Below, piece after piece: positions 1-64,000 of a DNA stretch of 64,000 nt. The stretch spans positions 1 to 64,000 of the forward strand of contig CANQDR010000008.1 of NCBI GenBank assembly GCA_947593615.1. Direction: 5' to 3'. The DNA is from an uncultured Clostridia bacterium. GTDB lineage: Bacteria; Bacillota; Clostridia; Oscillospirales; Acutalibacteraceae. Made by a program: the position numbers and the translations under genes. Position 1 is the first letter of the stretch. The number at the start of each line of letters is the position of its first letter. The notes under the pieces were generated by a model. It had not been told where the DNA came from, made no database searches, and was given only the letters and a program-made list of their open reading frames with translations.

Positions 1-232
1 CAAAGTATGAGTGTCGAACGCTTCTTTGACAGAAGTGACCCTGAAAAACAATTTATACTTGAAGTAATTGAGAACTGCGATGACTCTGACACCGTGATGA
101 AAAATTACAAAGCAGGGCTTGCGCTAATCAATAGCAAACAGCGGTTTTTATACGGTTAAAAGAGAGAATAACGAAACCGATACCAGAGAAGCAGTATGTG
201 ACATAATCGCAAAACACTTCGGACTTTTGTAG
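1..232 (+). pseudogene. 3' end of an unidentified gene, apparently frameshifted
   Basis: The window opens inside a reading frame that ends at 157-159 (last residues QRFLYG). From about position 155 the next frame continues with coding-like sequence (VKRENNETDTREAVCDIIAK) and stops at 230-232. One base gained or lost near 154-157 would join the two into a single C-terminus of about 77 residues, rich in charged residues. The family was not recognised. Alternatively the gene truly ends at 159 and the downstream frame is chance. Confidence 0.4.
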
Positions 233-235
233 CCG

Positions 236-361
236 TGGATATGTTCCCGTATACTGACAAAACTGCAAAATAGCGGTTGATATGTTTCCGCATACCGAGA
301 GTGGTATAAACATCCGTCCCGTCCTCTTGTACCATGTGGAGTGCGTCGTGTTGATGTCAAG
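236..361. repeat. Intergenic repeat, copy A
   Basis: About 125 bp that recurs at 883-1012. Shared blocks are GATATGTTTCCGCATACCGA, a GACAAAAC/TGCAAAAT block and a terminal CGTTGATGTC/GTTGATGTC. The copy ends 16 bp before the start codon of the next gene. Inside it, GATATGTTCCCGTATA and GATATGTTTCCGCATA form an internal near-repeat 40 bp apart. Confidence 0.6.
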
Positions 362-377
362 GAAAGGATATTGATTT

Positions 378-830
378 ATGGAATGCGTTCTGTTCACGGC
401 ATTTAAAGGGGCGGCTAATTCGTCCTTTCAATTAGTGAAGCAAATGAAAACCGAAAAGATTTTCTTGACAAATTCTTTTCAAGGAGTGGCACGCGATATT
501 GAAATGATAAAAGACCGATATCAAAAAATTATCATGTTTGGTTTGGATAAAAGCTTACAGGATTCAATACGGTTTGAAAAAGCGGCTGAAAAGGACGGAG
601 AGCATATCTTAACATCAGCAAAATTGACCGACTACACGGCGCTTGCTGATAAATTGGATTTGCGTTACACCGTTTCGGATAAACCGACCCACTATTTGTG
701 TAACGAAGCATATTATTGTATGATGAAAAAAGCATCCTGTCCGACAATTTTTATACATATTCCAACTATGAAGAATATGTCGAAGGAGTTTTTTAGAAAG
801 CTTACGCTCTATGCGGACAAATGCCTTTAA
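378..830 (+). CDS. Pyroglutamyl-peptidase I-like protein (peptidase C15 fold), short
   Basis: A 150-residue protein resembling the C15 family, cytosolic cysteine peptidases that remove N-terminal pyroglutamate. The signature THYLCNEAYY around Cys108 and FIHIP around His127 match the catalytic Cys and His blocks of the family, and RFEKAA places Glu67 where the catalytic Glu (PERVA block) lies. It is shorter than usual (about 200-215 residues), and the N-terminal FTAF replaces the typical TGFxPF. The start at 378 follows AAAGGA. It lies alone between two copies of an intergenic repeat. Activity is uncertain because only the motif neighbourhoods are conserved. Confidence 0.6.
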   Translation: MECVLFTAFKGAANSSFQLVKQMKTEKIFLTNSFQGVARDIEMIKDRYQKIIMFGLDKSLQDSIRFEKAAEKDGEHILTSAKLTDYTALADKLDLRYTVSDKPTHYLCNEAYYCMMKKASCPTIFIHIPTMKNMSKEFFRKLTLYADKCL

Positions 831-882
831 TTCGGTAAATTTATTGATTTATTCAAGCCAAAATAAAGCAAAAATGAAGTCG

Positions 883-1012
883 GTTGATATTTTTCCCATA
901 CGGACAAAACGGCAAAATATCAGTTAATATGTTTCCGCATACCGAGAGGGGAATTAGACATACATCCTATCCTCTCGTGCCACATAGAATGCATTTCGTT
1001 GATGTCGATGGC
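883..1012. repeat. Intergenic repeat, copy B
   Basis: Roughly three quarters identical to copy A by eye, in the same orientation, ending about 40 bp before azlC. It holds a perfect 7-bp hairpin, CGAGAGG paired with CCTCTCG at about 943-976, which is only partly kept in copy A. The 222-bp gap between the two genes contains nothing else recognisable. Confidence 0.6.
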
Positions 1013-1054
1013 GACATTTGATCAATAATCAAGAAAACTGACAACGGTGAAAAA

Positions 1055-1753
1055 ATGAATAAAAAAAACATAATAAAAAAAGCATTTAAAAAGAGTCTTC
1101 CCGTTATGGCGGCATATGTGATTCTCGGTATGGGCTTTGGAATTCTGATGAATGATCGAGGTTACGGCCCTTTATGGTCAATTGCCTGCAGCGTTTTTAT
1201 ATTTGCAGGTTCTATGCAGTATATTACCGCTGATTTATTGGCTTCGGCAGTTTCTCCGCTGCATGCGGCAATTATGACTTTAATGGTAAATGCACGACAT
1301 CTTTTTTATGGTATTTCTATGATTGGAAAGTACAGGAATATGGGGAAGTTCAAACCGTATCTGATTTTTGGACTTACAGACGAAACCTACTCTTTGTTGT
1401 GTGATAATAAGGATTATCCGTCTCAAAAGAAAGATACTCAGCTTTATTGTTTTCTTGTGACTTTATTCGATCATTCATATTGGGTGATTGGCACTGCACT
1501 TGGCGCGATAATCGGTACAGTGCTGGATTTCAACTCAAAAGGTATTGATTTCTCCATGACAGCTCTGTTTGTGACTGTATTTGTTGAGCAATGGCTAACA
1601 TCAAAAGAGCAGCGTTGCGCATTGACCGGAATTGGTTCAGCGATCATATGCCTTATCATCTTTGGTGAAAGTAATTTTTTGATTCCTACAATGCTGTTAA
1701 TCACATTATTGCTTTCAATCTCTTACCGGAAAAGAGGCAGCTCTGATGAATGA
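1055..1753 (+). CDS. azlC: AzlC-family branched-chain amino acid exporter, large subunit
   Basis: A 232-residue integral membrane protein of the AzlC/YgaZ family, which with AzlD forms a two-subunit exporter of branched-chain amino acids. Family hallmarks visible are the GMGFGILM segment, FAGSMQY near residue 50 and the MVNARHLFYGISM block. Several hydrophobic helices run to a short basic tail (SYRKRGSSDE). GGTGAAAA precedes the ATG. It overlaps azlD by 8 bp, so the two are translationally coupled. No LRP-type azlB regulator lies next to it. Confidence 0.92.
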   Translation: MNKKNIIKKAFKKSLPVMAAYVILGMGFGILMNDRGYGPLWSIACSVFIFAGSMQYITADLLASAVSPLHAAIMTLMVNARHLFYGISMIGKYRNMGKFKPYLIFGLTDETYSLLCDNKDYPSQKKDTQLYCFLVTLFDHSYWVIGTALGAIIGTVLDFNSKGIDFSMTALFVTVFVEQWLTSKEQRCALTGIGSAIICLIIFGESNFLIPTMLLITLLLSISYRKRGSSDE

Positions 1754-2075
1754 TATACATTCCGTGGTATTAATTGCAGTAATTGCTGCCGTAACCATAA
1801 TACTAAGATTCCTTCCGTTTGTAATTTTTAACGGTAAGCGTGAAGTTCCAAAGTATATCATATTTTTAGGAGATAAGCTTCCCTATGCTATCATAGGTAT
1901 GCTCATAATTTATTGCCTGAGAGAAGTGAGCTTTGGAGCAGTATCCGATTGGCTTCCGTCATTTGTTTCCATTATAATCGTAGTTGTTCTTCATATTTGG
2001 AAGAGAAATACATTACTTAGTATCATCGGAGGAACTTTCGTTTATATGTTTCTTGTTCAAGCTGTTTATGTATAG
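1746..2075 (+). CDS. azlD: AzlD-family transporter, small subunit
   Basis: A 109-residue membrane protein with about four hydrophobic segments and the typical AzlD features: a TIILRFLPFVIF start, then LPYAIIGMLIIYCLR in the middle. It is the partner of AzlC for branched-chain amino acid export. Its start lies inside the end of azlC, with AGAGG upstream, so the pair is co-translated. Length is normal for the family. Confidence 0.9.
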   Translation: MNDIHSVVLIAVIAAVTIILRFLPFVIFNGKREVPKYIIFLGDKLPYAIIGMLIIYCLREVSFGAVSDWLPSFVSIIIVVVLHIWKRNTLLSIIGGTFVYMFLVQAVYV

Positions 2076-2098
2076 GCCATGATTGTAGTTAATAAATT

Positions 2099-2168
2099 TC
2101 AGTGAATATGTTTCCGACTGACGCCGACATTCAGCCTATTTCAAGGTGCATTGAATGTGTTGATGGCA
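2099..2168. repeat. Intergenic repeat, copy C (degenerate)
   Basis: A shorter, more diverged relative of the repeats at 236-361 and 883-1012. It keeps CAGT-AATATGTTTCCG at its left end and GCATTGAATGTGTTGATGGC at its right end, and again sits just before a gene (start 2220). Confidence 0.4.
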
Positions 2169-2219
2169 AAAGAGTCTGAAAAATAATAAATCTACATTTA
2201 CATAGGGGATTAGAATACA

Positions 2220-3008
2220 ATGAGGGCGAGAATATACAATAAGGATAAAAATAAATATTATATATCTGAAATATACGGAATTTTGAATTGCGGAGCAGAC
2301 ATATATCTTGTTGATAAAATGGACGACTCTAACGCCGTTATTTTGGTTGACTATTTAGATTTTTCCTCCGATATACCATACAATGTTAATATTGAAATAA
2401 TAGATATAAATCCTTTAGATCAATATAAATGGGTATATATGCAAAATCACGAAATGGAGTTTATAAATGATGCTATGAACTCTCCAAATAAATATCATTA
2501 TTTTAGGGGATATGAATTCATTTCGAAAGAAAAAAATGCATTGGTAGAACTTATCAAAAGAGGTACTGTCAATAAAAACAAATTGAATATAAAAAGCATT
2601 TCTACAAAACTGTCGGATTGGAATTATATAGAAAACCATGAAGATATAGAGTATCTTATGAAACAATTTTACGGATTTCATGATTCAATAATAAAAGAGT
2701 TAAGTTATTTTACTGGAGATTATATCTCTCATGATGGAAGTATGCACTTAAGTAGATCCGGAGAAAAACAAATAAAACTTGTTTTTGAAAGTCAATTTGG
2801 CGGAAAAATTGAACTCGTTATGTTGGCACCGAAATTTGTACAACTTATCCCACCTGCCGAAAATTATCTTGCGAATTTAGATGACGCTTCTGTTTTTATA
2901 AAAGACTGTATGGTCTACTTTTATGATTCATACTTTCCTTCCATACCGGAGATATATGACGGTACTTATATAATTGCAATGGGTATGATTTGGAGATTTA
3001 TGAAATAA
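2220..3008 (+). CDS. Hypothetical protein with FHDS motif
   Basis: A 262-residue soluble protein with no signal peptide or membrane segment. The N-terminal half (1-130) is acidic and charged. The C-terminal half (about 145-262) begins with FYGFHDSIIKEL, then alternating hydrophobic strands (IKLVFES, KIELVMLAPKF) and a aromatic end (YIIAMGMIWRFM). The FHDS-strand arrangement recalls small immunity-type and contact-system proteins of Firmicutes, but no family was assigned. Codon use is very AT-rich. RBS AGGGGATTA precedes the ATG. It stands alone. Confidence 0.7.
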   Translation: MRARIYNKDKNKYYISEIYGILNCGADIYLVDKMDDSNAVILVDYLDFSSDIPYNVNIEIIDINPLDQYKWVYMQNHEMEFINDAMNSPNKYHYFRGYEFISKEKNALVELIKRGTVNKNKLNIKSISTKLSDWNYIENHEDIEYLMKQFYGFHDSIIKELSYFTGDYISHDGSMHLSRSGEKQIKLVFESQFGGKIELVMLAPKFVQLIPPAENYLANLDDASVFIKDCMVYFYDSYFPSIPEIYDGTYIIAMGMIWRFMK

Positions 3009-3132
3009 CATATTTCAGTTTATTTGTATGTTTCTGCTTAAAGCAAGAAATATCTGCCTCTCTCCTATTTTCTCGTTACACAAAGAAAATATTTATTCTT
3101 TTTCAAATAAAATAAAAAAGGAGGACTGATTA

Positions 3133-4527
3133 ATGGAAAAAGGAATCAAAAGAAATTCATTTTCCGGTTCTATAGGTTTTGTGCTTGCTGCGGCAGGAAG
3201 TGCGGTAGGACTTGGAAACATATGGAGATTTCCTTATCTTGCGGCTAAAGACGGAGGGGGAATGTTCCTTGTCATTTACATTATTCTCGCACTGACATTT
3301 GGATTTACACTTTTGATAACGGAGGTTGCAATTGGACGGCGTACAAAGCAGAGTCCTCTGACGGCATACGGAAAACTTAACAAAAAATGGAAAGGTCTTG
3401 GCGTTATAACCTGTCTTGTCCCTGTAATTATAATGCCTTACTATTGTGCAATCGGCGGATGGGTTTTAAAGTATCTTCTTGCATATCTTACAGGAAACGG
3501 TACAAACGCGGCACAAGACGGATATTTTAATAGCTTTATTTCAGGACAAACTGAGCCTGTTATAATGATGCTGATTTTTCTGTGTGCAGTAGCATTTGTT
3601 GTTTTTCGAGGCGTCAACAAGGGAATTGAGTCATTTTCTAAAATTTTGATGCCTATTTTGCTTATCTTTGTAGTCATAATTTCAATATTCTCACTTACAA
3701 TAAGCCACACAGACGACAGCGGTGTTACAAGAACAGGAATGCAGGGATTGGGTATTTATATCATTCCTGATTTTAACGGAATGACTTTTCAGCGCTTTCT
3801 AACTATTCTTCTTGACGCGATGGGACAGCTATTTTTCAGCTTAAGCGTTGCAATGGGAATTATGATTGCTTACGGCTCTTATGTTCACGATGACGCTAAT
3901 CTGAAAAATTCAATTAATCAGATTGAAATTTTTGATACTGTTGTAGCTTTTCTTGCAGGAATTATGATAATTCCTGCTGTATATACATTTGCAGGAACAG
4001 AAGGAATGGAAGCATCAGGTCCGGGTCTTATGTTTGTTACAATGCCTAAGGTATTTAATGCTATGGGAAGTATCGGAAATGTAATGGGATGCCTGTTCTT
4101 TGCCATGGTACTTTTTGCCGCGCTGACGAGCGCTATATCAATTATGGAAGCGATCGTATCAAGTTTTATAGACAAGTTCCATCTGTCAAGGTCAAAAGCT
4201 GCGGCAATAGAAACAGTCATCGCACTTGCGGCAGGTCTGATTGTGTGCTTAGGCTATAACATTCTATACTTTGAACTGCCTTTGCCGAACGGTACTACGG
4301 CACAGGTTCTTGATGTTATGGACTATGTTAGCAACAATATTCTTATGCCTTTAGTGGAAATCGGCACTTGTATTCTGATAGGCTGGATTGTAAAGCCAAA
4401 ATTGATAGTCGACGAAGTAGAGAAAACAGGATGCAAAATGGGCAGAAAAAGGCTTTATATAGTAATGATAAAGTTTATTGCACCGATTTTGTTGGCTGTC
4501 TTGTTTCTAAAATCTTTAGGTCTTTAG
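3133..4527 (+). CDS. Sodium-dependent amino acid transporter, NSS/SNF (LeuT-fold) family
   Basis: A 464-residue symporter of the neurotransmitter:sodium symporter family, importing an amino acid with Na+. The diagnostic TM1 segment GSAVGLGNIWRFPYLAAKDG occurs at about residues 22-41, holding the unwound substrate/sodium site, followed by GGGMFL and a glycine-rich TM6-TM8 core. Around 11 hydrophobic segments are visible, as in bacterial 11-12 TM members. A strong AAAAAAGGAGG precedes the ATG. Substrate cannot be read from sequence; bacterial relatives take tryptophan, tyrosine or leucine. Confidence 0.93.
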   Translation: MEKGIKRNSFSGSIGFVLAAAGSAVGLGNIWRFPYLAAKDGGGMFLVIYIILALTFGFTLLITEVAIGRRTKQSPLTAYGKLNKKWKGLGVITCLVPVIIMPYYCAIGGWVLKYLLAYLTGNGTNAAQDGYFNSFISGQTEPVIMMLIFLCAVAFVVFRGVNKGIESFSKILMPILLIFVVIISIFSLTISHTDDSGVTRTGMQGLGIYIIPDFNGMTFQRFLTILLDAMGQLFFSLSVAMGIMIAYGSYVHDDANLKNSINQIEIFDTVVAFLAGIMIIPAVYTFAGTEGMEASGPGLMFVTMPKVFNAMGSIGNVMGCLFFAMVLFAALTSAISIMEAIVSSFIDKFHLSRSKAAAIETVIALAAGLIVCLGYNILYFELPLPNGTTAQVLDVMDYVSNNILMPLVEIGTCILIGWIVKPKLIVDEVEKTGCKMGRKRLYIVMIKFIAPILLAVLFLKSLGL

Positions 4528-4578
4528 ATTACATATTATTAGTTCTTAAATTTATATAATCCTAACCTTTCATAATAA

Positions 4579-4645
4579 AATATGCTCCTCTTGTGAGAAA
4601 CAGTTTTACATATAAACTGTATGCATTAAGGGGAGCATATTTTTT
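4579..4645 (+). terminator. Intrinsic terminator after the NSS transporter
   Basis: Outer stem ATATGCTCC/GGAGCATAT with an inner hairpin (AACAGTTT/AAACTGT), followed by a run of T. It lies between convergent genes. Confidence 0.85.
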
Positions 4646-4739
4646 ATAGATATAAACGTAAAATTAGATTATTACGTCCTAATTTAAAATATAAGAGAAA
4701 TCTTATCAAATTTTAAGTCCTCTGAGCTGAACGGATAAG

Positions 4740-5906
4740 TTATTGAATTTGAGTTATAACAAGGTGTGCAGAAACAGGTTCTGTTCCTCCGGCAAGCGGT
4801 GTGATGATAAGAGCCGCAGGGTTATCGGCAGGATTTCTCACTGTTAGAATGGAATTTATAACTGTTGTTGCTACAAGAGCCATACCTATAATTTGAGAAG
4901 CGCCTGTCGCACGACCTACTACCGTGTAATCCAATTCATCCCCGTTTAAAGTCAATACTAACTGACCTGCTTGGTTTGCACTTACCTCAAAAAGCACCTG
5001 ATAAGTGCCTATCTCTGCCAGATTAAATGAATTAGCACTGATTCTGGCTATACCTGAACCGCTGTTAGGGCCGTCCTGAGGGAAGCTAACGTCTGTTCCC
5101 GGGGCAACTGATGCTGCGTTATCCGGAGGCATCAATGCATAAAAGTCTGCATAATTCAGCACTCCTCCTGCCGGACCTGCCGGACCTGTTGGACCTGCTG
5201 GACCCACTGGGCCTGCCGGACCTGTTGCGCCTGCTGGACCTTCTGGGCCTGCTGGGCCTGCCGGACCTGCTGGACCTGCCGGACCTGTTGCACCTACTGG
5301 ACCTTCTGGGCCTGCTGGACCTTCTGGGCCTGCTGGACCTTCTGGACCTGCTGGACCTGTTGCACCTACTGGACCATCTGGGCCTGCCGGACCTGTTGCA
5401 CCTACTGGACCTTCTGGGCCTGCCGGGCCTGTTGCACCTACTGGACCTTCTGGCCCCTCTGGGCCTACTGGACCTTCTGGGCCTGCTGGACCTACCGGAC
5501 CTTCTGGGCCTGCTGGACCGACCGGACCTTCTGGACCTGCCGGACCCTCTGGGCCTGCCGGACCTGTTACACCTATCGGACCTCTTGGACCTATTGGACC
5601 GACCGGACCTATTGCTCCTGCGGGACCTGCCGGGCCTTGTGGACCGGTATCTCCTGTCTCTCCTACAGGGCCTCGTGGTCCCATAGGTCCGCGGGGACCC
5701 GGAGGTTCTGGAGGGCCTGGAGGACACAGCGGGCAGTTTGTACCACAAGAATAATTATTTCTTCTATCGCGGCAAGAATTAGCCTGACAACTGTTATTAC
5801 GGGCTTCATCAAAATTACGGCGATTATTATTGTTGCTATTACTATTTCTGTTATTGTTATTGCTATTGTTATCGTTGTTATTGTTGAAAATATTTAATCT
5901 ACTCAT
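4740..5906 (-). CDS. Collagen-like surface protein with BclA-type C-terminal domain
   Basis: 388 residues if started at 5906, where ATGGAG lies 6 nt upstream; an upstream in-frame ATG at 5990 lacks a good site. Order: Asn-rich segment (residues about 5-35), a Cys/Arg linker with several Cys residues, a long run of G-x-y triplets (roughly 75-255, mostly GPA, GPE, GPV), then a globular C-terminal domain of about 140 residues like the jelly-roll trimerisation heads of Bacillus exosporium protein BclA. Such proteins form trimeric collagen-like stalks on spores or cells. No signal peptide or sorting motif, as in exosporium proteins. The gene is monocistronic. Whether this organism sporulates cannot be judged here. 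Confidence 0.88.
5160..5720. repeat. Tandem 9-bp-based triplet repeats encoding collagen Gly-x-y
   Basis: On the plus strand, units such as GGACCTGCT, GGGCCTGCC and GGACCTTCT repeat with little change; longer blocks around GTTGCACCTACTGGACC recur several times. These are recombination-prone, so the triplet number probably varies between strains. Confidence 0.9.
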
Positions 5907-5951
5907 CATAATCTCCATATACTTCATATAAAAGTTTGTAAAATGAAGTAT

Positions 5952-5980
5952 ATTATATATTATGTTTTTCCTCATAACAA
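5952..5980 (-). promoter_or_regulatory. Candidate sigma-A promoter of the collagen-like gene
   Basis: On the minus strand TTGTTA and TATAAT are separated by 17 bp, about 45 bp before the chosen start codon. No convincing sporulation-sigma promoter was seen, although a CATANNNTA-like string overlaps. Confidence 0.5.
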
Positions 5981-6052
5981 TGACACTCAAATGAACACCA
6001 TTATAATATATAATAAGTGTAAATTGTTTTATTGTATATAATATTAAAAATA

Positions 6053-6097
6053 AAACAACACCTAAAATGAAAATTATTACATTTTTAGTGCTGTTCT
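6053..6097 (-). terminator. Intrinsic terminator after DUF1284 gene
   Basis: Minus-strand hairpin AACAGCACTAAAAATG/CATTTTAGGTGTTGTT followed by TTTATTTTT, closing the bioY-DUF1284 transcript. Confidence 0.8.
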
Positions 6098-6114
6098 ATT
6101 TAATAATTTATTTC

Positions 6115-6510
6115 TTATAAATCTTTCGGATTTATGCTTTCGCATATTGAGCGCCACTGACAGTTATTACATACCTGTGGCAATTTTTCTTCACTTAATA
6201 TTTTATTTATGACCTTTTTCCTTACCTCGCTCCACAGCAATTCATCTCCTACATTTATTCCGTATTCCTTTGAACAGGTCTCATCTGTTATCTGCACATC
6301 ATCAAAATTTTCACATTTGCCGTCAATATTCTTAGGACAGCAGGAGCAAATATCATCACAGCCATTAATAAATCTGACTTTTAAATTTTGCGTATTTAAC
6401 AAATTCAATACGTAAGTCATATTTTTTATAAATTCTTCGCTGTAACCTTTTCCTGAGAAAAAATGAGAGCATAGTCCGTGATGTACTCTTAGCAATATAA
6501 CCTTATCCAT
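6115..6510 (-). CDS. DUF1284 family cysteine-rich protein
   Basis: A 131-residue cytosolic protein of the DUF1284 family, predicted iron-sulfur proteins of unknown function. Visible family marks are LRVHHGLC at residues 7-14, GCDDICSCCPKN (about 50-61) and a late CNNCQWRSIC motif, giving about ten cysteines placed for one or more metal clusters. It starts 16 bp after bioY, with GGAGAT upstream, and ends at a terminator, so it is the second gene of the bioY transcript. A link to biotin is only suggested by that arrangement. Confidence 0.88.
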   Translation of the reverse strand: MDKVILLRVHHGLCSHFFSGKGYSEEFIKNMTYVLNLLNTQNLKVRFINGCDDICSCCPKNIDGKCENFDDVQITDETCSKEYGINVGDELLWSEVRKKVINKILSEEKLPQVCNNCQWRSICESINPKDL

Positions 6511-6526
6511 CTTTTCATCTCCATAT

Positions 6527-7108
6527 TTACAGCTTGATTATTTTGTCAAGTCTGTTTACAAGAATTGCCGCCACGGCAATTTTGCAGACATCGGGAACAA
6601 TAAACGGCCATACACACCATCCGAGCACAGCGCCTAAACCAACGCTTGTTCCCGTAATACCGTAAACTGACATAAACCAAATTGTTCCTACTATATAACA
6701 CAAAAATAATCCGATAACCATAGAGATTACAAGCGGTATGATTTTATTTCCGAAAATGTTTTTACATAAGCCCACTACAATTGCAGTAAAAATAAAACCT
6801 ATTACATATCCGAATGCCGGAGAGGCAACGGAACCTATTCCGCCTGAAAAACCTGCAAACACAGGTACTCCGACCAAACCTATAAGTATGTAAACAAGGA
6901 CGCTTATTGTACCTTTTTTCCATCCAAGCAACGCGGCGGTAATAAATACTCCGAGCGTCTGCAGAGTAAACGGAACAGGACCTATTGGAATTGAAATCTG
7001 AGAACAGATTGCAATTAATGAAGTAAAAAGCGCTATAAACACTATGTCAAGTATGCCTGACTTCACCTTATTTCCCGAACTTATATTTGCATTTTGATTG
7101 ACATTCAC
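6527..7108 (-). CDS. bioY: Biotin ECF transporter substrate-binding subunit BioY
   Basis: A 193-residue S-component of the energy-coupling-factor family that captures biotin in the membrane. It has six hydrophobic segments and the BioY signature QISIPIGPVPFTLQTLGV (about 41-58), then GSVASPAFGYVIGF (about 91-104). No ecfA/ecfT genes are adjacent, so it must use a shared energising module encoded elsewhere or act alone. The promoter region carries a BirA-type operator (7231-7273), so biotin repression is expected. Co-transcribed with DUF1284. Confidence 0.95.
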   Translation of the reverse strand: MNVNQNANISSGNKVKSGILDIVFIALFTSLIAICSQISIPIGPVPFTLQTLGVFITAALLGWKKGTISVLVYILIGLVGVPVFAGFSGGIGSVASPAFGYVIGFIFTAIVVGLCKNIFGNKIIPLVISMVIGLFLCYIVGTIWFMSVYGITGTSVGLGAVLGWCVWPFIVPDVCKIAVAAILVNRLDKIIKL

Positions 7109-7213
7109 AGCTTTTTCCCACCTTCTTACAAATCTTTAGCCACACAACAACAACTATTTAATTAGGCTAAACCGAATCTTTAAAAAAGATTTATCTTAAT
7201 TGCGCTGTCAATT

Positions 7214-7242
7214 ATTATAAATCACCGCGCTATAATTGTCAA
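7214..7242 (-). promoter_or_regulatory. bioY promoter, near-consensus
   Basis: On the minus strand, TTGACA (7237-7242) and TATAAT (7214-7219) with a 17-bp spacer: a perfect sigma-A promoter. The expected start near 7207 leaves a leader of about 100 nt before bioY. Confidence 0.8.
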
Positions 7243-7273
7243 CTAATTTTTTTAATTTGGTTGACAATTATAG
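7231..7273. promoter_or_regulatory. BirA-type operator upstream of bioY
   Basis: Inverted repeat with arms TATAATTGTCAACT and GGTTGACAATTATA separated by about 15 bp. This matches the known architecture of the biotin repressor site (TTGTNAACC / GGTTNACAA). The left arm overlaps the -35 box of the bioY promoter, so binding would block RNA polymerase. The HTH-containing BirA encoded at 42928-43899 is the likely repressor. Confidence 0.8.
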
Positions 7274-7614
7274 CTTTTCTGCTTGCTCTGATTACTCTCA
7301 AGAAACTTCGTTCAGCTCACTATAATTACTAAATGACTGTTTATGTCTGAATCGGTATTACTAATTATTCTGTTACAATTTCAAAGTTTTTGAAATCTAC
7401 AAAAAATAATCGTCCGCTATGCTAAAAAACGCGGACGGTCAGGGTATATTTCAAAATATAATTTATTCAAACTATGTTGTATTATTTTATGTAACAATAT
7501 AATTACAAGAGAAGATTTGCAATTCTTTATTATCCAAGCTTCTATAACATAGGTAATATACTTTTCTTCATAATCTGTATTTAAAAGATTTTTTCTCAAA
7601 AGTCAAATACTTTA
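7274..7614. other. Gene-poor stretch with a terminator for the XRE gene
   Basis: AT-rich DNA. A hairpin CGTCCGC/GCGGACG at 7411-7437 is followed on the minus strand by ATTATTTTTTG and probably ends the XRE transcript. A 60-codon minus-strand frame (7417-7599) starts with TTG, has no ribosome site and ends inside this hairpin, so it was not called. Confidence 0.5.
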
Positions 7615-7824
7615 TTACTTTATTTCCAATAACTCTGAAACGGTAGTACCTGTATATGCTGCAATCTTCTGTAAAGTATCTAAATTGGGATTTACTTTCA
7701 TCCGTTCAATTAAACTGACTGTTTCCGTGCTAATGCCACAGTTATAAGCAAATTCACTTTGAGATTCCTTCAATTCTTTGCGCATAGATTTTAGTCTATA
7801 AGAAATAACATTATTTTCGTTCAT
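7615..7824 (-). CDS. Small XRE-family helix-turn-helix regulator
   Basis: A 69-residue, single-domain DNA-binding protein of the Cro/C1 (HTH_3) family: LKSMRKELKESQSEFAYNCG begins helix 1-2, ISTETVSLIER is the recognition region, and NPNLDTLQKIAAYTG completes the domain. No sensor domain. GGAGAG lies upstream of the ATG. It is transcribed away from the amylase gene, and the 508-bp shared region holds repeats that could be its operators. Regulation of the amylase is only inferred from this layout. Confidence 0.88.
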   Translation of the reverse strand: MNENNVISYRLKSMRKELKESQSEFAYNCGISTETVSLIERMKVNPNLDTLQKIAAYTGTTVSELLEIK

Positions 7825-7986
7825 AATATCTCTCCATAATCATAACAACGCCTATTAGAATTACGACAAATATTGTTATAAATTTAATTAATGTTTAATA
7901 ATATTATTTTTCTATTCATAAAAACTTATAAAAAAGCTTTATATGACAAATTATAGCAAATTATACTATGTTTTGCCAAGTAAAAT

Positions 7987-8030
7987 ATTGCGTATTTTAT
8001 CTTTTATGTTAATAAAAGATTGCGTATTTT
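7987..8030. promoter_or_regulatory. Candidate operator: direct repeats flanking a palindrome
   Basis: Two exact ATTGCGTATTTT repeats (7987-7998 and 8019-8030) are 32 bp apart, about three helical turns, and bracket an inverted repeat ATCTTTTAT/ATAAAAGAT (7999-8020). This is the only ordered structure in the AT-rich region between the XRE gene and the amylase gene. Confidence 0.5.
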
Positions 8031-8211
8031 TGTTTTTAATTGTTAATAATAGTTTTAAGGATAAAATATTTTCAAAAAGTACACAGTTCAAATATTATAT
8101 TTTTTAATTATTAAAAATGCAGTAAAATACTATTAATAATATATAATTGATATATTAGTATAAAATAAATGTAAATTTATAACATAAATAAAAATTTTTT
8201 ATAATTTTATA

Positions 8212-8240
8212 TTGAAATTTGCATTTTTATCTGTTATTAT
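8212..8240 (+). promoter_or_regulatory. Candidate amylase promoter
   Basis: TTGAAA and TATTAT separated by 17 bp; start expected near 8247, giving a leader of about 85 nt before the TTG start codon. Confidence 0.6.
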
Positions 8241-8332
8241 ATATGTGAGAGAAGATAACGCAGGCTCTTTTCTCATATTAAACTAATGCGAATTATAAAA
8301 TTCGTAAATAATTTACAAGGAGATGATTTTTT

Positions 8333-10711
8333 TTGAAGACAAAAATCACAAGTATCTTGCTTGCGTTTTCCATGTTTGCATCAAGTATTGCAGCTGGCAG
8401 CTTTGCTGCAAATGCAATTGTCTCTAACAATACTGATGTTTCAGCAGCAAGTACAACAGCAGCCTCAACAAGTACAACAGCTGTTTCGGAAAGTACAGGT
8501 CCGCAGAAAAAAATTCAAGGCAGCGCTGTTCTGCATTGCTTTAACTGGTCTTACAATTCCATTAGAGCAAATTTACAGAGTATTAAGGACGCAGGCTATA
8601 CAGCCGTACAGACCTCTCCTGTTCAGCCTCCTAAAGACTACAGTTCATCATGGACTGACGTTGGCGGTCAGTGGTGGAAGCTGTATCAGCCAATTTCAAT
8701 CTCAATTGCCAACGGCAACTCATGGCTTGGCACAAAAGCACAGTTAAAATCACTGTGTGATGCCGCAGAGAATCTGGGAATGAAAGTTATTGTTGATATT
8801 GTTGCCAACCATATGGCTAACGTCAGCGAATCAGGCGGTAACCAAATGAGCAACATTTATTATCAGGTTGATTCAAATTTAAGAAATAACTCTAATTATT
8901 GGCATATTAACTGGGACTGGGCAAATGACGATGGAAATCGGTACACAATGACAGTCGGTTCAATCGGTATGCCGGACCTTAATACAGGCAACAGTTACAT
9001 TCAGGATGCATATAAAAATCTGCTTATTGACTGCATAAACCAGGGGGTTGACGGTTTCCGCTTTGATGCGGCAAAGCACATTGAACTGCCTACAGATTCA
9101 GGAAACTCAAGCCAGTTTTGGCCGACTGTAATAAACGGCTCTCAGAGCAGTACAAGCAACGAAATTTATTATTACGGCGAAATTCTGAACGGCTGTGCCA
9201 CAAGCATTTCAAACTATACCAAATATATGAGCGTTACTGATAATTATTCAAGCGACTTAGCTTTGGTATGTGCAAATAACGGCGATGCCGCAGGTCTTGC
9301 AAACTCAAATTATTCAAAGGGTGCAGGAGCAAATAAAACCGTATTATGGGCAGAATCTCACGATACATATATGGGAGATGATGCCGGTTCTGCCGGAATT
9401 AAAAATACTTCAGGAATTTCAGATGACACAATTATTAAAACGTGGGCAATGGTAGGTTCAAGAGCCGATGCAACATCACTCTTTTTGGTACGACCCGCTG
9501 ATAAAATGGGTAGTCCAAGCTCTAATACCACTTGGAAATCAAAAGCTGTTACAGAGGTCAACAAATTCAAGAATTATTTTGACGGACAGAGCGAGTACCT
9601 TGCCTCAAGCGGCTCAATTGCTTACAATGAGCGCGGCACGGAAGGTGTTGTACTTATAAACTGCTCAGGTAAATCCACATCGGTAAATGTTCCTGCACAC
9701 AAAATGTCAGCAGGCACATATACGGATAAAATTACCGATACACAATTTAAGGTAGAAAATGGACGAATTACCGGCCTTATCGGCGATACAGGAGTTGCAG
9801 TTGTTTATAACGAGAAAGAGCCTGATCCTTCTGCTTCAATAACTCCCGATTCTACAAATTATAAAACCGATACTTTAACCCTTACTCTTAAATATGAAAA
9901 TGCAACAAGCGGACAGTATTCGATTAACAACGGTTCATATACTACCTATACGAACGGACAAACCATTACGATCGGTTCAGGTCTTCCATACGGCACAACA
10001 ACTACTGTACAAGTTAAAGCAAGTAACGGCTCGACAACATCATCACCTGTAAGCTATAAATACACAAAGGTTGACCCGTCTGCAACACAAAAAGTTTATT
10101 TTGACAATTCGTCTTACGGCTGGTCAAATGTGTATGCCTATATTTATAACGGTTCAACTCAGAATGCTGCGTGGCCGGGACAGAAAATGACATTAGATAC
10201 CGCAACAGGATATTATGTACTTGAAGTTCCAAATAATCTCAGCAATGGATATGCAATGTTCACAGAGAGCTACAGCGCTACAACACATCGTTACCCTGCT
10301 GACGGAGAAGATGGTCTGCCGCTTAACGGAAAGTCAATGATCATGCGATCCAACCATCAGTGGAACGAGTATACTGATTCCGATTTTACTATACCGACAA
10401 CTACCGAGTCTTCGACATACACGGTGAGTTTCACAAATTCTAACTACTGGAGCGGTACAATCAGCTGTTATTACTGGAAAGACGGCTCAACAGGTCCTGT
10501 TGCATGGCCCGGCAAGTCAATGACATACTCGACAGTAAATGATTACGGTCAAACAGTTTATACGATTGAAGTACCAAAAACAATCGACAGACTTATATTT
10601 ACAAATGGCAGCAGCCAGACTGTTGACATACCGTTTGACGGAACATATTTACGTTATTATGCCTTGACTACAACAGATTCACAAGGTCATTATGAGTGTG
10701 GTACTTGGTAA
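8333..10711 (+). CDS. Secreted GH13 alpha-amylase with two CBM26-like starch-binding modules
   Basis: 792 residues. A TTG start is supported by AAGGAG 10 nt upstream; the ATG at 8323 is out of frame. Signal peptide at 1-28, a Ser/Thr-rich linker (35-56), and a GH13 catalytic barrel at about 62-410 with region I DIVANH (155-160), nucleophile Asp245 in GFRFDAAKH, acid/base Glu283 in YYYGEIL and Asp344 in ESHD. A small all-beta domain (about 420-494) follows, then an Ig/chitobiase-like linker domain (497-580) and two CBM26-type modules (about 586-680 and 695-790; aromatic patterns VYAYIYNG...AWPGQKM and ISCYYWKDG...AWPGKSM). It hydrolyses alpha-1,4 glucans outside the cell. No dockerin or sorting signal is visible, so it is released or held by its modules. 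Confidence 0.95.
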   Translation: MKTKITSILLAFSMFASSIAAGSFAANAIVSNNTDVSAASTTAASTSTTAVSESTGPQKKIQGSAVLHCFNWSYNSIRANLQSIKDAGYTAVQTSPVQPPKDYSSSWTDVGGQWWKLYQPISISIANGNSWLGTKAQLKSLCDAAENLGMKVIVDIVANHMANVSESGGNQMSNIYYQVDSNLRNNSNYWHINWDWANDDGNRYTMTVGSIGMPDLNTGNSYIQDAYKNLLIDCINQGVDGFRFDAAKHIELPTDSGNSSQFWPTVINGSQSSTSNEIYYYGEILNGCATSISNYTKYMSVTDNYSSDLALVCANNGDAAGLANSNYSKGAGANKTVLWAESHDTYMGDDAGSAGIKNTSGISDDTIIKTWAMVGSRADATSLFLVRPADKMGSPSSNTTWKSKAVTEVNKFKNYFDGQSEYLASSGSIAYNERGTEGVVLINCSGKSTSVNVPAHKMSAGTYTDKITDTQFKVENGRITGLIGDTGVAVVYNEKEPDPSASITPDSTNYKTDTLTLTLKYENATSGQYSINNGSYTTYTNGQTITIGSGLPYGTTTTVQVKASNGSTTSSPVSYKYTKVDPSATQKVYFDNSSYGWSNVYAYIYNGSTQNAAWPGQKMTLDTATGYYVLEVPNNLSNGYAMFTESYSATTHRYPADGEDGLPLNGKSMIMRSNHQWNEYTDSDFTIPTTTESSTYTVSFTNSNYWSGTISCYYWKDGSTGPVAWPGKSMTYSTVNDYGQTVYTIEVPKTIDRLIFTNGSSQTVDIPFDGTYLRYYALTTTDSQGHYECGTW

Positions 10712-10763
10712 ATAATATTTATCAGTTTAATACCTGACTAATAGTATTTAATTAACAGCACAA

Positions 10764-10806
10764 AACTCCCTTAATCGAAAAATAGGTTAAGGGAGTTTCT
10801 GTTTTT
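10764..10806 (+). terminator. Terminator after the amylase gene
   Basis: Hairpin ACTCCCTTAA/TTAAGGGAGT followed by TTCTGTTTTTTC. Confidence 0.85.
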
Positions 10807-10896
10807 TCAGAATATATGATTAGTGATTTCTTTCAATTGAAATTGTTATGAGTTTTTTAATAATGATTCCGTTTCACTTTAATTAAAAATTATGTT

Positions 10897-11178
10897 TTAT
10901 CCGTTATTATAAGCAAACCGGCTGTTATACAGCTTTGCATAAAGTCCGTTTTTTCTCCATAAGGGTTTGGTGATTTCCCACCTCAAGAATATCGCCGTCC
11001 TGCATATAGAGAATATTGTCAGAATCCTTGATTGTTGAAATCCTGTTGGCAATTACAAACAAGGTTCTGCCCTTCATCATTTCTGCCATAGCTTCCTGAA
11101 TCAGCACCTCAGTACGGGTATCAACAGACGAGGTCGCTTCATCAAGTATAAGAATAGGAGGATTATTGAGATCATCTT
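10897..11178 (-). pseudogene. C-terminal fragment of an ABC exporter ATPase
   Basis: About 85 residues of the nucleotide-binding domain of a fused ABC exporter (MdlB/MsbA type): Walker B ILILDEATSSVD, the H-loop region (FVIANRISTIKDSDNI, with Asn where His is usual: ANRIST for AHRLST) and DGDILEVGNH. Walker A and the signature are missing. Near 10950 the frame shifts: the normal ending GLYAKLYN continues in another frame to a stop at 10897-10899. At the 5' side it is fused at about 11178 to unrelated GC-rich sequence. A dead remnant. Confidence 0.85.
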
Positions 11179-11403
11179 GCAGAGTTTGATACAAAGCCGA
11201 GGAAAAATTGAAAAGTGCGCTTTTGCGGTGTAATTTTCCGCTTGCGGTGTAAAATGTGTGCCGGGTGATGCCCGGCCGTTTTCTGTTTCCGGCTGCTCGG
11301 AATGTTGGCATAGCACCCTCTTGACAAATGTACGATTTTGTACTTGTAGGTACGACTATGAAAAAGAATCACAATAAAAAATCTCCTTTTTACAAACATC
11401 ATA
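11179..11403 (-). other. GC-rich foreign segment fused to the ABC fragment
   Basis: Minus-strand frame starting near 11311 (MPTFRAAGNRKRPGITRHTF) runs without a stop into the ABC fragment. The composition (hairpins such as GCCGGG/CCCGGC) is unlike its AT-rich surroundings. I see it as residue of a mobile element; no coding function can be supported. Confidence 0.4.
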
Positions 11404-12363
11404 TTAAAAGGCATCTCCGCATTTTACTTTCCTTGCAACCTTAAAACTATCTTTTTGCTTTTTGGTTACAATTCTTGTTTCGATTCCTTTGCCGGTACAC
11501 AATTTCAAGGTTATCCGTCCTCTATCTATAAATGGATGACGTAAAACTCGATGAATACTTGTTTGTACCGGTTCTTTTGAGACTGCTAAATATGAAAATT
11601 TTTCGTCTTCATAAGGAACTTCTCCGCCTTTTAGTTGCTTGTGAAGACGACTTCTCGCAATTCTGCAAGTAAAGTGACACCAGTCATCATCGGGGAGAGA
11701 ACAACTTTTTGAGTGCGGACAAGGAGCAATAATCATAGCGTCTTTGTCGATTAGCTGCGTTCTTGCGGATCTCAAATTAGAGAATGCAAGGGGAGTTCCC
11801 GGTTCCACAATCAAAAGAATCTTGTTTGTAATGTTCCACAATGAGATGATAACTTTCTCACGATCCATATCATTCAATTCTCCGAGTGCATAGGATGCCA
11901 CAACAAGATCGTATTTCATAGAGGATCTAATGTCCCTCATGTCACCATTTAGCCATTCCGTTTTAGACATCAAAGATGGGTTGGCTTTCATAAGAGCTTT
12001 TCCGAAATCAATCATAGCCGACTCTCGCTCAAGGCACACGATTCTTTCAGCGGTATTTATAGTTGATTCAACTGCCCAAGCGACAGTCCCCATTCCGGCT
12101 CCAACATCAAGCACCGTCTTTATTCCCGGATTATTTATATCTAAAGAATAGTTTAATGCTGAACTAACTGCTCCATATGTTGCAGGCATTCTAACTATAG
12201 CATAGGCTAAAGTATCAATCGCAGTTGATACCAGTCTTTTGCCCTCACCTGTTTCGTTTCTATATCTTAAAGAAATCTCCTCTGCAGCTGAACGCAATTT
12301 ACTCTGAGAGATACCCACAGTTTGCTGTTCAATTGCAAATTTTAAATCATTTGGAAGTTCCAT
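11404..12363 (-). CDS. Rsm22-like small-ribosomal-subunit methyltransferase family protein
   Basis: 319 residues from the ATG at 12363, which has AAGGAGG 6 nt upstream; the longer frame to 12465 lacks support. An N-terminal helical region is followed by a Rossmann SAM-binding fold with motif I VLDVGAGMGTVAWAV (about residues 82-96) and an acidic loop CLERE. The C-terminal half has the Rsm22/METTL17 cysteine signature APCPHSKSC...WCHFTCRI, four Cys residues placed for a metal cluster, then SYLAVSK. Family members act in ribosome small-subunit assembly. The gene is intact but lies between gene fragments. Confidence 0.88.
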   Translation of the reverse strand: MELPNDLKFAIEQQTVGISQSKLRSAAEEISLRYRNETGEGKRLVSTAIDTLAYAIVRMPATYGAVSSALNYSLDINNPGIKTVLDVGAGMGTVAWAVESTINTAERIVCLERESAMIDFGKALMKANPSLMSKTEWLNGDMRDIRSSMKYDLVVASYALGELNDMDREKVIISLWNITNKILLIVEPGTPLAFSNLRSARTQLIDKDAMIIAPCPHSKSCSLPDDDWCHFTCRIARSRLHKQLKGGEVPYEDEKFSYLAVSKEPVQTSIHRVLRHPFIDRGRITLKLCTGKGIETRIVTKKQKDSFKVARKVKCGDAF

Positions 12364-12374
12364 CAGCATCCTCC

Positions 12375-12515
12375 TTAACTTTTTTGAATTCCTGAAAAAC
12401 CGGAATAAATTTTCTTTTGTGACATCACAAAAGGAATAACGACTGGAATAACAGCAATAATGCACGCGGCGCAGATTATATTATAGCTATTTCCAAAAGG
12501 TCCGAGATAAGAATA
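12375..12515 (-). pseudogene. C-terminal fragment of a MalG-type sugar ABC permease
   Basis: A minus-strand frame reading YLGPFGNSYN, then ACIIAVIPVVIPFVMSQKK and a stop at 12375-12377 matches the end of carbohydrate ABC permeases (last helix with IP-V, then the QK-x(4-6)-G tail). In-frame stops occur just upstream, so only about 45 codons remain. It ends immediately before the ribosome site of the Rsm22-like gene. Confidence 0.65.
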
Positions 12516-12688
12516 TAATAAATGTCATCATTTACCATTACTCTGGCAGTATGATTGGCATTGTATGTTTCCGCGGCTTCTTTCATCAGCTCATTTGCAA
12601 ACACTATGCGAATCCCAGCCCGTTCAAATCCGATATCCATTCCGCCTGCGCCTGTGAAGAACGAAACAGCGGTAAGCTCTTGCGTCAT
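12516..12688 (-). pseudogene. N-terminal fragment of a DNA cytosine-5 methyltransferase
   Basis: Starts at ATG 12688 with GGAGGAG upstream. MTQELTAVSFFTGAGGMDIGFERAGI is the SAM-binding motif I (FxGxGG) of Dcm-type enzymes, followed by FANELMKEAAETYNANH (motif II region). Similarity ends after VMVNDD; the frame then runs into the permease fragment. The catalytic PCQ motif and all downstream parts are absent. Confidence 0.85.
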
Positions 12689-13017
12689 TCGAGTTCTCCT
12701 CCGTTTTGATGAATATTTTTGTACTACAGTTCTTATTACGTTAATTACTACAATCATAACATCTATATATTATTTATTGTTTGATGGCTAAATCTCATAT
12801 AAATGCTACTCTATATTTTGTATATTATAGTATAACTCTAACATAAATGCTTGAATTGTCAAGTAATTTTCGACAATATTACAACCTTTATTTATTATAC
12901 AATATATTCAAAATATGATTTTCTTTAACTGTTCTCTTTAATTTATTTTTCTAATATTTAAGACATCCTTTTATTGCTATATATTTTTGTTAAGTTTACC
13001 TTTGGGCATAAAATCAC
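12689..13017. other. Gene-free AT-rich stretch
   Basis: No open frame, RNA gene or repeat was recognised in this roughly 330-bp spacer between the methyltransferase fragment and the hairpin at 13018. Confidence 0.5.
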
Positions 13018-13058
13018 CCCAAATGTTAGACATAATATCACAATGTCTAACATTTGGG
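13018..13058 (-). terminator. Long hairpin after the anti-sigma gene
   Basis: Arms CCCAAATGTTAGACAT and ATGTCTAACATTTGGG are perfectly paired over 16 bp with a 9-nt loop. Its core TGTTAGACAT recurs in the hairpin at 24511-24563. It probably terminates the minus-strand sigma/anti-sigma transcript, although the T-run is weak. Confidence 0.65.
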
Positions 13059-13100
13059 GTACAGTTCACCGATGAGGTGGAGTTTTTATATTAATGTTGA

Positions 13101-14150
13101 TTACTTATAGCACATTACATAATTGCCGTATCCAACATCCTCAGATTGTTTTGTGTAATCTATAGTGATTTCAATTTCGGCAGTCTCTGTTGTACCGTCC
13201 GTGTAATGAGCCGTAATGGTTAATGTATCGCCAAAATACTTTGTAAAATCTTCAGAGGTCTGTAAAACAGCGTTGCTGTAGCTGTCAGCTTTTGTAAAAT
13301 CGTCCTTTTTAAGACTGAAAAAGTCGGTATTACATAGGTCTACTCCAGTGTGCTCAAGCACCTCATCTGTAAGCGTTCCATCGGGATACCAGCATACATA
13401 ACGGTCTGACAAGTCTTGTGCATTCAAATTATTTAGCGAGCGGTCGTGTCTTAAAAGATAACTTGAGGAATTTAAGTCATTGTCATTTGTTTCCTTTATA
13501 TTCTGGTACCATGCAATTGCGCCGTCTTTGCTGGAAATATCAATACTTTCTACATTATTACTGATAATCTTAATGTAAACAGGCATAAAAGAAATCTGCA
13601 AAACATCCTGATTATATATCTTGCCTGTATAATCTGAGTCATCTTCTTTATCACCGTAAGTTTTTTCATCATTATCATATATGACATCACCAAAAACTTT
13701 AGCTTTTTTATACATTGAGCCGTCTTCCTTAAACTGCCTGGTTTCCCATGTTTTTGAAACACTGTAATCATTGCCGAAACATTCAACTACAGCCTGTACA
13801 TCAGTAAGTTTATCTGATTTATTTTCTAAGTTATCTACATCGCAATCATCTGACATCTCCGCAGCAAATGCAGTTACCATAAATCCGCTCGGCACGGCAG
13901 ACTTTTTATCTTCGGATGTTGTACCTGTGTTTTGTCCTTGAGAAAATATTCCATAAATCTGGTTGGAAAATATTCCTGCTGACAATATCAGAACGATGAA
14001 TAAACACACCGTTGCATATCTGAAGACTTTTTTATTTTGATTAATTTTTACTTTTTCATTTTTAAAATCAAATGCCTTCTGTGGTGTGCGTGAACAGTAA
14101 TTACAAAGCATTTCCTCAATACGGTTATCCGTAAAATTTTTATTCTTCAT
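13101..14150 (-). CDS. Membrane-anchored anti-sigma-like protein
   Basis: 349 residues from the ATG at 14150 (GGAGG 7 nt upstream; a TTG at 14156 would sit on the ribosome site). A short cytosolic N-terminus (1-42, with CNYC) is followed by one membrane helix (about 44-66) and a large extracytoplasmic Asp/Lys-rich domain. The gene overlaps the end of the ECF sigma gene by 11 bp, the usual arrangement for a cognate anti-sigma factor that holds the sigma factor at the membrane. No clear zinc anti-sigma motif is seen; the family was not identified and the role is inferred from context. Confidence 0.75.
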   Translation of the reverse strand: MKNKNFTDNRIEEMLCNYCSRTPQKAFDFKNEKVKINQNKKVFRYATVCLFIVLILSAGIFSNQIYGIFSQGQNTGTTSEDKKSAVPSGFMVTAFAAEMSDDCDVDNLENKSDKLTDVQAVVECFGNDYSVSKTWETRQFKEDGSMYKKAKVFGDVIYDNDEKTYGDKEDDSDYTGKIYNQDVLQISFMPVYIKIISNNVESIDISSKDGAIAWYQNIKETNDNDLNSSSYLLRHDRSLNNLNAQDLSDRYVCWYPDGTLTDEVLEHTGVDLCNTDFFSLKKDDFTKADSYSNAVLQTSEDFTKYFGDTLTITAHYTDGTTETAEIEITIDYTKQSEDVGYGNYVMCYK

Positions 14151-14640
14151 TTTCAAGCCTCCTTTTAATTGTTGATTTTGCTGAGTGAAGTCTTGACTTG
14201 ACCGTACCTTCAGGCAATTTCAGTATTTCAGATATTTCTTTTACCGTATAGTCCTTAAAATAGTACATTACAAGCACAAGCTTTTGCTTTTTAGGCAGAT
14301 TTTCTACCGCCTCATGCAGTTCAAAATAATCCTGCTTATTGTCCTCGCTTATATCGGGTATTGAATTGATAAACTCGGTTTTCTCTTCTTCTGTGACAAA
14401 ATCATAGCTCTTGCGGTTATAGGCTGACTTAAGAATATTTTTATATGTATTCACGCATATTGAGAACAGCCATTTATCAAATTGCATTGACTTGTCATAT
14501 TTAGAGTAGTATTTGATTGCCTTGTGCCATGTTTCCTGAAACAAATCCTCCGCGTCTGCTTTTCTCCCGCACAGAGATATGCAAAGCCGCGTGAGTTCGG
14601 CACTGTATCTGGTTATGTAACTGTCAAAATCAGAGTTCAA
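14140..14640 (-). CDS. ECF-type RNA polymerase sigma factor
   Basis: A 166-residue group IV sigma factor. Region 2 at about 15-80 (AEDLFQETWHKAIKYY and DKWLFSICVNTYKN) binds the -10 element; region 4 at about 110-160 (LPKKQKLVLVMYYFKDYTVKEI then LPEGTVKSRLHSAK) binds the -35. A TTG start is chosen because AGAGGTG lies 5 nt upstream; the nearby ATG runs into a stop. A perfect palindrome GTGAAAGCTTTCAC sits 15 bp before the start, and a GAACC-type string at 14691-14700 could be an autoregulated -35 box. Confidence 0.93.
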   Translation of the reverse strand: MNSDFDSYITRYSAELTRLCISLCGRKADAEDLFQETWHKAIKYYSKYDKSMQFDKWLFSICVNTYKNILKSAYNRKSYDFVTEEEKTEFINSIPDISEDNKQDYFELHEAVENLPKKQKLVLVMYYFKDYTVKEISEILKLPEGTVKSRLHSAKSTIKRRLENEE

Positions 14641-14654
14641 TTCATCACCTCTTT

Positions 14655-14668
14655 GTGAAAGCTTTCAC
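14655..14668. promoter_or_regulatory. Perfect 14-bp palindrome before the sigma gene
   Basis: GTGAAAGCTTTCAC, two-fold symmetric, located between the putative promoter and the ribosome site of the sigma gene. It could be an operator for a dimeric repressor. Confidence 0.45.
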
Positions 14669-14800
14669 TATATATACAATTCAGGTTTTTAAAAGGTTCA
14701 TTTTATTATACAATTATTTTTAGATTAAAAATAAAAAATATGGAAATAACTAATTTTAATTTTTTTAGAGTATATCCGTACTGAATATAAACATTAAAAA

Positions 14801-14831
14801 ATTAAGGGACTGTATGCTGTACAGTCCCTTT
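14801..14831 (-). terminator. Terminator after the histidine kinase gene
   Basis: AAGGGACTGTA/TACAGTCCCTT hairpin directly downstream of the kinase stop codon; AT-rich sequence with T-run on the minus strand. Confidence 0.8.
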
Positions 14832-14837
14832 TCGTCA

Positions 14838-16790
14838 TTATTTTATTATAGGAAATCTGAGAGTAACTTTAAACAAATCACCGTCAATAGATATTTCCAT
14901 AGCACCCTTTTGCAATTCGGTCAAACTCTTTGCAATAGAAAGACCAAGTCCGTTGCCCTCGGTGTTTCTGGATGCATCTCCGCGAACAAACCGCTCCATA
15001 AGTTCATCAGCTGAAATATTCAGCGGAGCGTAAGAAGTATTCTTAAATGTGATTACCGCCTCATTACCTGTTTTCTCCAGCGAAAGATAAACTCGTGTAT
15101 TGCTCTGAGCATATTTATAGATATTATTCATAAGATTATCAACCACTCTCCATAATCTGCGCCCGTCTGCCATAATTACAGCAGGAGACTGCGGCTGAGC
15201 AGTAATCAACTCAAGATTTTTGCTGTGGAACTTTTCTTCATATTCTCCAACAATTTGAGTAAGCAGAATATTTGCTTCACAAGGAGCTAATATCACCTCT
15301 AAATTTCCGGTTGATGCCTTTGAAGCCTCAACCAAATCCTCTATTAATCTTTTCAATCGTTCTGATTGCCGCAGGAGAACCTGTGCATATTCATTAATTT
15401 TCTGATTGTCGCATGATTCCTTGCTGATTAAATCCGTATAATTAATAATAGATGTCAGCGGAGTTTTTATATCGTGAGAAACATTGGTTATAAGCTCAGT
15501 TTTCATACGCTCGCTTTTCATTCTTTCTTCAACTGCTATGCTCATTCCCCTTGCAATGCTGTTGAGAGATTTTCCGAATCTTTTAAAAACACCGCAGAGC
15601 ATTGAAGTATCAATCTGACAGCTTAAGTCTCCGTCTGCAAGCACCTCGCCGCCCTTTTGCAACTTCTTAAATGCAAGAGCACAGTACAACACTGCCGTTC
15701 CTAAAACTATGGTATTAAAGAGCCATAATAACATTAGCTTTCCATAATCGTTCCATGCGCATATCATTAAAATAAGTTCTGCAATACTTACGCACACAAC
15801 AGTTAATGCTGCCTTCCATACAACGGGGATATTTCTAAATAATCCTGCAAACCTTAAAAGCTTTCTGCCTATTAATTTTGCAAGTCTACGCAATAAAACA
15901 AATACGCGGAAAATAATTGTGTTCTTCCACCATTTACCAAGTTTAATTCGTACTGCAAGGCTCATAAGCCAGCCTAAGGAAGCTGCCGATATGACTGTAA
16001 TTGAAATCACAAGGAATAAAATAATCGTAATTACTTCTGTAAGATAAAAATTACCTCCAAATAAAAATCTGATTACAGCATACAGAAAAATCCCAAATAC
16101 AGCCGTCAGCAAATCAAAGGGAATTCTCGTTCCCCACCCGGCCCTTACGCCATTAAATCGTTTTGAGTGACCGGAAGCACACATTAAAAATACAAATGAC
16201 GCTGCTGCACAAAGGAAAGCTAAAACTGCAACTACATAAATCCAGTAAAGCATTGCATAGAAAAAGTCAATAATGTTGTGTGCAAACATATAATTATCAT
16301 TAATTACAGGTTCTTCTAAAATCGCAATTTTTACATTGCATTTTTCAACGTTTGCAAAATCAAATATAACGGCATTTTCCTGTTTTATGTCGTTTGTAAA
16401 TTCCCATATGAGTTCTTTGCTTTTACTGTCTGTTATTTCAACATAGCTGATATTTTTACTGTTGCAGAAATTGTAAGCGCTAACTACGGACTCATTGCTC
16501 CTGACAAATTGTATTATTTCTACAACATCCCAACTGACTAATGAGTTGTATGAATATCGTATGATTTCGTCTTTCGGTGTTGTGTACATATTCTGTTGCA
16601 CCATTATTGTTATGCCTATCGAAGAGAATACAGTAATAATCAGCATAACAATTACCATAATAAATGCTGTAAACTTTGCCCACATACGATTGGTGAGCGG
16701 AATATGGTTTTCAGTATAAATATTCTTACTGACCGTTTCAGTATTTTTTGAAGATTTTACAATATCGGGAGCCTTTTTTCTCAGTTTCAT
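14838..16790 (-). CDS. Membrane sensor histidine kinase
   Basis: 650 residues. An N-terminal helix (about 34-57), an extracytoplasmic region of about 110 residues, then several further helices up to about 370 (an unusually large membrane part for this class), a HAMP-like linker, HisKA with VSHDIKTPLTSIINY (phospho-acceptor His), and the ATPase domain with the N box VDNLMNNIYKYA and G box GNGLGLSIAKSL. It overlaps the response regulator by 4 bp (ATGA). It belongs to the OmpR/VanS group of kinases. The signal is unknown; no transporter or envelope target gene is adjacent. Confidence 0.93.
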   Translation of the reverse strand: MKLRKKAPDIVKSSKNTETVSKNIYTENHIPLTNRMWAKFTAFIMVIVMLIITVFSSIGITIMVQQNMYTTPKDEIIRYSYNSLVSWDVVEIIQFVRSNESVVSAYNFCNSKNISYVEITDSKSKELIWEFTNDIKQENAVIFDFANVEKCNVKIAILEEPVINDNYMFAHNIIDFFYAMLYWIYVVAVLAFLCAAASFVFLMCASGHSKRFNGVRAGWGTRIPFDLLTAVFGIFLYAVIRFLFGGNFYLTEVITIILFLVISITVISAASLGWLMSLAVRIKLGKWWKNTIIFRVFVLLRRLAKLIGRKLLRFAGLFRNIPVVWKAALTVVCVSIAELILMICAWNDYGKLMLLWLFNTIVLGTAVLYCALAFKKLQKGGEVLADGDLSCQIDTSMLCGVFKRFGKSLNSIARGMSIAVEERMKSERMKTELITNVSHDIKTPLTSIINYTDLISKESCDNQKINEYAQVLLRQSERLKRLIEDLVEASKASTGNLEVILAPCEANILLTQIVGEYEEKFHSKNLELITAQPQSPAVIMADGRRLWRVVDNLMNNIYKYAQSNTRVYLSLEKTGNEAVITFKNTSYAPLNISADELMERFVRGDASRNTEGNGLGLSIAKSLTELQKGAMEISIDGDLFKVTLRFPIIK

Positions 16791-17485
16791 ATTTGTTTTC
16801 CTTTCGCAATTTTGTAGCCTTGTCCGAAAACTACTTTAAGATAACGAGGCTCAGCAGGATTTATCTCAATTTTTTCACGCAAATGGCGGATATGAACTGC
16901 AACAGTATTTTCACTGCTTAACGGAGTTTCTTTCCAAATCTGTTTATAGATTTCCTTAGGAGAAAAAACTTTGTCAGGGTTTGCCATCAAGAGCTTTAGA
17001 ATCTCGTACTCCTTTGGAGTAAGAGATACTTTCTCTCCGTCCAAAGTAACTTCTTTAGTACGGTTATTAAGCTCAATGCCGCCTATAATAAAATTATCAG
17101 GTCGAATGTCTCTGCCGCCAAGCTGTAAATATCTGCGCAACTGAGAACGTACCCTTGCCGCAACCTCTACAGGATTAAACGGTTTGGTTATGTAATCGTC
17201 TGCACCAACATTAAGACCGAGAACTTTGTCTGTATCCTCGCTTTTTGCCGTCAGAAGTATTACAGGCACATTGCTGAATTCCCTAAGCTTTACCATTGCA
17301 GAAATACCATCCATTTCAGGCATCATAATATCCATAAGAATAAGATGGATATCCTCCTGTTTTATAACATTCATGGCTTCATATCCTGTATGAGCCTCAA
17401 ACATTGTGTAATTCGGATTGGATAAATAAATTTTCAGTGCGTTAATGATGTCTTGCTCATCATCACAAATAAGGATATTGTACAT
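16787..17485 (-). CDS. OmpR/PhoB-family response regulator
   Basis: 232 residues: a receiver domain (1-115) with acidic pocket DDE (9-11), the phospho-acceptor in LILMDIMMPEMDG and Lys in LLTAKSE, then a winged-helix DNA-binding domain (about 130-230) with LTPKEYEILKLL and the recognition helix region ENTVAVHIRHLREKIE. Close in style to VanR-type regulators. Preceded by AAGGAGGAGG. Direct repeats lie upstream of its -10 box, suggesting positive autoregulation. Co-translated with the kinase. Confidence 0.95.
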   Translation of the reverse strand: MYNILICDDEQDIINALKIYLSNPNYTMFEAHTGYEAMNVIKQEDIHLILMDIMMPEMDGISAMVKLREFSNVPVILLTAKSEDTDKVLGLNVGADDYITKPFNPVEVAARVRSQLRRYLQLGGRDIRPDNFIIGGIELNNRTKEVTLDGEKVSLTPKEYEILKLLMANPDKVFSPKEIYKQIWKETPLSSENTVAVHIRHLREKIEINPAEPRYLKVVFGQGYKIAKGKQI

Positions 17486-17506
17486 ATGTCCTCCTCCTTG
17501 ATTACA

Positions 17507-17567
17507 ATTATATACAATCTCAGTTTAAGAATAAAGCATTAAAGTAATTAAGATTTGATTAAGATTT
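17507..17567 (-). promoter_or_regulatory. Autoregulatory promoter region of the two-component system
   Basis: Two exact ATTAAGATTT repeats with 11-bp period (17547-17556, 17558-17567) lie just upstream of a weak -35 and a TATAAT -10 (minus strand, 17507-17512). Direct repeats one helical turn apart are the usual binding sites for OmpR-type regulators. Confidence 0.55.
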
Positions 17568-17607
17568 TAAGGTTTATCAATATTATAAGAAAATTTTCCT
17601 GCTAAAA

Positions 17608-17639
17608 TACCGCCTGAGCATATATTACTCAAGCGGTAC
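17608..17639 (-). terminator. Hairpin after the small membrane protein gene
   Basis: TACCGC-CTGAG / CTCA-AGCGGTA stem with one mismatch, followed on the minus strand by TTTTAGC. Moderate terminator. Confidence 0.5.
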
Positions 17640-17694
17640 ATTATTTATAAAATATATACGTTTACGATAAAAGTTGTGACTGTGACTTGCTATG

Positions 17695-18327
17695 TCAATT
17701 ATCATCTGCTTTTTTAATATATCTTATTAAGAAAGCTTTAAGTAAAGCAAGGCTTCCTATACTTACAATAAAAGATAATAACAATGTATTAATTGAAAAT
17801 ATTAAAACAGCTGAATTTTGTGAAATATTTTGTAAAAAAAGCTTTGCTACAACGATGCCACACACACCTCCTAAAAGAGGAAACGAAAGTGATTTCTTAA
17901 TGATTGACTTCACATTATATTTGTCCGATTTTATATTAAAATAAACTATCAATATAAAAAAACAAATACATAAAAATAAAAGAACTAAGAAGATTAAAGC
18001 TAAAATCCAATTATCGCTTATTTGCAATGATATAATTCTGTAAGAAGCCATATTTAATATTATTGCAATATATAAGAAAGTGAGACCATCGCATAAAAAT
18101 CGTGATATTTTAGCCTTTCGGAATTTTATTATAAGAATACAAAATACTGTGCTGATTGCAATATTGAAAAATGAAATTAAACATACTAACAGTAAAGAAA
18201 ACGTTCCTATAAAGCATAACGCAATACTTAATATCCAAATTACTATAAGTCTTATTATGCATTGTTTTATTCTGAAAGGAGTATAATTATAATCCAGAAA
18301 TGACATAATATTTTGCTTGTTTACCAT
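17695..18327 (-). CDS. Unknown integral membrane protein
   Basis: 210 residues with about six hydrophobic segments (around 25-50, 50-70, 82-100, 105-130, 145-170, 172-200) and short charged loops such as KFRKAKISR and NIKSDKYNVKS; the tail is KKADDN. Very AT-rich codons (Ile/Leu/Phe dominate). No family was recognised. It is monocistronic, downstream-facing from an apparently gene-free 380-bp stretch. Length and layout would suit a small exporter accessory or stress protein, but no function can be supported. Confidence 0.65.
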   Translation of the reverse strand: MVNKQNIMSFLDYNYTPFRIKQCIIRLIVIWILSIALCFIGTFSLLLVCLISFFNIAISTVFCILIIKFRKAKISRFLCDGLTFLYIAIILNMASYRIISLQISDNWILALIFLVLLFLCICFFILIVYFNIKSDKYNVKSIIKKSLSFPLLGGVCGIVVAKLFLQNISQNSAVLIFSINTLLLSFIVSIGSLALLKAFLIRYIKKADDN

Positions 18328-18705
18328 AGTCTGTTTACACCTTATTTGACACAGTTCTTGTTATTTTGGGTTACGTGGTTACATCAGAACAATCGGCTTG
18401 TTTATTCTGCAACTTCATCGCCTTTTAATCCTAAACCTGAAACTATCATAATATTATCACAACTTGCTTATGATGTCTATATTTACATCAAATCAGCAGT
18501 ATGGCGTTATTTCATCAGGAAATATAAATAAAAAAACATAGCGACAAATTTGACAATTAATTAAAAATTATTTTTCTATATATTTTAAAACTAAATATAT
18601 CTTTCTTTCATTACAAAAAGTATTCAAGTTCACATTTTTCTGTACATTCTCATAAAATCCGATATATAAAATACGGCAGTCGTTTGACTGCCTTCGTATT
18701 TTAAA
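18328..18705. other. Gene-poor stretch ending in a terminator
   Basis: A plus-strand frame (18313-18531) covers part of it but overlaps the neighbouring gene start and has no ribosome site. The only clear element is the hairpin AAATACGGCAGTC/GACTGCCTTCGTATTT at 18668-18702, a terminator for the acetyltransferase gene on the minus strand. Confidence 0.6.
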
Positions 18706-19158
18706 TTAAAGCTTCGCACAAAATATTCCCGACGTTTCTCCCCACGGGTGGTAACCTGTTGCAATACGATCAAACCCGTAATGCTCGTAATATCCTACGT
18801 GGTCTGAACATAAATATAGATTTCTGAATCCTGCTTTCACACAATCATCTTTTGCCTTTTTTATCAGCAAATTACCATAAGCGTTTCCTCTGCAATCTTC
18901 TTCAATAAAAAGGGCGCATAAATACGGATACAAGTCCATACGGCTTACAAAGTCGTTTGTTATAACGCCTGCACAGCCGATTATTCTGTCACCTTTACAA
19001 AGCAAATACCACTGTGGCAAAGGATTTTCAGCATTAATACAGCTATTTATGCAGTCTTCATAAACAGGCTTGCTCTCATTTGTTGCCCAATGTTTCTGGA
19101 AATACTTGATCGCTCTGTCTGCAAATTCAGGATTTTCTCTGACTGATATAACTTGCAT
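18706..19158 (-). CDS. GNAT-family N-acetyltransferase
   Basis: 150 residues from the ATG at 19158, chosen because AGAGG lies 7 nt upstream. The acetyl-CoA site is the segment LCALFIEEDCRGNAYGNLLIKKAKDD (R/Q-x-x-G-x-G/A loop RGNAYG), preceded by strand CAGVITNDF and followed by FRNLYLCSDHVGYYEHYGF, where Tyr is the usual general acid. The target is unknown. It stands alone between two terminators. Confidence 0.88.
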   Translation of the reverse strand: MQVISVRENPEFADRAIKYFQKHWATNESKPVYEDCINSCINAENPLPQWYLLCKGDRIIGCAGVITNDFVSRMDLYPYLCALFIEEDCRGNAYGNLLIKKAKDDCVKAGFRNLYLCSDHVGYYEHYGFDRIATGYHPWGETSGIFCAKL

Positions 19159-19244
19159 ATAATTACCTCTTTTCAACTAATATAATAATATTTTAAATGA
19201 TGTTAAACATTATTTCCACCTTAATCTTTTTTATAAAAAAATTA

Positions 19245-19263
19245 GAGCCGATAAAATCGGCTC
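19245..19263 (-). terminator. Terminator after the CD3324-family gene
   Basis: GAGCCGA-TAAAA-TCGGCTC hairpin; the minus strand continues with TAATTTTTTTAT. Confidence 0.8.
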
Positions 19264-19273
19264 AACTTTTTCT

Positions 19274-19552
19274 TTATCTATATTTTGATTTATTTTTGTA
19301 GATTATACGCTGTATGCTTTTTTCGGAAAGGAAGTACTTTTCTGCCAATTCAGATATTTTCATACCCTTTTGATGATCCCGAAAAATCAAACTGTTGCGT
19401 TTTTGCAGTTCATTTCTGATATTTGTGTTTTTGCCCCAGCAACATCTTTCACCCTTTTTTCTGGGGACATAAATACTCTCTCCGTCAACATACTGCTGAA
19501 TTACCTTAATTATTTCTTCTGGCAGAATATCATCTGCTCTCTTATAGCTCAT
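19274..19552 (-). CDS. CD3324-family small DNA-binding protein
   Basis: A 92-residue protein of the clostridial CD3324 family (Mor-activator-like). The N-terminus MSYKRADDILPEEIIKVIQQ and YVDGESIYVPRKKGERCCWG are hallmarks; the C-terminal part GMKISELAEKYFLSEKSIQRII is a helix-turn-helix. It probably acts as a small transcription regulator. It is single and terminated by its own hairpin. The 410-bp spacer upstream shows no gene. Confidence 0.85.
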   Translation of the reverse strand: MSYKRADDILPEEIIKVIQQYVDGESIYVPRKKGERCCWGKNTNIRNELQKRNSLIFRDHQKGMKISELAEKYFLSEKSIQRIIYKNKSKYR

Positions 19553-19966
19553 GTTTGCCTCCTAAAAATAAAAAATAATTTTAGGTACAGCATGGCTATA
19601 ACAAACTATTTATTTTTTGCAATAGCCAATACTATGCAAAAATAACATATCTTTTCAAAACCTTTCCCACCTTTCAGGCTGAATTATCAAGGTCATTTTA
19701 ACATAATAAATACAAAAAATCAACAAATATTTATTTTTACTGCAATATGGTTTTATGCCAAACACCGTTTGTAAACGAGATAAGATTCTATTACAGACTT
19801 TGTGATAAACAAATGCCATACAGCAAAAAACTTATGCTTTTTTATGACATAGCACGAAGTATAATGCCAAATATGACGTAAGTATTGTTACAACTTTATA
19901 AGTGTTTAGTATTAGTATTAGTTGCATTTGCAATAAAATATGATATAATTATTTCGGAGGCAGGTT
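19553..19966. other. Gene-free stretch with promoter of the smr operon
   Basis: AT-rich. TTGCAT (19922-19927), 16-bp spacer and TATAAT (19944-19949) form a plausible plus-strand promoter just before the Smr gene. A motif like ATGCCAAA occurs at about 19754 and 19866, of unknown meaning. Confidence 0.5.
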
Positions 19967-20209
19967 ATGTCATATTCAATACAAATAGATTTGCACGGAC
20001 AAACAATTGAAAGTGCGCGAAAAATACTTACAAACCGTCTTAAAGCCCTGCCGAGTGACGTTCGAGAGGTAGTGGTGGTTCACGGATACCACAGGGGAAC
20101 TTCACTGCAAAATATGGTACGCTGTTACAAGCATCCGAAAATTGAGCGTAAAATTCTGGGACTCAATCAGGGAAGTACGATTTTTATAATCAAAAAACCT
20201 AACACATAA
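19967..20209 (+). CDS. Smr domain protein
   Basis: An 80-residue stand-alone Smr domain, the nicking-type nuclease/nucleic-acid-binding module also found at the end of MutS2. The two signatures are present: IDLHGQTIESA (DLHG) and VVHGYHRGTSLQNMV (HGxHxG). RBS CGGAGG. First gene of an operon with a Crp-like regulator (13 bp downstream) and a patatin. Its role here is unknown. Confidence 0.88.
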   Translation: MSYSIQIDLHGQTIESARKILTNRLKALPSDVREVVVVHGYHRGTSLQNMVRCYKHPKIERKILGLNQGSTIFIIKKPNT

Positions 20210-20221
20210 TAAGGAGCAGTA

Positions 20222-20929
20222 ATGAAAAACTTCATAGAATTGTTTAATGATGAGCATATTGCAAAGCTCAGACAGCAAATTTTGTTTTCAGGACTCAGCG
20301 ACCACGAAATTTTTATGTTTATTCAATACTCAAAACCCCTTTATGAATTTCTGAAGGGGGGACAATCTATAAGAATAGACGGAAAATACAGCCATATGAT
20401 CGGAATGGTATTTTCGGGAAGCACCTATGTTCACAGCGTTGATTATGAGGGCAATAAGACACTTCTTAAAGCAATAGACAACGGTGAGACCAGCGGTACT
20501 CTTTATGCAATGTTTGATTACTATAATTCGCTTATAGAGTTTACTGCAAAGGAGGACAGCGATATTCTTTTGATGGCCCCTGACACGCTTTTCATTGTTG
20601 AGGAAAAGCTTGCTGTAATTCAGCAAAAAATACTTGTCAATATGATTGCGTCGCAAAGGCAAAGCTTTCTTGATATTTCAGAACATCTTGCCTGTCTTTC
20701 ACAGCGCAGTATAAAAAGCAAGGTTTTACGGCTTCTTAAAATATACTGTGAAAAAGAACATTCCTATTCATTTTCCATACCGTTTTCAAGGGAAGAGCTT
20801 GCAAACTACCTTGCTGTTGACAGAGCTTCTCTTTCGCGCGCTCTGGGTGAAATGAAAAATGACGGAATAATTGATTTTAAACGAAATAACTTTACCATAC
20901 TTAAAACAAATTCCTTTAAATACAATTAA
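20222..20929 (+). CDS. Crp/Fnr-family transcription regulator
   Basis: 235 residues: a cyclic-nucleotide-binding-like beta-barrel (about 20-125, with GMVFSGSTYV), a long dimer helix (about 130-160) and a C-terminal winged helix (about 165-225) with IPFSREELANYLAVDRASLSRALGEM, the standard Crp/Fnr recognition helix. No cysteine pattern for an iron-sulfur cluster as in Fnr. RBS AAGGAG. It sits between smr and the patatin gene and is co-transcribed with both. The effector is unknown. Confidence 0.92.
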   Translation: MKNFIELFNDEHIAKLRQQILFSGLSDHEIFMFIQYSKPLYEFLKGGQSIRIDGKYSHMIGMVFSGSTYVHSVDYEGNKTLLKAIDNGETSGTLYAMFDYYNSLIEFTAKEDSDILLMAPDTLFIVEEKLAVIQQKILVNMIASQRQSFLDISEHLACLSQRSIKSKVLRLLKIYCEKEHSYSFSIPFSREELANYLAVDRASLSRALGEMKNDGIIDFKRNNFTILKTNSFKYN

Positions 20930-20962
20930 GATTAATAAGATTAAACGGTGGTGTTAATTTAT

Positions 20963-21829
20963 ATGGATTTCAGAACGGAAAAGTCTGCAATAATACTTGA
21001 GGGAGGAGCTTTGCGGAGTTTTTTTACCTGCGGAGTTCTTGATGTTTTTATGGAAAACAACATCTACTTTCCATGCGTATGCGGAGTTTCTGCAGGTTCT
21101 CTCTGTGGTATAAACTACCTTTCAAAACAAATCGGACGTACAGCAAAAGTAAATCTTGATTACGTAAACGATAAGCGGTATCTGAGCCTGCGCAGTTTGA
21201 TAAAAGATAAAATGATATTTAATTTTGATTTTCTCTTTGGTGAAATCAGCCATAAGCTTGTACCCCTTGATTATGACGCATTTTATAACAGCGAGCAAAA
21301 TTTTGTTGCTTTTACAACAGACTGCGAAACAGGCAAAAGCGTTGCTCATGAAAAAAACATATGCGAGGATATTTTAACTGCGTGCAGAGCGTCAAGCAGT
21401 ATGCCCTTGCTTTCAAAAATCGTTGAGCTTGAGGGCAAAGAATACCTTGACGGAGGAGTATCAAACCCTATTCCTTATCAATGGGCATTTGAAAACGGAT
21501 ATGAAAAGGTTGTGCTTATCCTTACAAGAGATATTCATTACCGCAAGAAGCCGCTTTCACCGCTGATTAAAAAAGTCTATGCGCAAAAATACAAAGCGTA
21601 TCCAGAGCTTCTCGAAACTATATATAATATCCCTGACCACTACAACAGTCTTGCCGATGAAATTCTAAAGCTTGAAAAACAGAATAAAATATTTGTCATT
21701 AGACCCGAAGAACCTGTAAAGGTAAAACGAACGGAAAAGAATACCGAAAAGCTCAAAGCACTTTACAACACGGGCAGAGAAACCGGTGCAAAACAACTTG
21801 AACCTATGATTGAATATTTAATGGCATAA
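20963..21829 (+). CDS. Patatin-like phospholipase
   Basis: 288 residues from the ATG at 20963; a GTG at 20948 in frame lies on the ribosome-site-like GGTGGTG. Family motifs: oxyanion loop LEGGALRSFFTCGVLD, nucleophile elbow GVSAG (Ser about 45), and the catalytic Asp in DGGVSNPIPYQWA. This is the bacterial patatin/RssA group (acyl hydrolase, Ser-Asp dyad), similar to the YjjU branch. Last gene of the smr-crp-patatin operon. Confidence 0.92.
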   Translation: MDFRTEKSAIILEGGALRSFFTCGVLDVFMENNIYFPCVCGVSAGSLCGINYLSKQIGRTAKVNLDYVNDKRYLSLRSLIKDKMIFNFDFLFGEISHKLVPLDYDAFYNSEQNFVAFTTDCETGKSVAHEKNICEDILTACRASSSMPLLSKIVELEGKEYLDGGVSNPIPYQWAFENGYEKVVLILTRDIHYRKKPLSPLIKKVYAQKYKAYPELLETIYNIPDHYNSLADEILKLEKQNKIFVIRPEEPVKVKRTEKNTEKLKALYNTGRETGAKQLEPMIEYLMA

Positions 21830-21924
21830 CCAAAAATCATTTAACACCCCCTGATAATTACATATTGCAAACTGATTTATGCAGCAAAATAAAATTTAAT
21901 CATAAATACATTTATAAATTAGTA

Positions 21925-21953
21925 TTGACTAACAAATATGTTCGTGATATAAT
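21925..21953 (+). promoter_or_regulatory. Promoter of the mntP riboswitch transcript
   Basis: TTGACT (21925-21930), 17-bp spacer, TATAAT (21948-21953). The transcript should start near 21960, exactly where the riboswitch begins. Confidence 0.8.
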
Positions 21954-21959
21954 TCTGAA

Positions 21960-22075
21960 AGATTAAGGGAGTAGTCGGCGCATAGTGCGTGATTAAGCCA
22001 ACATACTTGGGCATTGCTCATGGTTTAATATTAAATGACAAGACTTATCTGTAGCAGCAGATGGGTCTATTTTTA
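21960..22075 (+). ncRNA. yybP-ykoY manganese riboswitch with terminator platform
   Basis: The leader starts with GATTAAGGGAGTAG (conserved 5' GGGGAGUAG-like element), continues with CCAACATAC (conserved ACAUAC loop) and closes with GACAAGACTTATC, whose CTTATC can pair with the opening GATTAAG as P1. The 3' strand of P1 also pairs in an overlapping terminator, AGACTTATCTG/GCAGATGGGTCT then ATTTTTAT (22041-22075). Mn2+ binding would stabilise P1 and allow readthrough into mntP, the known logic for this class. Confidence 0.85.
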
Positions 22076-22111
22076 TCCTCTGTTGCTTACAATAGCAATG
22101 GGGGATTTTTT

Positions 22112-22675
22112 ATGGGTCTTTTAGAAATTTTCATTCTTGCTCTGGGATTGTCTATGGACGCTTTCGCAGTGTCCGTGTGCAAAGGACTTTCGGTCAGAAC
22201 GCTGAAAACTAAACACTGCCTGACTGCGGGGCTGTACTTCGGAGGATTTCAGGCAGGAATGCCGCTTTTGGGATTTTTGCTCGGAAAACAGTTTGAATGG
22301 CTGATTACAAGCGTTGACCATTGGATAGCCTTTGTTCTGCTTGGACTTATCGGTGCAAATATGATAAGAGAGTCATTAGGAAAACCCGACGAACTTGACG
22401 ACTCATTCTCTCCTAAGACAATGCTTCCGCTGGCAATTGCAACAAGCATTGACGCACTTGCAGTAGGCGTTACATTTGCGTGCCTGAATGTAGATATAAT
22501 TCCTGCCATAAGCTTTATCGGTGCAACAACATTTGTTTTGTCGGCGGCAGGGGTAAAAATCGGCAATGTTTTCGGCGTTAAATTCAAATCAAAAGCCGAG
22601 TTTGCAGGAGGAGCAGTTTTAATTTTAATGGGACTTAAAATACTGCTTGAACACTTGGAAATTATCAAATTCTGA
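22112..22675 (+). CDS. mntP: Manganese efflux pump MntP
   Basis: 187 residues from the ATG at 22112 (GGGGGA upstream); a longer frame begins inside the riboswitch. Six helices in two homologous halves, each with the conserved Asp segment: [15 protein letters not shown] (about 11-25) and [14 protein letters not shown] (about 107-120). It exports Mn2+ and is placed directly behind a Mn-sensing riboswitch, the standard arrangement. Confidence 0.95.
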
Positions 22676-22731
22676 TTACATATAAATCGGAGCGGTCTTG
22701 CGACCACCCCTTATCTTATGGCATTTTAAAA

Positions 22732-23679
22732 CTAATTTACCTTATTGCTCGGAGTTCCGTTAAAGAAATTTTTTATATTATCGGCAACAATATTCATCAG
22801 ACTTATTCTTGTTTCAACGGGCGCCCAAGCAATGTGCGGCGTCATAATACAATTTTTTGCATCCATCAGTATGCAGTTTTCCTCCATAGGTTCAACTCTA
22901 AGAGTATCTATAGCCGCGCCTCCAAGATGTCCGCATTGCAGAGAATCATACAAATCGCGCTCAACCATCACTCCTCCTCTTGCAGTATTTACAAAAAGCG
23001 CGCCCTTTTTCATTTTTGCAAAAGCATTTTTATCAAACATATTTTCAGACTCGGAATTTAACGGACAATGCACGCTTATTATATCGCTTTTTTCAAGCAG
23101 TTCGTCAAAACCTACAAAGGTTACATTCTCCGCCTTTTTAGGTGAACGATTATAGGCAATTACATTCATATCAAACGCATTTGCAATTTTTGCAACCGCT
23201 CTGCCTATGTTTCCGAACCCGACAATCCCCATGGTTCTGCCCGAAAGCTCTCCGAGCGGATATACAAAAGGCGAAAATGTCTTGCTTCGTTTCCAAAGAC
23301 CGTCGTGTACATATTTATTATAATTTGCAGTATTGTTAAAATGCTCAAGTATCAATGCAAATGTATGCTGTGCAACTGCATTTGTAGAGTAAGAACCTGC
23401 ATTACAGACAGTTATTCCGTGTTCTGCACAGTAATCAATGTCTATGTTATTATATCCAGTTGCAAACAAACCGATATACTTCAGATTTTTTGCAAGCCTG
23501 AGCGTATTTTCGTCAAGCTGAGTTTTGTTGCACACCACTATATCTGCATCTGCAATTTTTTCCGCAACCTCATCATATTTTAAAAGACCGTACTCGGACA
23601 CATCACCGAATTGTTTAAGAATATCGGCGTTTACAATGTCATCAAGTACGGTCTGGGCGTCAGTCAAAACAATTTTCAT
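22732..23679 (-). CDS. D-isomer specific 2-hydroxyacid dehydrogenase
   Basis: 315 residues from the ATG at 23679 (GAGGTGATTTT upstream). NAD-binding domain with GIVGFGNIGRAVAKIANAF (GxGxxG), and catalytic residues of the family: Arg in NTARGGVMVE, Glu in DTLRVEPM and His in TPHIAWAP. Most like glycerate/hydroxypyruvate reductases that reduce a 2-keto acid with NAD(P)H. Exact substrate cannot be told. Single gene, convergent with mntP. Confidence 0.92.
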   Translation of the reverse strand: MKIVLTDAQTVLDDIVNADILKQFGDVSEYGLLKYDEVAEKIADADIVVCNKTQLDENTLRLAKNLKYIGLFATGYNNIDIDYCAEHGITVCNAGSYSTNAVAQHTFALILEHFNNTANYNKYVHDGLWKRSKTFSPFVYPLGELSGRTMGIVGFGNIGRAVAKIANAFDMNVIAYNRSPKKAENVTFVGFDELLEKSDIISVHCPLNSESENMFDKNAFAKMKKGALFVNTARGGVMVERDLYDSLQCGHLGGAAIDTLRVEPMEENCILMDAKNCIMTPHIAWAPVETRISLMNIVADNIKNFFNGTPSNKVN

Positions 23680-23775
23680 AAAATCACCTCTTGTTATTAA
23701 TACATTATACATTAAAAATTTACAACTTGCAATTACGGAGAAGGTAATTTATAATTATATATCGGAGGTATGAAG

Positions 23776-24483
23776 ATGTATAAAAATTATCTTTTTGATT
23801 TAGACGGAACACTTCTTCCTATGGATATGGAGCAGTTTACAAAGCTTTATTTCGGTTCTTTGTGTAAAAGATTTGTACCTGTTCTTAAAGTGGACGCAGA
23901 CACGCTTGTCAAGGCAGTATGGAAAGGTACGGGCGCAATGGCAAAAAACGATAACTCAATGCTCAATAAAGATATATTCTGGAAAACAGCGTCTGACATC
24001 TGCAATATGGATTTAACGCCGTATATAGAGCAATTTGATGATTATTATAAAAATGAGTTTATCTTTGCAAAGCAGGCTACGGGATTTACTCCGTATGCAA
24101 ATAAATGCGTCGATTATATAAAGAAAAACGGGGGCAGGCTTATTGCCGCGACAAATCCGATTTTTCCTAAAATTGCAACGTACAGACGCCTTGAATGGGC
24201 AGGGGTTTCTCCAGAGGATTTTGAATTTATTACGACTTATGAGAACTCAGGCTGCTGCAAGCCGAATTTAAAATATTTTGAAATGATATGCGATAAATGC
24301 GGCATAAATCCCGAAGAAAGCATTATGATTGGCAATGATGTTGACGAGGACCTTTGTTCGGCACAGCTCGGATTTGATACATATCTTGTTACCGATTGCA
24401 TTGTAAACCGTGAAAATAAAGATTATTCAAACTTTAAAAACGGAAGCTTTGAAAGCTTTTACAAATTCCTGACTGAAAATTGA
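23776..24483 (+). CDS. HAD-superfamily hydrolase
   Basis: 235 residues; the second ATG (23776) is chosen because GGAGG lies 7 nt upstream. Motif I FDLDGTLL (nucleophile Asp), motif II AATNP near residue 120, motif III Lys in CCKPNLKYFE, and motif IV MIGNDVDEDLCSA. A helical cap sits between motifs I and II (subclass I). A phosphatase of unknown substrate. Monocistronic, divergent from the dehydrogenase gene. Confidence 0.9.
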   Translation: MYKNYLFDLDGTLLPMDMEQFTKLYFGSLCKRFVPVLKVDADTLVKAVWKGTGAMAKNDNSMLNKDIFWKTASDICNMDLTPYIEQFDDYYKNEFIFAKQATGFTPYANKCVDYIKKNGGRLIAATNPIFPKIATYRRLEWAGVSPEDFEFITTYENSGCCKPNLKYFEMICDKCGINPEESIMIGNDVDEDLCSAQLGFDTYLVTDCIVNRENKDYSNFKNGSFESFYKFLTEN

Positions 24484-24510
24484 CAATAATAAAGCAGATT
24501 ACAAAATTAT

Positions 24511-24563
24511 GCGCACCCAATTTGTTAGACATTGCGATATAATGTTTAACAAATTGGGTGCGC
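24511..24563. terminator. Long bidirectional hairpin between convergent genes
   Basis: Arms of 23 nt (GCGCACCCAATTTGTTAGAC... and its complement, one mismatch) around a 7-nt loop. It serves both the HAD gene and the membrane protein gene. The inner sequence TGTTAGACAT resembles the hairpin at 13018-13058. Confidence 0.75.
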
Positions 24564-24587
24564 TTTAAATTAGTCGCGGGTTATAAA

Positions 24588-25418
24588 CTAAATAAATGCA
24601 AAAAGTAAAAAAGAAACAGCAAACAAAATAAAAGTTATTATTTGCATTATATTAAGGTTTTTAAGAAAATTATCCGTGGGTGGTTTTTCGCCTGTTTTAT
24701 TTTCATATCTTTTACATTCATAAATTATTCCTACGAAAACAATAATTATATATATTGCAAAGATAATATAAAACAAATAATAAAACCTTAGTACTTTAAC
24801 ATTCAAATATTTAATTAATAAACATAATAAAAAACATGCACCTGCAGATAGGGGGGATAGCAGGCTCGTTCTTTTTATTTGTTCATAATCCGTTGCGTGC
24901 AATTGAAAATTTTCATAGTAAAGTATCTCTTTATTTCCGTTTCTTTTATTATATCTAAAAACAGATATGAATTTTATAATAAAAACAATGCCCAGAAAAA
25001 TAGTCATCAACATAGAAAATAGTATATTTCCTATAAGAGTATCATCATTCATATTTTCAAGATTATATGCTATCATTGTAGGAACTGTTGATATAGGATA
25101 CCATATTAATGTTAATGGAATAAAAATTATTTTTCTTATGTTGCAATTCATATATTCCCGTGATGCCAGAATTGCTAATATTATAGAAATACTCCAAAAT
25201 ATAATAAACGGAATCAACTCAAAAAATGACGATGTTTTAAAAAAATTCAAATATGGAACCATTAATAAATAAACACTTGAAAAAAATACATCATCACAAC
25301 AATTTATAATATCGTAAATTATATTTATTGCAGTAGAAAGAAAGGTGAAACTCATTAAAAATATTTCTATTAAATATATAATTTTAACTTTTTTATTGAT
25401 TTCCCCATTTGTTTTCAT
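24588..25418 (-). CDS. Unknown multi-pass membrane protein (paralog 1)
   Basis: 276 residues with about seven hydrophobic helices. It is clearly homologous to the protein at 26291-27079: shared blocks NFQL(H)A--Y-QI-RT before helix 5, IKYLNV/FKYLGL, a charged ECK/DCK loop, and the ending PPT(D/N)NFLK-L-IMQII--LF--SF. No family was recognised. Very AT-rich. The cytosolic loop ENFQLHATDYEQIKRTS and the C-terminal PPTDNFLKNL look like the conserved functional parts. Confidence 0.7.
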   Translation of the reverse strand: MKTNGEINKKVKIIYLIEIFLMSFTFLSTAINIIYDIINCCDDVFFSSVYLLMVPYLNFFKTSSFFELIPFIIFWSISIILAILASREYMNCNIRKIIFIPLTLIWYPISTVPTMIAYNLENMNDDTLIGNILFSMLMTIFLGIVFIIKFISVFRYNKRNGNKEILYYENFQLHATDYEQIKRTSLLSPLSAGACFLLCLLIKYLNVKVLRFYYLFYIIFAIYIIIVFVGIIYECKRYENKTGEKPPTDNFLKNLNIMQIITFILFAVSFLLFAFI

Positions 25419-25550
25419 TTTTCTTACCCCAATATAGATTAAGACTATAAGTTACTGCAATCTTATAAAACTATTCAAAAAATTAAAGTTGATATAATCT
25501 TTGATGTTATTACACAAAACCGCTCCCGTCTTAAGGAAATAAATAAAATA

Positions 25551-25979
25551 TTAATAATACTCTAAATCATCAATTCTTTTTATTACATTTCCTAAAAGAA
25601 CTACCAGCAATGCATGATATGAAATATTCAGTATAGCAATAAACCCATCTAGCGGCAAAGCACAAGAAAAGAAATCTAAAAATAATAATATAACCTGAAT
25701 AATATAAAGACCTTTACGTTTATAAAAATACGATAATAAAGGTAAAATGGTAAAGATTATAAGTTTAATAATAAGTATTATTGTTTCTATAACCTTCCAA
25801 TAAATATAAACTTCTTCTGTTTTTATATAAAATATATTTATAAAGCATGAATTAATATTAATAATTCTAAAATAATTATCAATATCATAATAATCAAAAA
25901 CACAATTTATTATCGTAAATACAGGAAGTAATAATGCACAAATGAGACTTAGGACAGAATAAACTTTAAATTTTCTCAT
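25551..25979 (-). CDS. Unknown small membrane protein
   Basis: 142 residues with about four hydrophobic segments (8-27, 65-85, 92-110, 113-135) and an acidic end (KRIDDLEYY). GGAGGATTTTTAT precedes the ATG. It lies between the two paralogous membrane genes, in the same orientation with 130- to 310-bp gaps. No homologue recognised. Confidence 0.6.
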   Translation of the reverse strand: MRKFKVYSVLSLICALLLPVFTIINCVFDYYDIDNYFRIININSCFINIFYIKTEEVYIYWKVIETIILIIKLIIFTILPLLSYFYKRKGLYIIQVILLFLDFFSCALPLDGFIAILNISYHALLVVLLGNVIKRIDDLEYY

Positions 25980-26290
25980 TATAAAAATCCTCCGACATAA
26001 TCACCGCATTAATAACAATTTTCTATACCTTTCTGCACGATTGAATATTATAACTATATCTAAATTATAATTATAATACTACAATAATTCAAGTGTTTTA
26101 TGCTTTATTTTACATTTTTCGATAAAAAATTACACCAATCTTCATGGCATCATTTTTATGATTTTATTGCCGTAGTTTAAAATTGAGTTTTGACAAGCGG
26201 ACAGCTTCCTTAAAAACAGAGCTGTCCGCTGTTTTTAATAAAAGGCGTTGTTCGTATAGGAAACACAAAGCTTTAGTTTTGTACTATAAC
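25980..26290. other. AT-rich spacer with a terminator
   Basis: No gene. GCGGACAGCT/AGCTGTCCGC hairpin at 26198-26236, with TGTTTTTAAT on the plus side; it lies downstream of the membrane gene at 26291-27079 and probably stops it. Confidence 0.7.
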
Positions 26291-27079
26291 TTAGATTAAA
26301 AATAAAAAAAATGATGTTAAAAATAAGGTCAATGATATAATCTGCATAATACTTAATTTTTTTAGAAAGTTATTAGTCGGAGGGGGAGTCCTATGTTTTT
26401 TATAAAAAGATTTGCAATCATGTATTGTACCAAAAAATACAATTATAGCTAAAAGTGTTGTAAGTGCATATAAAAAACTGATTGCCAATATATTTTGAAG
26501 TCCTAAATATTTAAAATATATCGAAACTAAAAATATTCCTATCTCAATTACCGGCAAACCTTTTGCTGTGCGAGAAATCTGTTTGTAGCTTTTGGGTGCA
26601 AGTTGAAAATTTTCAGGTAATGGATCTTCTAAATCTATCATTACTTTTCTTCGCATTACTGTATTTTGATCAGACCATTTCATTAACATTAAAGGAATAA
26701 ACATGATTACAAGAATCATATAAATAATAGGATTATAATTTACACCATTAATCATAGCCAACACAACACCAAAATACGAAAGCATAATCCATATTATATT
26801 TAGTATAGTAAATGGAGCTTTAGTGTTATTTTTATTAAAAATCTCTCGTACTGATAAAACATAAAGAAAAATTGTTATTAAAAAGAACAACACTAAAATC
26901 TGTATTTCAAAAATATTTCCACTATTTATAAACCTGTTGTACGGAATGAACATAAGGTATATACAACCTAAAAATATATTTGAACTACCTGTAAGAATAC
27001 AGAAAATCATATTTGTAACCGTAGATAATATCATTAATCCCTGTAATCCCATAACCGTTCCATAGTAAAGTTTTTTCAT
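26291..27079 (-). CDS. Unknown multi-pass membrane protein (paralog 2)
   Basis: 262 residues, about seven helices, homologous along its length to the protein at 24588-25418: YLMFIPYNRFINSGNIFE matches YLLMVPYLNFFKTSSFFE, NFQLAPKSYKQISRT matches NFQLHATDYEQIKRT, and the C-terminal PPPTNNFLKKLSIMQII is near identical. The pair arose by duplication with an unrelated small membrane gene between them. Function unknown. Confidence 0.7.
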   Translation of the reverse strand: MKKLYYGTVMGLQGLMILSTVTNMIFCILTGSSNIFLGCIYLMFIPYNRFINSGNIFEIQILVLFFLITIFLYVLSVREIFNKNNTKAPFTILNIIWIMLSYFGVVLAMINGVNYNPIIYMILVIMFIPLMLMKWSDQNTVMRRKVMIDLEDPLPENFQLAPKSYKQISRTAKGLPVIEIGIFLVSIYFKYLGLQNILAISFLYALTTLLAIIVFFGTIHDCKSFYKKHRTPPPTNNFLKKLSIMQIISLTLFLTSFFLFLI

Positions 27080-27151
27080 TTACTCAAGTCCCACTTCTGT
27101 TTATTCTGGTCTTCCCATATCTTTTATTGTACAATAAAATTGTTTTGAAAA

Positions 27152-27185
27152 AGCGGGGACAGCTTTATCAAAAACCGTCCCCTTA
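27152..27185 (-). terminator. Hairpin after the 143-residue membrane protein gene
   Basis: GGGGAC-...-GTCCCC stem with a long loop in an AT-rich region; moderate terminator on the minus strand. Confidence 0.5.
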
Positions 27186-27226
27186 ATTTGTATGTTTCTA
27201 ATATTTATGTTAAGCTGAATATTATA

Positions 27227-27658
27227 TTAGCTATATTCCCTAATAAACGTCCAATCTAACCCAGAACCGTATTTACTTCTGCCCATATTAAGACAAGTGA
27301 AAACGAAAGCAGGTAATTCAAAGGTATAGCACTTAACATACAAAAAAATTAAAAACATCTCTTCAAAATTATGTGTAAACAACGACACAATCCACATTAT
27401 TAGCAAGGCAAGAATACATAAATAACCAAGATATGTCATAATCACAAAGTAGTATTGAAACTTTACTGCTCTTTTGGAAAGCTTTACAAATCTTAGTTTA
27501 AAAATTCTGTCCCATATGGTAAGAGTTTTTTTAAATTTTTTATATCCGTTTTTACTGCGCCCCAGTTTAAGGACCTCATATGACCCTCCTATTACATCAA
27601 ACCAAACACAATTGGTTAGCAAAGGTAAATATTTTAATATAAAAAATAAAACTTCCAT
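27227..27658 (-). CDS. Unknown membrane protein
   Basis: 143 residues from the ATG at 27658 (GGAGT 7 nt upstream). Hydrophobic start (1-20), a basic amphipathic middle (KLGRSKNGYKKFKKTL and RFVKLSKRAVKFQYY), then two or three helices. The motif GRSK(N/Y)G occurs twice (about 40 and 128). It lies just downstream of purL in the same direction but after its own start region. No family recognised. Confidence 0.6.
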   Translation of the reverse strand: MEVLFFILKYLPLLTNCVWFDVIGGSYEVLKLGRSKNGYKKFKKTLTIWDRIFKLRFVKLSKRAVKFQYYFVIMTYLGYLCILALLIMWIVSLFTHNFEEMFLIFLYVKCYTFELPAFVFTCLNMGRSKYGSGLDWTFIREYS

Positions 27659-27740
27659 AAATTTACTCCTATATATCAGACACAACCACGTTTTTAAATT
27701 TTATTTTATTGTTTCTGCCTTTGCAAATTATCCAGAATGA

Positions 27741-30700
27741 TTATTTAAAATATTTTACGCCGCTTTCAAAAATCTGCTGGTCTTTTTCAAACGGAACGTT
27801 TTTATAAAGATTTTCTCCCTTTCTTTCGCTGTGGCCCATCTTGCCGAGCACTCTGCCGTCAGGAGAGGTAATACCCTCAATTGCACATACCGAGCCGTTA
27901 AGATTGTACGTAATACTGTCGCTCGGGTTACCGTTTAAATCAACATACTGAGTAGCAATCTGTCCGTTAGCGGCAAGCTGTTTTACAGTATCAACATCAG
28001 CAATAAATCTGCCTTCACCGTGAGATACGGGAACTGCAAAAACATCGCCTGCATTCACATTGGCAAACCACGGAGATTTCACCGAAGTCACCCTTGTGTA
28101 TGCCATATGCGAAATATGGCGTCCGATCGTATTAAACGTAAGCGTAGGGTCGGTCGGCTTAAGCTCTCTGATTTCTCCGTAAGGAACAAGTCCGAGTTTT
28201 ATGAGAGCCTGGAAGCCGTTGCAGATGCCGAGCATAAGTCCGTCGCGGTTTTTCAAAAGCTCATTTACAGCCTCTGCAACACGCGGATTGCGGAATGTAG
28301 TAGCAATAAACTTTCCTGAACCGTCAGGCTCGTCACCGCCTGAGAAACCGCCGGGAAGCATTATCATCTGCGACTTTCTGATGATCTCCTCCATCTTATT
28401 TATTGTTTCCTCAATTCCCTTTGAAGTGAGATTCTTTACAATGAGCATTTCAACATCAGCGCCTGCTTTTTCAAAGGCTCTTGCCGTATCGACCTCGCAG
28501 TTAGTACCGGGGAATACAGGGATAAATACAGTTGGCTTTGCGGTTTTTATTGCCGGTGCTTTTGTATTTCTTTCTGTATATAATTCTGCATTGACTGCCA
28601 TTTCAGGGCATTCTGCCTGCGTTGGGAATACCTTTTCAAGCGGAGCGCGCCATTTATCGAGGATTTCAGAAATTTCAACCTCTTTGCTGCCTGACGTGAT
28701 TTTTCCATCATCAGTAACCACTCCCAAATCATAGCTTAATACACTGCTGTCAAGCTCAGCGCCGTCCTCAAGCTCAATAACAAGCGAACCTGAAAGCGGA
28801 GCAAACAGCTCGTCATTTGTGAGTTCCTTTGCAAACTTGAATCCATATCCGTTGCCAAAGCATGCTTTGCATACGCTTGCCGCTGCACCGCCCTCTTTAA
28901 CTACGGAAGCAGAGAGCACCTTTCCGCTTTCGCAAAGTGCGTAAACAGCCTTGTACATATTAATCAGCTTGTCCCAGTCGGGCATAAGCGTTTCTTTGTT
29001 TTCGGGAACGGGTACATAGATTACCTTTGAGCCGGGGTTCTTGAATTCGGCGGAAATCGTCTTTGAGGCTTTTGTCATTGCAACCGCAAAGCTTACAAGT
29101 GTAGGCGGAACGTCAATATCTTCAAATGAGCCTGACATACTGTCCTTGCCGCCTATTGACGGAAGTCCGAGTTTAAGCTGAGCCTGCATTGCGCCGAGAA
29201 GCGCCGCAGCAGGTTTTCCCCAGCGTGAGGGAACATCCTTTAATCTTTCAAAATATTCCTGGAATGTAAGGCGCGCAGTAAGCGGATCTGCGCCAATTGC
29301 AAGCAATTTTGACAGCGATTCAACTACTGCGTAAGCTGAGCCGTGGAACGGACTCCAGCGTGAAACTCCCGGTATATATCCGTAGCTCATTGCAGTTGCG
29401 TCATCTGTTTCTCCTTTTTCAAGCGGAATTTTAGCCGCCATAGCTTCCTGAGGAGTAAGCTGGTTCTTGCCGCCGAACGGCATAATTACCGTAGCCGCGC
29501 CGATTGAAGAGTCAAAGCGTTCCGAAAGTCCGATTTGCGAGCAAACCTCAAGTCTGCTCATATTCTCGTCAACGGCAGTTTCAAACGGCATATTCTTTAA
29601 AGCTTTCGGGCACTGACTGCGGTAGCAGTCCTCTGCTTTAGGAGCAGTAATATATGCCTTTGCAACCTGCGTAACGCCGTTTGTATTAAGGAATTCTCTG
29701 CTGAGGTCAACTATTTTATCGCCTCTCCAGTTCATTGTAAGACGTGGGCTCTCCGTTACTACAGCAACGGAGGTTGCTTCAAGGTTTTCCTTTTCAGCCT
29801 CTGCAATAAATTTTTCTACGTCCTTTTTGTCAAGAACAACAGCCATTCTCTCCTGACTTTCCGAAATTGCAAGCTCTGTTCCGTCAAGTCCGTCATACTT
29901 TTTTGTAACCTTATCCAAATCAACTGCAAGTCCGTCTGCAAGCTCGCCGATTGCCACGCATACGCCGCCTGCACCGAAGTCGTTGCATCTTTTTATGAGT
30001 TTTGCAACATCAGCGTTTCTGAAAAGCCGCTGAATTTTGCGCTCTGTAGGCGGATTGCCTTTCTGAACCTCTGCACCGCAGGTCTCAATTGAGCTCTCCG
30101 TATGAGCCTTTGATGAGCCTGTTGCGCCGCCGCAGCCGTCACGTCCCGTTCTTCCGCCGAGAAGCACGATTACGTCATCGGGGAGCGGAACTTCTCTGAC
30201 TACATTTTCTTTTGGAGACGCACCGATAACCGCACCGATTTCCATTCTCTTTGCAACATAGCCCTTATCGTAAAGCTCTGTTACCTGACCTGTTGCAAGA
30301 CCAATCTGGTTTCCGTATGAGCTGTAACCGTTAGCCGCGCCTGTTGTAATTTTTCTTGAGGGCAGTTTTCCATGCATAGTATCTTTAAACGGAATTGTAG
30401 GATCTCCTGAGCCTGTTACACGCATGGCCTGATATACATACGAACGTCCCGAAAGCGGGTCGCGGATTGCGCCGCCAAGACAGGTTGCCGCTCCGCCGAA
30501 AGGTTCAATTTCAGTAGGATGGTTGTGTGTTTCGTTCTTGAACTGAACAAGCCACTGCTCTGTTTTGCCGTCGATTGTTACGGGCACTTCAATTGAGCAG
30601 GCATTAATTTCGTCACTTTCATCAAGGTCGGGAATAAGTCCCTTTTTCTTGAGGGATTTCATGCCGATTAACGCCATATCCATAAGCGAAACAATTCTTG

Positions 30701-31508
30701 TTGTGTCTTTGCCGTAAACCTCGTCGCGAGTATCGTAATACTCCTGCAAAGCGTCCTCTATAACCTTGCCGAGAGCCGATTTTTCAATTTCTACTTCACT
30801 AAGACGTGTAAGAAATGTTGTGTGGCGGCAATGATCAGACCAGTATGTATCAATAACTCTAAGTTCTGTAACGCTTGGGTCGCGGTGTTCAGTATCACGG
30901 AAATAGTCACGGCAGAATTTTAAATCCGCAAGAGTCATTGCAAATCCCATTGAACCGTAATACTCCGCCATTTCTTCATCATTCCATTTTATAAAGCCCT
31001 CAACGCGCTTGACATCTTCGGGAACGGGAATTTCCATATCAAGCGTCTGCGGCTTTTCAAGAGAGGCAAGACGGCTTTCAACAGGGTTGATTAAATATTC
31101 CTCAACCTTTGTAAGCTCGTCGTCTGTTATGTCACCTTTAAGCGCAATTACCCTTGCAGTAAGCACCTTGCATCTTTCACCCTGAGTAAGAAGCTGAACG
31201 CACTGTTCTGCCGAGTCGCCTCTCTGGTCATACTGACCGGGCAAATACTCCATTGCAAAAACTTTCCAGCCGCTTTCTACGGGCAAGGTTTCTTCATAAA
31301 TAACATCTGCATTAGGTTCTGAAAGAACAATGCCTTTGGCTTTATCGTACTCATCTTTAGTAAGACCTTCAATATCATAGCGTACAATATAGCGCAGATC
31401 TGTGACTGATTTCATACCGAGATTGTGACGTATGTCCCAAAGCGTTTGCTTTGCAAGAACATTGAAACCGTCTTTTTTCTCAACAAAAATTCTGATTACA
31501 TCTGACAT
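27741..31508 (-). CDS. purL: Phosphoribosylformylglycinamidine synthase, single chain
   Basis: 1255 residues. Catalyses FGAR + Gln + ATP to FGAM, step 4 of purine synthesis. The large one-chain form contains a PurS-like N-terminus, two AIRS-like halves (KNETHNHPTEIEPFGGAATC and GGKDSMSGSF mark ATP/substrate sites) and a C-terminal class I glutamine amidotransferase: VFPGTNCEVD, nucleophile Cys in LGICNGFQAL, and the His/Glu of SHGEGRF. No other pur gene adjoins it and no purine riboswitch is visible in the 220-bp upstream gap. GGGAGG precedes the ATG. Confidence 0.97.
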   Translation of the reverse strand: MSDVIRIFVEKKDGFNVLAKQTLWDIRHNLGMKSVTDLRYIVRYDIEGLTKDEYDKAKGIVLSEPNADVIYEETLPVESGWKVFAMEYLPGQYDQRGDSAEQCVQLLTQGERCKVLTARVIALKGDITDDELTKVEEYLINPVESRLASLEKPQTLDMEIPVPEDVKRVEGFIKWNDEEMAEYYGSMGFAMTLADLKFCRDYFRDTEHRDPSVTELRVIDTYWSDHCRHTTFLTRLSEVEIEKSALGKVIEDALQEYYDTRDEVYGKDTTRIVSLMDMALIGMKSLKKKGLIPDLDESDEINACSIEVPVTIDGKTEQWLVQFKNETHNHPTEIEPFGGAATCLGGAIRDPLSGRSYVYQAMRVTGSGDPTIPFKDTMHGKLPSRKITTGAANGYSSYGNQIGLATGQVTELYDKGYVAKRMEIGAVIGASPKENVVREVPLPDDVIVLLGGRTGRDGCGGATGSSKAHTESSIETCGAEVQKGNPPTERKIQRLFRNADVAKLIKRCNDFGAGGVCVAIGELADGLAVDLDKVTKKYDGLDGTELAISESQERMAVVLDKKDVEKFIAEAEKENLEATSVAVVTESPRLTMNWRGDKIVDLSREFLNTNGVTQVAKAYITAPKAEDCYRSQCPKALKNMPFETAVDENMSRLEVCSQIGLSERFDSSIGAATVIMPFGGKNQLTPQEAMAAKIPLEKGETDDATAMSYGYIPGVSRWSPFHGSAYAVVESLSKLLAIGADPLTARLTFQEYFERLKDVPSRWGKPAAALLGAMQAQLKLGLPSIGGKDSMSGSFEDIDVPPTLVSFAVAMTKASKTISAEFKNPGSKVIYVPVPENKETLMPDWDKLINMYKAVYALCESGKVLSASVVKEGGAAASVCKACFGNGYGFKFAKELTNDELFAPLSGSLVIELEDGAELDSSVLSYDLGVVTDDGKITSGSKEVEISEILDKWRAPLEKVFPTQAECPEMAVNAELYTERNTKAPAIKTAKPTVFIPVFPGTNCEVDTARAFEKAGADVEMLIVKNLTSKGIEETINKMEEIIRKSQMIMLPGGFSGGDEPDGSGKFIATTFRNPRVAEAVNELLKNRDGLMLGICNGFQALIKLGLVPYGEIRELKPTDPTLTFNTIGRHISHMAYTRVTSVKSPWFANVNAGDVFAVPVSHGEGRFIADVDTVKQLAANGQIATQYVDLNGNPSDSITYNLNGSVCAIEGITSPDGRVLGKMGHSERKGENLYKNVPFEKDQQIFESGVKYFK

Positions 31509-31660
31509 AAATCATCGGCCTCCCGTGTAATACTAAACTCTGATTAAAAGCTTAAATTTACAATATAAATCATATTTCTATAATGATAACATGAAACACA
31601 TCAGTTTTATTTCATTTAAGGCATTATAACAATAAATCTCTGTGAACCTCCGCATTAAAA

Positions 31661-31691
31661 TAAGGGCGTAATACTTTTCAGTTACGCCCTT
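31661..31691 (-). terminator. Terminator after the alanine symporter gene
   Basis: AAGGGCGTAA/TTACGCCCTT hairpin; minus strand continues with TATTTTAATGC. Confidence 0.85.
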
Positions 31692-31731
31692 ATTTCATAT
31701 GTATTTTATTTTATATTTTCAGTTGCAAAGT

Positions 31732-33186
31732 CTATTTGTCAATTACGGGAATTTTTGTTCTGTCATAATCATCAAGCCTGTTGCCGTAAAGATAATAATT
31801 GGTTTCTTTTACAATAATCGGCGAAAGCACAATAACAGCGACTATATTCGGCAAAGCCATTAGGGCATTGAATATATTTGCCATTGTCCACACCAAATCA
31901 AGCGCGGTAATCGGAGCAATAAGCAAGACCAATACGAATATAATTTTATAAGGCATAACGCCTTTTTTGCCGAAGAGATATTCAATACATCGTTCACCGT
32001 AATATGACCAGCCAAGAATTGTTGAAAAAGCAAACAGTATGATTCCCAGAACAAGAATAGGAGTACCTATAACGGGAATCTGCGCAAACGCATCTGACGT
32101 AAGGTTTTCTCCCCCTCCGCCGATCACGTCAATTTCGGGTTTTTTTATACATGAGCTCACAATTACAAGTCCCGTCATAAGACAAACAACAACCGTGTCC
32201 CAGAAAGTACCTGTTGAAGAAACCATAGCCTGTCTTACGGAATTTCTTGACTGGGCAGCAGAGGCAACAATCGGAGCAGAACCCATACCAGATTCGTTAC
32301 TGAACAGTCCCCTTGCAACGCCGTATCGTGCAGCAAGCATAATTCCCGTACCTGCAAGACCGCCTCCTACAGCCGGAGGTGTAAAAGCCGAACTGCATAT
32401 TGTACAGACTGTCTGCCAAAGGACATCACAGTTTATGCACAAAATTATAATACATCCGACAACATACATAATTGCCATAAACGGCACAAACTTTTCACAT
32501 ACCTTTGAAATCGACTGTATTCCTCCGAAAATTACAAGCGCAACACAAACTGCAACTACAATACCTGAAATAAGCGCAACAAGAGAAACCTCTGAACCGA
32601 AAAAGCTGATTACAAGAGTTCCGTCAGGATTAAACGTACTTTCCAAAACACTTGAAATTGCATTTGTCTGAACACCGCAGCCTATTCCGAATGATGCCAA
32701 AGCCGCAAAAACCGCAAACAGCACAGCAAGCCATTTCATACTTCGCCTTTTACCGCCGATTTTCGGATGAATTCCGCGTTCAATAGCATACATCGCGCCG
32801 CCCTGCATTTTTCCGTCCTTTGTTTTCACCCTGTACTTTACGGCAATAAGCGATTCGGCATATTTTGTAGCAATTCCGAAAACACCAGTCAGCCAGCACC
32901 ACAGTACAGAGCCTGCTCCGCCAAGGGCAATCGCTGTTCCTACGCCTATAATATTTCCTGTGCCTATTGTAGAAGCAAGAGCTGTTGTAAGCGCCTGAAA
33001 CGGACTTATATCTCCGTCAACTTCAGGGTCTTTCGTTACCGACAGCTTAATTGCCTTGAGGGTTTTGCGCTGAACGAATTTTGTTCGTATCGTCATAAAA
33101 ATATGAGTTCCCAACAAAATAATTATCATCGGCAAGCCCCACAGGAAATTGTCAATATTAGATGCAAGCTCATTTAAAAAATCCAT
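31732..33186 (-). CDS. Sodium:alanine/glycine symporter (AGCS family)
   Basis: 484 residues from the ATG at 33186 (AGGAAG upstream). The AGCS signature lies early: FQALTTALASTIGTGNIIGVGTAIALGGAGSVLWCW, and ARGLFSNESGMGSAPIVAS in the middle, with about ten helices. It imports alanine or glycine with Na+. Monocistronic. Confidence 0.95.
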   Translation of the reverse strand: MDFLNELASNIDNFLWGLPMIIILLGTHIFMTIRTKFVQRKTLKAIKLSVTKDPEVDGDISPFQALTTALASTIGTGNIIGVGTAIALGGAGSVLWCWLTGVFGIATKYAESLIAVKYRVKTKDGKMQGGAMYAIERGIHPKIGGKRRSMKWLAVLFAVFAALASFGIGCGVQTNAISSVLESTFNPDGTLVISFFGSEVSLVALISGIVVAVCVALVIFGGIQSISKVCEKFVPFMAIMYVVGCIIILCINCDVLWQTVCTICSSAFTPPAVGGGLAGTGIMLAARYGVARGLFSNESGMGSAPIVASAAQSRNSVRQAMVSSTGTFWDTVVVCLMTGLVIVSSCIKKPEIDVIGGGGENLTSDAFAQIPVIGTPILVLGIILFAFSTILGWSYYGERCIEYLFGKKGVMPYKIIFVLVLLIAPITALDLVWTMANIFNALMALPNIVAVIVLSPIIVKETNYYLYGNRLDDYDRTKIPVIDK

Positions 33187-33259
33187 TCTGTCTTCCTTTC
33201 CATACATACGTATTCTTTTTATTATTTGACTTTTCTTTCATATTTGCAAATTAACGTGA

Positions 33260-33922
33260 TTATTCCAAGTTTACTGTTTCAATAATTCGTATAACGTCGG
33301 CAAGACCGTCCGCAACATCAATTATAAGCGGTCTTATTTCATCGTTCGGACCGTCAAGGTCGGGCACCATTACCGTTTTACACCCTGCCGTGCTTGCCGA
33401 TTTTATGCCGTTCTGCGAATCCTCAAGCGCGATACACTCCTGCGGAGCAAGTCCGAGCTTTTCGGCCGCAAAAAGATATATGTCAGGCTCAGGCTTTCCT
33501 CTTTTCACCATGGACGCACACACAATCTCATCAAAGTAATTGTAAAGCCCCAGTTTTATAAGATAGCTCTTTGTTCTTTCAGGTGCTGTTGCCGTCGCAA
33601 GCGCTATTTTGTATCCGCTGTCTTTGAGGTATGAAAGCAGTTTTTCCGCACCGGGCTTTGCTTCTATTCCGTTATCTTCTATGTATTTATCCATAAGCTC
33701 AATGCGCTTATCGTGAACTGCATAATAATCAAAATCCCTGCCGAAATATCCTTTGAGCCGTTCTATAGCAAACGTACGGGCCATTGAACGAATACTGAGA
33801 GCGTGATGTTTCTGCATAGGATAGCCGAAAAAATTCGCAGCTTCGCACCAAAATCTTACATACAGCTTTTCAGTGTCAAGAATAACGCCGTCCATATCGG
33901 ATATTACTCCTTTTATTTTCAT
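33260..33922 (-). CDS. HAD-superfamily phosphatase / beta-phosphoglucomutase-like
   Basis: 220 residues from the ATG at 33922, where AGGAGG lies 5-6 nt upstream and the HAD fold begins (KIKGVISDMDGVILDTE). An upstream ATG at 33976 overlaps the previous stop (ATGA) and would add 18 residues that match nothing. Motif II ALATAT, Lys in KRGKPEPDIYLFAAEKL and motif IV ALEDSQNGIKSA are typical of the PGM-like subclass. Third gene of the reductase-EamA-HAD operon. Confidence 0.9.
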   Translation of the reverse strand: MKIKGVISDMDGVILDTEKLYVRFWCEAANFFGYPMQKHHALSIRSMARTFAIERLKGYFGRDFDYYAVHDKRIELMDKYIEDNGIEAKPGAEKLLSYLKDSGYKIALATATAPERTKSYLIKLGLYNYFDEIVCASMVKRGKPEPDIYLFAAEKLGLAPQECIALEDSQNGIKSASTAGCKTVMVPDLDGPNDEIRPLIIDVADGLADVIRIIETVNLE

Positions 33923-33972
33923 CAAATCCTCCTGTGCAGATTTTGTCTTACAATACTCTGCTAATTTTAAAT

Positions 33973-34908
33973 TCATTTTCTCTTTCGTATGTCTATTGTT
34001 ATATTTACCGCCGCAATTCCTGCCGAAATGAGCAAAAGTGAAATGAGCGTTTCAATTCTCATAACATTTTCGCCGAGCATTACTCCCGAAAGCACTGTGC
34101 CAAATACGGGTACGAGCAAATTGAAAATCGTTATTTTGCTTGCAGGATTATATTTTAATAGTGCAGTCCAGATTGAAAATGCAGCGGCTGAAACAAAAGC
34201 AAGCCACAGCAAAATTAAAACGCTTTCCGTATTGGAAAAACTCAGTTTTCCTCCAAACAAAAATCCTGCGGCAATAAGAACTGCTCCTCCAATAAAAAGC
34301 TGAAATGCTGTAATCTTTATGGGATTTCTTCCCTGCGCAATCTTTTTAGATATAATATTTCCTGCCGCTGCGGAAACCGTTGAAAGCAAAATCATCACGT
34401 CGCCGAACATTGTGTCAGCGCTGACGCTTCCGCCTCCGTTCATTACCAAAACGCCGGCAAATCCAAGCACACAGCCTGCGATTTTCAGAAGCGACAGTCT
34501 GTCGTTTTTAAAGAACAGAGGTGCAAACAGCACCGTAAAAAATGAGGCGCACGCAGTTATTATTGAAGTATTTGTTCCGCTTGTAAAACCTATGCCGATA
34601 TATGTAAAAATATACTGCCCTGCGGTCTGAACAAGTCCAAGTACGGTTACGGGAAGTATATCTTTCTTTTGTGCGCAGGGAAGTTTTTTCTCCAAAAATA
34701 TCAGAATTACATAAACCATTATTCCTGCAAGGGCAAATCGGGCTCCTGCAAATAACAGCTTTGAACCTATTTCGCTTTCTTCAATTGAAAATGAAGTATA
34801 GCCGAGCTTTATAAACGGAAATGCAGTTCCCCACAGCGCGGTGCATAAAATTGCCGCCGCGTAAGCTATTCCGCGTTTTTGTAAAAGAGGTGTTTTAGTC
34901 TTATCCAT
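33973..34908 (-). CDS. EamA/DMT-family transporter
   Basis: 311 residues, ten hydrophobic helices in two EamA repeats; first repeat begins AAILCTALWGTAFPFIKLGY, second includes GDVMILLSTVSAAAGNIISKK and ends PVFGTVLSGVMLGE. Drug/metabolite transporters of this type export metabolites. Start codon overlaps the stop of the reductase gene by one base, so both are coupled. Substrate unknown. Confidence 0.92.
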   Translation of the reverse strand: MDKTKTPLLQKRGIAYAAAILCTALWGTAFPFIKLGYTSFSIEESEIGSKLLFAGARFALAGIMVYVILIFLEKKLPCAQKKDILPVTVLGLVQTAGQYIFTYIGIGFTSGTNTSIITACASFFTVLFAPLFFKNDRLSLLKIAGCVLGFAGVLVMNGGGSVSADTMFGDVMILLSTVSAAAGNIISKKIAQGRNPIKITAFQLFIGGAVLIAAGFLFGGKLSFSNTESVLILLWLAFVSAAAFSIWTALLKYNPASKITIFNLLVPVFGTVLSGVMLGENVMRIETLISLLLISAGIAAVNITIDIRKRK

Positions 34909-35822
34909 TAATTCACCGATAGTTCGTCAATATATTTGTTCACGCTGTCAACCGCATTTGCACCGTCCGAGCACGCCGTAATAATCTGTCTGAGAGTCTT
35001 TGTACGCACATCACCTGCGGCATATAGCCCTTTAACCGATGTTTTTCCGCTTTCGTCTGCAATCACGTAACCGTAATTATCGGTTTTGGCAATATCCTTC
35101 ACCGCCTCGTTTCGAGGAACAATTCCCACAGCTATAAATACGCCGTCAGTCTCCAGGGTTCTGCCGTCTTTAAGCAAAACTCTGTTTACACTTTTTTCTC
35201 CGAGTATTTCCCGTAATTCTGTTTCAAACATTATTTCAACATTTTCCGCTTCTAAAAGACGTTTTACAAGAATATTTTCAGCGGAAAATCTGTTTCTTCT
35301 GTGAATTACAATTACCTTTTTGCAGATTTTAGACAGATAAAGTGCGTCGGTAACGGCAGTATTTCCGCCGCCCACAACAAGCACAGTTTTATTGCGATAG
35401 AAAAAACCATCGCACACGGCGCAGTAGCCTACTCCCCGACCCAAGAATTCTTTTTCTCCTTTTATGCCGAGTTCGCGGTGAGTTGCTCCTGCACAGAAAA
35501 TTACGGTTTTAGCCCTGTATTCATTTTCCGCGCATTTTACGTTAAATTCACCGTTTTGCTTTGTAATCAGCTTTACTTCATCACTTACCATAGGAGCATT
35601 AAGCGCCTTTGCGTGTTCATAAAATTTCTGTACAAGCTCAAGACCGCTTACTTTTTCGAAACCTGTGTAATTGTCAACATCCTCTGTCTGAGTGATCTGA
35701 CTGCCCATTGACGAAGCAATATCAACTAAAACAAAATCAAGTCCGCTTCTGGCGGCATAGACCGCCGCCGTAAGACCTGCCGCACCTCCGCCTGCAATCA
35801 ACAAATCATAAGTTTTGTTCAT
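34908..35822 (-). CDS. Thioredoxin reductase-like flavoprotein
   Basis: 304 residues. FAD-binding GGGAAGLTAAVYAARSG at 11-27, redox-active CAVCDG disulfide at about 134-139, NAD(P)-binding VVGGGNTAVTDALYL at about 149-163 and the C-terminal FAD motif GLYAAGDVR. All TrxB marks are present. No thioredoxin gene is adjacent, so a dedicated partner is unknown; electron donor could be NADPH or ferredoxin. First gene of a three-gene coupled operon. Confidence 0.93.
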   Translation of the reverse strand: MNKTYDLLIAGGGAAGLTAAVYAARSGLDFVLVDIASSMGSQITQTEDVDNYTGFEKVSGLELVQKFYEHAKALNAPMVSDEVKLITKQNGEFNVKCAENEYRAKTVIFCAGATHRELGIKGEKEFLGRGVGYCAVCDGFFYRNKTVLVVGGGNTAVTDALYLSKICKKVIVIHRRNRFSAENILVKRLLEAENVEIMFETELREILGEKSVNRVLLKDGRTLETDGVFIAVGIVPRNEAVKDIAKTDNYGYVIADESGKTSVKGLYAAGDVRTKTLRQIITACSDGANAVDSVNKYIDELSVN

Positions 35823-35869
35823 AAGTCAGCCGCTCCTTTTATTTAACATTATGTATGATAAACTGACAT

Positions 35870-36343
35870 TTATTCTTCGGTCAATCCACACTCGAATATC
35901 TCGTTAATTTCTGAAAAACCGTTTCTTGAATACCATTTTACTGAGTTATCACTTGGCCATACAAATATCAATTCGCATTTTTGTTCGGTAAGATAATTTT
36001 TTATGTAAGACAATAACTCTGTTCCGATGTTTTTATTTCTATATTCTTTCCTTGTAAACACATTTGATAAATATGCAATATATTTCGAGTGCCCATTAGG
36101 TTTTGGAATTTTGGGTATCATATAGACAAACATTGCAGAGGCAACTATGTTATTGTCTTCTGCTACGAAAATTTTATAACCCTTATCTGACTTTAAAAAA
36201 GCTATAAATTCAGATATAAAAATTTCTTTATCAACTCCGTCAAGATTATGTTCGCCGTAATCTATATCATCTTCTTCCCCATGCAGCCATTTCATCTCGG
36301 CAAGCTGCAAAAAATCTTTTTCTTCGCCAAATCTAATATTCAT
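35870..36343 (-). CDS. GNAT-family N-acetyltransferase
   Basis: 157 residues. Core IAYLSNVFTRKEYRNKNIGTELLSYIKNYL carries the acetyl-CoA loop (R-N-K-N-I-G), and VKWYSRNGF supplies the usual Tyr region. The N-terminus is acidic (GEEDDIDYGEHNLDGVDKE). Target unknown. Single gene. Confidence 0.9.
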   Translation of the reverse strand: MNIRFGEEKDFLQLAEMKWLHGEEDDIDYGEHNLDGVDKEIFISEFIAFLKSDKGYKIFVAEDNNIVASAMFVYMIPKIPKPNGHSKYIAYLSNVFTRKEYRNKNIGTELLSYIKNYLTEQKCELIFVWPSDNSVKWYSRNGFSEINEIFECGLTEE

Positions 36344-36460
36344 CTTTATCCTCCCCGCAAATTATGATTTTATTTATAAATATAGATATACATATTTATG
36401 CAACAACTGCATTTGTCATTGTATATTAAATACAATTTATCTCTGATTTTTCATCAAAAT

Positions 36461-36499
36461 AAAACGGAGCTGACCGCTATGAGTCAGCTCCTGCGTTTT
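36461..36499 (-). terminator. Terminator after the transketolase genes
   Basis: AAAACGGAGCTGAC/GTCAGCTCC-GCGTTTT hairpin with A/T flanks for minus-strand transcription. Confidence 0.85.
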
Positions 36500-36521
36500 G
36501 TTTGATTTATAATTCTTCAAC

Positions 36522-37469
36522 TCAGCCTTCTTTTACTATGTTTCTGATTGCCTTTGCAATATGCGGCTGTGTGAGTTCAAATTTATCAAGAAGTTCAAGA
36601 GCCGGACCGCTGTAACCAAATCTGTCCTTAACACCGATTTTTGTGACTTTAACGGGACACTCCTCGCTTGTAACCTCACAAACAGCGTCGCCAAGTCCGC
36701 CGATTACATTGTGCTCTTCAACAGTAATAATTCTTCCGGTCTCTTTAGCCGCTTTAACAATTATTTCTCTGTCAATCGGCTTGATAGTGTGAATGTTAAT
36801 CAGACGTGCGTTTATTCCCTCAGCTTCAAGCTCTTTAACAGCCTTTAAAGCCTCGTTTACTACAAGCCCCGTTGCAATTACCGCTACATCGTTTCCCTCG
36901 TGAAGAGTTATGCCCTTACCGAGTTCAAAAGTATAATTGTCAGGGTCATTAAAACTGTCTATTGCAAGTCTGCCAAGTCGGATATATACCGGTCCGTTGT
37001 ATTCAACAGCAGCTTTTGTCGCCGCCATCATCTCATAGTGGTCGGCTGGGTTTAACACAACCATACCAGGAATTGTACGCATAATGCCGATATCCTCAAT
37101 ACACTGATGAGTTGCACCGTCCTCGCCTGTAGAAATACCTGCGTGACTGCCTGCAATTTTCACGTTAAGATGAGGATAGGCAACAGAGTTGCGGATCTGC
37201 TCGAATGCTCTGCCTGTAGCAAACATTGCAAACGAAGCTGCAACAGGAATTTTTCCTGACGCCGCTAAACCGGCTGCAACTCCTATCATATTTCCTTCTG
37301 CAATGCCGCAGTCAAAAAATCTTTCGGGAAATTCCTTTTTAAAAATATTTGTCTTTGTTGCCGCCGCAAGGTCAGCGTCAAAAACGATTATATCTTTGTT
37401 TGTTTTGGCAAGCTCACACAAAGCCATACCAAAGCTTTCTCTCGTAGCCTTTTTAATTACCTGTGCCAT
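36522..37469 (-). CDS. Transketolase, C-terminal subunit
   Basis: 315 residues covering the pyrimidine-binding and C-terminal domains. Catalytic glutamate region CGIAEGNMIGVAAGLA, then GSHAGISTGEDGATHQCIEDI and the C-terminal THTIKPIDRE. Works with the N-terminal subunit to transfer ketol units between sugar phosphates (non-oxidative pentose pathway) using thiamine diphosphate. The start shares one base with the upstream stop. Split transketolases are common in clostridia and archaea. Confidence 0.95.
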   Translation of the reverse strand: MAQVIKKATRESFGMALCELAKTNKDIIVFDADLAAATKTNIFKKEFPERFFDCGIAEGNMIGVAAGLAASGKIPVAASFAMFATGRAFEQIRNSVAYPHLNVKIAGSHAGISTGEDGATHQCIEDIGIMRTIPGMVVLNPADHYEMMAATKAAVEYNGPVYIRLGRLAIDSFNDPDNYTFELGKGITLHEGNDVAVIATGLVVNEALKAVKELEAEGINARLINIHTIKPIDREIIVKAAKETGRIITVEEHNVIGGLGDAVCEVTSEECPVKVTKIGVKDRFGYSGPALELLDKFELTQPHIAKAIRNIVKEG

Positions 37470-38317
37470 CAGCAGTTACCCTCCAATCTGTCAATCTCAG
37501 CCTGAATCTCAGCAGTAGCCTGCTTGTACTGCTCCTCATTCGGAGCTGTGCCATGCCATCCGACCTGATTTTCCATAAATGAAACGCCCTTGCCCTTGAC
37601 CGTCTTGGCAAGAATTGCCGTAGGCTTGCCCTTTACGGTCTTTGCTTTGTTCAAAGCGTCTGCAATCTGATTGAAGTCGTGACCGTCGATTTTGAACACT
37701 TCAAAGCCAAAAGACTCGAACTTTTTGTCAAGAGGTTCAATTCCTGCAACATCTTCAACGGTTCCGTCAATTTGCAGACCGTTCTGGTCAACGATTACAA
37801 CGAGATTATCAAGCTTGTTGTGAGCAGCAAACATTGCTGCCTCCCAAACCTGACCCTCTTCAACTTCGCCGTCGCCGAGAACTGCGTATGTACGATAGTT
37901 TTTGTTGTCAAGCTTAGCGGCAAGCGCCATGCCGCAGGCGGCAGAAATGCCCTGACCGAGCGAGCCTGTGCTCATATCAATGCCTGGAGTTCCCTTCATA
38001 TCGGGATGTCCCTGAAGCATTGCTCCAACGTGACGAAGAACGGTAAGCTCGTTCCAGTCAAAATATCCCTTTAATGCGAGAGTGGCATAAAGACTGGGAC
38101 AGCAATGACCTTTTGAAAGCACAAAACGATCTCTGTCCTGCCAATCAGGATTTTTAGGGTCAACATTCATTTCTTTAAAATAAAGGTATGTGAAAATATC
38201 AGCCGCTGAAAGCGATCCCCCCGGATGACCTGATTTTGCGTGAAACGTACCAAGAATTGCCCCCATTCTTGACTTAGCCGCAAGGATTTGAAGCTGCCTG
38301 ATTTCTGAACTGTCCAT
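37469..38317 (-). CDS. Transketolase, N-terminal subunit
   Basis: 282 residues from the ATG at 38317 (GGGGGAT upstream). Thiamine-diphosphate domain: SGHPGGSLSAADIFTYLYF, FVLSKGH, and the GDGEVEEGQVWEA...NKLDNLVVIVDQN magnesium/TPP motif. Forms the heterotetrameric enzyme with the downstream subunit. Confidence 0.95.
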   Translation of the reverse strand: MDSSEIRQLQILAAKSRMGAILGTFHAKSGHPGGSLSAADIFTYLYFKEMNVDPKNPDWQDRDRFVLSKGHCCPSLYATLALKGYFDWNELTVLRHVGAMLQGHPDMKGTPGIDMSTGSLGQGISAACGMALAAKLDNKNYRTYAVLGDGEVEEGQVWEAAMFAAHNKLDNLVVIVDQNGLQIDGTVEDVAGIEPLDKKFESFGFEVFKIDGHDFNQIADALNKAKTVKGKPTAILAKTVKGKGVSFMENQVGWHGTAPNEEQYKQATAEIQAEIDRLEGNC

Positions 38318-38418
38318 TTTAACATCCCCCTGATTAGAAGTAATAAAATCTAAATAACATAGTAACACAAAGGATTTTATTTATTTTTCTTGTAAAGAAT
38401 ATAGTGTCGAATTTGATA

Positions 38419-38447
38419 TTGAAACTGCGAAAAAAATAGGCTATAAT
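38419..38447 (+). promoter_or_regulatory. coaX promoter
   Basis: TTGAAA, 17-bp spacer, TATAAT; about 30 bp before the coaX start codon. Confidence 0.75.
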
Positions 38448-38477
38448 TTATTTACAAATTAATTTGAGGTGAAAAAT

Positions 38478-39248
38478 ATGCTGTTGTGCACAGATGTAGG
38501 CAACACAAATATTAAATTTGCGCTATATTACAAAGAAAAGCTTCTTATGAAACTGCGCTTTTCAACCAATCATAATAAAACAGCAGACGACTATGCCGTA
38601 GATCTATATACAATTTTTCAGATCAACAATGTTGACGCTGAAAAAATCAGCGGTTCAATAATATCAAGCGTTGTGCCTGCGGTAACTGAGCCACTGAAAA
38701 ATGCAATAAACACAGTAACCGGAATTGACAGCCTTGTGGTAGGTCCGGGAATAAAAACAGGACTTGACATTCGGCTCGACAACCCTTCAACCGTAGGTTC
38801 GGATATAGCTTGCATTTGCGTTGCAATTAAAGAGCAGTATTCCTGTCCCGTAATTATAATTGGTCTGGGCACCGCCACAACTATACTTTATATGAACGAA
38901 AACAAGGCTTACTGCGGGGGCGCAATTCTTCCCGGAATTCAGATTTCACTTGACGCGCTGACAAGCAATTGCGCGCTTCTGCCGTCGGTAAACTTTTCTT
39001 CTCCTAAAAAAATAATTGGCACAAATACGGCAGACTGTATAAGAAGCGGAATTATTCACGGCAACGCCGCTATGATTGACGGAATGATAGACCGCTTTGA
39101 AAAAGAAGTAAAACGAAAATGCACTCTGGTTGCAACAGGGGGCTTTGCGCCGACTGTTATAAAGTTCTGTAAAAAAGATATTATTGTTAATGAAGACCTC
39201 GTTCTTGAAGGACTTAAAATTATTTATGAAAAAAACAAAAATTTATGA
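38478..39248 (+). CDS. coaX: Type III pantothenate kinase
   Basis: 256 residues from the ATG at 38478, with GAGGTG 6 nt upstream. Phosphorylates pantothenate, the first step from pantothenate to CoA. ASKHA-fold marks: phosphate loop DVGNTNIKFALY at 6-17, GPGIKTGLDIRLDNPSTVGSDIA in the centre holding the catalytic Asp, and ATGGFA near the end. One oddity: the usual D-x-GTATT strand reads IGLGTATT, Gly in the Asp position (codon GGT, one base from GAT). Single gene directly upstream of the panB leader. Confidence 0.92.
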   Translation: MLLCTDVGNTNIKFALYYKEKLLMKLRFSTNHNKTADDYAVDLYTIFQINNVDAEKISGSIISSVVPAVTEPLKNAINTVTGIDSLVVGPGIKTGLDIRLDNPSTVGSDIACICVAIKEQYSCPVIIIGLGTATTILYMNENKAYCGGAILPGIQISLDALTSNCALLPSVNFSSPKKIIGTNTADCIRSGIIHGNAAMIDGMIDRFEKEVKRKCTLVATGGFAPTVIKFCKKDIIVNEDLVLEGLKIIYEKNKNL

Positions 39249-39292
39249 TTTCTTCTTATTACTTCGGCTGATTTATTGTTTTATCGGAAATA

Positions 39293-39321
39293 TTGCATTT
39301 TTTCAGCAACTGTGTTAATAT
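39293..39321 (+). promoter_or_regulatory. Promoter of the pan operon leader
   Basis: TTGCAT, 17-bp spacer, TAATAT. Transcription would begin around 39328, at the first structured hairpin. Confidence 0.6.
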
Positions 39322-39326
39322 GAATT

Positions 39327-39413
39327 CGGATAGTATTCGCTTTGAAACTGTACCGCTTGATTTTATATTATTTATATTATAACTCCGACCGTATCCGTAA
39401 GGAACGTAAGCGG
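39327..39413 (+). ncRNA. Tandem hairpins resembling the pan RNA motif
   Basis: Two stem-loops of like plan lie 29 bp apart: 39327-39355 (CGG-at-AGT...ACT-gta-CCG) and 39385-39413 (CCG-ac-CGT...ACG-taag-CGG). Each has an outer 3-bp helix, asymmetric bulges containing A, and an inner helix. The known pan motif is a paired bulged-A hairpin found ahead of panB/C/D genes in Firmicutes; position and form agree, but I cannot run a covariance model. Confidence 0.55.
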
Positions 39414-39441
39414 AAAATAAGATTGATAATAGGTTTATTTG

Positions 39442-39477
39442 GCACAGGTAAGCGGGATTACTCTGTGCATATTTTTT
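39442..39477 (+). terminator. Terminator/attenuator in the pan leader
   Basis: GCACAG/CTGTGC hairpin then ATATTTTTT, 120 bp before panB. Its loop contains CGGGATT (39453-39459), fully complementary to AATCCCG at 39516-39522, so a competing pairing could act as antiterminator. Confidence 0.6.
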
Positions 39478-39597
39478 GCCCGAGTATTGCCGTATATATT
39501 AATATTACATTGAGCAATCCCGTTATTCTCTCAGCGTAAATAATACTGATCCCGTTTTAAATATGAATTAGTATAAAAATCGACAGGAGAAAACACC

Positions 39598-40437
39598 ATG
39601 AAGAAAACTATTACAACTTTCCGACAGGCAAAAATGAACAACGAAAAGCTCACAATGCTGACTGCATATGATTACTCGACTGCCAAAATAATGGATGAAG
39701 CAGGCATTGACGCAATTCTTGTGGGAGACTCGCTCGGAAACGTAATTTTAGGATATGAAAATACCATATCGGTAACTGTAGAGGATATGATACATCACGG
39801 TGCGGCAGTAGCAAGAGGAGCCAAAAATGCGCTTGTTGTTGTAGATATGCCCTTTATGTCTTACCAGACATCAGCATATGACGCGCTTATAAATGCAGGC
39901 AGACTGGTTAAAGAGGGTCACGCCGCTGCCGTTAAATTAGAGGGCGGAGCCGAGGTTTGCGATGCAATAAAAGCCATTACAAACGCAGGAATTCCCGTTA
40001 TGGCTCATCTGGGACTTACTCCGCAGTCGGTAAATATCTTCGGAGGATATAAAGTTCAGTGCAGGGATGAAAGCTCTGCAAGAAAGCTTATTAATGATGC
40101 AATAGCTATTGAAAAAGCAGGCGCATTCGCCGTTGTGCTTGAGTGCGTACCTGCAAAGCTCGCCGCTCTTGTTTCCGATATACTTACAATACCAACAATC
40201 GGCATAGGTGCAGGAAATGGCTGTGACGGTCAGGTTCTTGTTTTTCAGGATATGCTCGGTATGTTTTCGGATTATACACCTAAGTTTGTTAAAAAATTTG
40301 CAGATGTCGGCTCTGTTATGACAAAGGCTTTTTCGGACTATATAAATGAAACCAAATCGGGCGTCTTTCCTGCCGCAGAGCATGAATACAAAATTTCTGA
40401 TGAGATAATCAAAAAGCTTGAGGAGGAATTAAAATGA
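39598..40437 (+). CDS. panB: 3-methyl-2-oxobutanoate hydroxymethyltransferase
   Basis: 279 residues. Converts 2-ketoisovalerate and methylene-THF to ketopantoate. TIM-barrel marks: [27 protein letters not shown] (metal-binding Asp in VGDS), [28 protein letters not shown] and [15 protein letters not shown]. Starts after ACAGGAG. It heads the pan operon and overlaps panC by 4 bp. Confidence 0.97.
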
Positions 40438-41282
40438 TTAAAGTATCAGGCTGTATATCAGAAATAAAAAGTCAAATAAAAGAATGGAAAAGGCAAGGGC
40501 TTTCCATTGGACTTGTGCCCACTATGGGTTATCTTCACGAAGGCCATCAAAGTCTTATTGAAAGAGCAGTAAAGGAAAACGACAGAGTTGTTGTCAGCAT
40601 TTTTGTAAATCCGATACAGTTTGCACCGGGCGAGGATCTTGAAAGCTATCCCCGAGATATAAAAAAAGACACGGTGCTTTGCGAGCAAACAGGCGCACAC
40701 CTAATATTTAATCCTACTCCCGAAGAAATGTATCCGAATGGATTTTCAACTAATGTTACCATGAACGGACTTACAAAAGAGCTCTGCGGAAAAACACGTC
40801 CGACGCATTTTGGCGGCGTATGCACAGTTGTGAGCAAGCTTTTTAATATTACTGCTCCCGACAGAGCATACTTCGGAGAAAAAGACGCTCAGCAGCTTGC
40901 AATTATAAAACGAATGGTAAAAGACCTCAACTTTGATCTTGAAATCGTAGGCTGTCCCATAGTAAGAGAAAAGGACGGTCTTGCAAAAAGCTCGCGCAAC
41001 ACTTATCTTAATGCCACAGAAAGAAAGGCGGCTCTGATACTGAGCAAAGCAATTTCTCTTGGAAAAGAAATGGTCAAAAACGGCGAAAGGAGCTCGGCGG
41101 CCGTAATTAAAGCAATGACCGAAAAAATAGAAACCGAACCGCTTGCAAAAATAGACTACGTAAATATAGTCAATGCTGAAAATATAGAGCCTGTTGATAC
41201 TATAAGCGGCAGTATTCTTGCCGCAATTGCTGTTTATATCGGTAAAACAAGGCTGATTGACAATTTTATGATTACCGTCTGA
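40434..41282 (+). CDS. panC: Pantothenate synthetase
   Basis: 282 residues. Joins pantoate and beta-alanine with ATP via a pantoyl-adenylate. Nucleotide-binding [14 protein letters not shown] (HxGH), [29 protein letters not shown] and the KSSRN loop (KMSKS analogue). Start overlaps panB (ATGA). Standard length. Confidence 0.97.
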
Positions 41283-41295
41283 AAGGGATGTTATT

Positions 41296-41691
41296 ATGAC
41301 TGTAACAATGCTTAAAAGTAAAATCCACCGTGCTGTCGTAACACAGGCAGACCTTAATTATGTGGGTTCAATCACTATTGATGAAAATCTTTTAGACGCG
41401 TCCGGCATTATTGAATATGAAAAGGTTCAGATTGCCGATATTAATAACGGTCAGCGGTTTGAAACCTATGTGATTGCAGGGAAGCCGGGTTCGGGAATAA
41501 TCTGTCTTAACGGTGCTGCCGCAAAATGCGTTAATAAAGGCGACAAAATTATAATTATGAGCTATGCGCAGCTTAATGCAGAAGAGGCAAAAGAACATAA
41601 GCCCACAGTAGTTTTTGTTGATGAAAACAATTGCATAAGCAGAGTTACGTCGTATGAAAAGCACGGTCTTTTAAGCGATATGGAGGATTAA
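41296..41691 (+). CDS. panD: Aspartate 1-decarboxylase proenzyme
   Basis: 131 residues. Makes beta-alanine from aspartate with a pyruvoyl group produced by self-cleavage between Gly24 and Ser25 (YVGSITID), both present. KSKIHRA at the start and YVIAG, NGAAA later match the family. 13 bp after panC and 1 bp before coaBC. Confidence 0.97.
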
Positions 41692-41692
41692 A

Positions 41693-42895
41693 ATGTTCAG
41701 CGGAAAAAATGTTGTTTTGGGAATCACGGGCAGTATTGCCGCTTATAAAATGGCAAATGTCGCAAGCGCATTAGTGAAAAAGGGATGTAATGTTCAGGTT
41801 ATTATGACGGAAAACGCAACAAATTTCATACATCCCATAACCTTTGAGGAGCTTACAAAAAACAAATGCATAACAGACACCTTTGACCGCAATTTTCAAT
41901 ACAATGTTGCACATATATCCATTGCGGAGAGTGCTGATGTCTTTCTGGTCGCTCCCGCTTCGGCAAACATAATCGGAAAAATTGCCGGAGGAATTGCCGA
42001 CGATATGCTGTCCACCACCATTATGGCGGCAAAATGTCCTAAGCTTATTGCTCCTGCAATGAACACCAATATGTATGAAAACCCGATTGTAAAAGATAAT
42101 ATTCAAAAACTAAGCCGATACGGATACACAGTAATTCCTCCTGCAACAGGCAGACTTGCCTGCGGTTCAACAGGCAGAGGAAAGCTGCCTGACGAAAGCG
42201 TGCTTCTTGATTATCTTGAACTCGCACTTTCTGAAAAAAAGGATCTTAAGGGTAAAAAAATACTCGTAACCGCAGGTCCTACGCGCGAGGAAATTGACCC
42301 TGTGCGGTATATAACAAATCACTCCTCAGGAAAAATGGGTTATGCAATTGCCAGGGCGGCCATGCTCAGAGGAGCTGACGTAACGCTTGTGAGTGGTCCT
42401 GTAAATCTTGCTCCTGTTCCCTTTGTAAGAATGGTAAATGTTGTTTCTGCACAGGAAATGTTTGACGCAGTTACTTCGCTTTCTGCTGAAAACCAAATTA
42501 TCATCAAAGCCGCCGCAGTTGCAGATTTCAGACCCGCAACCGTTTATGAACAAAAAGTAAAAAAGAATACGGATAATTCTACCGTTGACCTTGAAAAAAC
42601 AAAGGATATTTTAAAATATCTCGGAGAGCACAAGGGCAATAATCAAATAATCTGCGGTTTTTCAATGGAAACCGAAAATATGATAGAAAACTCAAGGCAA
42701 AAGCTGATCAATAAAAATCTTGATATGATAGTCTGCAACAATCTCAAAGAAGAAGGAGCAGGATTTCAGACGGACACAAACAAAGTTACAATTATTGATA
42801 AAAATAAGATAATGCCTCTTGAGCTTATGTCTAAGAGTGAAGTTGCCGAAGAAATATTGGATAGAATTTATATGCTGATTTCACATAATAACTAA
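41693..42895 (+). CDS. coaBC: Bifunctional phosphopantothenoylcysteine decarboxylase/phosphopantothenate-cysteine ligase
   Basis: 400 residues. CoaC flavoprotein half (1-180): GITGSIAAYKM, catalytic His in VAHISIAESADVFLVAPASANIIGKIA, PAMNTNMYENP and the Cys of RLACGSTGRGK. CoaB half (about 185-400): KILVTAGPTREEIDPVRYITNHSSGKMGYAIA, then AVADFRP and the Lys-rich KIK-like loop. Together they turn phosphopantothenate into phosphopantetheine. Its immediate packing after panD puts CoA steps 1-3 in one transcript. Confidence 0.96.
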   Translation: MFSGKNVVLGITGSIAAYKMANVASALVKKGCNVQVIMTENATNFIHPITFEELTKNKCITDTFDRNFQYNVAHISIAESADVFLVAPASANIIGKIAGGIADDMLSTTIMAAKCPKLIAPAMNTNMYENPIVKDNIQKLSRYGYTVIPPATGRLACGSTGRGKLPDESVLLDYLELALSEKKDLKGKKILVTAGPTREEIDPVRYITNHSSGKMGYAIARAAMLRGADVTLVSGPVNLAPVPFVRMVNVVSAQEMFDAVTSLSAENQIIIKAAAVADFRPATVYEQKVKKNTDNSTVDLEKTKDILKYLGEHKGNNQIICGFSMETENMIENSRQKLINKNLDMIVCNNLKEEGAGFQTDTNKVTIIDKNKIMPLELMSKSEVAEEILDRIYMLISHNN

Positions 42896-42927
42896 ATCAT
42901 TTAAAACGACTTAAACGAGGTCTTTTT

Positions 42928-43899
42928 ATGCAGGATAAAATACTTGAATTTCTCTCAAATAACGATGGCTATGTGTCGGGACAGGATATTTCTTCATCTC
43001 TTGGAGTATCACGTCAGGCTATCTGGAAATCAATAAACGCTCTTAAAGAAAAGGGATACAAAATTGATTCTGTCAGGAACAAAGGATACCACCTTGTTTC
43101 TGCGCCCGAATATCTGAATGAGAGCAGTATAAAGAGCTTTATGAAGAACAAGATCATCGGCAAAAACCTTATTGTTCTTGACTCTGTAAACTCAACAAAC
43201 GATTATCTTAAAAAGATCGGAAGCGAGCAGAATTGTGAAAGCGGCACGGTTGTTGCAGCAAGAGAACAGAACAAGGGAAAAGGCAGACTCGGAAGGATAT
43301 GGCAGGCGAAAAAAGACGACTGCGTTATGTTTTCATTTCTTCTCCGCCCTAACATTGCACCGAGCGAGGTTGCTTCCATTACTCCGCTTGCAGGTCTTGC
43401 CGTTTGCAAGGCGATCCGGGAATACACAAAGCTTGACTGTATGATAAAATGGCCTAACGACATAATTGTCGGCAGAAAAAAGCTTGTGGGTATTCTCACG
43501 GAAATGAGCGCCGAGTTTGACGCAGTTGAATATGTGATAACGGGAATAGGCATTAATGTTGACCAAGCCGTTTTTCCCGAAGAAATCGCCCACAAGGCTA
43601 CATCCGTTCTGCTTGAAACAGGCAGACATATTAATAAAAATGAATTTTTGGCGTGTGTGCTCGGACACATTGAAAATGAGTTCATTAAAAATGACCTGAA
43701 GCTTACCCCTGCTTCTATTGCAGAATATTCCGATATGTGTGCAACTATCGGCAGAAGCGTTACATTTCGGCACGGTACCCGCAGGATAAGCGGAATGGCA
43801 GTAGGAATTGAGGCTGACGGAGAGCTTAAGGTAATGCTGTCGGACGGTTCAATTTGTAAAGTTAACTCGGGAGAAGTAACCGTTCAGGGCATTTATTGA
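42928..43899 (+). CDS. birA: Biotin protein ligase and biotin operon repressor
   Basis: 323 residues. An N-terminal winged helix (1-60: YVSGQDISSSLGVSRQAIWKSINALKEKGY) makes this the repressor type; the catalytic domain has GKGRLGRIWQA (biotinyl-AMP loop), KWPNDIIV with the catalytic Lys, and a C-terminal SH3-like domain. It attaches biotin to carboxylases and, when biotin-AMP is bound, represses bioY (operator at 7231-7273). 32 bp downstream of coaBC. Confidence 0.96.
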   Translation: MQDKILEFLSNNDGYVSGQDISSSLGVSRQAIWKSINALKEKGYKIDSVRNKGYHLVSAPEYLNESSIKSFMKNKIIGKNLIVLDSVNSTNDYLKKIGSEQNCESGTVVAAREQNKGKGRLGRIWQAKKDDCVMFSFLLRPNIAPSEVASITPLAGLAVCKAIREYTKLDCMIKWPNDIIVGRKKLVGILTEMSAEFDAVEYVITGIGINVDQAVFPEEIAHKATSVLLETGRHINKNEFLACVLGHIENEFIKNDLKLTPASIAEYSDMCATIGRSVTFRHGTRRISGMAVGIEADGELKVMLSDGSICKVNSGEVTVQGIY

Positions 43900-44218
43900 T
43901 TTTTATATTTAAAGTTTTATAAAAAAACTATTATACATAAAAAGCGACATGATGCCGCTTAAAATTCAGGCAAACATGTTTGACAAATCAAATGCTTTTT
44001 TGTCCGAGCATCACCGAACAATTTCCTATAAAGTAAAAAACGGAGCAAATGCCGGGCGGCAGTAAAACAGTATATTTGCTTAAAGGACGGTATGGCTTCC
44101 GCCATGCCGTCCTTTTCTTTTCAAAATGACCGCTGGCTTTTTCACCGGGGAGCCGGTGAGGGGCGGTCAATCTTTCAGTATTCAATTTTAATGGGCGGGG
44201 AAATGAAAAGTTGTCAAA
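43900..44218. other. Spacer turning into GC-rich, mobile-element-like DNA
   Basis: A small hairpin AAGCG-CA/TG-CGCTT lies at 43942-43960 after birA. From about 43990 the composition changes; a strong hairpin AAAGGACGGTATGGC/GCCATGCCGTCCTTT with TTTTCTTTT (44082-44118), and a nested TGACCGC/GCGGTCA with TCACCGG/CCGGTGA (about 44129-44169) follow. I regard these as remnants of an integrative element; no gene is supported. Confidence 0.45.
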
Positions 44219-44560
44219 TTATGTAGTTTGTTCCTTTAGATTCCTTAGCGCTTCGGGGTTATTTGAGATAATCATTCCAACAGTTTGACATTTCTCCATT
44301 TCTGAACAGTCGTCGCATATTGCAACACCTTTTTTCAACGCACACTGACGAATACCACAAATACTCTCGCAGAATACAGTTTTAATTCCCTCAACACGAC
44401 AGCCGTAACAGTTAATATGTTCAGGTAGAATGGAAGCATTATTTAACTCGCTCCATAACCTTGCGGTTTTCTCGCGCAACGCTTGATCGTAATGGACTGT
44501 TGCAAGATATGCGTCGCACTTTTCACAATCCAGTCCACAAAATGAAATCATATCTCTCAC
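44219..44560 (-). CDS. DUF3795 family cysteine-rich protein
   Basis: 113 residues. DUF3795 signature: FCGLDCEKCDAYLAT at 7-21, then INCYGCR, FCESICGIRQCALKKG and CDDCSEMEKC, about a dozen Cys. Such proteins are probably zinc- or iron-sulfur-binding and of unknown function; many sit beside acetyltransferases and VOC proteins. It lies beside mobile-DNA remnants. Confidence 0.9.
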   Translation of the reverse strand: MRDMISFCGLDCEKCDAYLATVHYDQALREKTARLWSELNNASILPEHINCYGCRVEGIKTVFCESICGIRQCALKKGVAICDDCSEMEKCQTVGMIISNNPEALRNLKEQTT

Positions 44561-44579
44561 AGTTAATTACCTCATAAAA

Positions 44580-44828
44580 ATTTCGATTTTTTTCAGACTT
44601 ACTGAACAGGGAAAGACTCGAAGCGGGTTTTCCTGCTTACGCAAGCACACTGGTGATAGCCGCGCGAGCATGCAAGTGGGTGTAGCCCCCTTGTGGTCAC
44701 GAAGCTACGAAACCTCTGCCAAGGCACGCTTCGCAGTTGAACGGCGGCTTTCTGCTGTCAGAGAGAGTCTTACAGAGCGCACGATACACGGTCGCCAGAC
44801 CTATGTATAGAAGTGCGCCCTTTAATTC
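44580..44828. other. GC-rich insert, probable mobile-element remnant
   Basis: About 250 bp much richer in G+C than its flanks, without a plausible gene. It contains GGGTGTAGCCCCCTTGTGG (hairpin TAGCCCCC/GGGGGCTA-like) and a block reading CACGAAGCTACGAAACCTC. Its right border lies inside the truncated VOC gene (44829-44945), so the DNA arrived by insertion or was left by a deletion. Resemblance to transfer regions of conjugative elements is an impression only. Confidence 0.4.
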
Positions 44829-44945
44829 CTAAAGGGTTTTGCAACGTCCCGACAAACAGGAATTTATCGCTCTGTTTGCTCGGTCATACATTTGAATTGC
44901 TTCCCGACAATTTCCACCAAAATTTAGTGTAGGTACAATTTGCAT
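44829..44945 (-). pseudogene. Truncated VOC/glyoxalase-family gene (5' end only)
   Basis: Start ATG 44945 with AAAGGAG upstream. The first 20 codons, MQIVPTLNFGGNCREAIQMY, are the typical beginning of PhnB-like VOC proteins (about 140 residues). After that the frame continues for 18 unrelated codons into GC-rich sequence and stops at 44829-44831. The break is at about 44885. Confidence 0.75.
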
Positions 44946-44983
44946 TTTTGCTCTCCTTTCCATCAAATCCCGATATGCTTCCC

Positions 44984-45640
44984 TTATTTATGTATTTTGT
45001 CCTTGATACGCAGACTTGCCTCTATGTGCATAATCCAATGTCTTGAAAACGGCATTTGAATCAATCCACGAATATCTTTTCCGCACCAATAGTCAATAAG
45101 CCATATTGCATTTTCATCGTTGCTTACAACATTCAATGATTTTAAGTGTTCTTTTCTTTCTTCCGATATTTTCATTTTAAGCATATCGTAGGACAGACCA
45201 TTTATTATCTTTTCAGTACTTTCCTTTACTTCCGATATGTATGAATATAGTTCTTCCAAATTTAGCTGCTTTGAAAAATCAGCTATCTGGTATTTTACAA
45301 GTTCATTACCCGTAGTAATGACAGGAGAATTTATACGCTGCTGATAGCTGCCAGTAAAAAATACCTGTTCAGTTCCGTTTATCAGTGTATGTGCAACAAT
45401 ATCCTCAATACGGAAAATATGCCATATAGAATAAGCGATTGTTTTGCAATGGTAACCTTTTGCATTTACAAAAGGAATCGCATTAAAATCTTCTCTTATT
45501 AAATCTGACTTGAAAGATAATAAAACTCGCATTAGTTCATTTCGCAGCTCAAATAGTGTATTGATACCTTCCCTGTAGGTATCTTTCTTTTTGATTTGTA
45601 CTTGTATTGATTTATTTAGTTCAGACCATTCTTTGTTCAT
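44984..45640 (-). CDS. DinB-like four-helix protein
   Basis: 218 residues from the ATG at 45640 (AGGTG 6 nt upstream; a GTG three codons earlier overlaps the site). Histidines placed for a metal site: HCKTIAYSIWHIFRIEDI (around 65-82) and MPFSRHWIMHIEASLRIKDK at the end. This matches a clostridial family of the DinB/YfiT metal-binding four-helix bundle, often labelled loosely in databases. Possibly a thiol-dependent transferase. Lies 39 bp upstream of the truncated VOC gene, likely a former operon. Confidence 0.7.
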   Translation of the reverse strand: MNKEWSELNKSIQVQIKKKDTYREGINTLFELRNELMRVLLSFKSDLIREDFNAIPFVNAKGYHCKTIAYSIWHIFRIEDIVAHTLINGTEQVFFTGSYQQRINSPVITTGNELVKYQIADFSKQLNLEELYSYISEVKESTEKIINGLSYDMLKMKISEERKEHLKSLNVVSNDENAIWLIDYWCGKDIRGLIQMPFSRHWIMHIEASLRIKDKIHK

Positions 45641-45783
45641 ATGATTCACCTATAAACACCGATTTGTCGAACAGTCGCCCACTCGACATTTAACATTATA
45701 TCACCCAAATGTGAAGGAATCTACTGCCTGTTAAGACGGTTAATCGAAATTTTATCCTTAAACTTCGTCCATGTCGAATAAAA

Positions 45784-45818
45784 AACGCTCCGGCGATTCT
45801 ATCCTCGTCCAGAGCGTT
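45784..45818 (-). terminator. Terminator of the pilus operon
   Basis: AACGCTC/GAGCGTT stem with a long loop, then TTTTTATTCG on the minus strand, about 110 bp after the last sortase. Confidence 0.75.
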
Positions 45819-45928
45819 CCTATCCGCTGTCCCGAATCGTCTTAAGTCAATCGTAGACAAGCTCAAACTATAACTATTTTACTACCAGCGGCGAAAACTG
45901 CTCCGTTTTGATTTTGCCGAAAATGATT

Positions 45929-46759
45929 TTATTCTGCTCTTTCGCAAATAACGTAATATCGGTCAAAACCTCCGTTATTATTGGAAATGCATGTTATCAT
46001 TGTAAGCAAATCCTTACCGTCTTTTAAAAAAATATCCTGTGACTGATTCGGCTTAGCAACTTTTGTTTCAGCAACCTTATATTTTATATCTTTCCAATAG
46101 TTTCGTAAAATAACCTCATCACCTATTTTTAGATTTCTAAGATTATCAAAGAAAATTCTTCCAACATATCCTGTGTGTCCTGCCAATACAGTGTTTGTTT
46201 TTTCTCCGCCCAGAGGAAGCGAGGTATATGTCAGATGAGCCGCTCCATAGCTCATATTTGCGTTATTGGCACCGAGAAAAATAGGAAGCCTCATTCCGAT
46301 TGTCGGTGCGGAAACATATCCGTAAATTCCGTCAAATATGCCGTAATCCGGCAAATTAATCGACGGCTGCGTGTAGGAGTAATCATTTATAAGAAGTGAG
46401 CCTTGATTTGTTTTCAAATTTTCGTTATACTCAACACTATCCCTATAAAGTCTATCGAGATCCGCCTTAAAAAGCACCGGTATATCCGATGTTCTGTTTC
46501 CATTTGCATCAATTGGGTATCCATCTTTGTCAATTTTCCCCTGATTTACGGCTTCCTCATAGGTATCTGCTCCGATCGCTAAGTCGCTATTGCTGTTATC
46601 TACTGCATTTTCAACTTGTCTGTCAAATTTTTCTGTTTCGGAATTTGCGATCTGCGCTCCAATAAAATTAGAAATGGGCGGAAATAAAATCAGTCCAAGC
46701 CCTAAGACAAGCATTATTACTGCAATTATAATCACTATTTTTTTCCACACGCTAATCAC
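45929..46759 (-). CDS. Sortase, second of the pilus operon
   Basis: 276 residues with one N-terminal membrane helix (8-30), then about 100 residues of linker not seen in the neighbouring class C enzyme, and the sortase barrel: His in LAGHTGY, Cys in LTMITCISN and Arg in DRYYVICE. It lacks a C-terminal membrane helix. The active-site Cys context (TCISNNNGG) differs from the usual TCTPYG of pilin polymerases. It may anchor the finished pilus to the wall or cut a special substrate. Overlaps the class C gene by 8 bp. Confidence 0.88.
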   Translation of the reverse strand: MISVWKKIVIIIAVIMLVLGLGLILFPPISNFIGAQIANSETEKFDRQVENAVDNSNSDLAIGADTYEEAVNQGKIDKDGYPIDANGNRTSDIPVLFKADLDRLYRDSVEYNENLKTNQGSLLINDYSYTQPSINLPDYGIFDGIYGYVSAPTIGMRLPIFLGANNANMSYGAAHLTYTSLPLGGEKTNTVLAGHTGYVGRIFFDNLRNLKIGDEVILRNYWKDIKYKVAETKVAKPNQSQDIFLKDGKDLLTMITCISNNNGGFDRYYVICERAE

Positions 46760-47693
46760 CGCCCAGAATTTTCTGCTTGTCTGAAATACTATTCCCAGTT
46801 AATTTATTTTTATCTTGTATATCTTTTTTCTTTTTGGATTTTTTGGAAATAAAAATTATACAAAATACAACCATTCCAACAAAACTCACAATAACAAGTG
46901 CAGCAGCCCAATAAGGAATTTTATAGCCGAGAAAAAACAAGTATCCATCGCCAAAACTTGCTAAATGCGCGCCCGTTGTAACATACTGAGAATCATCATA
47001 GTCAACTCTTTTTCCTCGTACAAGCAAGCGATGTGTATTAAGGCTGTATGGAGTACAAGTCAGCAGAGTAACATGATCCTCTCCGCTGATAATTCTCAAA
47101 TCATCAGTTAGTTCGGGTAAAACCACCTTAATTTGGTCAACCTCATATTTTAAAGTACGGTCAAGCACGTGAACATAAAATTCGTCGCCGACCTTCATAT
47201 CCGTAAGATAATCAAAAAAGGTTTCACCGGGATATGCCGTATGAGCTGAGATTACCGCATGAGTGCTCGCACCGCCGATTGGCAAAGAGGTATTTTGCAA
47301 ATGTCCTGCGCCTTCTGAAAGAATTTTGCTTGTTGTACCGTGTCTTACAGGGAGATAAACATTGATTTTTGGTATGTCAATATACCCTATAAGTCCGTTA
47401 TTGTCAACATTCAAGGCATTTTCGTAATTTGCACCTATCTTCTCATAAGCCTCGTTATCAAACGGGTCGGTAATTATTACATTGTTGGTAAGACTGTTAT
47501 TATAATCTTTTGCTTTTGAAAACATTTCTAGAGTTTTATCCGATGACATCAGCTTTGTTGTCGCTGTATATTCTTCAGCCTGACTGCGGCTGGCAAGATT
47601 ATTTGCCACTGAACTGAACAGCGGATAACTCATAATGCCTATACCCGCAAGAAAAATCATTACAATGCCTAATATTGCTAATTTCCTTTTCAT
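46752..47693 (-). CDS. Class C (pilin-polymerising) sortase
   Basis: 313 residues. N-terminal helix (about 5-25), catalytic His in VISAHTAYPG, TLLTCTPYSLNTHRLLVRGKR with Cys and Arg, and a C-terminal helix (about 262-285) followed by a Lys-rich tail; this two-helix layout defines class C. A DPF-type lid segment, ITDPFDNEAYE, occurs near residue 75, as in pilin sortases. It should link SpaA-type pilins through isopeptide bonds. Confidence 0.93.
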   Translation of the reverse strand: MKRKLAILGIVMIFLAGIGIMSYPLFSSVANNLASRSQAEEYTATTKLMSSDKTLEMFSKAKDYNNSLTNNVIITDPFDNEAYEKIGANYENALNVDNNGLIGYIDIPKINVYLPVRHGTTSKILSEGAGHLQNTSLPIGGASTHAVISAHTAYPGETFFDYLTDMKVGDEFYVHVLDRTLKYEVDQIKVVLPELTDDLRIISGEDHVTLLTCTPYSLNTHRLLVRGKRVDYDDSQYVTTGAHLASFGDGYLFFLGYKIPYWAAALVIVSFVGMVVFCIIFISKKSKKKKDIQDKNKLTGNSISDKQKILGGD

Positions 47694-47823
47694 GTACTTA
47701 TTCCTTTAAACCAAATAAACTGCAAATAAATTATATCTTGCAAAAGTGTTATTTTCAACTATTTATACTAAATTCCAATAAAAAACGCTTTAGTTATTAA
47801 AGACAATTTGCAAAATATATGCC

Positions 47824-47850
47824 AAGGGGATGCGGTTTCCGCATCCCCTT
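47824..47850. terminator. Strong hairpin between pilin and sortase genes
   Basis: AAGGGGATGCGG/CCGCATCCCCTT, perfect 12-bp stem with a 3-nt loop, in the 215-bp gap. On the minus strand it lacks a clean T-run, so it may be a partial terminator or an RNA-stabilising end that raises pilin over sortase mRNA. Confidence 0.65.
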
Positions 47851-47908
47851 TTTAAAAATTACATATATTGTATTTGGTATTTGCAAAAATTAACCTTAAT
47901 AAATCAAA

Positions 47909-49315
47909 TTATTCAGCTGATTTCTTTCTTCTTACAATGAGGAAGAGAACACCTGCGCAAGCAATCAATGCAGCACCGCCTATTGTAAACATCATTGTGC
48001 CCATTCCGCCTGTCTCAGGAACAACAAGAAGTGTATCCGGTACTGTAACCTCTGTAACTGTTGAGCCATTAGATGTTACTGTGCCATTTTCAGAAATAAC
48101 AATTGTAAATACTGTTGCATTGAGGTTGTATCCAGCAGGAGCTGTTGTTTCTTTTAGGTAGTATGTACCTGCCTTAACACCGGTAAATGTTGCTTTACCA
48201 TCTGCACCTGTAGTCTGCTCAGCACCATTTGTTGCTACAGTTGAGCAATCTGAATTTGTATAGAGTGTGAAGCCTGCACCGGAAAGCTTAGTTTCATTGT
48301 TAGCAGCGTCAACCTTAACTACATCCAAATCAAATGTATATACAGTTACTTTATTGCCTTCGATAGTTGATTCATTACCATAGCTGTTTGTGTAAACAAG
48401 GTCAACCTCATTGGGGTTACCCTCGCCGCCGATAACAGCATCTGCGTCAACTGTTGCAGTATATACAACAACTACATTTGTGTAATCATAGAATAAATCG
48501 TCATTAAGAATTGATGAATCAAGTTCAACTGTAAAGCTATTATCATCTGTTCCAGTTTCTGCATATGTGTATTCATTATTTGCAAGAAGACGATCATTAA
48601 TGCCTGTTCCTGTAAGTCTTACAGAAGTAATTGACTTAAATGTAAGACCTGCTGACATTGTATCAACAAATTTGTAAGCCTGAGCTTTTTCGCTTTTAGA
48701 TCCTACTATAGAACCTGTAAGTGTAAAGCTGACATCATTACCGATGAACTCTGAAATTGAAGAAGCAGAAGAATAATTTGTAAACTCTTTTTTTACTGTA
48801 GGTGTGCCGTCTTCGATTTTTGTGCCTGCGTTAACAGTTACAGTATTTACCCAATTACCTTCACTGTAGTAAGGAAGTGAGAATACACTGTTCTTAACGC
48901 TCTTAACATCAGTACCTGCAGGAGTACCTGTAACCTTTACATAGTAAATACCTGCGTTAGTTACAGTTTCTGTCTGTGTTAATGCTTCACCGGAAGCATC
49001 TGATGCAAATGTATGTGTCTGAACAGCAGAACCCAATACAGAGTCGCCAAGTTTGTCACAAGCTGTAAGCAATGCTGCCGAATCAACACCATTTGTTGAT
49101 TTTGTAGTAAGAATAGTCTCTAATGAGTCATCATATCCGCTGTATTCACCGGTTGTTGTATTTAAATCAGCAACCTTGTATACAGAAAATGTGTAACCTG
49201 CTTTACCTGTAATGGTATAAGTGTAGCTTTCCGCAGCACTTGCTGAAAATGGAATCATCATAGCGAGCATCATCACAACGAGAAGTGCAGCAATAATTTC
49301 CTTTGTTGTTTTCAT
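47909..49315 (-). CDS. SpaA-type major pilin with LPxTG-like sorting signal
   Basis: 468 residues. Signal peptide (1-27, ending SASA), an N-terminal domain, a D2-type domain (about 160-335) and a C-terminal Cna-B domain with Lys in DVVKVDAANNETKLSGAGF and the E-box YYLKETTAPAGYNL, which form internal isopeptide bonds. Sorting signal VPETGG, hydrophobic helix and RRKKSAE tail. Built into a covalent pilus by the class C sortase downstream. AAAGGAG precedes the start. Confidence 0.93.
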   Translation of the reverse strand: MKTTKEIIAALLVVMMLAMMIPFSASAAESYTYTITGKAGYTFSVYKVADLNTTTGEYSGYDDSLETILTTKSTNGVDSAALLTACDKLGDSVLGSAVQTHTFASDASGEALTQTETVTNAGIYYVKVTGTPAGTDVKSVKNSVFSLPYYSEGNWVNTVTVNAGTKIEDGTPTVKKEFTNYSSASSISEFIGNDVSFTLTGSIVGSKSEKAQAYKFVDTMSAGLTFKSITSVRLTGTGINDRLLANNEYTYAETGTDDNSFTVELDSSILNDDLFYDYTNVVVVYTATVDADAVIGGEGNPNEVDLVYTNSYGNESTIEGNKVTVYTFDLDVVKVDAANNETKLSGAGFTLYTNSDCSTVATNGAEQTTGADGKATFTGVKAGTYYLKETTAPAGYNLNATVFTIVISENGTVTSNGSTVTEVTVPDTLLVVPETGGMGTMMFTIGGAALIACAGVLFLIVRRKKSAE

Positions 49316-49378
49316 TTGAATTTCTCCTTTTCTTTCTAAATATATGTAATTTATATTTAACCAAATGGTTATGCAAAG

Positions 49379-52300
49379 TTAATAGCGGCGGGCATTTTGT
49401 CTTGCTCTGCGCCTTCTGCGCTGTACTCTATCGTAAGTCAAATAACTTACCGTAAGTACTGCGCCTGTACCAACAATTCCAAGCCCGATAACAAAGAATA
49501 TATTTATTCCGGAACCGCTGGTATCGGGTGTTACAGCAAGAAAGTTGTCGACATCACATTTTATGTTATATACGGGATTACCTTCATTGTTGAGAACAAA
49601 TTCATATTTTACTCCGTCAGACTCAAAATTATAATCTGTTGTACTTTGATTTTCTGCCCTTTGAGAAAGCGGAATAGTGAAGTAATACTGCGTGCTATTG
49701 ATATTATAGCCATCCTTTGCCTGAGATTCTATTATGCAATACCACTGATATGCTGAAGTGTTATTGTTTGCCTGATCAACAAAGATATCAAGGTTTTCAA
49801 ACAGAACCTTACCATTGGAATCTACAGTTTTTTCTTCAATAAGATTTGATTCGCTTACTTTGCTTCCATTACCGCTTACTTTGTACAGTTTGAACTTAAC
49901 GGAATCATTAATTGTGTTTCCGTTAGAAGCATCTTTCTTTGTAACCTCAATGGAGCCCTTATGATAGTTATTAAACACTACTTGATCAGGTGTGATCTCG
50001 TTGCTTCCTGAAACAGCGCCTGTTTTACTGTTATAATATTTTACAGATGCTGTATTTGGTGCTGCGCTGCGGTCAACAGTAACTGCTGCATAGTATTTTA
50101 CAGTATCATAAGTATAAGTGCTGTCAGAACCCGCTGTTTCGTCAATTTCATAATAATGATATTCACTACCGCTGCTTGTAATAGACATAAGCTCATCAGA
50201 TTTTATAGACGCTGCCGAAATATCCTCATATGGATAAGTGATAGCATCAAATGTAACTTTTCCGCCGTTATTTGTTTTTGTGTCAACTAAAGTACCATTA
50301 TCTGAAAGCGTGCTTCCGTTTCTTGTAAGCTCTGTAAGCGTAAAGTTAAAGCTGTTAACATCCGGGGTTTTTCCGTCAAGAAGCTTGTTCGCTTTAATTA
50401 CTACGCTTGCATCTGTTTTATCTATTTTTGTATTTGTAAATTCCGCTGTATTTGACGATGTACCAACTGTGCCTGTAATTGTTCTGTTTGAAGGCGATGT
50501 TGTGTAATCAGCGTCTGTGTCCTCTACTATCGTGTATGTAGCGCCGACAGGGATATTCTTAAATACAGCCGTTTGGTCGCCTCTGAGAGTAAATCTGCCG
50601 TTTGCTGCAGTTTTCGTCTGTGAACCAACAGCATATTCAAGATTATATGGTTTAGCGCCGTTTCCGATATCAACCGTAATTGTGAAGTTAAAGTCTTTAT
50701 CGCTGAGATGAGTTGTTCCGTTAGTATCGAGAGCTGTTTTTGAAACGCTTACATCACCGACCTGAGGAGTGTTGACAAACTTGACATTATAGTTTGTCAT
50801 CTGCAAGTCATCTACTTCATTTTTAAATAAGAAGTTAGCGCTATTGCCGGAGCTCTGAGCCTTTACAGTGTTGTTATGAACATCTGTAACAGTATAAGCT
50901 GTTGAGTACTTTAACTTACTTCCGGCTGTTGATTCCGAAACAGTCAAATAATTGCCGGTATCAGTAATGTTTGTAAAAGAAGCTTTGTCGCCGTCCTTTA
51001 TCATATATGTACCGTCAGAATTTGTTTTTCCGGAGCTCGTAGAATTATTTTTGTGTGTTAATGAATAATTCTTGCTTCCGAGAGTGGTATTTAAACTATT
51101 ATATTCTCCGTTTGAAACATTTTTAATTGTAAATTGCTCATTGTCGGAAACTGCTTCTTTAAGACCACTGTTTAAATTAGCAGTATTAACTTCTTTTTCT
51201 GTTGTAAGAAGATTATCAAGAGGTACTAAAGAAAACTCAAGAGAGATATTTGACTCAATAAGTCCGCGTTCCATACAAAACATTTTTAAGGTATGAACCG
51301 TATTGTTTGTGCTTCCGCTCATTACGCTGGCAAGAGAGTAAGCTGTGGAATTAGTTGTTACTGCTTTTTTGTTTAATCCCGTGTTGTAAGTTGTTGTATT
51401 ATTCCTAAAGTTAAGAGTACAGGAAGCATCCTTATGGTCACCGCCCAAATCAACAACAAGCTTGCCGTCAATAAAAATCCAAACGTCATCGTCACCTGTA
51501 AAGTGGAAAGTAATTGGTTTATTTGTTCCGGGAACACAACCGTCCTCGGGAACCGTAAAATTAACAGTAAGCGCCATACCAAATCCATAGTTAAGGTCAT
51601 TTCTGACGTCATTGTTTGTGTGACTTCCCTGATTATTATTAAGCGGGAAGAATCCGTAGCCGCTGTTACCCGAGTTGAACCATAGCTTGCCGTCCAAAAT
51701 TGCCAAACCTGTATTGTTGCCGCCATATTTCATTGTAAGTGAATTTGAACTTACATTATTCAGGTTATTAGTGCTTGTTCCGCGGTTTGAATTTTCAAGG
51801 TAAATTGAGTTAATCGGAGAATTGTGTGTAGATGTTGTACTTGATTTATAGCTGTATGTATATGTACTTTCATCATAATCAAAGGGAAGAACCGTGTTTA
51901 CTTTTCTGCCCAATGAATTATTTGATAAGAAATTATCATTAAAGAACGGAGCTGCTGCCGCGCCGTTGCTGTTTGTCATGAGCTGCAAGCTTCCGCCCGA
52001 ACCAAGATTTCTTGATACAACTCCCTGATATGAATATGAAAAGCTATCAGGATCAGCACATTCAGCAAGCCAGTCTGTATCATTTACATTAACTTCAGTT
52101 TTGGCATCATACCATACTGCCTTTGAGTTGTTTGCAGCTGCATCGTAGTTATACAAAGTTTTTGTATAACTGTTATAATGTGATTTACGGTCATTTTCAG
52201 TGGCATTACCCGTATTAAGGTTGCCGAAATATACAGGTTTCTTAATATTATTCGCCTGATAATAATCGCTTAAATAATTGTTAAAATTATTAAAAGGAAA

Positions 52301-52885
52301 CCAAGTGGAATCATTGCCGGCTGTTTTAACATTACCCCAAGTTGCAGTTTCTAATTCCTGGTCATCAAGATAATCATAAAGACTTATGTCCGCTAAATAT
52401 GGCATAGAGCTCAAAGAAGAATCCTTTTTTGCTTTATATTCATATGTTTTTGTTGTAATAAGGCTTCTGTCAAGCGTCTTCCAGCTGTTGCTGCTGAAAT
52501 CAAACATCTGACCGTTATGATTCTGAAAATCAAGATCTCCTGTTTGGCCTGAGTTATCTCCTTTACTGAAGATCACCTTATTTGCCTGTTTGCTGATCAT
52601 AGATTTATAAAGCTGATTGCCGACACGAATCATTTCTGTACCCGGAAATTCTCCAAAAGGCTTTTTATTACCGTTTCCGGTATCATTATTGTCCCAAGCA
52701 TAAGCATAAACCTTATTCCAATTTGAAGTGTTCTTAAAATACACCTCAACGTAACCGCCGCTTGAGCTTGTCGCGTCAACAGAAAAGATACCGATTGCAC
52801 TGACGGATATCATTATTGAAAAAGCAAGTACTAATGACATACTCTTTTTCAGTGTTATGCCAACACTTTTAAATATTTTTATCAT
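49379..52885 (-). CDS. Pilus tip adhesin with CBM26-like and fibro-slime domains
   Basis: 1168 residues. Signal peptide (about 1-38); a module at 45-135 with the CBM26 pattern (VEVYFKNTS-W--VYAYAW, FPGTEM, KVIFSKG); then a fibro-slime/PA14-like domain at about 430-560 (ITFHFTGDDDVWIFIDGKLVVDLGG, ending MERGLIESNISLEFSL). Cna-B-type and Spy0128-type isopeptide domains follow (about 700-800, 805-950, 955-1085). The end has TPDTSGSG, a membrane helix and an Arg-rich tail, a variant sorting signal. First gene of the pilus operon, so it probably forms the tip; the starch-binding reading is an inference from the shared motif with the amylase. Confidence 0.85.
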   Translation of the reverse strand: MIKIFKSVGITLKKSMSLVLAFSIMISVSAIGIFSVDATSSSGGYVEVYFKNTSNWNKVYAYAWDNNDTGNGNKKPFGEFPGTEMIRVGNQLYKSMISKQANKVIFSKGDNSGQTGDLDFQNHNGQMFDFSSNSWKTLDRSLITTKTYEYKAKKDSSLSSMPYLADISLYDYLDDQELETATWGNVKTAGNDSTWFPFNNFNNYLSDYYQANNIKKPVYFGNLNTGNATENDRKSHYNSYTKTLYNYDAAANNSKAVWYDAKTEVNVNDTDWLAECADPDSFSYSYQGVVSRNLGSGGSLQLMTNSNGAAAAPFFNDNFLSNNSLGRKVNTVLPFDYDESTYTYSYKSSTTSTHNSPINSIYLENSNRGTSTNNLNNVSSNSLTMKYGGNNTGLAILDGKLWFNSGNSGYGFFPLNNNQGSHTNNDVRNDLNYGFGMALTVNFTVPEDGCVPGTNKPITFHFTGDDDVWIFIDGKLVVDLGGDHKDASCTLNFRNNTTTYNTGLNKKAVTTNSTAYSLASVMSGSTNNTVHTLKMFCMERGLIESNISLEFSLVPLDNLLTTEKEVNTANLNSGLKEAVSDNEQFTIKNVSNGEYNSLNTTLGSKNYSLTHKNNSTSSGKTNSDGTYMIKDGDKASFTNITDTGNYLTVSESTAGSKLKYSTAYTVTDVHNNTVKAQSSGNSANFLFKNEVDDLQMTNYNVKFVNTPQVGDVSVSKTALDTNGTTHLSDKDFNFTITVDIGNGAKPYNLEYAVGSQTKTAANGRFTLRGDQTAVFKNIPVGATYTIVEDTDADYTTSPSNRTITGTVGTSSNTAEFTNTKIDKTDASVVIKANKLLDGKTPDVNSFNFTLTELTRNGSTLSDNGTLVDTKTNNGGKVTFDAITYPYEDISAASIKSDELMSITSSGSEYHYYEIDETAGSDSTYTYDTVKYYAAVTVDRSAAPNTASVKYYNSKTGAVSGSNEITPDQVVFNNYHKGSIEVTKKDASNGNTINDSVKFKLYKVSGNGSKVSESNLIEEKTVDSNGKVLFENLDIFVDQANNNTSAYQWYCIIESQAKDGYNINSTQYYFTIPLSQRAENQSTTDYNFESDGVKYEFVLNNEGNPVYNIKCDVDNFLAVTPDTSGSGINIFFVIGLGIVGTGAVLTVSYLTYDRVQRRRRRARQNARRY

Positions 52886-52937
52886 TATTTTCCACCTTCT
52901 TTTTTAAACCATATGCAGCTGTGTATAAAGCTTCCAT
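52869..52937 (-). CDS. 22-residue leader peptide overlapping the adhesin start
   Basis: A small frame (MEALYTAAYGLKKK...) with the best ribosome site in the operon (AAGGAGG, 7-nt spacer). It ends 17 bases inside the adhesin gene, in another frame. Translation of it would carry ribosomes to the adhesin start, whose own site (AAGGTGG) is weaker. It could be a coupling or regulatory leader; it might also be chance. Confidence 0.5.
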   Translation of the reverse strand: MEALYTAAYGLKKKVENNDKNI

Positions 52938-53049
52938 TTGCCTTCCTCCTTGGTGACAAGGTACAATGCGCTTCCACAATATTATTAAGTATGTTTACAT
53001 TTTTCACCAAATTATGAAATATTCTGTTGAATTCGTCGAATATATTGTT

Positions 53050-53078
53050 ATTATATAATATTTTGTCGAAAAAGTCAA
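53050..53078 (-). promoter_or_regulatory. Promoter of the pilus operon
   Basis: Minus-strand TTGACT, 17-bp spacer, TATAAT; start expected near 53043, leaving a 105-nt leader before the 22-residue ORF. TTCGAC occurs twice around it (about 53066 and 53034), 32 bp apart. Confidence 0.75.
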
Positions 53079-53460
53079 TTAGATGTCCTGCGAATATTAT
53101 ACAAATATTGTTTATTTAAATTGTATAAATTGTCGCATGTGTTTTATTGCTTGTTGACAATATTATCTATTTTGAGTGAATTTATTTTTTATAATTTATT
53201 ATATTTAGCTAATATTTTTCTGTTATTCAACTGTTTTTATTATTATTGTTAATATATAATTTCTTGTTATTTTTAACAAAGCTCATAATGCGAACGTATT
53301 TAAACTAAATTTTTTAATAAATAGTAATTACATTTATATAATAATTATTAAATTTAACATTTTTTGACATAAAAATCAAGCAACTAACGGATTATCCCCG
53401 TAAAACACCGCCTTTCTAATGGATTTATAACCCTAATTACTACTTATTTACTACTGAGGA
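53079..53460. other. AT-rich spacer between pilus operon and conjugative element
   Basis: Very AT-rich, no gene seen. The composition rises from about 53380 (ACGGATTATCCCCGTAAAAC) onward, so the element's left boundary probably lies between 53380 and 53470; no flanking att repeat can be checked because the right end is outside the window. Confidence 0.5.
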
Positions 53461-53506
53461 ATGAGCCTTGATACAACGAAAATCCAAGAAATGCAAAGTT
53501 ACAGTT

Positions 53507-53541
53507 TTGACGGGGCTTCATTGTCACGGTATAATGAAGCC
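53507..53541 (+). promoter_or_regulatory. Promoter with overlapping inverted repeat at the element's left end
   Basis: TTGACG, 17 bp, TATAAT (53507-53535). GGCTTCAT (53513-53520) and ATGAAGCC (53534-53541) form an 8-bp inverted repeat covering the spacer and the -10, a good operator candidate. A similar promoter (ACGGT/CCG-TATAATGAAGC) occurs at 55743-55771. Confidence 0.6.
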
Positions 53542-53560
53542 AGAAAGGTCGGTGGTACTT

Positions 53561-53740
53561 ATGAGGGAAAAACTTAATCATCTATATGTCAACAGCCAAG
53601 AAAGAACATTACTTTTACATAGCCTTGTGGAGCTGAAAAATCAGCTCATACAGCAAGGCAGATATACGGACTGCGTAGACGAGCTGATATTCAAGGTCGC
53701 AAACGCACCGACAAGAAAGCTGAAAATTGAATATGTCTAA
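53561..53740 (+). CDS. Small conserved ICE protein
   Basis: 59 residues from the ATG at 53561, 25 bp after the promoter's -10. Two predicted helices (SQERTLLLHSLVELKNQLIQQGR and YTDCVDELIFKVANAP), charged, no Cys cluster. A protein of this kind commonly precedes parA in such elements. Function unknown; perhaps a regulator. Followed by its own terminator. Confidence 0.7.
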   Translation: MREKLNHLYVNSQERTLLLHSLVELKNQLIQQGRYTDCVDELIFKVANAPTRKLKIEYV

Positions 53741-53754
53741 ATGGCAATTCCAAT

Positions 53755-53796
53755 GAGCCGCTTATTCTTAACTTATTAAGAGTAGGCGGCTTTTTT
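53755..53796 (+). terminator. Terminator after the small ICE gene
   Basis: AGCCGC-TTATTCTTAA/TTAAGAGTA-GGCGGCT stem then TTTTTT. Confidence 0.8.
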
Positions 53797-53824
53797 GCGT
53801 TCTGCTTTCTCTGCTACTCTTACA

Positions 53825-53847
53825 TAGCCGCCTTGACAAAGCGGCTA
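53825..53847. promoter_or_regulatory. Inverted repeat upstream of parA
   Basis: TAGCCGC/GCGGCTA with a 9-nt loop, 27 bp before the parA start. Candidate operator or partition site; no T-run, so not a terminator. Confidence 0.35.
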
Positions 53848-53873
53848 AATCTATGCGAAAGGAGGACGCACAA

Positions 53874-54701
53874 ATGTCAAATTGCAAAGTGATTGCTCTA
53901 ACCAACCAGAAAGGCGGTGTCGGTAAAACTACAACGGCGGTCAACCTTGGTGTCAGCTTGGCAAAGCAAGGCAAAACAGTATTGCTTGTCGATGCAGATG
54001 CACAGGCAAATCTCACAATGGCGTTGGGATATGCAAAACCCGATAATCTATCGAATACTCTTTCGGATATTATGCACGGCGTCATAGACGGAAAATCTGT
54101 TGATGTTCAAGGAAGTATCCTGCATACCGATGAGAGCGTTGATTTGCTTCCGTCCTGCGTGGAATTGGCAGGTATTGAAACGACCTTGATTGATACTAAA
54201 AATCGAGATAGCGTTTTGAAAACCTGTATCAGCCAAGTCAAAAAGAATTATGACTATGTGTTGATTGATTGTATGCCTGCACTTGGTATGCTGACGATTA
54301 ACGCATTGGCGGCGGCTGACAGCGTGGTTATCCCAAATCAACCGCACTACTTTTCTATTAAAGGCTTGGAACAGTTGCTACGCTCCGTGTCTATGGTCAA
54401 GCGGCAAATCAATCCCAAGTTGCGGATAGACGGTATCTTAATGACTATGGTAATGCCACGCACGAGGATTACGCAAACCGTGATTTCAACCGTGAAAAAT
54501 GCCTATGGTCGCAATATCAAGATTTTTGACACACAGATACCCCATTCTATCCGTGCGGTAGAAGCAACCGCCGAGGGTAAGAGTATTTTTGCCTATGACA
54601 AAAGCGGCAAGGTCGCCGCAGCCTATGAGCAGTTCGCAAAGGAGGTGGCAGAAATTGGCGAGAAGCAACGCACCCAAAATCGAGCTGACCGCATACGATG
54701 A
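53874..54701 (+). CDS. parA: ParA-family partition ATPase (Soj-like)
   Basis: 275 residues from the ATG at 53874 (AAAGGAGG upstream; an earlier ATG at 53853 precedes the ribosome site). Deviant Walker A LTNQKGGVGKTTTAVNLG at 9-26, LLVDADAQANLT (A'), and VLIDCMPALGMLTINAL (Walker B). Soj/ParA proteins pull plasmids or the excised circular element along the nucleoid. Overlaps parB by 47 bp. Confidence 0.95.
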   Translation: MSNCKVIALTNQKGGVGKTTTAVNLGVSLAKQGKTVLLVDADAQANLTMALGYAKPDNLSNTLSDIMHGVIDGKSVDVQGSILHTDESVDLLPSCVELAGIETTLIDTKNRDSVLKTCISQVKKNYDYVLIDCMPALGMLTINALAAADSVVIPNQPHYFSIKGLEQLLRSVSMVKRQINPKLRIDGILMTMVMPRTRITQTVISTVKNAYGRNIKIFDTQIPHSIRAVEATAEGKSIFAYDKSGKVAAAYEQFAKEVAEIGEKQRTQNRADRIR

Positions 54702-55590
54702 CCTGTTCCAGACGGACGAGAGCCGTGCAGAAGCAGCTTTAAGCAAGATAAGGGATATTCCCGTTTCTGAAATTGACGAGTTTCCAGACCACCCGTTCAA
54801 GGTTTTAATGGACGAGGATATGGAACAGCTTGTCGAAAGCATTAAGCGGAACGGTGTAATGACCCCTGCTACTGTTCGGCTCAAAGAGGACGGACGGTAC
54901 GAGCTTATCAGCGGACACAGGAGAAAAAAGGCGTGTGAGCTTGCAGGGCTTGAAACGCTGAAATGCGAAGTCAAGGAGTTAAGCCGTGATGAAGCCATTA
55001 TTATAATGGTGGAAAGCAACTTGCAAAGGTCAACCATTCTGCCGAGTGAAAAAGCCTTTGCCTACAAAATGCGGCTTGAAGCAATGAACAGACAGGGAGA
55101 AAGAAGCGATTTAACTTCGTCCCCAATGGGGACAAAGTTGCGGAGCGATGCCGAACTTGCCGAAAAGGTTGGAGAAAGCCGCAATCAAATCCAGAGGTAT
55201 ATCCGCTTGACCGAGCTTGTTCCCGAAATCCTGCAAATGGTAGATGAAAAGCAGATTGCTTTCCGTCCTGCGGTGGAAATATCCTATCTTTCCGAGGAAC
55301 AGCAATACACCCTGCTTGAAGCAATGCAGTACAGCGATGCTACTCCGTCACTTGCACAGGCTATCAAAATGAAAAAGTTTATGCAGGACGGAAAACTGAC
55401 AAACGAGGTTATCCAGTCCATTATGGAGGAAGAAAAGCCAAACCAAAAGGAAAAGCCCGCTTTCCGTGATGAAAGGATAACCAAGCTCATTCCAAAATCC
55501 GTACCCAAAGGGCAGGAATCGGACTTTGTTGTCAAGGCGTTGGAGTTTTACAACCGACACCTGCAACGACAGCGAAGCCAAGAGAGATAG
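54655..55590 (+). CDS. parB: ParB/Spo0J-family partition protein
   Basis: 311 residues from a TTG start at 54655, chosen because AAGGAGG ends 9 nt upstream and the conserved sequence LARSNAPKIELTAYDDLF begins there. N-terminal CTPase/ParB domain with HPFKVLMDEDMEQLVESIKRNGVMTPATVR and GHRRKKACELAG, MVESNLQR, then a KorB/HTH middle domain (LAEKVGESRNQIQRYIRL). Works with ParA. The start lies inside parA, so translation is coupled. Confidence 0.93.
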   Translation: MARSNAPKIELTAYDDLFQTDESRAEAALSKIRDIPVSEIDEFPDHPFKVLMDEDMEQLVESIKRNGVMTPATVRLKEDGRYELISGHRRKKACELAGLETLKCEVKELSRDEAIIIMVESNLQRSTILPSEKAFAYKMRLEAMNRQGERSDLTSSPMGTKLRSDAELAEKVGESRNQIQRYIRLTELVPEILQMVDEKQIAFRPAVEISYLSEEQQYTLLEAMQYSDATPSLAQAIKMKKFMQDGKLTNEVIQSIMEEEKPNQKEKPAFRDERITKLIPKSVPKGQESDFVVKALEFYNRHLQRQRSQER

Positions 55591-55742
55591 CCGCACACCG
55601 AGGGCGTAGTCTGCCCGTTTGTAGTGGATAGCCGTTTTTTTCGGCTTCCCCCTCTCCACACCTCTCCCCCTAACTACTGCCAAGACTATCCGAAAAAAAG
55701 AAATATATCTGCAAAACCCTGTAAACCTTGACTTTTCTACCT

Positions 55743-55771
55743 TTGATGGCGGCACGGTTTTTCCGTATAAT
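55743..55771 (+). promoter_or_regulatory. Promoter of the lipoprotein gene
   Basis: TTGATG, 17-bp spacer, TATAAT followed by GAAGC; resembles the 53507 promoter in its -10 surroundings. Confidence 0.6.
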
Positions 55772-55796
55772 GAAGCTACAAAGGAGGTCGATGACT

Positions 55797-56540
55797 ATGA
55801 GGAAACAGATGCTTGCGATAGTGTTGGTGCTGATGTTAGGTTTATGCGGCTGCTCTGACAGCCAGACGACCCAGACCAAAGAGCCGACAGAGGAAACAAC
55901 AGGAATTACGGAAACAGCAAAGGTTGAAAACACGGAAAGCCTTTTATCTTCGGAAAGTAAGCAGGAAGATACTGCCGAAGCTACCGAGGAAGCGGAAAGC
56001 CCCGAAAGCCCCGCACAGACGGCAGAGCCAGAGAAAACCAATCCGCAGACCGTGAAAAGCAATGAAAGCCCTGCTGTCACAGCTCTGCCAGAGGATAAAG
56101 GCAACCCTGCAAAGGAAACGGAAAGCGTAAAGGCAAAAAAAACGCCGCCCGCCGAAACAGAAAAGCCGCAGGAAACACAGCCGCCTATGGAAACGCCAGA
56201 GCCACAGCCTACGGCTGCACCCGAAGAAACAAATCCGAAAACCGCCTATGATTATGCCTTTGATATCGAAGCGATAAAGGCGGACTGCATCGGCATCGGT
56301 CAGTCAATGGGGCTTACTCTGGACGCTTCCCTCACGCCGAGCAACGCAACTTGGTGGAATCCTGTTACAGCATCACAGAACAATCAAGGCACAACGCTGA
56401 AGCAGAGCCTTGAAAGCTATATCAAGTTCCACACCGTGGAAAACCTCGGCTCTTACGGAATGGACGAAATCACAGATTTTAATATCTACTACGAAGCAAG
56501 AGGAAACGGAGAATACCTCATCTACTTCCTCTTTGCGTAA
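55797..56540 (+). CDS. ICE-encoded lipoprotein
   Basis: 247 residues from the ATG at 55797 (AAGGAGG 9 nt upstream). Signal peptide with lipobox LCGC (Cys about 20), then a long Glu/Thr/Pro-rich, low-complexity spacer (about 22-145) that should lift the head off the membrane, and a compact C-terminal domain (about 148-247; AYDYAFDIEAIKADCIGIGQ, ending FNIYYEARGNGEYLIYFLFA). Similar proteins are common in Tn1549-like elements; possibly surface exclusion or mating contact. The exact role is unknown. Confidence 0.85.
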   Translation: MRKQMLAIVLVLMLGLCGCSDSQTTQTKEPTEETTGITETAKVENTESLLSSESKQEDTAEATEEAESPESPAQTAEPEKTNPQTVKSNESPAVTALPEDKGNPAKETESVKAKKTPPAETEKPQETQPPMETPEPQPTAAPEETNPKTAYDYAFDIEAIKADCIGIGQSMGLTLDASLTPSNATWWNPVTASQNNQGTTLKQSLESYIKFHTVENLGSYGMDEITDFNIYYEARGNGEYLIYFLFA

Positions 56541-56614
56541 ACCCAAATACGGGCTTATCCCTCTGTTTTGAAAGCAGGGGGATTTTTTATGCCCAAAATC
56601 AAGAAAGGACGGTT

Positions 56615-59600
56615 ATGTCTATGAAAAATATTATCAAACACAAGGGCAAGCGAGTATTGTCTGCTTTCCTCTGTATGCTGATGGTGCTTGCCGCTCTGCC
56701 GATGTCCGCTTTTGCGTGGACAGGTGCGGAGGGCGTGAGCTGCACATCTTCCTTTGGAGATTTCTATGTCGGCTCTGACGGAGAGCGTTATTACAGCAAG
56801 CCCTCTTACTCTATCATTGCCTATGACAGTAATGGCAATATTTCCCTGCATTCAATCAGTGCCGGCAACGCCAAGCGAAAGTATCTGATGAATGACGGAA
56901 ACGGAACGCATCAGGTGTACTGCATTGAATCTGGCATTGATTTCAGTACAGGCAACAGCTATGTTTCCAAAAACGGAAAGAACAGCTCATATTTTCAGAA
57001 CTTGCCGACAAACGCACAGTTCGGCATTATGATGGCTTTGATGTACGGCTGGCACGAGGGAAAATCCTCTCCTGTTGCGGGAACGAACAACGATGACTAT
57101 GCTTTTGCAACACAGGTTATTTTATGGGAGTATCAGCAGCAGCTCCGCACAAGCCCGTCCGATTTGCACAGTGCAAACGGCATTGCTGCGGACACCTACC
57201 ATTATTCCCTTGCGGGCAGACCCGCCGAGAAATGCTATAACTGGATTTTGTCGCAGATGGCAGACCACTATACCATTCCGAGCTTTGCGGCAAGAAGCCA
57301 GAGCAAAGCGGACACCTACACGCTGAAATACAACCCCGATACAAAGAAATACAGCCTTACCATCACGGACACCAACAACACAATGGCGGATATGAAGTTT
57401 TCCGCAGACGGTATCAGCGTGTCCAGAAGCGGCAACCAGTACACTTTTACGAGCAGCAAGATGATTACTTCTCCCGTGACGGTATCCGCACAGAAAAATG
57501 TCAATCTTAACTGCGATGAAATGCTCATCTGGGGCAGCGTGGGCAAGCAGACAATGGCTTCTGGTGCTTCCGACCCCGTATATTTCTATTTCAAAATCGA
57601 CACCGAAACTTACGGCACGGGTCATATTAAAAAGACTTCCGAGGATGGCGTTGTTTCTGGCATCAAGTTCAATATTTCTGGAAACGGCGTGAATCAGACC
57701 GTAACCACGGGTGCGGACGGCACGGTGGATATTCAGCTTATGCCGGGCGTTTACACCGTCACGGAACAATCCATTGACAGATATGTGCCGCAGAGTGTTC
57801 AGCGAGTAACCATTGTCAGCGGTCACACCTCTACCGTGACCTTTAACAATGTCTTGAAGCGTGGCGATTTGGAGATTATCAAAAACTCCGAGGACAATCT
57901 GGTGGAGGGCGTGAAGTTCCACCTTTACGGCACTTCTTTAAGCGGCTTGCCCGTTGACGAATACGCCGTGACCGATGCAAAGGGCGTGGCGAAATTCTCC
58001 AATGTCCTTATCAGCGGCAGCACACCGTACACCGTGGAGGAAGTGGATACGGCTGTCCGCTATGTCGTTCCTGCTTCCCAGACAGCACCGATTGAGTGGG
58101 AAAAGGTAACGAGCCGCACTTTTGTGAATGTGCTGAAAAAGTTCAATGTTACCGTAACCAAGAGCGACTATGAAACAGGCACGGCACAGGGCGACGCTTC
58201 CCTTGCAGGTGCGGTTTATGGCATTTACAAGGGCGAAGAACTCATTGACACCTATACCACCGATGAAAACGGTCAGTTCACGACCAAGTATTATATCTGC
58301 GGATATGACTGGACGGTCAGAGAGATTATCCCGTCCGAGGGCTATCTGCTTGATACGACCATTCACGAGGTCGGTGCAGAGCCAGAGCTTTATACCGTGG
58401 AGCGTAACAGCACCGCAAACGATGTGAATGAGCAGGTCATTAAGGGCAATATCGCCATTATCAAGCACACCGATGACGGCGAAACCCAGATTGAAACACC
58501 CGAAACAGGAGCAGTTTTTGAGGTCTGGCTGAAATCGACAGGCAGCTATGAAGCCGCAAAGGAAACCGAGCGTGATGTCCTCACTTGCGATGAAAACGGC
58601 TTTGCCCAGACAAAGGATATGCCTTACGGCATTTACACCGTGAAGCAGACCTCTGGCTGGGAGGGGCGTGAGCTGATGAAGCCCTTTGATGTCTTTATCA
58701 GCAAGGACGGTCAGACCTACCGCTACCTTATCAACAACGCCAACTTTGAGAGCTATATCAAGATTGTCAAGAAAGATGCGGAAACGGGCAAGACCATTCC
58801 GTATGCGGGTGCAGGCTTCCAGATTTACGACCCGAATGGAAACCTTGTCACAATGACATTCACTTATCCCGAAGTGACGGAAATTGACACTTTCTACACC
58901 ACAGCGGACGGCGACCTTATCACGCCGCAGACTCTGGAATACGGTACGGGCTATTCTCTTGTTGAGGTGCAAGCCCCTTACGGCTATGTATTAAACTCCG
59001 AGCCTGTCTATTTTGATGTGGTGCAGGAGAACTCCGAGGAAGAAAGCGGCATTACCGTTATCGAGGTGGTACGCTCCAATCTGGCACAGAAAGGGACAAT
59101 CAGCGTTTCCAAATCTGGCGAGGTGTTCTACTCTGTTGCAGGCGACAAGGGCATCTACCACCCGATTTTCAAGGTGCAGGGGCTTGAGGGAGCTGTCTAT
59201 GAGATTACCGCAGCCGAGGACATTTACACTCTGGACGGAACGCTCCGTGCTTCCAAAGGCGAGGTTGTCGATACCGTTACCACAGGTGCGGACGGTATGG
59301 CAAAATCAAAGGAGCTGTATCTTGGAAAATACGAGGTCAAAGAGATTACAGCACCTTACGGAATGGTATTGAATGAGGAAACCCACTCCGTGGAGCTTGT
59401 GTACGCAGGACAGGAAGTAGCCGTTACCGAAACGGCGACAGGCTTTGTGAACGAGCGTCAGCGTGTGGAAATCGACCTTGTAAAGAGCCTTGAAACCAAC
59501 GAAGCCTACGGCGTGGGCAAAAACGGCGAAATCTTTGATGTGACCTTTGGGCTGTATGCCGCCGAGGAAATGACCGCCGCAGACGGCGAGGTTATCCCTG

Positions 59601-60820
59601 CCGACGGGCTGATGGAGATTATCTCCCTTGACGAAAACGGAAAAGGCACGGTAACAAGCGACCTTCCGATTGGCAGCTACTATGTAAAGGAGCTTGCCAC
59701 AAACTCCGCATATATTTTGAACGACCAGAAATACCCCGTTATCTTTGAGTATGCGGGACAGGACACCGCTACCGTCCACATCACAGCCAATGACGGCGAA
59801 GCTATCCCGAATGAAATCATTTACGGCTCTGTCAGCGGTAAGAAATCAGACGAGGACGGCAAGGCTCTGGGCGGTGCGGTAATCGGTATCTTCAAGACAG
59901 GCACAGAGGAATTTACAACCGAAACAGCGATTGCAACTACCACATCAGCAGATGACGGTAGTTTTTCTTTTGCCAAAGTGCCGTATGGAACTTGGGTAAT
60001 CCGTGAAATCGAAAGTCCGAAAGGCTTTGTACTCTCCGAGGAAGAAATCGCCGTAACCGTCAGTGAAGTGGACGAGGTTGTGGAAATCGAGCTTGTCAAC
60101 TACTTCATTAAGGGCAATATCGAGCTGACTAAGGTGGATAAGGACTATCCCGACAACAAGCTCTCTGGTGCAGTCTTTGAGGTGTTTGCCGATACCAACG
60201 GAAACGGCGAGTTTGACAAGGACGATGAGCTGCTTGGCGAAATGACCGAGCTTGAGGGCGGCGTTTACCAGATGAATGAGCTGAGATACGGAAAATACTT
60301 TGTTAAGGAAACGAAAGCCCCAGAGGGCTTCATTCTGGACGAAAATGTTTACCCCGTATCCATTGAGGAAAACGGCAAGACCTATGCGGTGGAGAATGAA
60401 GCGGGCAAGGGCTTTTTGAACGAAGCACAGAAAGGCTCATTAAAAATCGTCAAGACATCTTCCGACGGCAAGGTGGAGGGCTTCTCTTTCCGAGTTACGG
60501 GCGTGAACTACGACCAGACCTTTACCACCGACAAGAACGGCGAAATTCTCATTGAAAATATCCGTATTGGCGAATATACCGTATCCGAGGTAAACGACAA
60601 GGCTTCCGCAGGATATATTCTCCCTACCGACAAGCAGGCAACCGTGCAGGTCGGGGCGACTACCATCGTCCAGATGCACAACGAGCTGAGGGACACCCCG
60701 AAAACAGGCGACGACTTCAATCTGGGATTGTGGGTAAGCCTTGCGGCTGTGCTGACAGTCGGTGCAGGCGTGCTTGGCTTTATCGGCTTTAAGAACAGAA
60801 AGAAAAAGGAGGACAGATGA
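56615..60820 (+). CDS. Large thioester- and Cna-B-domain surface adhesin
   Basis: 1401 residues. Signal peptide (1-34). Thioester domain at about 55-310 with Cys103 in YCIESG and Gln167 in ATQVILWEYQ, the residues that form the reactive internal bond used for covalent attachment to host or cell surface. About nine Cna-B/SpaA repeats follow, many with E-box-like YxVKE or YTVEE endings and Lys early in the domain, giving a stiff stalk. C-terminal TPKTGD, membrane helix and Lys/Arg tail are a sortase signal. No sortase of the element lies in this window. Likely promotes cell contact for transfer or colonisation. Confidence 0.92.
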   Translation: MSMKNIIKHKGKRVLSAFLCMLMVLAALPMSAFAWTGAEGVSCTSSFGDFYVGSDGERYYSKPSYSIIAYDSNGNISLHSISAGNAKRKYLMNDGNGTHQVYCIESGIDFSTGNSYVSKNGKNSSYFQNLPTNAQFGIMMALMYGWHEGKSSPVAGTNNDDYAFATQVILWEYQQQLRTSPSDLHSANGIAADTYHYSLAGRPAEKCYNWILSQMADHYTIPSFAARSQSKADTYTLKYNPDTKKYSLTITDTNNTMADMKFSADGISVSRSGNQYTFTSSKMITSPVTVSAQKNVNLNCDEMLIWGSVGKQTMASGASDPVYFYFKIDTETYGTGHIKKTSEDGVVSGIKFNISGNGVNQTVTTGADGTVDIQLMPGVYTVTEQSIDRYVPQSVQRVTIVSGHTSTVTFNNVLKRGDLEIIKNSEDNLVEGVKFHLYGTSLSGLPVDEYAVTDAKGVAKFSNVLISGSTPYTVEEVDTAVRYVVPASQTAPIEWEKVTSRTFVNVLKKFNVTVTKSDYETGTAQGDASLAGAVYGIYKGEELIDTYTTDENGQFTTKYYICGYDWTVREIIPSEGYLLDTTIHEVGAEPELYTVERNSTANDVNEQVIKGNIAIIKHTDDGETQIETPETGAVFEVWLKSTGSYEAAKETERDVLTCDENGFAQTKDMPYGIYTVKQTSGWEGRELMKPFDVFISKDGQTYRYLINNANFESYIKIVKKDAETGKTIPYAGAGFQIYDPNGNLVTMTFTYPEVTEIDTFYTTADGDLITPQTLEYGTGYSLVEVQAPYGYVLNSEPVYFDVVQENSEEESGITVIEVVRSNLAQKGTISVSKSGEVFYSVAGDKGIYHPIFKVQGLEGAVYEITAAEDIYTLDGTLRASKGEVVDTVTTGADGMAKSKELYLGKYEVKEITAPYGMVLNEETHSVELVYAGQEVAVTETATGFVNERQRVEIDLVKSLETNEAYGVGKNGEIFDVTFGLYAAEEMTAADGEVIPADGLMEIISLDENGKGTVTSDLPIGSYYVKELATNSAYILNDQKYPVIFEYAGQDTATVHITANDGEAIPNEIIYGSVSGKKSDEDGKALGGAVIGIFKTGTEEFTTETAIATTTSADDGSFSFAKVPYGTWVIREIESPKGFVLSEEEIAVTVSEVDEVVEIELVNYFIKGNIELTKVDKDYPDNKLSGAVFEVFADTNGNGEFDKDDELLGEMTELEGGVYQMNELRYGKYFVKETKAPEGFILDENVYPVSIEENGKTYAVENEAGKGFLNEAQKGSLKIVKTSSDGKVEGFSFRVTGVNYDQTFTTDKNGEILIENIRIGEYTVSEVNDKASAGYILPTDKQATVQVGATTIVQMHNELRDTPKTGDDFNLGLWVSLAAVLTVGAGVLGFIGFKNRKKKEDR

Positions 60821-60908
60821 CCGCATGAGCAATGAGATATAAGAAAGTTTTGCGGCGGTCATCCCAAATTCGCAGAGCGAATTTGCCAAGAGAAAGGAGG
60901 TCTTGAAG

Positions 60909-61001
60909 ATGGACGCTAAAACCATTATCGCCATCGTGCTTGTGGTGTTTATCGCAGGTACGGCAGTCTGGCTGAATATCCGCAACAGGAAGAAGAAGTA
61001 A
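60909..61001 (+). CDS. 30-residue single-helix membrane peptide
   Basis: ATG with AAAGGAGG upstream; MDAKTIIAIVLVVFIAGTAVW forms one helix followed by LNIRNRKKK. Lies 90 bp after the adhesin and before a terminator, so it is the last gene of that transcript. Similar short basic-tailed peptides are seen in such elements. Function unknown. Confidence 0.6.
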   Translation: MDAKTIIAIVLVVFIAGTAVWLNIRNRKKK

Positions 61002-61019
61002 CCCAATTTTGCAGGGACG

Positions 61020-61049
61020 GGGCGGCTTGCCATAACGAGCCGCCCTTTT
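61020..61049 (+). terminator. Terminator used as intron target
   Basis: GGGCGGCT/AGCCGCCC hairpin followed by TTTTCCTA. The group II intron begins 4 bp further on; the T-run seems to continue as TTTTTAT after the intron. Confidence 0.8.
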
Positions 61050-61053
61050 CCTA

Positions 61054-62944
61054 GTGCGCCCGGCGGGCGCACGTTCTAAAGGGTGAAAGTCCCTGACCCG
61101 CCCGGCAGTGGGAAGGGTGCAGTCAAGGGCAAGGGCGTCACCGTGAGGTGGAGTCTGAAGGAAGCCGGAGACAAAACACTGGCCTGTAAAAGTTGTCCGG
61201 ATAGGCTGCGAAGCGTGGATGAGGTTGCTAGACAAACCAAAGTCCAATAACTGCACGGGACGCCAGCAGTAGACGGGGCAGGTATAAGTGGGAAAGAACG
61301 TGTGGGTACCCGGGGAGATCTCACGGACATAGCAATACGATAGAACATTCGCAGCTATGGTCGAAAAAGGTTTACCGTGAGAAGTCAGCAGAGCCCATAT
61401 TACAATACCCTGTGGCTTAAGACATGGGGAAAGGGGCGAACAGTAGGAGGTGTCATTCCCAAATGGAAACCAGACATGGAATTAAGTACAGACAACTTCA
61501 TATTGAAGACTACCTGAAAGAGATACCTGCGGAACAGGGAAGAGTATCAGGAGTGTACGCCCAGGAATGGATTACCGGGGACACTGACACCAATACGGAC
61601 TTTTGGACGGACAACCTGCTTGATACCATACTTAGAAGCGACAACCTCAATGCCGCATATAAGAAGGTGAAAGAGAACAGGGGCTCCGCTGGGATCGACG
61701 GAATGCAGGTGGATGAACTTCTACCCTACCTGAGAGAACACCGGAAGGAACTGGTCGAGCAGCTGCGGAGCGGGAAGTACAAGCCCAATCCAGTCCGCAG
61801 GGTAGAGATACCGAAGGAGGAGAAGGGAAAGGTCAGGAAATTAGGAGTGCCCACAGTAGTGGACAGACTGGTTCAGCAGGCGATCGCGCAGGAACTGACG
61901 CCAATCTTTGAGGAACAGTTTTCAGACAACAGCTTCGGATTTCGGCCGAAAAGGAGTGCGCATGACGCCATTAAGAGGTGCAAGCAGTACGTCGAAGAAG
62001 GATATGTATACGTGGTCAGTATGGACTTACAGGCCTACTTTGACACAGTCAGCCACAGCAAGCTGATAGAGGTGCTGTCGAGGACGATCAAAGATGGCAG
62101 AGTGACCTCACTGATACACAAATACCTGAATGCCGGGGTCATGGAGGACGGAGGTTTCCACCCGACGAAAGAGGGCGTGCCGCAAGGCGGGCCACTCAGC
62201 CCGCTGTGTGGGAACGTCATGCTAAACGAGCTGGACAAGGAGCTGGAACGGAGAGGGCATAAGTATGTAAGATATGCGGACGATTGCATGATCATGTGCA
62301 AAAGCAGGAAAAGTGCGGAACGTACGCTGGGAAAGATAGTGCCATTCATAACGGGCAAACTGTTCCTGAAAGTGAATCTCCAGAAAACTACAGTGAACCA
62401 TATCAGTAAAGTAAAATACCTGGGATACAGTTTTTACCGGAACAAAGGGAAATGCCGGTTCAGGGTGCACCCGAAGTCGGTAGGGAAATTCAAGGGAAAG
62501 CTGAGGATGCTCACAGCCAGAGGGAACAAATGGAGCAATCCGGAGAGGGAAAGGAGACTCAACGACGCAGTCAGAGGGTGGGTCAACTATTACCGGTATG
62601 CGGACATGAAAGGCCTGATGGAAGAGCTGGACAAGTGGCTCCGCCACAGAATCCGGGCGATATACTGGAAGCAATGGAAAAGGGTGCGCACGAGGTATAA
62701 AATGCTCCGCGCACTACATCTGCCGGAGTGGAAGGTACATGAGATGGCGAACTGTAGGAAAGGAACGTGGAGGGCGGCGAAGATGCTTAACTCTGCGTTA
62801 ACCAAAAGAATTATAGTGGACAAACTCGGATATCCATCCTTGGCTGCCCACTATCTGAAAGTCCGTGTAAACTATTGAACCGCGTAGTACCGAACGGTAC
62901 GCTACGTGGTGTGGAAGGGGAGGGTAAAAGCTCCCCTATCCGAT
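61054..62944 (+). mobile_element. Group II intron, probably class C
   Basis: Begins GTGCGCCCGGCGGGCGCACG, a typical 5' splice region and domain I hairpin; a 400-nt structured 5' part precedes the maturase gene. Near the end is a domain V hairpin (ACCGCGTAG-TACC-GAAC-GGTA-CG-CTACGTGGT with a 2-nt CG bulge), then a domain VI hairpin (GGGGAG/CTCCCC) and the end CTATCCGAT. Insertion right after a terminator hairpin and lack of an endonuclease domain in the protein fit class C introns. Exact ends are estimated to within a few bases. Confidence 0.85.
61463..62878 (+). CDS. ltrA: Group II intron reverse transcriptase/maturase
   Basis: 471 residues from METRHGIKY at 61463; an earlier in-frame ATG at 61424 lies before the AGGAGG. 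RT domain (about 60-310) with GIDGMQVDEL, RRVEIPKEEKGKVRKLGVP, FGFRPKRSAHDAI, QAYFDTV and the catalytic YADD; maturase/X domain (about 320-400, RRLNDAVRGWVNYYRYADMK). It ends without an HNH endonuclease. Helps the intron splice and copies it into DNA. It appears intact. Confidence 0.95.
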   Translation: METRHGIKYRQLHIEDYLKEIPAEQGRVSGVYAQEWITGDTDTNTDFWTDNLLDTILRSDNLNAAYKKVKENRGSAGIDGMQVDELLPYLREHRKELVEQLRSGKYKPNPVRRVEIPKEEKGKVRKLGVPTVVDRLVQQAIAQELTPIFEEQFSDNSFGFRPKRSAHDAIKRCKQYVEEGYVYVVSMDLQAYFDTVSHSKLIEVLSRTIKDGRVTSLIHKYLNAGVMEDGGFHPTKEGVPQGGPLSPLCGNVMLNELDKELERRGHKYVRYADDCMIMCKSRKSAERTLGKIVPFITGKLFLKVNLQKTTVNHISKVKYLGYSFYRNKGKCRFRVHPKSVGKFKGKLRMLTARGNKWSNPERERRLNDAVRGWVNYYRYADMKGLMEELDKWLRHRIRAIYWKQWKRVRTRYKMLRALHLPEWKVHEMANCRKGTWRAAKMLNSALTKRIIVDKLGYPSLAAHYLKVRVNY

Positions 62945-62962
62945 TTTTATATGGAGGAAGCA

Positions 62963-63268
62963 ATGAGAAATCTCAAAACCATTGAGGGCAAAGTGAAAGC
63001 CATTCTGGAAAAGGACGAGGAAGCCAGAAACGATGATATGACCCTTTATCTCAAGGTGTGCAATACCTGTCTGAAAGGCACGGGGGCAATGCCGTTTGCG
63101 GAGGTAATGTCACAGTATAAGTATCTGGGCTTGCCGAGTTTTGAGAGCGTGGGCAGGACACGGCGGAAGCTGCAGGCACAGTTCCCAGAGCTTATGGGGA
63201 GCGTCCGTGTGCAGAAGCTCCGTGCCGCACGGGAAAAGGCTTATCGGAAGTATGCAAAAAGCGATTGA
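62963..63268 (+). CDS. Small ICE cargo protein, helical
   Basis: 101 residues from the ATG at 62963 (GGAGG upstream; the exon downstream of the intron). Charged and helical: TIEGKVKAILEKDEEARNDD, LYLKVCNTC, then a Lys/Arg-rich end (RVQKLRAAREKAYRKYAKS). The section YKYLGLPSFESVGRTRRKLQ recalls phage/ICE helix-turn-helix proteins. Followed at 14 bp by the next gene. Confidence 0.75.
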   Translation: MRNLKTIEGKVKAILEKDEEARNDDMTLYLKVCNTCLKGTGAMPFAEVMSQYKYLGLPSFESVGRTRRKLQAQFPELMGSVRVQKLRAAREKAYRKYAKSD

Positions 63269-63282
63269 ACGGAGGTCTGATT

Positions 63283-63555
63283 ATGGACGAAGAAAAACGC
63301 TCCAACGAGGGCTATGAAATCATAGAGGGCTGTACTATCGGGAGTACAGAGATTGTCATTGGGTATAACCCCAAAGCACCCAATCATTATGTGTGCTGGT
63401 ACTGCAAGGGCGGAGACAATTATTTCTGGGGACGCTACTTTAACGAACTGTCGGCGGCACGGGAAAAACTGAACGAACGGTATAAGACCGAGTGCGGTAT
63501 GCCGTACAATCAGCCGCCGAAAAAGCAAAGGCAGCGTGATGACCGTGAGCGATAA
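63283..63555 (+). CDS. Small ICE protein of unknown function
   Basis: 90 residues from the ATG at 63283 (GGAGGT upstream). EGCTIGSTEIVIGYNPKAP and YVCWYCKGGDNYFWGRYFN form an alpha/beta-looking compact core with aromatic residues; the tail is polar (KKQRQRDDRER). Shares design with the gene at 63687 (both have ...GDYEV/GYEII followed by I-x-IG--E-V-G-N). Overlaps the next gene by 17 bp. Confidence 0.75.
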   Translation: MDEEKRSNEGYEIIEGCTIGSTEIVIGYNPKAPNHYVCWYCKGGDNYFWGRYFNELSAAREKLNERYKTECGMPYNQPPKKQRQRDDRER

Positions 63556-63697
63556 AAGGAAGATTTATGACTGTACGACCTGCCCCTATCCCCGATATAA
63601 GGACAGTCACATTATTTTCTGCGATGTCTGTATCCAAAAGATTTTAGACGAGCAAAAAGAGAAAAAACGAAGAAAGGAGCAGCCCGATGGAGAATGA
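63539..63697 (+). CDS. 52-residue zinc-ribbon-like protein
   Basis: Starts at ATG 63539 within the previous gene (a GTG at 63545 is also possible). Two CxxC pairs, CTTCPYPR and CDVCIQK, spaced by about 15 residues, then a highly basic, helical tail (EQKEKKRRKEQ). A treble-clef/zinc ribbon is likely. Translationally coupled to both neighbours (17- and 11-bp overlaps). Confidence 0.6.
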   Translation: MTVSDKRKIYDCTTCPYPRYKDSHIIFCDVCIQKILDEQKEKKRRKEQPDGE

Positions 63698-64000
63698 AGA
63701 AAAGCGTATGCTTGGCGATTATGAGGTCAAGCAGAGTATCCATATCGGCAAAAAAGAGGTTGTTTTCGGCGTGAACGAAGCAGACAAATATCCCTTTATG
63801 GTCTGCTACTGCACCTATGACAATCCCTTTTCCGCAGCGTGGGCAACGGAAGCCGTAGGCTCGGACGATTATCTGGAAGCAATGCAGATATTTGTAGACC
63901 GAGTGCAGGCACAGATTGAGGTCGTCAAAGAGGAACAATCCCGATTTGCGTTTGATATGACCCCGTTTACCAAAGACGATTGTATCCCAGATAACCGAAA
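63687..64000 (+). CDS. ICE protein, continues beyond the window
   Basis: Starts at ATG 63687 (AAAGGAG upstream) and is open at the window end after 104 codons. GDYEVKQSIHIGKKEVVFGVNE, CYCTYDNPFS and MTPFTKDDCIPDNRK look like a family found in conjugative elements. The first 40 residues resemble the gene at 63283-63555. Function unknown. Confidence 0.75.
   Translation, partial: MENEEKRMLGDYEVKQSIHIGKKEVVFGVNEADKYPFMVCYCTYDNPFSAAWATEAVGSDDYLEAMQIFVDRVQAQIEVVKEEQSRFAFDMTPFTKDDCIPDNR

Follow-up and report, generated by a model that had tools for sequence, protein, structure and literature searches.

By what means the keystone degraders of starch get their first grip on its resistant form is, to our knowledge, an open question. 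One gene in the 64,000-nucleotide stretch of DNA analysed here (the window), from an apparent relative of Ruminococcus bromii, bears on it: might such a cell catch starch with a pilus? The gene (49379..52885, minus strand) is intact in the window's list of open reading frames (ORFs), with an ATG start and 1168 amino acids, and encodes a putative pilus tip adhesin with a signal-peptide-like start (by reading only), a CBM26 module, a fibro-slime head, three stalk domains and a C-terminal sorting-like signal. An earlier note on this DNA had interpreted it as a starch-binding adhesin of a covalent pilus, and our profile, alignment and fold-prediction results support that interpretation.

The CBM26 module which the note placed at the N-terminus is recovered by Pfam at residues 48-119 (52529-52744; 52 bits where the cut-off is 28.1, E=7.9e-14) and again, at 58.7 bits (E=1.2e-15), in our profile search of the bacterium's own genome; as modelled it spans residues 36-145 (52451..52780, minus strand). 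The quoted motifs are all present, VYAYAW from residue 59, FPGTEM from 80 and VIFSKG from 104. Of the checks that the note had proposed, the profile search against CBM families returned CBM26 above its cut-off, and the structure prediction gave a CBM25/26 beta-sandwich whose best structural neighbours are CBM25/CBM26 structures; these are followed by, among others, alpha-glucan-binding CBM41 modules, two from streptococcal proteins and one described as glycogen-degrading (by their titles). The aromatic binding residues, whose loss the note had named as counter-evidence, are kept, as judged from sequence columns and not from superposed structures; alignment column counts predict the aromatic platform positions to be Y62, W64 and F80 (52646..52702, minus strand), the last being a W-to-F change in this lineage, in which a loop is also 2 to 6 residues longer. 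The available part of PMC9112005 gives Y60/W72 as the sugar platform of Sas20d1, and we infer that these residues correspond to the aromatic columns of the tip. When the PDB was searched with a six-module profile the best matches were Amy16, Amy10 and Sas6, and the tip module alone matched Amy16 only. We consider it very probable that the module binds an alpha-glucan.

Which alpha-glucan this might be is informed by the rest of the genome (2.2 Mb in 65 contigs, 94% complete). A profile search of its contigs found 21 CBM26 matches, 19 of them above cut-off, together with 39 dockerins, 4 cohesins (2 above cut-off) and one fibro-slime protein. The 21 CBM26 matches are spread over 16 ORFs: GH13 is present in ten of these and a dockerin without GH13 in three, while of the other three one has nothing but repeats, one ends in an anchor-like way and one is the tip, the only ORF of the 16 in which we found pilin-type domains. 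The secreted-type amylase described in the earlier note (8333..10711, plus strand, distant from the pilus operon) does have, by Pfam, a GH13 domain and two CBM26 stretches. The head could instead bind another alpha-glucan, such as glycogen or an alpha-glucan coating on host cells or on neighbours, and so serve attachment and not feeding, as the CBM41 structural neighbours would allow; but with a genome so equipped for starch, and with R. bromii starch proteins as the closest solved modules by sequence, we regard this as improbable.

Behind the module, the fibro-slime domain that had been claimed is borne out by a TIGR02148 score of 47.8 bits against a cut-off of 45, with the core GDDDVWIF... 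located by profile search at 51242..51520 (minus strand). The domain tentatively resembles PA14 sugar-binding domains. The note's Cna-B domains stand as pilin-type stalk domains with Pfam matches above cut-off, but their identity differs: on the minus strand they are a DUF7601 domain (residues 711-820, 50426..50755), an FctA-like isopeptide domain (residues 830-973, 49967..50398) and a SpaA prealbumin-like domain (residues 977-1076, 49658..49957). Likewise, a sorting-like C-terminus is there, TPDTSGSG followed by a hydrophobic segment and then a tail rich in arginine (49382..49531, minus strand), but it is non-canonical, with no match to LPXTG models in Pfam or a further profile library. A profile scan at E up to 1 found no dockerin or cohesin family in the protein. 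A 22-codon ORF at about 52869-52937 (minus strand), with an AAGGAGG-type ribosome site upstream, overlaps the start of the tip gene, and translational coupling between the two is possible.

The operon context, a pilin and a class C sortase downstream of the tip gene, is as had been described. The shaft pilin gene (47909..49315, minus strand) lies 63 bases from the tip gene on the same strand, and its 468-residue product, which matches GramPos_pilinBB and SpaA above their Pfam cut-offs, ends in a VPETGG signal. By profiles and alignment, its K166 would be the pilin-motif lysine and its E389 the E-box glutamate. Two sortase genes follow on the minus strand: SrtC1 (46752..47693), of class C at 262.5 bits against a cut-off of 160, and SrtC2 (45929..46759), which we call class C-like as it reaches 77.2 bits for Pfam Sortase (cut-off 26.6) and 144.8 bits, below the cut-off of 160, for the class C model (both names are coined here). 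No base pilin was seen in the window's pilus cluster. Elsewhere in the genome, 11 sortase matches were counted, three of them clustered on one contig (G000:C27:17070-20086) and with contig G000:C11 also involved, so that further sortase-built structures are likely. On the other side of the tip gene, 53853-60820 holds ORFs that read as ParA-like and ParB-like beside a 1401-residue protein in which a thioester domain and ten SpaA-like stretches were matched, an arrangement suggestive of a mobile element in the neighbourhood of the pilus genes.

We gathered genus loci by searching with the window's tip protein and took 18, the window and 17 others, picked for a tip gene adjoining a shaft gene. 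Left out were four loci (L043, L053, L057, L058) that have a matching ORF with no shaft gene beside it and show no signal-bearing tip adjoining a shaft (L058 runs off its contig), one taken as the same record as L039 (L060) and one cut by a contig end (L061). K166, K176, E389 and the PxTG signal of the shaft are invariant in all 18. Two sortases of distinct types, one closer to each window sortase, are present in 13; the other five (L040, L045, L051, L052, L054) have no sortase in the stretch taken, the shaft lying near a contig end in L045, L051 and L052. Every shaft ends in PxTG, whereas the tip signal is P-x-(T/A)-(S/A)-G in 14 loci, PxTG in two and neither in two. Outside the genus, among 20 loci of the 31 matches listed by the fibro-slime profile (two of the 20 below its cut-off), an xPxTG end occurs in 14 and the genus-type P-x-(T/A)-(S/A)-G end in none. 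Distinct tip and shaft signals alongside two sortases lead us to hypothesise a division of labour in the operon.

The same divergence of signals, with the lack of any LPXTG model match to the tip, could mean that TPDTSG directs the protein to its own wall or membrane anchoring, as a short-range starch-binding adhesin beside the pilus and outside it. Such proteins are plausible here, as the genome encodes a CBM26-like protein (L064:3716-4882; 20.6 bits, below cut-off) whose C-terminus resembles an anchor; this gene adjoins an ORF that reads as an alanyl-tRNA ligase, and is likely the counterpart of an anchored Sas20d1-like R. bromii protein in PMC9112005. Against separate anchoring stand the 63-base spacing from the shaft gene on one strand, the 17 further tip-shaft pairs in the genus (in loci that were chosen for pairing) and the pilin-like stalk, together with the match of the family profile to a streptococcal pilin (PDB 6bbt, E=0.00015). 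We consider separate anchoring unlikely, and think it quite probable that the tip protein is a pilus subunit.

The search with the tip protein scored 7990 candidates, 1048 of which matched with E up to 1e-5 and 120 of which are listed. Among those listed, 116 carry the CBM26 module, and in four (P0010, P0011, P0014, P0104) a secretion-type start leads directly into the fibro-slime part. The signal MPSASGDG or MPSTSGDG ends 103 of the 120, so most listed homologues are close to each other, and the tip gene recurs in another record, as P0001 shows 99% identity across the part that was searched. Eight of the listed proteins (P0002, P0003, P0004, P0006, P0007, P0008, P0016, P0033) show weak likeness to CBM26 a second time, in a stretch of the stalk at about residues 900-1030 after a Thr/Pro-rich linker; a similar stretch, under threshold, can be read in the alignment in the four that lack the N-terminal module. 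The named genome collection yielded three loci, all in uncultured Ruminococcus metagenome-assembled genomes. With P0087 as the query and four candidates scored per genome, at least nine of 161 genus genomes match at E up to 1e-60, of which at least four, the window's genome included, match from the N-terminus on, and by this sequence count the tip gene is an accessory gene in the genus. The best identity in the 161-genome search was 63%, from which the R. bromii species representative seems to be without it.

How the module came to sit on the tip can be approached by comparing the genus loci. Above the Pfam cut-off, CBM26 is found in eight of the 18 tips (the window, L039, L045, L048, L049, L054, L055, L059), that of L045 being split in two ORFs in its assembly with the module in the upstream one; two more lie below it (L042, 24.5 bits; L056, 25.0 bits). 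In the remaining eight none was seen, though their genomes hold 11-27 CBM26 matches, which means that pili of this kind do not depend on the module. In the outside-genus fibro-slime loci our own CBM26 profile matched none of 20 (8/18 against 0/20, Fisher p 0.0009, with unmatched samples and relatedness uncorrected). CBM26 (11-35 matches) and dockerins (15-75) abound in each of the 17 genus genomes that were checked, whether or not the tip bears a CBM26. A tree of 55 modules over 94 columns, which has many open forks, leaves out modules under 35 bits and takes 14 of the 116 listed module-bearing proteins, needs four changes of tip label, at least two of them forced by well-supported branches. 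In it the N-terminal tip group sits, with low support, amid branches some of whose modules come from proteins that have two CBM26 at the N-terminus and that we call Doc22-like, the dockerin having been checked in L063. Within the window's own genome, a CBM26-CBM26-dockerin protein matches residues 5-138 of the tip, secretion-type start included (E=2.1e-15), as if the whole tip front end had been taken over from a Doc22-like protein.

In a genus so rich in CBM26 the stray capture of a module is conceivable, and this would count against a starch-binding pilus: the tip CBM26 could be a passenger from abundant amylosome-type proteins that has lost its binding, a view to which the shared front end, the W-to-F change at position 80 and the longer loop lend themselves. 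We think it very improbable, as at least two changes of tip label are required by the tree and the aromatic positions are kept in all 116 listed module-bearing homologues, even if about 100 of these are near-copies. In the seven CBM26 modules that come from more distant tips, Y62 is replaced by H once, and the Q114 column varies, with Q in 2 of 7.

We return to a sortase pilus with a starch-holding head, which would tether the cell near its amylases, as the explanation that we favour and judge reasonably likely. Points that weigh against it are the tip signal that is not LPXTG, the eight genus tips in which no CBM26 was seen, the H and the mixed Q114 column in more distant tips, the at least four of 161 genomes matched from the N-terminus on, and the four loci with no shaft gene beside the matching ORF. 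After secretion, the large tip protein would have its C-terminal signal processed by one or other sortase and so become the first and outermost subunit; beneath it, as the invariant K166, E-box glutamate and PxTG of the shaft predict, the class C sortase would polymerise the shaft pilin. The CBM26 module is predicted to stack an alpha-glucan chain on Y62, W64 and F80, so that the pilus would keep the cell tied to a grain of starch that its own amylases can reach, and the fibro-slime domain may, on weak evidence, give a second sugar contact. What the analysis shows is the order of the genes, the domains, the predicted fold, the retained aromatic positions, the hallmarks of the shaft and the recurrence of the operon; secretion, tip position, polymerisation, starch binding and a benefit to amylase action are predictions. 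A wider proposal, about which we are more doubtful than hopeful, is that the genus of R. bromii makes sortase pili dedicated to fishing for starch, whose heads have repeatedly captured CBM26 modules from the cell's own amylosome proteins and whose PxTSG-type tip signal is handled by a second, dedicated sortase, as a long-range arm bringing grains to the amylosome.

P0087 is already annotated as 'starch-binding protein [Ruminococcus bromii]' in public records, so the module itself is no surprise; the new point, from sequence, is the placing of CBM26 on a pilus-type protein. If our reading is true, a CBM on a covalent pilus would let the cell capture starch at long range and without enzymes before the amylosome comes into play, and the operon is one in which the coexistence of two sorting signals with two sortases can be put to the test. 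In those parts of the literature on CBM26, sortase pili and R. bromii pili available to us we found no account of a pilus that bears a CBM, which is not proof of absence, and a word search of the main text of PMC5814915 and PMC9112005 found no mention of pili.

Compared with known systems, the operon is like SpaA/EbpB-type sortase pili in its class C sortase and in a shaft pilin with lysine, E-box and PxTG, but differs in its CBM26 and fibro-slime tip head, its PxTSG tip signal and the absence of a visible base pilin. Fibrobacter succinogenes has proteins that share the fibro-slime name and domain with the tip, though we know of no sortase for them. According to the accessible portion of PMC4668043, they have a reported role in adhesion to cellulose and are thought to lie in the outer membrane, whereas the predicted target of the tip is starch. 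The anchored Sas20d1-like R. bromii protein, for which the portion of PMC9112005 at hand uses both tags RBR_02940 and RBR_09240, is, like the tip, predicted to bind starch and to be wall-anchored with no dockerin or cohesin, but it is not a pilin. For a starch-degrading relative of R. bromii, the excerpt of PMC8726730 describes pilus-like structures, ascribes them to type IV pili and suggests that they adhere to epithelium or food particles. In bifidobacteria, pilus genes or pilin proteins are raised on starch: in the sections to hand, PMC13271388 counts pilin-related proteins among the most raised proteins of Bifidobacterium on starch, and PMC11286577 names a sortase-pilus cluster in its transcriptome section and cites a report (Duranti 2014) of a B. 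adolescentis pilus cluster raised on starch; neither describes a CBM on these pili in those sections, and the present tip, if it acts as we propose, would supply a binding module to match such reports. A further comparison is with the CBM26 modules of the R. bromii amylosome (Amy16, Amy10, Sas6, Doc22): Amy16, Amy10 and Doc22 belong, in the available part of PMC9112005, to enzymes or dockerin proteins, whereas the tip has no dockerin match and is of pilin type, and yet its module has family and fold in common with theirs.
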